Position numbers and translations under genes: made by a program
Notes under the pieces: generated by a model
The model's database searches: none
What the model was told of the DNA's origin: nothing
The model's input: only the letters and a program-made list of their open reading frames with translations
Source: a virus
Direction: 5' to 3' (one strand)
IMG/VR virus record: IMGVR_UViG_3300033998_000217
Span: 1-21,645 of that record
Length of the DNA stretch: 21,645 nucleotides
Shown here: piece by piece, positions 1 through 21,645 of the stretch
How the letters are laid out: each line of letters starts with the position of its first letter
Position numbering within the stretch: position 1 is the stretch's first letter

Positions 1-742
1 CGATGTAAATAGAATTTCGTAGGATATACCGTACACTGTCGCCGTTCCATTTCCGCATGGGGCATGGAGCGCCCTGCATCTGCATCTCCAGGGCAATCTT
101 GCCCGGTGACCAGCCCCTGGCCGCCAGGCTGAAAATCTGCTGGAGGAAGGAAAAGGTTTCTTCGTCCTCCGTGAATTCTTTCTTGTCCTGAAGCCATTTT
201 AACCCGTAGGGCACATTGCCGCCGTTCCAGCGGCCGGCCTCGGCGTTGATGGCTTTATTGTCGTAAATGGTTTCGGCCAGGTCCTCACTATAGAACTCGT
301 CGAAGTCAATCATGATATTCCTTACCAGGCGGCCCATAGGGGTGCCGGTATCGATATTCAGGCTGGTGCAGACCACATCGCAGCCCATGTCCTCTAGCAG
401 GTCAATGATCTCGTGGGCCTCCCGGATGCGCCGGCCAAGGCGGGAGAATTTCCAGACAACCAGCTTGTTTATCCCTTTTCCCTTTACGCAGTCTATCGCC
501 GCCATCAGGCCGGGGCGTTCCTGGTAGTTGAGTTTACCAGCTTTGCGCCTGTAGCCGGACCGGTCTAGGTCGTCAAAAGTGGCTACCAGCTCCCAGCCCA
601 TCATTTGACAGTAATTCTTGATGGCCTCGATCTGCGTCTCCGGGGAGACGTGGTTTTTATGGTGCTTGAGCCGAGAGACGCGGATGTAGCCGACGGCTTT
701 GCAATCCTGGTTAGGCTGAGATGATTTCTTTCTGAAAGACAT
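1..742 (-). CDS. Large serine recombinase (phage integrase), C-terminus cut by window edge
   Basis: Site-specific recombinase expected to insert and excise the prophage through a covalent phosphoserine intermediate. The 247 residues present hold the whole catalytic (resolvase) domain, about 15-165, with the GYIRVSR motif giving the nucleophile Ser23 and nearby Arg21, and the WKFSRLGRR segment at 97-105. The start of the 'recombinase' DNA-binding domain follows (about 195-247, GWSPGKIALEM and the KWNGDSVRYIL stretch). The zinc ribbon and coiled-coil part expected in this family lie beyond the left edge. The start is the ATG whose SD (AAGGAG) is 9 bases upstream; a second in-frame ATG lies two codons earlier but is too close to the SD. 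The SD overlaps the stop region of the preceding membrane-protein gene, so the two are probably co-transcribed and coupled. Family assignment is secure; the attachment site is not in view. Confidence 0.95.
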   Translation of the reverse strand, partial: MSFRKKSSQPNQDCKAVGYIRVSRLKHHKNHVSPETQIEAIKNYCQMMGWELVATFDDLDRSGYRRKAGKLNYQERPGLMAAIDCVKGKGINKLVVWKFSRLGRRIREAHEIIDLLEDMGCDVVCTSLNIDTGTPMGRLVRNIMIDFDEFYSEDLAETIYDNKAINAEAGRWNGGNVPYGLKWLQDKKEFTEDEETFSFLQQIFSLAARGWSPGKIALEMQMQGAPCPMRKWNGDSVRYILRNSIYI

Positions 743-756
743 AGGCATAATCTCCT

Positions 757-936
757 TTATTTAGGTGGAGCGCCTACCGGTATCTTAAAGTTTCCTCGCA
801 AAACCCATACATGGCCTGTCCAACGGTCAAGCATGTAAGCAGAAGAAGAGTTATCCAGACTAATAATATTATAACGGAAAATAACGGCAGATAAAATCAA
901 GGCTCCAACCGCAATGGCCAACCACCATTTTTGCAT
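757..936 (-). CDS. Small single-pass membrane protein
   Basis: A 59-residue protein with an excellent SD (GGAAGGAGG, 6 bases before ATG). Residues about 4-20 (WWLAIAVGALILSAVIF) form one transmembrane helix right at the N-terminus. A short polar tail follows, with LDRWTGHVWVLRG near residues 36-48. I recall similar Asp-Arg-Trp-Thr-Gly tails in small membrane proteins of unknown role in bacteria and phages, but assign no function. It sits between the repressor and the recombinase on the same strand, and its stop region overlaps the recombinase SD, so it would be expressed in the lysogen. That position is compatible with a superinfection-exclusion or lysogenic-conversion role, which is inference only. 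Confidence 0.75.
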   Translation of the reverse strand: MQKWWLAIAVGALILSAVIFRYNIISLDNSSSAYMLDRWTGHVWVLRGNFKIPVGAPPK

Positions 937-1015
937 AGATAACCTCCTTCCTATTTTGTCTCCATAAACTTAATATACACCCTCTTAATCCTTTTTTCTT
1001 TTTAGTTCCGGAACA

Positions 1016-1660
1016 TCAAATATGCTTCCCATTCAACCACCGCTCTACCTTTATTACTTCGCCTATTATATGCACGTTGTTAGCGGGCACAATAATAGGG
1101 TCATATTTGGAATTAGCAGGCTGAAGGACAACCATGTTGCCCTTGCGGTAAAATTTCTTTATAGTCGCCTCACTGCCGTATTCGCTGGCGCTTTCACCGA
1201 CAATGCTTACTACCCCTATGTGGCCATCTTCTAGAACGGGCTGGCACCTTACTAAGACGTAATCGCTTTCATAAATCTTTTCACCTTCCATACTGTCCCC
1301 CTTAACGCATAGGTAAAAATAATCGCCTCCTTTTACCTGTTCGGCCGGGATGTATGCCCAGTCGATTATCTCATCGCGGACAAAAGCAGGCTCGCCGGCC
1401 CGTATCTCACCGTAAACCGGAATACGGACCATTTTTTCCACGGGTATGGCATCGGGAGGGATGGGTACTGTTTGCTTGCCGTCAAGAATATAATCTGCAG
1501 ACACGCCAAATTTTTCACGGAGTTTTTTTAGTAAATCTTGATTAAGTCTTCTTCTGCCATTTTCAAGATCATATAGATAGGGAACGGATATTCCCAGGAT
1601 TTCCGCCATTTTTTCCGCGGTTATTTTTTTCTTTTTCCTGAGTTCTCTAAGGTAAGACAT
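1016..1660 (-). CDS. CI/LexA-like repressor with S24 self-cleavage domain
   Basis: Lysogeny repressor of 214 residues. The N-terminal XRE-type helix-turn-helix spans about 3-58, with recognition segment GISVPYLYDLENGRRR at 23-38. A Pro-rich linker leads to an S24 peptidase domain (about 78-210). This shows the cleavage dipeptide Ala88-Gly89 in IRAGEP, nucleophile Ser123 in GDSMEG and general base Lys168 in ATIKKF, the set used by LexA and lambda CI for RecA-stimulated self-cleavage. The protein should therefore hold the prophage silent and be inactivated during DNA damage. SD AGGAGG lies 9 bases before ATG. It is transcribed leftwards from the operator-rich region at 1676-1849 and so probably controls its own expression. 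All catalytic residues are intact. Confidence 0.95.
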   Translation of the reverse strand: MSYLRELRKKKKITAEKMAEILGISVPYLYDLENGRRRLNQDLLKKLREKFGVSADYILDGKQTVPIPPDAIPVEKMVRIPVYGEIRAGEPAFVRDEIIDWAYIPAEQVKGGDYFYLCVKGDSMEGEKIYESDYVLVRCQPVLEDGHIGVVSIVGESASEYGSEATIKKFYRKGNMVVLQPANSKYDPIIVPANNVHIIGEVIKVERWLNGKHI

Positions 1661-1675
1661 AGCCTTTGGCCTCCT

Positions 1676-1849
1676 ATGCTATTTGCATATTTAGTGTAAC
1701 CGGATAAATAATATATATGCAATTAGCAAATAGCCTAAAATCAGAGAAATAAAAAGGCAAATAGCCTAATTTGGAGGTAACCCCATTTTTTTGCCCCACA
1801 AGAAGGCAAATGGCCTAATTTGATTATTGCTAAATTAGGCTTATTGCCT
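1676..1849. promoter_or_regulatory. Five-copy dyad operator array of the lysis-lysogeny switch
   Basis: Five copies of a 13-bp imperfect dyad of the form AGGC-N5-GCCT lie between the divergent regulators: 1676-1688 (ATGCTATTTGCAT), 1724-1736 (TAGCAAATAGCCT), 1755-1767 (AGGCAAATAGCCT), 1804-1816 (AGGCAAATGGCCT) and 1837-1849 (AGGCTTATTGCCT). The last sits exactly between the -35 and -10 boxes of the rightward promoter, and the second overlaps the likely -35 box of the leftward promoter. This is what is expected for binding sites of the flanking CI-like and Cro-like proteins. The repeats are seen directly; the binding proteins are inferred from position. Confidence 0.85.
1710..1739 (-). promoter_or_regulatory. 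Probable leftward (lysogeny) promoter
   Basis: On the minus strand a -35-like TTTAGG (1739-1734) is separated by 18 bases from TATATT (1715-1710), upstream of the repressor gene. The -35 overlaps the operator at 1724-1736. The match to consensus is moderate and the surrounding AT-rich sequence allows other registers, so the exact box choice is uncertain. Confidence 0.45.
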
Positions 1850-1854
1850 ATAAT
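1827..1854 (+). promoter_or_regulatory. Rightward early promoter overlapped by an operator
   Basis: TTGCTA (1827-1832), a 16-base spacer and a perfect TATAAT (1849-1854) lie just upstream of the Cro-like gene. The operator dyad at 1837-1849 fills the spacer, so repressor binding there would block RNA polymerase. This is the likely start of the long rightward early transcript. Confidence 0.8.
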
Positions 1855-1876
1855 GTAATTAGGCAGGTGATATGAA

Positions 1877-2089
1877 ATGGACTTCAGCTTGATTGTGAAA
1901 GAAAAATTAGCGCAAAAGAACTTAAAAATTACCGAGTTTGCCCGGCTTTCTGGTATTAGTTATCCTTATCTTTTCGATCTGCTAAGAGGGCGCAGGCGGT
2001 GGAATGAGGATACCATTGAAAAAGCCTGTGCAGCCCTCGGCATTGAAATTGATTTTAAGGATCTTAAACCTACCGGTACTGCTGACTAA
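1877..2089 (+). CDS. Cro-like helix-turn-helix regulator
   Basis: A 70-residue protein that is essentially one XRE-type helix-turn-helix domain (about 5-60). SD AGGTGA lies 6 bases before the ATG. The recognition segment GISYPYLFDLLRGRRRWNED (26-45) matches the repressor encoded divergently (23-42) at 14 of 20 positions, including the whole GRRR loop, so both proteins probably read the same operators. The lack of a second domain and its place as first gene of the rightward transcript fit a Cro-type antirepressor. It may equally act as an autoregulator of the early operon. Confidence 0.9.
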   Translation: MDFSLIVKEKLAQKNLKITEFARLSGISYPYLFDLLRGRRRWNEDTIEKACAALGIEIDFKDLKPTGTAD

Positions 2090-2133
2090 ATAAACGCCTT
2101 CCATTCAGCAATCTCCACAAAGGAGGTGGTAAC

Positions 2134-2250
2134 TTGAACCCCAAAACCCAATTAACCCCGGAACAGCGTAAACAGTTGTTCATTGCCATCCTGGCCCAGG
2201 CTCTACGGCGAGTCGTGGAAGCTAAACCAAAGATTACCACCGTCAAATAG
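2134..2250 (+). CDS. Small hypothetical protein (38 aa, TTG start)
   Basis: A short reading frame with a near-ideal SD (AAAGGAGGT) placed before a TTG start; no ATG fits. The product is amphipathic, with a probable helix QRKQLFIAILAQALRRVVEA over residues 11-30, and ends soon after it. It sits between the Cro-like gene and a second HTH gene in the early transcript. No family recognised. The SD quality is the main support. Confidence 0.6.
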   Translation: MNPKTQLTPEQRKQLFIAILAQALRRVVEAKPKITTVK

Positions 2251-2318
2251 GCAATAGGGGAATTTTTTCTCCACAAGAAATTGCGACCCACGCAAAAAAG
2301 GAAGGAGGGAAACGTTAA

Positions 2319-2591
2319 GTGGGAGCAGGTTATGCAATGCGGATTGAAAGGGAGAAGCGAGGCTACCTTCAATTCCAGGTAGCTCAACGGTTAGGCGTCA
2401 GCCCGGCGGCCCTTTGCCGGTATGAGAACGAAATCCAAGAAATACCCCTGGATGTGGTAGCGGCGGCGACACGGTTATTCAGGTGTACAGAGATTGCCGA
2501 CGCAGCCTGCCGGGAGTGCCCGGTAGCCAGGGCGCGGCGGGATGTAACGCAAAAATGGCAGTTGGGACGCGGCATAAGAAAGGCGGCGTAA
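2319..2591 (+). CDS. Small HTH protein with Cys-rich tail
   Basis: A 90-residue protein started by GTG with SD AGGAGGG 9 bases upstream; an in-frame ATG at 2337 is a less well supported alternative. Residues about 8-55 form an XRE-like helix-turn-helix (QFQVAQRLGVSPAALCRYENE, then IPLDVVAAATRLF). The tail carries Cys56, Cys64 and Cys67, a partial metal-binding pattern, and then a basic segment. It is probably a second early regulator. It is followed after 5 bases by a Cys-rich gene, so translation is likely coupled. Binding site unknown. Confidence 0.8.
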   Translation: MGAGYAMRIEREKRGYLQFQVAQRLGVSPAALCRYENEIQEIPLDVVAAATRLFRCTEIADAACRECPVARARRDVTQKWQLGRGIRKAA

Positions 2592-2596
2592 GCGAA

Positions 2597-2740
2597 ATGG
2601 AAACCATCATTTATTGCGATTGCCAGGAGTGTATTTACCAGAAGGAAGGGGAGTGTCAACGTGTTTGCATCCAGATTACCGAAAAGGGGGCCTGCCTGGT
2701 CCGGGAAAATATGCGACCTGACCTTGTACCGGCAGGATAA
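2597..2740 (+). CDS. Cys-rich microprotein (DUF1540-like)
   Basis: A 47-residue protein with six cysteines at 7, 9, 12, 20, 24 and 33 in the order CxCxxC...C...C...C. This resembles the small DUF1540-type metal-binding fold (CxxCxxN/Q-x-x-G-x-C). A weak SD (AAAGGCGG) lies about 10 bases upstream and overlaps the end of the previous gene. The frame can be extended upstream to 2483 but that part is antiphase to the HTH gene and lacks domain character. The function of such proteins is not established; metal binding is likely. Confidence 0.7.
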   Translation: METIIYCDCQECIYQKEGECQRVCIQITEKGACLVRENMRPDLVPAG

Positions 2741-2741
2741 G

Positions 2742-3080
2742 TTGGCGGCCGAGACCGCGGTCCGGGTGGCTGTGGGGAGTAGCGACATAAAAACCTTCAC
2801 CGCCATGTTGGATGCGCTTCGGGCGGTAATGCTTCGATACGGGAAGGAGCGGCTAGAATTCCGGGATTTTGTGGTGACGTTAACCCGCCACGGGATACCT
2901 TTGATAAAGGGAAAGAAAACAGCAACCCAATGTCCAGGATGTGGCAACAAGGAGGGATGGAAGTACCTGCAGACCGTGATGGAGGGTAAACCACGGAGCC
3001 ATGATTTGGTAGCCTGGGGCTGCCGGAACTGCGGGGAAATCTTCAATCGGTGGGAGGCGAACTTTGACGATGCCAGCTAG
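2742..3080 (+). CDS. Zinc-ribbon protein, unknown function
   Basis: A 112-residue protein in two parts: an N-terminal helical region (about 12-50) and a zinc ribbon with CPGC (Cys64, Cys67) and CRNC (Cys94, Cys97). I chose the TTG at 2742 because it sits one base after the preceding stop with AGGA just upstream. A GTG at 2661 has a better SD (GGGGAG, 7 bases) but would create an 80-base overlap with the Cys-rich gene, whose own frame is clearly coding there. Either start leaves the domains intact. Probably nucleic-acid or protein binding; no named family recognised. Confidence 0.75.
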   Translation: MAAETAVRVAVGSSDIKTFTAMLDALRAVMLRYGKERLEFRDFVVTLTRHGIPLIKGKKTATQCPGCGNKEGWKYLQTVMEGKPRSHDLVAWGCRNCGEIFNRWEANFDDAS

Positions 3081-3183
3081 AATGTGCTTCACCTGCAAAC
3101 ACCGGGCGGATTACGCAGAAAGATGCATGGAGTGCTGGAACGACCCGGAACGTCCTGGGTGGGAGGCTGCAGAAGATGAATAA
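3070..3183 (+). CDS. Zinc-finger microprotein (37 aa)
   Basis: A tiny protein with two CxxC pairs, CFTC (6-9) and CMEC (19-22), separated by nine residues, followed by an acidic tail (WEAAEDE). This is the minimal layout for one zinc site. The ATG overlaps the end of the zinc-ribbon gene and the stop overlaps the start of the next membrane-protein gene, giving a coupled chain. SD GGGAGG is somewhat far (12 bases). Function unknown. Confidence 0.65.
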   Translation: MPARMCFTCKHRADYAERCMECWNDPERPGWEAAEDE

Positions 3184-3325
3184 ACCGGTTTTAATTGGCC
3201 TGACTCTGGCGGTCATTTTTGGTTCCGCCTTAGACAGTACGGGATGGGTCTGGTGGATTGCAACTGCTGGCGTAGCGTTTGGCTTCGCCTTGGCCGCTTG
3301 GGGAATGAGAAAGGAGGGTATTTAG
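3176..3325 (+). CDS. Two-helix membrane microprotein
   Basis: A 49-residue hydrophobic protein with two predicted membrane spans, about 4-18 (PVLIGLTLAVIFGSA) and 24-43 (the WVWWIATAGVAFGFALAAW region), joined by a short LDSTG turn and ending in a basic MRKEG tail. The start overlaps the previous stop and the stop shares its G with the next GTG start, so it sits inside a tightly coupled set of four mini-genes. The gene-end RBS (AAAGGAGG) serves the downstream gene. A holin is unlikely this early in the map; role unknown. Confidence 0.7.
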   Translation: MNKPVLIGLTLAVIFGSALDSTGWVWWIATAGVAFGFALAAWGMRKEGI

Positions 3326-3459
3326 TGTATATCTGCTGGAACTGCGGCTTACTAATAGGCCCCGAAGACACGGATTGGGAACCAAGTAAGCTTTGTCCGG
3401 CGTGCAAAAAGGCACTGGAAACGGCGAAGAAAGAGTGGTGGCGAGACAAAAGATACTAA
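3325..3459 (+). CDS. Zinc-finger microprotein (44 aa, GTG start)
   Basis: A 44-residue protein with CWNC (4-7) and CPAC (24-27), a classic four-cysteine zinc knuckle, followed by a charged helix (KKALETAKKEWWRDK). The GTG start overlaps the preceding stop (TAGTG) and has a strong SD, AAAGGAGG, 7 bases upstream. An upstream in-frame ATG at 3244 lies within the membrane-protein gene and is not preferred. Probably an adaptor or regulator; no function assignable. Confidence 0.75.
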   Translation: MYICWNCGLLIGPEDTDWEPSKLCPACKKALETAKKEWWRDKRY

Positions 3460-3514
3460 AAAACCGGCGACTAAGGCCGGCAAAGTAAAACTCTTTCTAA
3501 GGAGGATTATATCA

Positions 3515-3769
3515 ATGAAGGCCTTTAAAATCAAGGGGACCGCAATGATGGCTGTAGGGCGGTACGAAATTAGTCTCAATGGTAAAGACATCCGCGAAAT
3601 CATTAAGGATGCTCTCCAGCCTACAGACAAAGAAATAGAGCTTTATGAAAAAATCCCGGTAAACGTGGTCATACAGATTGAACCAATTAAAACGAACCTG
3701 GAAATTGAACACATTGGAGAGCCCCGGTTGATGGAGTCGTTCGAGCTGGAAATGAAGAAGGTGTCTTAG
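3515..3769 (+). CDS. Hypothetical early phage protein (84 aa)
   Basis: A good SD (AAGGAGGAT) precedes the ATG. The protein looks like a small mixed fold: N-terminal strands (MKAFKIKGTAMMAVGRYEIS), an acidic helix (GKDIREIIKDALQ), then a strand-rich VNVVIQIEPI and an acidic C-terminus. No motif or family recognised. It stands apart from the preceding mini-gene train, after a short hairpin (CCGGC at 3464-3468 with GCCGG at 3476-3480), and before a coiled-coil gene. Confidence 0.75.
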   Translation: MKAFKIKGTAMMAVGRYEISLNGKDIREIIKDALQPTDKEIELYEKIPVNVVIQIEPIKTNLEIEHIGEPRLMESFELEMKKVS

Positions 3770-3781
3770 CGAGTGTCTTAG
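3761..3781 (+). repeat. 12-bp tandem duplication at a gene end
   Basis: GTGTCTTAG occurs at 3761-3769 and again at 3773-3781 (period 12, GTGTCTTAGCGA then GTGTCTTAGTGA). The first copy contains the stop codon of the 84-residue gene, so the second is untranslated. It looks like a recent slippage duplication. Confidence 0.85.
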
Positions 3782-3806
3782 TGAAAGGATAAAGGAGGCG
3801 AGTTAA

Positions 3807-4262
3807 ATGTCAACCACAATAGAAGCCATCTTAGCCGACCTGGAAACGAAAACCCTAAAAGTCAAACTCCGCGAATACCCGGCCCTGTTGCGCCGGCAGA
3901 AGAGCATCGTCGCCGAAAAGCGCCAGGCACTGGAAGACGCAAAGGCGGCCCGGCAGGCCCTGGAAGCGGAAATGGTGGCTGAAATTGCCGCCGAGACGAA
4001 CGGCAACGGCAAGCCGAAGTTCAGCAACGCCGAATCCCGGGCCGCCGAACTCATCAACCGTAAACGGCAGAACCCGGCCTACCAGGAAGCCGAGAAGGCC
4101 TGCCGGGAGGCAGAATGGGCGTTAAATGAGGCCCAATTTGACTTAGAAAAATTGATTGACGAGTTTAAGGCATACCGTTACGTTGTTGACCTGACCGCCC
4201 GGGAACTGGCCCTGCTGGCGGCGGGGATTGCGGAAGAAGAAAGCCCGAAGGAGCCGTTTTAA
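3807..4262 (+). CDS. Coiled-coil phage protein, unknown function
   Basis: A 151-residue, highly charged, mostly helical protein. It has a long helix at about 20-66 rich in Ala, Glu, Lys and Arg, a loop with NGNGKPKF at about 70-77, and a second long helix at about 85-130, giving a probable antiparallel helical hairpin. SD AAAGGAGGC precedes the ATG. It lies directly before the Cys4 protein and the Rad50-like genes, so a structural or accessory role in the recombination module is possible. That is context-based inference; no family recognised. Confidence 0.8.
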   Translation: MSTTIEAILADLETKTLKVKLREYPALLRRQKSIVAEKRQALEDAKAARQALEAEMVAEIAAETNGNGKPKFSNAESRAAELINRKRQNPAYQEAEKACREAEWALNEAQFDLEKLIDEFKAYRYVVDLTARELALLAAGIAEEESPKEPF

Positions 4263-4294
4263 CTCATCACAACCTAAACAGGAGGTATCATAAT

Positions 4295-5077
4295 ATGACA
4301 ACTAATATCTCTCTTGCCAAGATTGAAAACCCAACCATAAATTTGCCGGTCCTGGCGAACCCCCAGGAAGTTATCGAAGTTATGCAGGAAAACCTGGCGG
4401 GAATGACCATCCAATTCGATCGCGTTAAAATCCCTTCCGGCGGCGGCTTAGCCTTCGAACTGCCTGGCGGCGAGGTTGCCAAAGAGCTTGTAGGCGTAAT
4501 ATTAGATCATTATCCCGTGAACGCATATTGGTCCAACAAATATTCCGGCAGTAACAATCCGCCAGATTGTTCCGCTCTAGATGGGGAACACGGCGAAGGC
4601 AATCCGGGCGGTCTGTGCAGCAAATGCCCTCTAAACCAGTGGGGGTCCGCCGTTGACGAAGCAGGAAACCCTGGCAGAGGGAAGGCTTGCAAGAATATCC
4701 GGCGCGTGTATATATTGCGCGAAGGAGAAACCTTCCCCATCTTATTAGCCTTGCCACCTACTTCCCTGGGGGCTTTTACCGACTACATGAAGCGCCTGGT
4801 AAGCCGGAAGCCGACGCCGTTTTATGGATGCGTGACGAAGGTCACGCTAGAAAAAGACAAAAACGCCGGAGGCATAGTTTACAGCAAAGCGGTATTCAGC
4901 AAGGTTGCTGACCTGCCGCCAGAAGAAAAGATCGCCATCAAGAAATATGCTGAAACACTGAAGCCTATTATGCGGGCCGTCAAGATTGAGGCCGTCGATT
5001 ACACGATTGAGGATAACGACCAGGCATATCCTGCGCCGGCCGCAGCGACCGGCACCGACGACGCCGAGCCATTCTAA
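4295..5077 (+). CDS. Cys4 phage protein, possible ssDNA-binding or recombination accessory
   Basis: A 260-residue soluble protein. The core shows a strand-rich start (MTIQFDRVKIPSGGGLAFELPG, about 37-58), then a four-cysteine cluster (Cys92, Cys108, Cys111, Cys132) in a Gly/Asn/Pro-rich region with SALDGEHG and CPLNQWGSA, then alternating strands and helices (LPPTSLGAFTDYMKRL) and an acidic, Ala/Pro-rich tail ending DDAEPF. The cysteines could hold zinc or an iron-sulfur cluster. I recall similar proteins in phages of Clostridia without a firm function. The acidic C-terminal tail and the position just before Rad50/Mre11-like genes recall single-strand-binding proteins, but no OB-fold is demonstrable by eye. 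SD AGGAGGTAT is excellent. Confidence 0.7.
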   Translation: MTTNISLAKIENPTINLPVLANPQEVIEVMQENLAGMTIQFDRVKIPSGGGLAFELPGGEVAKELVGVILDHYPVNAYWSNKYSGSNNPPDCSALDGEHGEGNPGGLCSKCPLNQWGSAVDEAGNPGRGKACKNIRRVYILREGETFPILLALPPTSLGAFTDYMKRLVSRKPTPFYGCVTKVTLEKDKNAGGIVYSKAVFSKVADLPPEEKIAIKKYAETLKPIMRAVKIEAVDYTIEDNDQAYPAPAAATGTDDAEPF

Positions 5078-5107
5078 TCTGCCGGACCTCACTCTCCCAT
5101 ATACTTC

Positions 5108-5130
5108 GCGGGGGAGAAATTCTCCCCCGC
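5108..5130. other. Strong intercistronic hairpin
   Basis: A perfect 10-bp stem, GCGGGGGAGA (5108-5117) with TCTCCCCCGC (5121-5130) and a 3-base loop, lies between the Cys4-protein gene and the Rad50-like N-lobe gene. No T-run follows on either strand, so it is not a canonical intrinsic terminator. A role in mRNA stability, processing or attenuation between the two genes is more likely. Confidence 0.8.
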
Positions 5131-5162
5131 AATCCTTCCTAAAAAAAAGGAGCATCGCCAAT

Positions 5163-6608
5163 ATGGAAATAGCTTCGCTCCAAATTGAGAATTTTCAAGC
5201 CCATAAATCCACAACAATTCGCCCTGGCCCGGGTGGCCAGTTAACCGTCATAACCGGCCCCTCGGACAGCGGCAAAACCGCCATTATCAGAGCCTTACGC
5301 TGGGTGTACTTCAACACACCGCAGGGTACGGACTTCATTCGGGTAGGGGCCAGGGAAGCCACCGTCGTCCTCACTTTGGTAGACGGTACCAGGATTATCC
5401 GCGACCGTTCCAGGGGCAGCAAAAATGCTTATGAGATTATCCTCCCTAACGGCGAAAAACAGTCCTTCGCAGGTTTTGGCGTCAATGTACCCCTGGAGAT
5501 CCAACAGCTTACCGGCGTTATGCCGGTCCAGATCGGCGACCTGGAGTTAAACCTTAACCTGGCCGAGCAGCTGGACGGCCCATTTCTGGGCAAGTCTATC
5601 TCCGCCGGGGCCAGGGCGAAAGTTTTAGGTAAGCTCGCCGGCACCGAAGAAGTAGACTATGCTGCAAAGCAACTGGCTACCGACCTGCACCGCCGCGGCC
5701 AGGACGAAAAGCGGCTGGCGGCAGAGATTGCCGGGCTGGAGGAAAAAATCCGGGAGTTCGACTACTTACCGAACATGAAGGCTAGGATTGAGGCAACCGA
5801 GGCCCTGGTAAGCCGGGCCAAGGCCACCGCGGAACTGCGGGATAAGCTGGCCGGATACCAGGAAAGATTGTACCAGTGTGAGGATGCTATCTCTCAGGCC
5901 AGAATGATTATCTGGCGCTGGCGGGGCCTGGAGGAAGCGGAAAACATCCTGTCCGGGGCTGAAATGACTGCGGCCAGGACGGATATCCTGTGCCGACTGG
6001 CATTCGGGCTGTCGGCAGCAGAAAACGGCATAGCTTCCAGCCAGGGTATCCTGCAAAAGTGGGCCGGTCTGGAAAAAGCAGAAGCGGCCATGGCCAAAGC
6101 CAGCGAGGCAGCCGCCAGAAAAGATGTTTTGCTGCGACTGGCAAGCCGGTGGGCCGTAGCAACAGAACGCATACTGGCCGACCAGAATGCCCTGCAACGC
6201 TGGTCCGGGCTAGACGAAGGCGCGGCGGCTGCTCTCCGGGCGGCGGAATTATATGAACGGTATACGCAACTTGGTAGTTTAAGGCAAAAGCTAATAACTG
6301 TTGCCAAAGAAATAGCCAGAGCGGTATTGGTCCTGGAGGGTTGGAAAAACATTGATGCAGCTACGTCTTGTATAGAAGCGGCGGAAACAGGGTTAACTTG
6401 CCGCAAGCAGATTATTTCCCTGGCCGCCAAGCTGGACTGTATCAATAAGGATATCGAAACAGCCCGACAGCAGGCCGTATTACATGAAAACCGTGTTGCC
6501 GAATTAGAAGGGGCTTATTTCGACGCCCTGCTGGCGGCAGGCCGCTGCCCGACCTGCGGCCAGGAAATCACCAACCAACAAATCGCTATTTTAAAGGAGG
6601 CTGTATAA
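5163..6608 (+). CDS. sbcC: Rad50/SbcC-like ATPase N-lobe with zinc hook (split subunit)
   Basis: A 481-residue protein equal to the front half of Rad50/SbcC. It has the N-terminal ATP-binding lobe (1-140) with Walker A GPSDSGKT (32-39) and a Q-loop region near 113-137, a long helical arm (about 160-455) and a zinc-hook motif CPTC (462-465), after which the protein ends within 16 residues. The signature motif, Walker B and H-loop are missing; they lie two genes downstream on a separate polypeptide. The arm is built of 47-residue tandem repeats. Start: ATG with AAGGAG 10 bases upstream; the open frame extends back to 4986 but that part overlaps the preceding gene. Together with the downstream parts it should form the ATP-driven clamp of an Mre11-Rad50-type DNA-end processing complex. 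Being a true split rather than a recent frameshift is supported by separate RBSs and intact termini. Confidence 0.9.
   Translation: MEIASLQIENFQAHKSTTIRPGPGGQLTVITGPSDSGKTAIIRALRWVYFNTPQGTDFIRVGAREATVVLTLVDGTRIIRDRSRGSKNAYEIILPNGEKQSFAGFGVNVPLEIQQLTGVMPVQIGDLELNLNLAEQLDGPFLGKSISAGARAKVLGKLAGTEEVDYAAKQLATDLHRRGQDEKRLAAEIAGLEEKIREFDYLPNMKARIEATEALVSRAKATAELRDKLAGYQERLYQCEDAISQARMIIWRWRGLEEAENILSGAEMTAARTDILCRLAFGLSAAENGIASSQGILQKWAGLEKAEAAMAKASEAAARKDVLLRLASRWAVATERILADQNALQRWSGLDEGAAAALRAAELYERYTQLGSLRQKLITVAKEIARAVLVLEGWKNIDAATSCIEAAETGLTCRKQIISLAAKLDCINKDIETARQQAVLHENRVAELEGAYFDALLAAGRCPTCGQEITNQQIAILKEAV
5703..6407 (+). repeat. Five tandem 47-codon repeats in the Rad50-like arm
   Basis: Residues 181-227, 228-274, 275-321, 322-368 and 369-415 align in register without gaps. 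Ile16 of the unit is in every copy, and Trp26 in copies 2-5 (Trp253, 300, 347, 394, exactly 47 apart). WxGL(E/D) marks copies 2-4, and copies 1 and 2 share the pattern SxAxxTAxxxD at the end. A sixth, partial unit starts at residue 416. The DNA is diverged, so the repeats are old. Confidence 0.9.
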
Positions 6609-6611
6609 ACA

Positions 6612-6845
6612 ATGACCGATATCGCCGCAAGGCTTAACAACCTTAAAGCCCAAATCGAAAAAGGGAAAGCCGAAAGAGCTAAAGCGGAGGCCAATCTGGA
6701 AACTTACACCAAACAGAAGGAAGAGATCATGGCAGAGCTGGCCGCGTTAGGCGTGGCCCCGGAAAAACTGGATGAGGAGATCGCCCGGCTGGAGGCTGAG
6801 ATTGAGAGTAACCTAGCCAAAGCGGAAGAACTGCTAAGGGGGTAG
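6612..6845 (+). CDS. 77-residue coiled-coil protein between the Rad50-like halves
   Basis: Almost entirely heptad-like helix: LNNLKAQIEKGKAERAKAEA, a short break at ALGVAPEKL (about 45-53) and EEIARLEAEIESNLAKAEEL. SD AAAGGAGG overlaps the end of the N-lobe gene; the stop is 5 bases before the C-lobe gene. There is no CxxC. It may supply part of the returning coil of the split Rad50 arm, or be an independent adaptor. Coiled coil is seen; partnership is inferred from its place. Confidence 0.8.
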   Translation: MTDIAARLNNLKAQIEKGKAERAKAEANLETYTKQKEEIMAELAALGVAPEKLDEEIARLEAEIESNLAKAEELLRG

Positions 6846-6850
6846 GCGGC

Positions 6851-7513
6851 ATGATTTCTGCCCCGGAAAACCGCCTCCCAAAAATTGAAACTGCCCTGGC
6901 GGCCCTGCGGTCCGACTATGACCGGGCCGCCGGGCAACTGGCCTACCTGGAACGCCACAAGGCTGAGAAGTTGGCCGAACTGGAGAAGGCCCAGGAAGAC
7001 ATACGGGTCTGGCAACTGGTGCAGGCCCTCTTTGCGAAGGTGTCCGAGTACGCCAGGGAGCAGTTGCGACAGAAAATTGAAGCGACCGTCACTGCTGCCC
7101 TCCAGGCCATATTCGAGGATGACGGTCTGGAATTTAAGGTGGTGCTGCGCCAAGAACGCGGCCAGGCCGCGGCCGACTGGGAGGTAGTCAGCAAATACGG
7201 GGAGTTCGTTGTCGCCGGCGATCCGGAAAACAGCCGGGGCGGCGGGGTAAGCGATGTGGTGAGCTTGGCGCTACGTCTGGCCCTACTGGAACTGGCCAGG
7301 CCGAAGCCGGGCGGTCCGGTACTGCTGGATGAGGTAGGGAAGCACGTGTCCGCTAATTATGCCCCAAACGTGGCGACCTTCTTGAAAGAATATGCCCGGA
7401 GGACGGGGCGGCAGGTAATTTTGATCACGCACCAGGCGGCGCTGGCCGAGGTAGCCGACGTAAGCTACCGCGTAAGCCAGCAGAACGGCATAAGCGAGGT
7501 GACCCGGGCATGA
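6851..7513 (+). CDS. sbcC: Rad50/SbcC-like ATPase C-lobe (split subunit)
   Basis: A 220-residue protein equal to the back half of Rad50/SbcC. Residues about 10-85 are helical coil. The C-lobe follows with the ABC signature region SRGGGVSDVVSLALRLAL (128-145, in place of LSGGE), Walker B VLLDE (157-161) and H-loop His194 in ILITHQ. There is no Walker A and no zinc hook, so it cannot be an ATPase alone and must pair with the N-lobe protein. Its coil is far shorter than the roughly 290-residue arm of the N-lobe. The stop overlaps the start of the Mre11/SbcD-like gene (ATGA), indicating coupled synthesis of complex partners. The family (SMC/Rad50 head) is clear. Confidence 0.88.
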   Translation: MISAPENRLPKIETALAALRSDYDRAAGQLAYLERHKAEKLAELEKAQEDIRVWQLVQALFAKVSEYAREQLRQKIEATVTAALQAIFEDDGLEFKVVLRQERGQAAADWEVVSKYGEFVVAGDPENSRGGGVSDVVSLALRLALLELARPKPGGPVLLDEVGKHVSANYAPNVATFLKEYARRTGRQVILITHQAALAEVADVSYRVSQQNGISEVTRA

Positions 7514-8496
7514 AGTTCATCGTAACAGGCGACTGGCATTTCCGGGGGACTAATCCCCGGGCGCGGATGGATGATTTCCAGGAAGCCCTGACCCATAAGA
7601 TTTATGAAGTTTTTAACCTGGCCCAGGAACACGAAGCTGAAGCCATTGTCGTCCCGGGCGACGTATTCGACAGTCCGGGTACTGCCCTGGGTACTATCGC
7701 TGACCTTGCTTATCTCTTGCAGCAGGCTCCATGCAAAATATTGGCGGTGCACGGCAACCACGACATATGGGGAAGCAACCCAGGTAGCAAGTACCGGACC
7801 CCTTTCGGGCTATTAGCTAAATTGGAGCTACTTTGGGACTTGGAACAGGAACCTTACGAAACAGGGTGGGTTTCCCCGGATTTGCTTATAACTGGCCACG
7901 GCTATAACACCGAAACTGATACCGAATTGGGCATGGCCCAGTTTAGCCCGGCAGCCCTGCCAGAGGGATTTGAAGGCGTATCCATTCGCGTAGTCCATTC
8001 CATGTTAATGCAGAAACCACCGGGCTTTGATATGCGCCATACCCTGATCCGGGACGTAAGAACGACGGCCAAAGTCGTCATATCAGGCCATGAGCACCTG
8101 GGCTTTGGTATAAAGCGCAGGGAGGACGGGGTTCTCTTTATCAACCCCGGCGCCTTATGCCGGCTGAGCGCCAACCCGGCTGAAATGGAGCGCCAGGTCC
8201 AGGTGGCGGTCCTGGAAGTAGAAAACGGAGAAGCTGAAGCCTTCCTGGTACCTTTGAAATCCGCCCGGCCGGGTTATGAGGTCCTTTCCCGTGACCATCT
8301 GGAACAAGAAGCTGAGCGGGAAGAACGGATTAACCGCTTCCTGGGCCTCCTGGCCGCCGAAGGGGAGGCGAAGTTCCTGGAGATCCAGGAGATAGTTGAC
8401 GACATAGCCAGGCGGGAGGAACTGCCGGCAGCAGTAGTCAAGGAGGCCCTGGATCGCATTGGCCGGGCGAGGGAAGCTCTGAGCAAGGCGGGATGA
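7510..8496 (+). CDS. sbcD: SbcD/Mre11-like DNA nuclease
   Basis: A 328-residue calcineurin-like phosphoesterase with the Mre11/SbcD metal-binding motifs: GDWH (Asp8, His10), GDVFD (Asp51), GNHD (Asn83, His84, Asp85), His163 in VVHS and GHEH (His194, His196). It should bind two Mn ions and cut DNA ends as the nuclease partner of the split Rad50 ATPase just upstream, with which it overlaps by four bases. After the catalytic core (to about 215) come a strand-rich segment and a helical C-terminus (about 260-328), which may be the region that contacts the Rad50 coil. All catalytic residues are intact. Length is a little shorter than E. coli SbcD (about 400). Confidence 0.95.
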   Translation: MKFIVTGDWHFRGTNPRARMDDFQEALTHKIYEVFNLAQEHEAEAIVVPGDVFDSPGTALGTIADLAYLLQQAPCKILAVHGNHDIWGSNPGSKYRTPFGLLAKLELLWDLEQEPYETGWVSPDLLITGHGYNTETDTELGMAQFSPAALPEGFEGVSIRVVHSMLMQKPPGFDMRHTLIRDVRTTAKVVISGHEHLGFGIKRREDGVLFINPGALCRLSANPAEMERQVQVAVLEVENGEAEAFLVPLKSARPGYEVLSRDHLEQEAEREERINRFLGLLAAEGEAKFLEIQEIVDDIARREELPAAVVKEALDRIGRAREALSKAG

Positions 8497-9434
8497 GGAT
8501 GAGCGTAGCAGCTATAAACCAACAACAAGAAAAGCTAACCGCAAGAATTATTTATGTCCGGTTCCACAACCCGGCCAATGGCTACTGCGTTTTGAGTTTG
8601 GATGCGAGAACGATGGAGACTATTACCGCCGTGGGCTACATGCCATCCATCCGCATTGACGAAGAGTATGAGTTCACCGGAAGTTGGGTAATTCACCCCA
8701 AATTCGGCCGGCAGTTCCAATTCACCGAATACCAGATGATCATGCCTTCTTCTAAAGAGGGGCTAATCTCTTACCTGTGCAGCGTGGCTACCGGCATCGG
8801 CCCGGTCAAGGCCGGGCGCATCGTGGACACCCTGGGGGATGACTGCCTGGACAAAATCCAGGCCGACCCCGGCATCCTTCTCACCGTTCCCGGGATTAAG
8901 CCGGAACAGGCAGAAGAAATCTACAAAGCTCTAGCCGAAAACCGTGTCCTGGCTGAATTAACAGCGCTTATCTGCGGGCAGGGGATTACTCCAAGATTGG
9001 CCACAAAAATATACCAACATTACGGCGTTGACAGCCTGAAGGTAGTCAAGGAGAACCCCTACGTCCTGGCGGACGAGATGTTTGGCGTGGGCTTTAAGAC
9101 AGCCGACAAAATTGCCCGGGCAGTGGGGATCCCGGAAGATAGTCCCTACCGGCTTGAAGCGGCGGTAAAGTGGCTGCTTAACGAAGCGGGGAACGACGGC
9201 CACTGCTACCTGCGGCCCTCTGAGATTTTAGCCAGGCTGCCGGAAGCCCTGGGGACGAGGGTAGAGGTAACCCCGGTGGCGGAAGCGGTGAAGGCGCTGC
9301 AGGAAAAGGGGCAGGTTGTACGGGAGGGCGACTGCATTTACTATGCCGGCATGTACGAGGCGGAAAAGGAGTTTGCCGGCAGGGTGAGGGGGATGGCGGA
9401 AAGACTATCTGGAAGCGAGGCGGCGCAGGAATGA
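8493..9434 (+). CDS. recD2: RecD2 helicase, N-terminal half (split gene)
   Basis: A 313-residue protein equal to the DNA-binding front of RecD2. It has an OB-like region about 15-82 with the typical VGYMPS...GSWVIHPKFGRQFQF pattern, a helix-hairpin-helix block about 97-145 (GIGPVKAGRIVDTLG, VPGIKPEQAEEI), a second one about 160-212 (GVGFKTADKIARAVGI) and a winged-helix-like segment to about 300 ending CIYYAGMYEAEKEFAGRV. The protein stops where RecD2 normally enters helicase motif I; the motor domain is encoded two genes later. The start ATG overlaps the nuclease stop, and its stop overlaps the LysM-3D start (ATGA). It presumably binds DNA and works with the separate motor. Confidence 0.92.
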   Translation: MRMSVAAINQQQEKLTARIIYVRFHNPANGYCVLSLDARTMETITAVGYMPSIRIDEEYEFTGSWVIHPKFGRQFQFTEYQMIMPSSKEGLISYLCSVATGIGPVKAGRIVDTLGDDCLDKIQADPGILLTVPGIKPEQAEEIYKALAENRVLAELTALICGQGITPRLATKIYQHYGVDSLKVVKENPYVLADEMFGVGFKTADKIARAVGIPEDSPYRLEAAVKWLLNEAGNDGHCYLRPSEILARLPEALGTRVEVTPVAEAVKALQEKGQVVREGDCIYYAGMYEAEKEFAGRVRGMAERLSGSEAAQE

Positions 9435-10135
9435 AACACCGTAGTCGGTTTCTATTTGTGACGATTATCGTGGTGGCTTTGGTAGCAATCTGCAATTACC
9501 CGGCTGCGGGCAGGCTGGAGATAGAAGAAAAGGAACCGCAAAGATATTCGCTTTATGTAATCCAGCCCGGAGATACTTTGCGGGATATTGCCGGCAGAGT
9601 ATTGCCGAAGCTGGACAACCAGAAAGCTTTAAAGGAACTGGAAGATCTCAACGGCCTGGAACCCGGACAGAAGCTCAATCTGGGGGATATCATCATTATC
9701 CCAGATCCGAACGGTGAATTGAGCGAACCTGTGGGACCAGTATATTCTTCCCCGCAAGCGGCCGAGGAGGCCAATAAGGCATTAGAAAAGGCTATGCAGG
9801 AAGCCGCCCGGATGAAGAGGTATCAGTTTGAAACCTCCCGCGGGATAAAAAGCAGGGAACTGATCCTGGAGATAACTGCCTACAGCAAAGACGACCCGGG
9901 CATGGACGGCGGGGGCATCATGTTTACCGGGTTACCGGTGGACCGCGGCGCCCTGGCGGTAGACCCGCGAGTTATTCCCCTGGGTTCGGTGGTCTGGATC
10001 CCGGAAGTGGGGTATACAGTGGCTCTCGACGTGGGCGGGGCGATAAAAGGGTATAAGGCCGACCTGTATATCCCGGACAAGAAGAAGGCCTTAGAGTGGG
10101 GCCGAAAAATGGTAAGAGTTAGAGTGTTGGAGTAA
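9431..10135 (+). CDS. Membrane-anchored or secreted LysM-3D cell-wall protein
   Basis: A 234-residue protein with an N-terminal hydrophobic segment (7-21, FLFVTIIVVALVAI) acting as signal peptide or anchor. A LysM peptidoglycan-binding domain follows (about 41-91, YVIQPGDTLRDIA...GQKLNLGDIIIIP), then a helical linker (107-135), then a 3D domain (about 145-232) with the three conserved aspartates Asp178, Asp200 and Asp211 (AVDPR, LDVGG, KADLY). 3D domains occur in lytic transglycosylase-like and spore or growth-related wall enzymes of Bacillota. It is oddly placed, inside a split recD2 and starting on its stop codon. It could remodel wall, or act in entry or superinfection exclusion; the role here is unknown. 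Confidence 0.9.
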   Translation: MKHRSRFLFVTIIVVALVAICNYPAAGRLEIEEKEPQRYSLYVIQPGDTLRDIAGRVLPKLDNQKALKELEDLNGLEPGQKLNLGDIIIIPDPNGELSEPVGPVYSSPQAAEEANKALEKAMQEAARMKRYQFETSRGIKSRELILEITAYSKDDPGMDGGGIMFTGLPVDRGALAVDPRVIPLGSVVWIPEVGYTVALDVGGAIKGYKADLYIPDKKKALEWGRKMVRVRVLE

Positions 10136-10168
10136 AAAGTAGTTATTTTAAAACCGGAGGGGATAATC

Positions 10169-10723
10169 ATGGACATTGATACCAGCCGACTGGTAGTGCT
10201 CCCCGAATGGGGCGGCAAATACGTCATCAACGAGGCCTACCGGCCTATCGCGGAGGCCCTGGTGAAGAAGTACCCGGAACTGCGGTTTAAGCTGGTGGAT
10301 GAAATTCTCTTTGTAGACAATACCGAGGACAAAGGCAAGCAGAAAAACAAGTACAAGAACGCCCAGATCGGAAAAATCCCCGAAAAGTACCGGGAGATAA
10401 TAACGCAGTTAACCGGCCGGAGTTTTAGCTACATTATGGAGTTTTACAAGCGCAACATCGAAACAATGAGCCGTGAGCAGATAATCGCCCTTGTCTACCA
10501 TGAACTGCGGCATATCGGAGCGGATGGAGACATTATCCTGCATGATATTGAAGATTGGGCCAACATGCATTACAAGTTGGGACCAGATTGGGCAAGCACC
10601 ATGCGAGAGATCCCTAATCTGCTGGATGAGAACGTTGACTGGGACAGTATAACCGGGCCAAGTTTATTCACCAACCTTGAAGCTGATAACCTGGAGCCGC
10701 CGAGGCTCAGGGCGGTGAAATAG
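10169..10723 (+). CDS. Putative phage metallopeptidase (HExxH)
   Basis: A 184-residue protein with zinc-protease motif HELRH (111-115), preceded by a helix (SREQIIALVY) and followed by GADGDIILHDIEDW (118-130), where His125 may be the third ligand. The whole pattern matches the phage-associated 'PhageMetallopep' type domain. No signal peptide is seen, so it should act in the cytoplasm. SD CCGGAGGGG lies before ATG. It is the second gene between the recD2 halves. Substrate unknown; host or phage protein processing is possible. Confidence 0.85.
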   Translation: MDIDTSRLVVLPEWGGKYVINEAYRPIAEALVKKYPELRFKLVDEILFVDNTEDKGKQKNKYKNAQIGKIPEKYREIITQLTGRSFSYIMEFYKRNIETMSREQIIALVYHELRHIGADGDIILHDIEDWANMHYKLGPDWASTMREIPNLLDENVDWDSITGPSLFTNLEADNLEPPRLRAVK

Positions 10724-10744
10724 CCGAACAGGGGGCAAATAATA

Positions 10745-12001
10745 GTGGACTTTTCCGGATTGATTGCAGCCACTGAAAGCAACCTGGGTATTACCTACGC
10801 CGATGCTCAGCGCGAGGCTATATTAAAGGCCTTAACCTACAATCTCAGCATTGTTACAGGTGGTCCCGGTACGGGTAAAACAACCGTTACCCGGGGGATC
10901 CTGGCCGCCTACAAGCAGCTTCACCCGGATCATTATATTTACCTTGCCAGCCCTACGGGCCGGGCCGCTAAAAGGATGGCGGAGGTGACGGGGCACGATG
11001 CGAAAACCATTCACCGTCTGTTGCACTATCAACCCCAACACAATTGCTTCGAGTTCAATGAGCAGAACCCCCTGCCTGGGCCGGGGCTGCTGATATGCGA
11101 TGAGTTTTCAATGTGCGATATCCTGCTGGCCCGGGACTTGTTCCGGGCCATCCCCAGCAACCTGAAAGTAGTGTTAATCGGCGACGTGGATCAGCTCCCC
11201 TCTGTGGGACCGGGAGCCGTTTTAAGAGATCTTATCGCGTCGAGCGTAGTACCTACCACCCGGTTATCCCTCGTCTACCGCCAGGGCGAGGGCTCCGGGA
11301 TCCCTATTCTGGCTGATGCGGTCCGCCAGGGCAGACTACCGCCCGATTGGATGCGTCTCCCGGATGTGGAGGTTATCCCTGTGGATGACCGGCAGCTAAT
11401 ACCCAACCTCGTAAAGGAAAAAGCCCTGGAAGCCGTAAAAAGCTACGGCCTCATGGGTGTCCTTGTGCTGGCGCCGATGCGCCGGGGGATTGACGGGGTA
11501 AGCAATTTAAATCAGGTGGTCCGGGAAGCATTGAACCCGGACGGGGAAGATGTCCCAGAAATCCAGCTGAGCAGCGGCAAATTCAGGGTAAACGATAAGG
11601 TTATGGTAATCAAAAACAATTACACCTTGGGGGTCTTTAACGGCGACGTGGGGCAGGTAACAGAAATACAAACCGAAAGCCCCAGGGGAGTCTATGTGGA
11701 TATCCAGGGTAACGATGATGAAGTCTTTTTCAACGATGAGGACGATACCGCCGGCCTTATTACCCTGGCCTACGCCAGCACAGTCCACAAGGCCCAGGGG
11801 AGTGAAGCGCCGCAGGTCATTATGGTGCTGACCCGGGGGCACTACATGATGCTCCAGCGCAACCTCTTTTATACCGGCATCACCCGGGCCAAGAAGAAGC
11901 TGACCATTATCTGCCAACCGGACGCCGTGGAGATGGCCGTAAGGAACAACAAGATCGCCGCCAGGAACAGCCGGCTAAAAGAGCTGCTGGCTGCGGGTTA
12001 A
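10745..12001 (+). CDS. recD2: RecD2 helicase, motor half (split gene)
   Basis: A 418-residue SF1B helicase motor: motif I GGPGTGKTT (39-47, Lys45), Ia ASPTGRAAKRM, II LLICDEFSM, III LIGDVDQLPSVGPGAVL, IV LSLVYRQ, V YASTVHKAQGSEAPQVI and VI LFYTGITRAKKKL. It begins at ITYADAQREAI, the Q-motif-like entry that follows the N-terminal domain in intact RecD2. GTG start, SD AGGGGG about 9 bases upstream. With the N-terminal part (313 residues) the total is 731, close to a normal single-chain RecD2, so nothing is lost and the division is at the domain border. It should unwind DNA 5' to 3' with its separated partner. Confidence 0.95.
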   Translation: MDFSGLIAATESNLGITYADAQREAILKALTYNLSIVTGGPGTGKTTVTRGILAAYKQLHPDHYIYLASPTGRAAKRMAEVTGHDAKTIHRLLHYQPQHNCFEFNEQNPLPGPGLLICDEFSMCDILLARDLFRAIPSNLKVVLIGDVDQLPSVGPGAVLRDLIASSVVPTTRLSLVYRQGEGSGIPILADAVRQGRLPPDWMRLPDVEVIPVDDRQLIPNLVKEKALEAVKSYGLMGVLVLAPMRRGIDGVSNLNQVVREALNPDGEDVPEIQLSSGKFRVNDKVMVIKNNYTLGVFNGDVGQVTEIQTESPRGVYVDIQGNDDEVFFNDEDDTAGLITLAYASTVHKAQGSEAPQVIMVLTRGHYMMLQRNLFYTGITRAKKKLTIICQPDAVEMAVRNNKIAARNSRLKELLAAG

Positions 12002-12026
12002 TTACACAAACAAGGGAGACGGAGAA

Positions 12027-13595
12027 ATGGGGTTTACTCATATTATCGGCCCCCCAGGGACCGGGAAAACACAGACCCTCATGGGAATTATCGAGGACCT
12101 GCTTAACCGGGGAATAGAGCCCCAGCGGATATGCTTTTGCAGTTTTACCAAGGCAGCGGTGCGGGAAGCCCAGGACAGGGTATTTAAGACTTTTGGCATT
12201 CCCCGGGGGCAGTTACCCTACTTCGGCACCATACACAGCATCTGTTTCCGCCACCTGGGGCTGAAGCAATCCCAGGTCCTCATCGGCAAAAACTGGCGGG
12301 AGTTCTGCCAGTATTATAAGATCCCTTTTTCTGAAAACGGGGTAGGGAGATTTGATCTGGATGAACCCTGGGAGCCGGCCGGAAATGAAGAAGGGGAGAT
12401 GCTAAAGGCCTGGTACGACTGGACCAGGAATAACTGCCTGCCGCTGGAACGGGGCGTCAAACTATACCCCGGCGGCGTCGATTATCCTGGCAGGGCTTTG
12501 TGGTTCGCCGCCAGGGTTGAAGAATACAAAAAAGAAAAGCGGTTGGTTGATTTTGTGGACATGCTCCTTTTGGTGGAGCAGGAAGGATGGGCCCCGGATA
12601 TCGACGCGCTCATCCTGGACGAGGCCCAGGACCTGTCGCCTTTGCAACAGCGTATATTTATGCAGTGGACGCATAAAGCGAAATATACTTTTCTCGGGTA
12701 CGACGAAGACCAGGCAATCTATAGCTTCCAGGGAGCCGACCCCCGGTGGCTCATGGAATTGCCAGGCGAAAGGCGGTTCCTGGAACAGAGCCACCGGGTA
12801 CCCCGGAAACCGGCCCTGCTGGCCCAACGGATTATTGAGCGCAACAAAAAGCGCTACAGCAAGACGTGGCTCCCCCGGAAAGAGGAGGGCGAGGTTTACT
12901 TCGACGTTTACCTGGGAGACCTGTTGCCGCGGATTGCGGACGATGCAAGCGGGAAAACATGGTTCTTGCTGGCCCGGAACAATATCTACCTGCAAAACTA
13001 CAGTCGTGTCTTAATGCAGCAGGGGATCCCTTACGACAACCTGCGGGGGGCTTCACCGATCCGCAATGTGCCTGAGTCGGTCCTTACCGCTTTGAAGCTG
13101 GCCCGCGGGATTGCTGTCACGCCGGACGAGCTTTATTACCTGGCCAAGGATACCCCCAGCAACCCCTACTGGGAGAGGGGGGCTAAGAAAAGGATTGAGA
13201 AATTGTTCCCGGATGAAGAAATTACCTTGCAAAAATTGTTCATACTCGGCGCCAGGCAGGAGCTTATAGACCTTCTGGGGGATATTAAAACCTGCCTGCG
13301 GCCTATCAAGGCCGAGGAGGGTCGTAAAGAGTATTATTTACGTGTCTTTAACCGTTACGGCTACGAGGGCCTGCGCAAAAAGCCCCGGATAACCCTGGGC
13401 AGCTTCCATTCCGTCAAGGGCCAGCAGGCCGATAATGTCGTCCTCTTGCCCAACGTGACCAGCAAGACCCACGACAGCTACGCTGTGGACCCGGAACCGG
13501 AGCGGCGTGTCTGGTATGTAGCGATTACCAGGAGCAGGGAAAACCTCTACCTGTTAGCGCCGCTGGGAGGGGGGAGGATATTTCAGGAATGGTAG
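12027..13595 (+). CDS. UvrD/Rep-like SF1A DNA helicase
   Basis: A 522-residue superfamily 1 helicase: motif I GPPGTGKT (8-15), Ia CSFTKAAVREAQDR, Ic GTIHSICFR, II DEAQD (198-202), III GYDEDQAIYSFQGA, IV EQSHRVP, V TLGSFHSVKGQQADNVVLLP and VI RRVWYVAITRSRENLYLL. It is shorter than UvrD (about 720) because the inserted 1B and 2B subdomains are reduced. It should translocate 3' to 5' and unwind or strip DNA during phage replication or repair. Transcribed with the RecD2 motor upstream (26-base gap, SD AGGGAG) and the primase-polymerase downstream. All motifs are intact. Confidence 0.95.
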   Translation: MGFTHIIGPPGTGKTQTLMGIIEDLLNRGIEPQRICFCSFTKAAVREAQDRVFKTFGIPRGQLPYFGTIHSICFRHLGLKQSQVLIGKNWREFCQYYKIPFSENGVGRFDLDEPWEPAGNEEGEMLKAWYDWTRNNCLPLERGVKLYPGGVDYPGRALWFAARVEEYKKEKRLVDFVDMLLLVEQEGWAPDIDALILDEAQDLSPLQQRIFMQWTHKAKYTFLGYDEDQAIYSFQGADPRWLMELPGERRFLEQSHRVPRKPALLAQRIIERNKKRYSKTWLPRKEEGEVYFDVYLGDLLPRIADDASGKTWFLLARNNIYLQNYSRVLMQQGIPYDNLRGASPIRNVPESVLTALKLARGIAVTPDELYYLAKDTPSNPYWERGAKKRIEKLFPDEEITLQKLFILGARQELIDLLGDIKTCLRPIKAEEGRKEYYLRVFNRYGYEGLRKKPRITLGSFHSVKGQQADNVVLLPNVTSKTHDSYAVDPEPERRVWYVAITRSRENLYLLAPLGGGRIFQEW

Positions 13596-13631
13596 CAAAC
13601 CGGAGGGGATGATGGGGGAAGTGATGATGCA

Positions 13632-15032
13632 ATGGCTTCAATGCTGGAATACGCCCTTGTATACCTGCGGAAGAAATGGTCGATAATCCCTCTGCGAATA
13701 GACAAGAAACCTTATCTGGACTCATGGAAAAGGTACCAGGAAGCGCCACCTACCCAGGGCGAGGTAGAAACCTGGTGGAAAATGTGGCCCAAGGCCAACA
13801 TCGGAGTGGTCACCGGCAAGGTGTCCGGCCTGGTGGTGGTAGACGCCGACGGGGAGGAAGGGCTGGAGTCTATCAAGCAGCTGGGCGCCTTGCCGCCTAC
13901 CCCCTGTGTCCGGACCGGTAAGGGTTGGCACTATTACTTCCAGCACCCGGGCGATAGAGTGATCAGCAACTTCGCGCGAAAAATGCCGGGCCTGGACCTG
14001 CGGGGAGACGGCGGTTATGTCATGGCCCCGCCAAGTATCCACCCTTCGGGGAGTGTGTACGAGTGGAGCCTGGCGCCCAAGGACGTGCCCCTGGCGCCGC
14101 TGCCGGCAGGGATACTGGCCCTGATTGAAAAAGGTAAAGCGGTTGCAAGCAGACAACAGGCCAAAAATGAGGATCCAACCTGGGTGCAGGAATACTTAAA
14201 TGGCGTCGATGCCGGCCAGCGCAATACTGCAGCGACCAGGCTGGCCGGCCACTACCTAGGCAAGGGGCTGCCGCCTTCGGAAGTAGAGCCGCTGCTCCTG
14301 CTCTGGAACGAAAAAAACCGCCCGCCGCTTCCAGAAAATGAAATCCGGCAGGTAGTGGCCTCGGTAGCCAAAGCTGAAGCTGAAAAGCAAAAAGGCGACC
14401 GCAACTTTGAAATCGTGAAGGTGGAAAAGCTGGAAACGGTCCCGCCCATTTACAGGGTGCATATCTTTGACCAGGTGGTTAAGATGGACGCCGAAGACCT
14501 GGCGAGTTTCAGCCGGTTCAAAAGGCTGGTGATGCAGAACACCAACCGAATGCCGGCCATGAAGAAGGCCGCCAGCCAGTGGGACAGCTACTTGGATGAA
14601 ATACTGACCAATAAGTTGGAGATCGTGGAGGCCCCGGAAGAGGCCAGCCCGGACGCCATTTTGTGGGACACTATCACCCATTATATCCAGACCCGGATGA
14701 TCGAGGACGAGACAGCCCTGGCCGAGCGCCGGGGAGTCTATACTGACGGCAGTTATGTTTATCTGCACGGCCCGACATTGCACCGTTACCTGCGGCAGAG
14801 TGAGTACCGCATTGAGGCGCGGGAGGTATGGGACATACTGCGGCGGCATGGAGCAGAGCCGGTACTAAAGAAAGTCAGGAACTCAGAAGGAGTAGGGGTT
14901 GTAGTTAGAGCATGGCAGCTGCCGCTTAGTAGTATTGAAGAAATTAAGCAGAATGAAAAACAACCTGAACAACAGAAAACCCCAAAAGAATTCCAGGAAA
15001 ATATTTCACCGGAAGATGATGATATTATGTAA
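13632..15032 (+). CDS. Bifunctional primase-polymerase (prim-pol) replication protein
   Basis: A 466-residue protein. The prim-pol domain (about 5-165) has the metal-binding DxD (Asp71, Asp73 in VVVDADGEEG), GKGWHYYF with His100 and LDLRGDGGYVMAPPS with Asp122. A primase C-terminal helical domain (PriCT-1 type, about 185-248) follows, in QRNTAATRLAGHYLGKGL and LPENEIRQVVASV. The C-terminal third (about 260-466) is helical, possibly with a winged helix, and ends in an acidic tail. There is no SF3 or DnaB helicase domain, so unwinding must come from another protein. It should prime and perhaps extend phage DNA. The downstream intergenic repeat array is a good candidate for the origin it serves. 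Start ATG chosen after a GGGGGAAG SD; an ATG three codons later is possible. Confidence 0.92.
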   Translation: MASMLEYALVYLRKKWSIIPLRIDKKPYLDSWKRYQEAPPTQGEVETWWKMWPKANIGVVTGKVSGLVVVDADGEEGLESIKQLGALPPTPCVRTGKGWHYYFQHPGDRVISNFARKMPGLDLRGDGGYVMAPPSIHPSGSVYEWSLAPKDVPLAPLPAGILALIEKGKAVASRQQAKNEDPTWVQEYLNGVDAGQRNTAATRLAGHYLGKGLPPSEVEPLLLLWNEKNRPPLPENEIRQVVASVAKAEAEKQKGDRNFEIVKVEKLETVPPIYRVHIFDQVVKMDAEDLASFSRFKRLVMQNTNRMPAMKKAASQWDSYLDEILTNKLEIVEAPEEASPDAILWDTITHYIQTRMIEDETALAERRGVYTDGSYVYLHGPTLHRYLRQSEYRIEAREVWDILRRHGAEPVLKKVRNSEGVGVVVRAWQLPLSSIEEIKQNEKQPEQQKTPKEFQENISPEDDDIM

Positions 15033-15452
15033 GGCTATAGTATATATGAAAGCATATGGAAGAAGATGTAATTAAATCATCAAAATTACTACCCAAAATA
15101 CCCAAAAAAGCCCTTAAAATGACCGAACTAGTGTTACCAGTGTTACCTTACTGTTACCAATTTCGAGGTCTTGAGTCGGCTGTATATATAGGCATTTTTT
15201 TAGGGGTTTGGTAACACTGGTAACGGTGGTAACACTAAAATTTCATTTTTGATTTGGAAGAGGCGCTTTAGCGTAATAAAATTAGCGAAAAAAAATATCT
15301 CCCATCCAAAAAAATAAAAAGTACTGTTACCAGTGTTACCAACGTTACCAGCCAGGATTTTCAAGGTTTCCCGGGTTTTTAAAAGCGTTACCATAGTGTA
15401 ACCAGACGTAACCACTCGGAATTGACTTACCAGAAAGGAGGTCCCTGCATCT
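15033..15452. other. Gene-free region, candidate replication origin
   Basis: The only long non-coding stretch in the window. It holds four clusters of three GTTACC-type heptads, flanking an AT-rich core (about 15234-15325) that contains two TTAGCG copies (15268-15273, 15282-15287). A 52-codon frame (15056-15214) crosses it but has no SD and is partly made of the repeats. Position next to a primase-polymerase, repeat density and the AT-rich core suggest a theta-type origin; a regulatory region is the alternative. Confidence 0.6.
15133..15413. repeat. Twelve GTTACC-type iterons in four triplets
   Basis: Triplet 1 at 15133, 15142 and 15153 (GTTACC, plus strand). Triplet 2 at 15210, 15219 and 15228 (GGTAAC, i.e. 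inverted). Triplet 3 at 15326, 15335 and 15344 (plus). Triplet 4 at 15387 (GTTACC), 15398 and 15408 (both GTAACC, one mismatch). Steps within triplets are 9-11 bases, about one helical turn, so a protein could bind along one face. Triplet 2 is opposite in orientation to the other three. Confidence 0.92.
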
Positions 15453-16010
15453 TTGACTCCCCTAGATATCTACTACGCCCTGTTTTATGGCCACCTGCTA
15501 TTATTCCGCAACAGCAAGGCCCTGGGCGGCCGGGACTTCTACCTGGGGCTGACTCGGCAGGTAACGGCTAAGGCCCCGAAAGGCCACGGCAACCCGCCGG
15601 CCCTCACCCTGGCCGAGGCTATATCCTTGCAGCGTAACCCGCCGGCGGACGGCAAGGATCTGTACGAGGTCCTGCAGCTGGACATCGGCACCCTGATGGA
15701 AGGAGGCTGGGATGAGGAACCTAGGAGCCCTTTACTCGCCGATCCGCGGCCAGACCTCAAGGAGGACAGCAGGCTCTGGGAACAGCTCCTGGCCCTGGCC
15801 GTGGCCGAAGATGAAGCTCTGGCCGAGGCCCTCTTTGCCATGAGGTGGGCAGGCAGTCGACTGGTAACGGTAAACGGACACTATGCCATCCGGCCGCAAA
15901 TAGGGCCTGGCTGCTGGATAAGGAAGGAGGATTACGAAGATGTAAGGGATATCTGGCTGGCACCGAAAAAAGAGCAAGTAGCAAGGTTGTTGAAGAAACT
16001 GCAAAAATAG
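15453..16010 (+). CDS. Hypothetical phage protein (185 aa, TTG start)
   Basis: A mostly helical acidic protein with strong SD AAAGGAGGT about 10 bases before a TTG; no ATG is suitably placed. Features are an N-terminal aromatic helix (DIYYALFYGHLLLFR), a Pro/Gly-rich loop (APKGHGNPPALT), a long Ala/Leu-rich helix (WEQLLALAVAEDEALAEALFAMRW, about 109-132) and a C-terminal basic helix (KKEQVARLLKKLQK). No motif recognised. It lies between the candidate origin and the resolvase gene, so a replication-linked role is plausible but unproven. Confidence 0.8.
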   Translation: MTPLDIYYALFYGHLLLFRNSKALGGRDFYLGLTRQVTAKAPKGHGNPPALTLAEAISLQRNPPADGKDLYEVLQLDIGTLMEGGWDEEPRSPLLADPRPDLKEDSRLWEQLLALAVAEDEALAEALFAMRWAGSRLVTVNGHYAIRPQIGPGCWIRKEDYEDVRDIWLAPKKEQVARLLKKLQK

Positions 16011-16023
16011 GGAGGGGAATGTT

Positions 16024-16542
16024 TTGGCTGTAGTCATGGGCATAGACCCCAGCCTGGCCAGCACCGGCCTGGTGGTCCTGGAAAACGGAAACCTTATCTT
16101 ACACGAAACCTTGGAGGTAAAAGAAAAAGGAATTGCAAGACTGTTAACCTTGCAAAACCTCTTGGAAGTAAGATTATCGGCATATAAGCCGGAACTGGTG
16201 GTAGTAGAAGGCTACGCCTTCGCCCGGAGCAATCAAGCACATCAGATGGGCGAACTGGGGGGAATGATCCGGATACTGCTAACCCAAAAAAGGTATAGCT
16301 GGATTGAAGTAGCTCCAACTCAGGCCAAAAAGTTCGCCACGGGGAAAGGCAATGCTCCTAAAGATATTATCCTCCGGGATGTTTACAAAAGGTGGGGGGT
16401 GGAATTTGACAGCAGCGACGAGGCCGATGCTTTTATCCTGGCCAAGATCGGACAGGCCGTCCTGGGAGACGTTAAAGGACTGACCCAGGACCAGATGAAG
16501 ATCATCAAAGCTATAAAAAAGGCAAGGGAAACGGCCGCATAG
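16024..16542 (+). CDS. RuvC-like Holliday junction resolvase
   Basis: A 172-residue RNase H-fold nuclease with the RuvC acid set: Asp8 in GIDPSLASTG, Glu62 in VVVEGYAF, and Asp132 and Asp135 in SSDEADAFILA. Basic residues between them (KKFATGKGNAPKD, 102-114) fit junction binding. It should cut four-way junctions made by recombination-linked replication and resolve branches before packaging. TTG start with SD GGGAGGGG; an ATG four codons later is an alternative. Length matches E. coli RuvC (173). Closely spaced with the neighbours on both sides. Confidence 0.95.
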   Translation: MAVVMGIDPSLASTGLVVLENGNLILHETLEVKEKGIARLLTLQNLLEVRLSAYKPELVVVEGYAFARSNQAHQMGELGGMIRILLTQKRYSWIEVAPTQAKKFATGKGNAPKDIILRDVYKRWGVEFDSSDEADAFILAKIGQAVLGDVKGLTQDQMKIIKAIKKARETAA

Positions 16543-16553
16543 AGGTGAGGATT

Positions 16554-17522
16554 ATGGGCCAGAGCAGCATAGCCAGGAGCCGTTTGGGCTGTCGGCTACC
16601 ACACGAAAGGTCTGATATAGATGATGATTACGCCTCGCCGGGACCGATAATTACGTATAAATTGAGCCCTGAAGAGATTGCCGCCAGATACGGCCCACCG
16701 AAAAAACGGGAGGAGCGCAGGCTTAGCCTTAAAAGCATAAAGTGGGCGGTTGAAAACAGTTGCAGCCTGAATGAGGCAGCTAAAGCCCTGAAGGTTAGCA
16801 AAGAGCATCTTAAAAAAGAAATGGAGTGGCATGGAGTTGCCGCGCCGGATTACTGGGAGGAGGAGAAAATAATGGAGACAATCCAAGAAAAAGTTAAGCC
16901 CACAGACCAGAAACCCGAAACTTTACCCAAGAAATCGCGGTTGGAACTGGCCAGGGAACGGCTTACAAAAGAGGCTTTCCTGGAGATGAAGGCAAAGGGC
17001 ATGACCGACCGGAAAATTATGCGAGAATGTCAAATTCCCAATGATATTTTTTACATCCTCAAGAAGGAATGGTTTGGCCCTGCCGGGCAGAACAAAGAAG
17101 TCACAAAAACTGAAATTCGCCCTGAGAAGACAGAAGCATCTTTCCTAAGTCCTGATGTGAACGTGGAACTGGGAGAGTTGGACCTAAGTGCATTTAGAGT
17201 ATTTAATTGGCTGAGCACGAAAACACGATACGGTAAATGGATTACTGTTGGGAAGAGGGGTATAAGCATTTCCTGGGAAATAGCTAGAGATTTAAGACCC
17301 GGAGCCCTGGTGGAGTTTTATTTGAGCCCGGAAGGAAAGATTTTAGTTATGCGCGAGTGTCTGAACGGCTTAGTGGTGAGGGGTGGTAATAGTAAAAACA
17401 GGAGTAAGGAAATCTCCTGTAAAGCATTGAGCAAAGCATTGATGGACTTGGGAGTATGTCTACCGGTGCGGTTTATGACGGAATGGGATGAAAAACTCCA
17501 AGCCTGGGTGGGGAGGCGGTAG
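16554..17522 (+). CDS. Probable DNA-binding regulator with multiple HTH and AbrB-like tail
   Basis: A 322-residue protein in three parts. One helix-turn-helix-like block is at 60-95 (SLNEAAKALKVSKEHLKKEM) and a second at 137-173 (FLEMKAKGMTDRKIMRECQIPNDIF). The C-terminal domain (about 222-275, WITVGKRGISISWEIARDL then a LxxxGKILVMRE strand) resembles the swapped-hairpin AbrB type, followed by a further helical segment (KALSKALMDLGVCLPVRF). Start ATG: SD AGAGGTG about 6 bases upstream; GTG at 16545 is an alternative. Place near the end of the early transcript, before the packaging genes, fits a middle or late regulator. That is inference; the AbrB match is by eye only. Confidence 0.7.
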   Translation: MGQSSIARSRLGCRLPHERSDIDDDYASPGPIITYKLSPEEIAARYGPPKKREERRLSLKSIKWAVENSCSLNEAAKALKVSKEHLKKEMEWHGVAAPDYWEEEKIMETIQEKVKPTDQKPETLPKKSRLELARERLTKEAFLEMKAKGMTDRKIMRECQIPNDIFYILKKEWFGPAGQNKEVTKTEIRPEKTEASFLSPDVNVELGELDLSAFRVFNWLSTKTRYGKWITVGKRGISISWEIARDLRPGALVEFYLSPEGKILVMRECLNGLVVRGGNSKNRSKEISCKALSKALMDLGVCLPVRFMTEWDEKLQAWVGRR

Positions 17523-17535
17523 GAATGGGGCAACG

Positions 17536-17745
17536 TTGACCTGCCGCTGCGGCGGGGAGCTGTACGAGGTCTACTTCGAAGATGAGATAAGGCGCTTCAG
17601 GTGTATGGGTTGCGAGCGGATATACGTGCTGTGGGAGTACCGGAGCTGGAGGCGGGGCGATGCGAGTACGGATGACATGCCACGGGGCGCGGCGGGTGGA
17701 GCTTCGGGCTTGCATAGCGCCGAAGAAGCTGCGGCCCCTGATTGA
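17536..17745 (+). CDS. Zinc-ribbon microprotein, long overlap with next gene
   Basis: A 69-residue frame with CRC (Cys3, Cys5) and CMGC (Cys23-Cys26) about 20 residues apart, then an aromatic segment (YVLWEYRSW). TTG start chosen, with AGGAATGGGG just upstream; a frame-extending ATG at 17488 lies inside the previous gene. The last ~28 residues are low-complexity (Gly/Ala/Ser) and overlap by 86 bases a separate gene in another frame, so the tail may be unconstrained. Metal binding likely, function unknown. Confidence 0.6.
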   Translation: MTCRCGGELYEVYFEDEIRRFRCMGCERIYVLWEYRSWRRGDASTDDMPRGAAGGASGLHSAEEAAAPD

Positions 17746-17908
17746 ACGGCGACTCCAGGGGATGCTCAGGGCTGGGGTCCGGCCCGATCCCACCCTGGGC
17801 GTCCGGGTGCCGGTGGGACAGGGCCTGGTAGCGATATGCGTGCCCAGCTTATTCGGCGGCTGGGATGTGGTCACAGTGCGACCGGACAGAGAGGAGGAAG
17901 CAGGTTGA
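17660..17908 (+). CDS. Hypothetical protein (82 aa)
   Basis: ATG with GGAGG 7 bases upstream, embedded in the end of the zinc-ribbon gene in another frame. The product is basic: a possible helix ELRACIAPKKLRPLIERRLQ (14-33), then strand-rich sequence with PVGQGLVAICVPS and DVVTVRP. The stop overlaps the TTG of the next gene (TTGA). No family recognised. The SD and the coupled overlaps support it being real. Confidence 0.65.
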   Translation: MRVRMTCHGARRVELRACIAPKKLRPLIERRLQGMLRAGVRPDPTLGVRVPVGQGLVAICVPSLFGGWDVVTVRPDREEEAG

Positions 17909-18207
17909 GCGAAGTTCTGCGGTGCCCACGGTGCAATACAGAAATGGTCTACGATGAGCGGCGGGAGTTCTGGCGGTGCCCGAATTGCGGGGGCGAATGG
18001 TGGGAGGACGTGGACAAGCTGGACCTGCAGGAGCATGAGCAGGCCAGGGTGGTGCCGGGGACCTTTTACTTCCTGCCGCATGCTACGACGACTGTTTTGC
18101 CGCCGGTGGCCGGGGCGCTAAAGGGGAAGGGGAGCAGGAAGGCGGGAAGGAAGTGGAAGTCCTCCCGGCGGTATAAACCCTGGACACAGAGGTATATGTT
18201 AGTGTAA
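17905..18207 (+). CDS. Zinc-ribbon protein with basic tail
   Basis: A 100-residue protein with CPRC (Cys7, Cys10) and CPNC (Cys25, Cys28), the layout of a TFIIB/transposase-type zinc ribbon, then an acidic helix (WEDVDKLDLQEHEQ) and a strongly basic C-terminus (KGKGSRKAGRKWKSSRRYK). TTG start overlapping the previous stop, SD GAGGAGG. The frame can extend upstream to 17836 but without an RBS. The ribbon plus basic tail suggests nucleic-acid binding; function not known. Confidence 0.75.
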   Translation: MSEVLRCPRCNTEMVYDERREFWRCPNCGGEWWEDVDKLDLQEHEQARVVPGTFYFLPHATTTVLPPVAGALKGKGSRKAGRKWKSSRRYKPWTQRYMLV

Positions 18208-18227
18208 ACTAGATAGGGGTGGGAATA

Positions 18228-18470
18228 ATGGTGTCTATACCTGATAGTATAAAGCCAGAAACCCTGATAGATTGGGTTATAAAGGGTACAGGAGTTTATA
18301 GAAACGATAAAGCAGGATGCTTTGAGGCATGGGCATTTAACGCCAAGATAAACGAAGCTGTGCTTTTGGATTATTTGCCTTATTCCATCGCAGACAAAAT
18401 TTCTACAGCAAGAAGCGACTGGGAAAGAACAGTTTGGAGAAGGTTTTTTGCAAGTTTGGCTGAAAAATAA
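18228..18470 (+). CDS. Hypothetical protein (80 aa), last gene of the early transcript
   Basis: ATG preceded by AGGGGTGGG; a GTG three codons earlier is possible. The protein is helical and soluble, with ETLIDWVIKG, LLDYLPYSIADKI and WERTVWRRFFASLAEK. Its base composition is more AT-rich than that of its neighbours (many AAA, ATA and TTT codons), which may mean separate acquisition. No family recognised. The stop lies one base before a hairpin. Confidence 0.7.
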   Translation: MVSIPDSIKPETLIDWVIKGTGVYRNDKAGCFEAWAFNAKINEAVLLDYLPYSIADKISTARSDWERTVWRRFFASLAEK

Positions 18471-18471
18471 A

Positions 18472-18492
18472 AAGGCCGCGCGAGGCGGCCTT
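18472..18492. terminator. Hairpin terminator at the early/late boundary
   Basis: An 8-bp perfect stem, AAGGCCGC (18472-18479) and GCGGCCTT (18485-18492), with a 5-base loop, follows the 80-residue gene directly. Rightwards it is followed only by a broken T-rich stretch (ATGCTTCTATTTCTTC). Leftwards, on the minus strand, the stem is followed by TTTATTTTT, so it is a better terminator for leftward transcription. Probably bidirectional. Confidence 0.75.
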
Positions 18493-18556
18493 ATGCTTCT
18501 ATTTCTTCTGCGTTGTCCCGGCCCGGGTCGAACTGGATTATCCACTTGCCAGGGGC

Positions 18557-18586
18557 TTGACAATTTGACGGGATGTACTTTATACT
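18557..18586 (+). promoter_or_regulatory. Promoter for the packaging/late genes
   Basis: Consensus -35 TTGACA (18557-18562), an 18-base spacer and -10 TATACT (18581-18586), about 65 bases before the terminase small-subunit start and just after the hairpin. The near-consensus boxes suggest recognition by the host housekeeping sigma factor. An activator is not required by the sequence but cannot be excluded. Confidence 0.8.
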
Positions 18587-18651
18587 TAAAATAGCTTTTT
18601 GTAACTTTTTACGCCGTGAGGCGTTTATTTTTTGGGTTGGTGGTGAAAGAG

Positions 18652-19125
18652 ATGGCAACGGCGGCGACGGCGAAAAAAAAGAAAAAATTCCTGGAACTTT
18701 TTCGGCAGACAGGCAACGTAACGGCTGCCGCCGAAGCTATCGGCTTGAACCGTGCAACGCCCTATAAGTGGAGAGAAAAAGATCCAGAATTTGCTGCGGC
18801 CTGGGATATGGCCGTGGAAGAAGCGGCCGACCGCCTGGAGCAGGAGGCCTGGCGGCGGGCCGTGGAGGGTGTGGAGGAGCCGGTTTATCAGGGCGGAAAA
18901 CTCGTTGGCAAGGTACGGAAGTATTCTGATACCTTGCTGATTTTCCTACTGAAAGGTAACCGGCCCGAGAAATATGCGGATAGGGTGAAACAGGAAATTA
19001 GCGGGCCAGCCGGCGGTCCGATTGAGATGAAGAAATATGAAAGCCTTACCGATGATCAGCTTGACGCCCTCATCTCTGAAAAAATTGCCGCGCTCGGAAA
19101 AGCTGGAATTACTGGCGCTGATTGA
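18652..19125 (+). CDS. terS: Terminase small subunit
   Basis: A 157-residue DNA-recognition subunit of the packaging motor. A basic start (AKKKKKFLELF) leads into a helix-turn-helix (about 19-42, QTGNVTAAAEAIGLNRATPYKW), then a long helical oligomerisation region (FAAAWDMAVEEAADRLEQEAW) and the linker GVEEPVYQGGKLVGKVRKYSD typical of this family, then LLIFLLKGNRPEKY. It should bind the phage pac or cos site and load the large subunit. ATG chosen after a GGTGGTG SD; GTG at 18616 in the same frame is possible. The 3' end overlaps the large-subunit frame by up to 89 bases. Confidence 0.93.
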   Translation: MATAATAKKKKKFLELFRQTGNVTAAAEAIGLNRATPYKWREKDPEFAAAWDMAVEEAADRLEQEAWRRAVEGVEEPVYQGGKLVGKVRKYSDTLLIFLLKGNRPEKYADRVKQEISGPAGGPIEMKKYESLTDDQLDALISEKIAALGKAGITGAD

Positions 19126-20722
19126 CGCCAAATTGGCTAGGGCAGACATAGTTGAATGGATATACCAGAATGAACTAAAAAACGAAAAAGGCATGCCGCT
19201 TGAATTTGAGCAGCATGCCTTTTTGATGCAGCCGTACCGGGACTGGAGCCACCGGCTAGTTTGTATGAAGTCGGCCCAGATTGGCTTTTCCACCATGGCC
19301 ATCCTGAAAGTATTATGGTTGGCCCACAGGAAGGCCAAGAGTTGTATTTACACTCTGCCGACCGACGACGACGTAAAAAAGTTCGCCCATTCCAAGATAG
19401 ACCCGATATTGCAGCATAACCCTAGCCTGGGTAGCCTTATTAGCCGGGATGTAGACAGCATTTATCAGAAGCGCATAGGAAACGCTCATATCTTCTGGGA
19501 AGGCACCAAAGGCCAGAGCCGTGGCATCATGGTCAGCGCCGATCTCCTGGTACATGATGAACTGGACCGGAGCGACCAGGGTACGGTTGAGACCTACGAA
19601 AGCCGTATTGCGGCCAGCGATTACAAGGGCCGCTGGATTTTCTCCAACCCCAGCCGACCCAATGTAGGAGTGGATGTTTACTGGCAGCGCAGCGACAAAA
19701 AACAATGGCACATTAAATGCCCGCGCTGTAATGAGTGGCAGCCGCTGAATTACTTCGTCAATGTGGACAAAGAGCGAAAGGCTTTTATCTGCCGGAAGTG
19801 TAAGCGGGAACTGCCCCAGGAGGCCCGGCTATCTGGCGAGTGGGTAGCCGAGCATCCGGGCCGAGAGTGGTCCGGTTACCATATCAGCCAGCTCATGGCT
19901 CCCTGGATCACAGCTGCCGAGCTAATTGAGGCTGAGGAAACTAAGACCCAGGAGTACTTTTACAACTTCGTCCTGGGCCTGCCGGTCATTGGCGGGGCCA
20001 ATACCGTTAGCAGGAGCATTATCCTCCAGTGCTGCACAACTGAGCAGCCGCAGGGCCGGTGGAAGCTCCTGGGTGTAGACGTGGGTAAAGTACTCCATTG
20101 CGTCCAGGGTACGGAAAACGGTATTACAAAAGTATTTACCCTGGCCAGCTGGGATGACTTGCACCAGTATATGTTCGCCCAGGGCATCAATCTTTGCGTG
20201 GTGGACAACGCTCCCGAAACCGAAAAAGCGGCGCAATTCGTCCGGCATTTCCGGGGCCGGGCCTACCGGTGCATTTACGATTACGACGACGACCGCAAGG
20301 ACATGGTTGAGTTTATCGACAAGGGTGATAATGAGGGCGTTGTTTATGCTCACCGGACCAGGGTAATTGACCATACCATAGAGGTATATAACATGGGCCT
20401 TGTCCATGTTTACCTGAAACCCAATGACCCCGCCCTGGTGGGCCAGGGCAAGCCCGGAGTGGTAGAAAATTGCCTCTGCGGGCACTGGGAAACGCTTTAT
20501 GTAGTAGGCGCCGACGGGCAGGATGTGAACATCGTAAAAAAGGACAGGATGGGCAACGTTATTCGCACCTGGGAGAACAGCGGCCCGGACCATTTTGCCC
20601 ATGCGAATGTCTACTACGAAATAGCCAGGCAAAAGAAGAACCCGACGACAAGGTTGCATGAGCCACTTCGCCATAAGCGCCGCGACACGCCGGCGGGGGT
20701 ATCGTCGATAACCGGTTATTGA
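19037..20722 (+). CDS. terL: Terminase large subunit, GpA-like, with altered Walker A
   Basis: Packaging ATPase and nuclease, 561 residues from the first ATG. The ATPase domain has a Walker A-like CMKSAQIGFST (76-86) in which the lysine expected before Ser/Thr is Phe84; a lysine (Lys78) lies near the loop start instead. Walker B is LLVHDELD (Asp174, Glu175). A Cys4 zinc insert (Cys228, 231, 252, 255) is as in lambda GpA relatives. The RNase H-like nuclease has Asp348 in LLGVDVG, CVVDNAPE and a final Asp in GPDHFAHA. The start is uncertain: no good SD fits the ATG at 19037, and ATG 19052 or TTG 19085 would shorten the overlap with the small subunit; conserved sequence begins after these. It cuts concatemers and pumps DNA into the prohead with the portal encoded next. 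Confidence 0.93.
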   Translation: MKALPMISLTPSSLKKLPRSEKLELLALIDAKLARADIVEWIYQNELKNEKGMPLEFEQHAFLMQPYRDWSHRLVCMKSAQIGFSTMAILKVLWLAHRKAKSCIYTLPTDDDVKKFAHSKIDPILQHNPSLGSLISRDVDSIYQKRIGNAHIFWEGTKGQSRGIMVSADLLVHDELDRSDQGTVETYESRIAASDYKGRWIFSNPSRPNVGVDVYWQRSDKKQWHIKCPRCNEWQPLNYFVNVDKERKAFICRKCKRELPQEARLSGEWVAEHPGREWSGYHISQLMAPWITAAELIEAEETKTQEYFYNFVLGLPVIGGANTVSRSIILQCCTTEQPQGRWKLLGVDVGKVLHCVQGTENGITKVFTLASWDDLHQYMFAQGINLCVVDNAPETEKAAQFVRHFRGRAYRCIYDYDDDRKDMVEFIDKGDNEGVVYAHRTRVIDHTIEVYNMGLVHVYLKPNDPALVGQGKPGVVENCLCGHWETLYVVGADGQDVNIVKKDRMGNVIRTWENSGPDHFAHANVYYEIARQKKNPTTRLHEPLRHKRRDTPAGVSSITGY

Positions 20723-20735
20723 GAGGGGAACATTT

Positions 20736-21645
20736 ATGCCCGACCTTCGCGAAACCGCCGCAGAGCTTATATCGCGCTTCCAGTACGCCGAGGCGTACCG
20801 CAAGCAGTACGACCAGCGCGCTATCGAGAACTACAAGCTCTACACCGGCTACCGGCCGCCGCTGCCCAAGGAACTAAAGGGCCGGTCCAACCTGCACATA
20901 CCGAAAACCTATGAACTGGTAGACAGCCTTCGCGCCCGCTATTTGCGGGCTATTTTTGCGGCCAATCCCGTTATAGAGTATATCCCCAATCCGTTGCTCT
21001 ACTTCCAGGAGGGCCTGAGCCCGGAAAGCTACCTCCAGCTTTTGATGAGCGCCGAGGACAGCGCGAAGTACAGCACCTATCTCGTAGACCAGCAGCTTCG
21101 TAACAGCCAGGTTTACCGTAAGTTTTACGATTTTATCACCAGCGTCCTGGTGTTCCCGGCCGGAATCCTGGCTGTCGGGTGGAAATTCGAGCAGCGGCTG
21201 ATCAAGCAGCGGCAAAAGGTATTCAATCCGGAACTGGGTATCGAGGTGGAAGCCGTCTTGGATCGGCTTGCCACAGTGTACGACGACAACGACGTCCAGT
21301 ATGTTGATTACTACGACTTCTGGCCGGACCCGCGCGGTACCGACCTGGATAATTGCCGCTTCGTGTTCCACCGCGAATGGTGCACCGAGCAGGAGCTGCG
21401 GGCGAAGCTGGAGGTCCTGGCCCGGGCTGGCAGCGGCAAGGTGTATGAGCCGGAAGACTGGGAGGCCCTGGTCGCCGCCGGCGCGGCCCTCCAGGGTGGG
21501 GCGAGTGAGCGCATGGCCGAAATCGGCCTGGCCGCTGAAACAGGGCAAGGCCATTGGAGCGACATCCGGCGAGGCTACCAGATTGAACTGCTGCATTACT
21601 GGGAGGACGACCGCCACGCTATCATCGCCAACCGCACCGAAATAG
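20736..21645 (+). CDS. Phage portal protein, 3' end cut by window edge
   Basis: The 303 residues present begin MPDLRETAAELI with SD GAGAGGGG before the ATG. The opening (YRKQYDQRAIENYKLYTGYR), the KGRSNLHIPKTYELVDSLRA segment and the later YVDYYDFWPDPRGTDLDN followed by a strand-helix region are as in portal (head-tail connector) proteins of tailed phages, of the P22-like kind by eye. It forms the ring through which the terminase pumps DNA. Spacing to terL is 13 bases. The frame stays open to the window edge. Confidence 0.88.
   Translation, partial: MPDLRETAAELISRFQYAEAYRKQYDQRAIENYKLYTGYRPPLPKELKGRSNLHIPKTYELVDSLRARYLRAIFAANPVIEYIPNPLLYFQEGLSPESYLQLLMSAEDSAKYSTYLVDQQLRNSQVYRKFYDFITSVLVFPAGILAVGWKFEQRLIKQRQKVFNPELGIEVEAVLDRLATVYDDNDVQYVDYYDFWPDPRGTDLDNCRFVFHREWCTEQELRAKLEVLARAGSGKVYEPEDWEALVAAGAALQGGASERMAEIGLAAETGQGHWSDIRRGYQIELLHYWEDDRHAIIANRTEI

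Follow-up and report, generated by a model that had tools for sequence, protein, structure and literature searches.

The closest described systems, E. coli SbcCD, archaeal Mre11-Rad50 and T4 gp46-gp47, are like the phage locus reported here in having an ABC head built of an N-lobe and a C-lobe, a CxxC hook, and an adjoining SbcD/Mre11; the hook of T4 gp46 is CPTC, as in our N-lobe protein. SbcC, Rad50 and T4 gp46 (560 aa) are each one chain with arms on either side of the hook and a signature of LSGGE or SEGE, whereas in the phage family there are three chains, one of which ends in the hook, the arms differ greatly in length, and the signature is GGG. That the Rad50 chain runs outward to the hook and then returns is regarded as basic to DNA tethering. 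The two lobes were crystallised as separate chains of one head in the P. furiosus Rad50 structures 1f2t, 1ii8, and 3qkr; these are laboratory constructs without the hook, whereas in the phages the lobes are split permanently and by nature.

Genes in pieces are described in T4-like phages, including nrdA of Aeh1, gp43A/B of phage 25, and the T4 topoisomerase (PMC2988022), and in the first two cases divided phage enzyme chains reassemble, as is proposed here. One clade of the split Rad50 family has an endonuclease-like gene in the gap. The T4-like genes in pieces are limited to particular phages, whereas the Rad50 split is family-wide and old, with one lineage apparently re-fused. The described Mre11/Rad50 fusions (PMC3175470) have SbcD joined to Rad50-like sequence, as do some of our loci. 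No description of a naturally split Rad50 or SbcC was found in the openly accessible literature searched.

Layout of the locus

The window, meaning the whole stretch of DNA analysed, is the 21,645 bases of IMG/VR virus record IMGVR_UViG_3300033998_000217. Four consecutive plus-strand genes encode an N-lobe protein, a small protein (S), a C-lobe protein, and an SbcD-like nuclease (Table 1). The N-lobe protein consists of a Rad50-like N-terminal ATPase half, a long helical arm, and a C-terminal CxxC hook that stands 16 residues ahead of the stop. The C-lobe protein is the ATPase half with signature, Walker B, D-loop region, and H-loop, and the Walker A pattern GxxxxGK[ST] was not found in it. 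The first-pass annotation had placed the genes, Walker A, and the two hook cysteines correctly, and had proposed that the pieces have their own ribosome-binding sites and that an SbcD partner follows with a 4-base overlap. Both proposals held: Shine-Dalgarno-like purine runs are read in the window upstream of all four starts, and the nuclease begins with an ATG at 7510, inside the last bases of the C-lobe gene. It had also described one cut, beside the hook. A cut does follow the hook, and a second lies between S and the C-lobe; the system is three pieces at least, plus SbcD.

Each piece matched its own PHROG family (16465, 18563, and 15167) over most of its length. These families are listed as unrelated (exonuclease, unknown, and ATPase, respectively) and are now linked. 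Pfam, PHROGs, and NCBIfam agreed in placing Rad50/SMC N-terminal sequence in the N-lobe and C-terminal sequence in the C-lobe. The N-lobe scored below the curated NCBIfam Rad50 cut-off (41.7 vs 1000 bits), a full-length cut-off that a split protein could hardly reach. The nuclease scored above the Pfam metallophosphoesterase cut-off and below the curated NCBIfam sbcD cut-off (29.3 vs 77.65 bits), and metallophosphoesterase motif patterns were seen in 46-49 of 49 SbcD-like proteins. Neighbouring genes encode RecD2, a UvrD-like helicase, Prim-Pol, and RuvC. Both lobes had weak matches to LmuB and mads_3, as would be expected if this were an SMC system for defence or plasmid interference, of the Lamassu or Wadjet kind, and not recombination machinery. 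However, those weak scores are confined to the ATPase and coil regions, the partner is an SbcD-like nuclease, and the locus lies within a replication/recombination block, which leaves a defence function highly improbable.

Table 1. Coordinates of features in the window and, where a locus number is given, in related loci.
Feature	Position	Strand	Evidence
N-lobe protein, 481 aa, ATG start	5163..6608	+	PF13476 E 1e-11; phrog_16465 E 8e-75; AF2
Walker A GPSDSGKT, N-lobe residues 32-39	5256..5279	+	present in 51/51 N-lobes
N-arm, ~287 residues, ~47-residue units	5685..6545	+	autocorrelation peaks 47, 94; quantised lengths; helix breaks
CPTC hook, Cys462 and Cys465	6546..6557	+	CxxC in last 35 residues of 49/51 N-lobes; modelled hairpin
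S, 77-aa predicted helical hairpin, putative third piece	6612..6845	+	phrog_18563 E 6e-10; AF2 hairpin in relative
C-lobe protein, 220 aa	6851..7513	+	phrog_15167 E 3e-57; PDB matches
Variant signature RGGGVSD, replacing LSGGE	7235..7255	+	Ser position Gly in 58/60, Ala in 2/60 C-lobes
Walker B PVLLDE, C-lobe Asp160/Glu161	7316..7333	+	Asp 60/60, Glu 59/60
H-loop histidine, C-lobe His194	7430..7432	+	invariant in 13-sequence alignment
SbcD/Mre11-like nuclease, 328 aa	7510..8496	+	Metallophos_2 E 5e-13; motifs DWH, GDVFD, GNHD, GHEH; PDB SbcD matches
HNH/AP2-like gene between N-lobe and S	L002:3584-4156
HNH/AP2-like gene between N-lobe and S	L017:5056-5595
HNH/AP2-like gene between N-lobe and S	L034:4808-5317
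SbcD-N chain, 769 aa	L094:3672-5981
S	L094:5974-6273
C-lobe	L094:6998-7708
SbcD-N-C armless chain	L138:2652-4754	-
SbcD-N-C armless chain	L139:1764-3818	+
SbcD-N-C armless chain	L140:2083-4170	-

Recurrence of the split

We scanned viral and genome contigs with the C-lobe as query; a pattern search of viral contigs for the N-lobe gave one locus. About 105 loci were obtained, from which 60 C-lobe representatives at ≤90% identity were kept, and the same cut was seen in these 60 non-redundant phage or prophage loci. Among the first ~105 loci fetched, no ORF carried both an N-head and a C-lobe. Walker A, constant in the N-lobes, was present in 0 of 58 C-lobes, and a CxxC near the chain end was lacking in just two N-lobes, L055, whose frame is truncated, and L096, an SbcD-N chain of greater length. 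The gene order N, S, C, SbcD recurs, for example in Bacillus phage vB_BboS-125, which has an AP2-domain gene after the N-lobe and one further gene before SbcD; that SbcD-like gene (L002:5424-6404, NC_048735.1 ~22423-23403) is unannotated in the record. A second order, N, SbcD, S-like, C, goes with N-arms of 134-276 residues in the short-arm forms (L008, L036, L037, L103, and L107-L116).

The lobe genes are not always adjacent. They lie 40 to 108 kb apart in two cultured phages, on opposite strands in one; Tunturi_5 has its C-lobe at 19 kb (+) and its N-lobe at 128 kb (-), and Magritte has its lobes at 0.3 and 93.8 kb. The N-lobe was located elsewhere in 6 of 9 records with non-adjacent lobes (these two phages and four more). 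A C-lobe with no N-lobe anywhere in the record was seen in G003 (102 kb) and in two fragments that are short or lie at an edge, which speaks against the pairing of the lobes. Of 398 Bacillota genomes, 65 had the C family and 67 the N family, and every one of the 65 had both. The feature had been presented as that of a single phage; instead the family is broad, occurring in about 16% of this Bacillota sample, and the split is ancient and stable. A phrog_15167 search of 14 control genomes gave no match in any. Five of 6 hosts retain an ordinary one-chain SbcC of 1051-1228 aa.

These distributions bear on whether the pieces are really separate. The N-lobe and S of the window share a frame, with just TAA and one codon between them, as might be left by a sequencing or assembly frameshift or by decay of a single SbcC gene. 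The first-pass annotation had itself named a frameshift as the thing to exclude, and the recurrence of the cut in 60 loci, the distances of up to 108 kb and opposite strands, the intact motifs in each piece, and the separate ribosome-binding sites leave this explanation virtually no chance. One chain could alternatively be restored by frameshifting, by read-through of the stop, or by an intron or intein, and the window, Moorella, and some other loci do have N and S in a common frame. The N-S and S-C frame relations vary among loci, however, other genes intervene between the pieces in many phages, genes may lie far apart or on opposite strands, and no Rfam RNA, introns included, was found in the window, L002, or L017. 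We regard such recoding as extremely improbable, and the pieces as separate products.

How the gene came to be cut is a different matter. In the Bacillus-type clade, and there only, an HNH/AP2-like gene stands exactly between the N-lobe and S (Table 1), as it would if a homing endonuclease inserted after the hook had divided the gene, in the way described for Aeh1 nrdA and the T4 topoisomerase (PMC2988022). Against such an origin, the HNH/AP2 gene is absent from the clade of the window and from genomes with the order SbcD, N, S, C; the endonuclease may have invaded a pre-existing gap, and its insertion would leave the cut that separates S from C unexplained. We consider this origin doubtful, if worth keeping in view. 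Cytosine methylase genes also occupy the gap between the N-lobe and S in L048 and L091.

The modelled head and natural fusions

An AF2 chimera was made from the relative L053, in which N, S, and C share a frame, by reading through its stops as a modelling device; it comprised N, S, 209 out-of-frame linker residues, and C. The pLDDT was mostly 87-96 for the N-head up to residue ~120 and mostly 82-93 for the C-head, with two dips (70-78 near residues 121-150; 76 around 910); in the junk linker it was very low. Caution is called for by the pTM of 0.44 and by AF2's good knowledge of SMC heads. Both lobes superposed at once on P. furiosus Rad50 (4ncj_A, 293/311 residues, 3.3 A, Z 25.7), on Smc2 (6qj1, 377 residues, 3.2 A, Z 29.9), and on E. 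coli SbcC (7yzo_D, 337 residues, 5.0 A, Z 24.6). By sequence, the C-lobe matched best in the PDB to P. furiosus Rad50 constructs, in which the C-terminal part is a chain of its own. The model thus supports the folding of the relative's N-lobe and C-lobe into one Rad50/SMC head, in line with the lobe interface that had been suggested as a check. When the N-lobe of the window was modelled alone, confidence was lower at the P-loop (the sequence and alignment differ from those of the chimera), which fits, weakly, with a dependence on the C-lobe.

Fused homologues, for which a search had also been advised, do exist. SbcD and the N-lobe are in one chain with a separate C-lobe in L079, L094, and L096. 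The tail of L096 past the hook was considered as a fused S and rejected, as it scored no better than shuffles or other arms. L094 is probably Bacillus phage 0305phi8-36, with which the size of its 769-aa SbcD-N chain and a structure match to A7KV18 fit. In the 2011 description of the SbcD-Rad50 fusion protein of that phage, one P-loop NTPase segment was not observed (PMC3175470). The separate C-lobe of L094, approximately 1 kb downstream of the SbcD-N chain, seems to explain the lobe reported missing.

Complete fusions of SbcD, N, and C were found in 3 of the 65 Bacillota genomes with the C family, as single chains of 686-702 aa that lack the arms, the hook, and S. Their C-lobes are nested inside the split family in the tree, beside a locus ordered SbcD, N, S, C (support 99/97). 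Because of this nesting the chains look like a later re-fusion, and one lineage therefore appears to have rejoined SbcD with both lobes, as one chain that has no arms. No joined form bearing arms was found in the loci surveyed, where the armless chains are the sole joined ones. A natural fusion of this kind indicates that the two lobes make one ATPase. The lobes could instead belong to two different ATPases, each with another partner, as the non-canonical signature and the unlinked genes of some phages might imply; however, the N and C families co-occur in 65 of 65 genomes, single SbcD-N-C chains exist, the model has a joint head, and the neighbourhood is constant, so that we find two ATPases highly improbable.

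Taken together, these data make it very probable that the locus encodes a phage Mre11-Rad50-type complex with an ATPase subunit that is permanently divided over separate chains, which form one head. Obligate hetero-oligomerisation of the pieces, as the first-pass annotation had suggested, is strongly implied. Its naming of the protein as a split Rad50/SbcC stands as to a Rad50-like ATPase over separate chains and falls short as to the signature. Because the signature and single-chain features fail, we class the system as a relative of Rad50/SbcC that is divergent and permanently split, and not as canonical SbcC.

Signature, arms, and proposed mechanism

The serine of the signature is important for ATP-driven engagement in Rad50. 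The C-lobe had been credited with the signature region, Walker B, and H-loop and no Walker A, all of which stands except that the signature is [RN]GGGxxD, not LSGGE; by comparison, T4 gp46 has SEGE and the host SbcC proteins have LSGGE. The family-wide loss of the serine (Table 1) counts against the single-head Mre11-Rad50-type complex that we favour.

The N-arm, from head to hook, is 134-338 residues long across loci, and its lengths form two ladders with steps of ~47 (240/287/334 and 134/179/228/275). Self-similarity within the arm peaks at 47 and 94, and the modelled helix breaks are ~47 apart, falling at 301, 344-349, and 395 in the N-lobe of the window. The C-arm, in contrast, is steady at about 45-57 residues in most loci, and S is about 77-100 residues in most; longer values of either reflect unresolved start codons. 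With an N-arm of 134-338 and a C-arm of ~45-57 residues, the usual equal antiparallel arm pair is therefore not encoded, contrary to the earlier picture of two halves joined through the hook. The inequality of the arms likewise counts against the favoured complex. The CxxC is conserved, yet at a chain end.

S was modelled as a hairpin (AF2 of L053) and sits between N and C in the arm-bearing clade ordered N, S, C, SbcD and in survey genomes. The short-arm forms examined have a hairpin-like ORF of 78-94 aa directly upstream of the C-lobe, which had no significant sequence match to S and is like it in position and shape alone. Since S goes with forms that have arms, and the armless fusions were found to lack it, it is probably an arm partner.

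The N-lobe and C-lobe would associate into one ABC head, as the model and natural fusions suggest. From family knowledge and the gene neighbourhood, two such heads with two SbcD-like nucleases may bind ATP and process DNA ends, presumably in the recombination or replication of the phage. Two complexes could be paired through zinc by the CxxC at the N-chain tip, as in Rad50, with rod length set by the N-arm alone through added 47-residue units and with S, encoded between the lobe genes, lying along the arm. We tentatively go a step further, to a proposal that may well be wrong: a different arm plan, with a rod of the N-chain only running in 47-residue modules to the hook, S as an arm subunit in its own right, the C-arm no more than a short piece at the head, and a GGG ATP switch without serine. 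If it is true, rod length would evolve independently of the C-lobe. With its cut chain, its unequal quantised arms, and one branch armless and hookless yet with SbcD, the family is a natural experiment on the roles of arms, hook, and signature motif. It suggests that this ancient enzyme may work, at least in viruses, with its halves not joined in one chain.

The neighbouring RecD2 is likewise split in the window, into an OB/HHH part and a helicase core (8493-9434 and 10745-12001); the genes between them encode a LysM-3D protein (9431-10135) and a metallopeptidase of phage type (10169-10723). The RecD2 halves adjoin in the Moorella locus (L010), with an 8-base overlap, and RecD2 is one chain in L011, L012, L013, L039, L057, L061, L063, and L065.

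Follow-up and report, generated by a model that had tools for sequence, protein, structure and literature searches.

The DNA analyzed here (hereafter the window, i.e., the entire 21,645 nt of virus record IMGVR_UViG_3300033998_000217) probably encodes a complex of the SbcCD (Mre11-Rad50) type with SbcC split into three chains, in which the N-terminal arm of the ATPase (N-arm) is a modular spacer made of 47-residue units that are gained and lost whole. Comparison of homologs establishes, at the level of primary structure, that the N-arm is a chain of such units, that relatives differ by whole units, and that the length of the C-terminal half of the ATPase (C-half) varies independently. Each unit is predicted by structure modeling to comprise one helix of ~44 residues followed by a short break, bendable or straight.

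Genes of the split SbcC in the window

The relevant features are the following.

5163..6608, + strand: N-half of a split SbcC/Rad50-like ATPase, 481 aa, with the Walker A head, the repeat arm and a CxxC near the end
5256..5279, + strand: Walker A motif GPSDSGKT, residues 32-39 (sequence; PF13476 above the cut-off)
6546..6557, + strand: CxxC (CPTC, residues 462-465), putative half of a zinc hook, invariant in 44 aligned rows
6612..6845, + strand: 77-aa helix-loop-helix protein, candidate third piece of the split SbcC (phrog_18563; in 142 of 177 non-redundant loci)
6851..7513, + strand: C-half, 220 aa, with a short coil, a signature-like motif and Walker B (LLDE) (phrog_15167)
7510..8496, + strand: SbcD/Mre11-like metallophosphoesterase, 328 aa (PF12850 and PF00149 above cut-offs; phrog_100)

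The N-half contains an ABC-type N-terminal head with the Walker A motif (PF13476, 46.2 bits against a cut-off of 27). A fold search started with the model of this protein identifies heads of Rad50 and SMC proteins with Z of about 12-13, e.g., Rad50 9a9j_A with Z 12.7 and rmsd 5.9 over 178 aligned residues; the matches cover the head, and those that span the arm have a large rmsd. For a joined model of the N-half and the 77-aa protein, the fold matches over positions 1-560 have rmsd of 13-67 and were set aside. The CxxC at the arm tip, a putative hook recognized at the motif level, lies in a region with a weak match to Rad50 hook structures (phmmer, E about 0.05), and the protein ends 16 residues past the second Cys. 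The signature and Walker B half is encoded in the separate 220-aa ORF, which matches SMC_N with E 8e-8 (32.4 bits, below the cut-off of 40) and the SbcC-like phrog_77 with E 5e-8. The SbcC subfamily profile TIGR00618 gives no match to either half up to E 0.01. In the PHROG collection, the N-half, the 77-aa protein and the C-half match families 16465 (exonuclease, E 8e-75), 18563 (E 6e-10) and 15167 (ATPase, E 3e-57), respectively. The closest N-half found, 87% identical, is encoded in a contig of Moorella stamsii. In the window, the metallophosphoesterase gene adjoins the split SbcC. The N-half (Walker A head, long arm and terminal CxxC), the ~77-aa protein and the C-half (short coil, signature and Walker B) together would make up a split SbcC.

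A RecD2-like helicase is also split in the window (8493-9434 and 10745-12001), with an OB/HHH part and a helicase part that correspond to positions 7-306 and 320-739 of PHROG 4412; two other ORFs lie between the parts, which are adjacent in locus L006. The stretch 15090-15351, upstream of 15453, lacks a long + strand ORF and contains several short 9-base tandem repeats that share GTTACC or its complement; perhaps, this is an origin or operator region.

The 47-residue repeat of the N-arm

The 47-residue repeat is real. An earlier note on this DNA had described five ungapped units of 47 residues between residues 181 and 415 of the N-half, with Trp at 253, 300, 347 and 394 and a constant Ile at unit position 16. 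All these observations are borne out: the units start at residues 181, 228, 275, 322 and 369 with no gap, the four Trp residues are found as described, and the Ile is present in all five units. It also recurs at residue 431, within a sixth, partly conserved unit that reaches the CxxC at 462. The repeats had been called exact, which holds for the spacing but not for the letters, as the units share pairwise 6 to 17 of 47 residues.

5703..5843, + strand: arm unit 1, residues 181-227
5844..5984, + strand: arm unit 2, residues 228-274, predicted break at 253-255
5985..6125, + strand: arm unit 3, residues 275-321, predicted break at 300-305 in AF2 model 1 only
6126..6266, + strand: arm unit 4, residues 322-368, predicted break at 347-349 in AF2 model 1 only
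6267..6407, + strand: arm unit 5, residues 369-415, predicted break at 394-396 in AF2 model 1 only
6408..6548, + strand: sixth, hook-proximal unit, residues 416-462, with the unit pattern kept in the first half only

When residues 160-460 are compared with themselves, the best ungapped local score is obtained at lag 47 (196), followed by lag 94 (85) and lag 141 (57). The maxima over lags 20-99 do not exceed 51 in 300 plain shuffles and 48 in 300 shuffles that keep the heptad classes, so that the self-comparison, which had been proposed as a check, gives a strong signal at lag 47 beyond all shuffles, and chance periodicity is ruled out. The contrast with ordinary coiled coils drawn in the note also stands: the two arms of E. 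coli SbcC score 11 and 14 at lag 47, below their mean shuffle maxima of 42 and 49, and the full-length SbcC-like protein of an Anaerosphaera genome yields nothing at this lag. No DNA-level tandem repeat was found in the arm region, i.e., the repetition is confined to the protein level, which indicates that the repeats are old.

Length ladders and changes in unit number

The homologs were collected from 302 sequences (viral and genome contigs and phage records, the window included), each with an ORF that contains the N-head. Among these, 279 N-halves are complete with the CxxC, and 177 remain after near-copies were dropped at 70%. The best lag among 20-99 is 47 in 105 of the 177 arms and 94 in 16 more. 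The N-arms span 129 to 343 residues, and the head-to-CxxC distances form two ladders with a step of 47, namely, 142/189/236 and 245/292/339, offset by 9. A good head match was obtained for 142 arms; 110 of these fall on a rung to within 1 residue, compared to about 12 expected under the assumption of uniform lengths over 135-345, and the other 32 deviate by more than that. The ladder was chosen after the first 99 arms had been viewed, so that the figure of 110 is descriptive. The arms of L057 (151) and L082 (195, rung 198) represent lower rungs of the long ladder.

The comparison of unit number among homologs, also proposed in the note, shows that arms differ by whole units. Among the pairs with head identity of at least 45% and an arm-length difference of 15 residues or more (2,462 in total; the pairs overlap, include near-copies and are not independent), this difference is within 2 of a multiple of 47 in 2,224. 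In L011 and L019, for example, where the heads are 83% identical, the arms differ by a single clean gap of 94 residues that runs from one break motif to a later break motif; such a break-to-break gap between close relatives indicates that length evolves by unit copying. A quick tree of 142 heads, of modest support (20 of 139 inner branches starred), requires unit number or ladder to have changed at least 36 times. The ladders, the clean gaps and these changes all support the proposal of the note that the arm changes its length via unit copying.

The repeat might have no function of its own, as a leftover of ancient duplications within a permissive spacer, with the steps reflecting nothing but easy indels. 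The wide divergence of the unit letters and the variation of unit number among close relatives are compatible with such an origin. Within a rung, however, arm length is constant to the residue while identity falls to about 25%, and the breaks and the hydrophobic stripe (see below) are kept in all units, which makes a functionless relic quite unlikely.

Predicted structure of the unit

In the 28 arms of exactly the window's length, hydrophobic residues occupy unit positions 2, 5, 9, 12, 16, 19, 22/23, 26, 29, 32, 35/36, 39, 43 and 46, forming one narrow stripe with two 3-3-3 spacings per unit. Gly and Pro cluster at u27, u28 and u30, and at u30 Asp and Glu lead, as at a helix start. For the pooled profile, the short family was entered with an assumed phase shift of 9; a phase scan scored shift 2 slightly above 9, which makes the contribution of the short family to the pooled profile and to the couplings less certain. 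A single hook-based phase for both the short and the long families was rejected because it blurred the profile.

AF2 model 1 (44 homologs; pLDDT 77, pTM 0.35) contains helices at 162-197, 202-252, 256-299, 306-346, 350-393 and 397-459, with breaks at 198-201, 253-255, 300-305, 347-349 and 394-396. These coincide with F-D-Y-L and with every W-x-G-L or variant thereof, which gives one helix of ~44 residues per unit. In AF2 model 2, for which the 77-aa protein was joined through the stop codon (38 rows; pTM 0.34), the breaks near 199 and 254 are kept and three of the five are lost, so that a single helix of 204 residues covers 256-459; the 77-aa protein is modeled with helices of 42 and 27 residues. 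The W-x-G-L breaks may be able to adopt both bent and straight forms, and the disagreement between the models may equally reflect poor prediction. The helix break that the note placed at W-x-G-L is upheld by the Gly, Pro and helix-start residues at u27-u30 and by the five breaks of model 1. Structure prediction as a check on the note gives a divided outcome: the breaks appear in model 1, and the single helix over 256-459 in model 2 is, in part, the outcome that the note had named as refuting.

The note went further and took each unit to be a helical hairpin. An arm built as a stack of hairpins would reverse its chain at the W-x-G-L breaks, yielding a folded antiparallel bundle in which added units do not move the hook outward. 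Besides the residues at the breaks and the breaks of model 1, this arrangement would suit the 10 cases among 56 long arms where lag 94 scores higher than lag 47, as well as an N-arm that has no equally long C-arm partner. Two helices per unit, as in repeats of the TPR/HEAT type, are nevertheless not seen in the models, which have one helix per unit or fewer breaks (at low pTM), and model 2 runs straight for 204 residues; with pTM of 0.35 and 0.34, the models are too weak to decide on a folded arm. A Pfam scan matched no helical-hairpin family of this type, and mean-field couplings over 382 two-helix windows display helical spacing without an antidiagonal at the break (the analysis has low power; the highest antidiagonal, z 2.9, is away from the break). 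The narrow stripe fits a single partner. Furthermore, unit number changes by one, and with a reversal at every break, each added unit would flip the hook to the other end of the bundle. The hairpin claim is not supported, given the helix of ~44 residues per unit in model 1, and a stack of hairpins appears unlikely.

Three chains and their partners

No ORF in the 302 loci matches both the N-head and the C-half models, i.e., the one-chain layout (head, N-coil, hook, C-coil, head) is not found in the split family. In 176 of the 177 non-redundant loci, the stop of the N-half ORF comes 5-28 residues past the first Cys of the last CxxC. The loci with at least 3.5 kb of downstream sequence contain the C-half in 126 cases of 131 and the small protein in 121 of 131. 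The C-half has a median length of 214 aa that hardly depends on the N-arm length (slope 0.06, r 0.22, n=137) and is near constant across N-arms of 129 to 343 residues; judged by length only, antiparallel coils of matching length are not seen, and an ordinary antiparallel arm is therefore unlikely.

The small protein also stays near 77 aa over the entire range of N-arm lengths. It comes in two types, with the loop at about 32 (61 proteins) or 37 (60 proteins), and 18 proteins are untypable. All 61 proteins of the loop-32 type go with arms of 236 or less, and all 60 of the loop-37 type with arms that deviate from a long-ladder rung by 7 residues or less, including L057 and L082, so that the type tracks the ladder rather than the arm length. 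The two types differ by 5 residues and the ladders are offset by 9, which implies that the lengths of the small protein and the N-arm do not simply match; co-change of equal length (9 expected, 5 found) was accordingly rejected as proof of pairing.

The single hydrophobic stripe of the middle units calls for one partner helix. In the shortest arms, the C-half and the small protein could together cover most of the N-arm, whereas in the window one copy of each chain would leave about half of the N-arm without a partner. Additional copies of the small protein could serve as partners for the middle units, as could a second N-arm or a back-folded part of the same arm.

The first of these candidates corresponds to an arm that serves as a docking rail, with one copy of the 77-aa protein bound by each 47-residue unit, so that a single gene would supply partners for arms of any length. 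The presence of the small protein in nearly all loci with sufficient downstream room, its constant length along with N-arms of widely different lengths, and the closeness of its predicted 42-residue first helix to the ~44-residue helix of the unit are all in line with this arrangement. Exonuclease VII (XseA/XseB) offers a precedent, a DNA nuclease in which a long helical arm goes together with a helical small subunit of ~80 aa, such that one small-subunit gene supplies partner helices along the arm. A Pfam scan up to E 0.1 detects no kinship between the small protein and XseB. The association of the small-protein type with the ladder on the hook side fits one copy near the hook just as well, and we know of no Rad50/SMC-family arm that is built from multiple copies of a third protein. 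A rail is an unlikely design; if real, it would make an adjustable arm by combining a single repetitive rail with multiple copies of the same partner chain, with selection setting the reach of the nuclease through addition and removal of rail units.

Proposed mechanism and relation to known systems

Under the modular-spacer reading, the N-arm would separate the nuclease head from the zinc hook and set the distance between them. The coil of the C-half would pair with the head-proximal end of the N-arm and the 77-aa protein with the hook-proximal end, the two occupying the places of the descending C-arm of an unsplit SbcC. Recombination between like-phased breaks could add or remove units, and each such change would alter the reach by a fixed step, with the head, the hook and the partner interfaces staying in register. 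By kinship with SbcCD, ATP would drive the head, the CxxC would join two arms through zinc, and DNA ends or hairpins would be bound and cut; the probable role of the complex in phage replication and recombination is, as for SbcCD, the processing of DNA ends or hairpins.

The shared features of this system and SbcCD (Mre11-Rad50) include the ABC head with Walker A and B, the long helical arm, the CxxC at its tip and the adjacent calcineurin-like nuclease. In contrast to SbcCD, the ATPase here is divided into three chains (N-half, 77-aa protein and C-half), the N-arm consists of 47-residue units, and the C-half is short and of near-constant length. The same three proteins are represented in PHROG 16465, 18563 (function unassigned) and 15167, but are filed there as separate families, and the listing states neither the repeat nor the split. 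The same set of three families is carried by Bacillus phage vB_BboS-125. Searches of open-licence literature on split SMC/Rad50/SbcC, phage SbcC, the hook, arm periodicity, ExoVII and vB_BboS-125 revealed no account of the repeat or the split, and those on 47-residue repeats yielded unrelated proteins.

Arm length has been analyzed for B. subtilis Smc, which is functional only if its arm length falls within regimes that recur every 91 residues; among SMC proteins in nature, arm length changes in steps of about 100 residues (Burmann et al. 2017, PMC5344682). The same study calls the role of periodic elements in Rad50 unclear, only a handful of truncations having been tested (PMC5344682). The split-SbcC arms resemble these tuned SMC arms in that only certain lengths, spaced by a long period, occur. 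Unlike the split form, Smc is one chain in which two coils change together, and the passages of the Smc study on arm length mention no 47-residue sequence repeat (PMC5344682).

The N-arm could, alternatively, be an ordinary continuous coiled coil in which selection keeps only those lengths at which head and hook retain their relative angle, as proposed for Smc. On this view, 47 residues correspond to 13 helical turns and about half a superhelical period; two units make 94 residues, to be set beside the Smc periods above; and in model 2 the helix is uninterrupted over 256-459. Selection on length, however, leaves the repetition of the sequence itself at 47 to be explained, as well as the clean unit gaps between close relatives; together, these mean that unit copying alone gives the length steps. 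The two 3-3-3 spacings per unit are unlike a plain heptad coil, and the C-half has no matching arm. Angular register as the sole cause of the ladders thus seems improbable, although selection on the head-hook angle may act in addition to unit copying.

The split-SbcC family bears on the open question of whether the arms of Rad50/SMC proteins serve just as spacers or are machines tuned in length. Its natural arms occupy several rungs of both ladders, and its C-half is not subject to the length constraint, so that changes by whole units and by parts of units become directly comparable; this opens a direct test of the role of arm length in Rad50-like machines.

Variants of the locus and genomic distribution

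Several loci deviate from the layout of the window. In L089, L094, L103 and L114, the N-half carries an SbcD-like metallophosphoesterase as an N-terminal fusion, i.e., the same parts come in another order. The N-half encoded at L273:3065-5377 has a long N-terminal extension and 141 residues after the CxxC instead of 5-28; when this tail was considered as a natural fusion of the small protein to the N-half, it scored 9 bits with the small-protein model, no better than the coiled-coil background of other N-halves. In Bacillus phage vB_BboS-125, an ORF with a weak AP2-domain match (L003:5407-5979) lies between the N-half and the small gene, and several other loci have longer gaps at this place, perhaps occupied by homing endonucleases.

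Among ten genomes with the split form, a full-length SbcC-like frame (1,049 aa) was found in one and none was found in the other nine. In Peptoniphilus vaginalis (L063:2942-7748), the split SbcC set is located between recA and a Trp-repressor-like gene, among housekeeping neighbors, which indicates that the split form is not only viral; SbcC is thus kept as three genes both in phages and beside recA on the Peptoniphilus chromosome.
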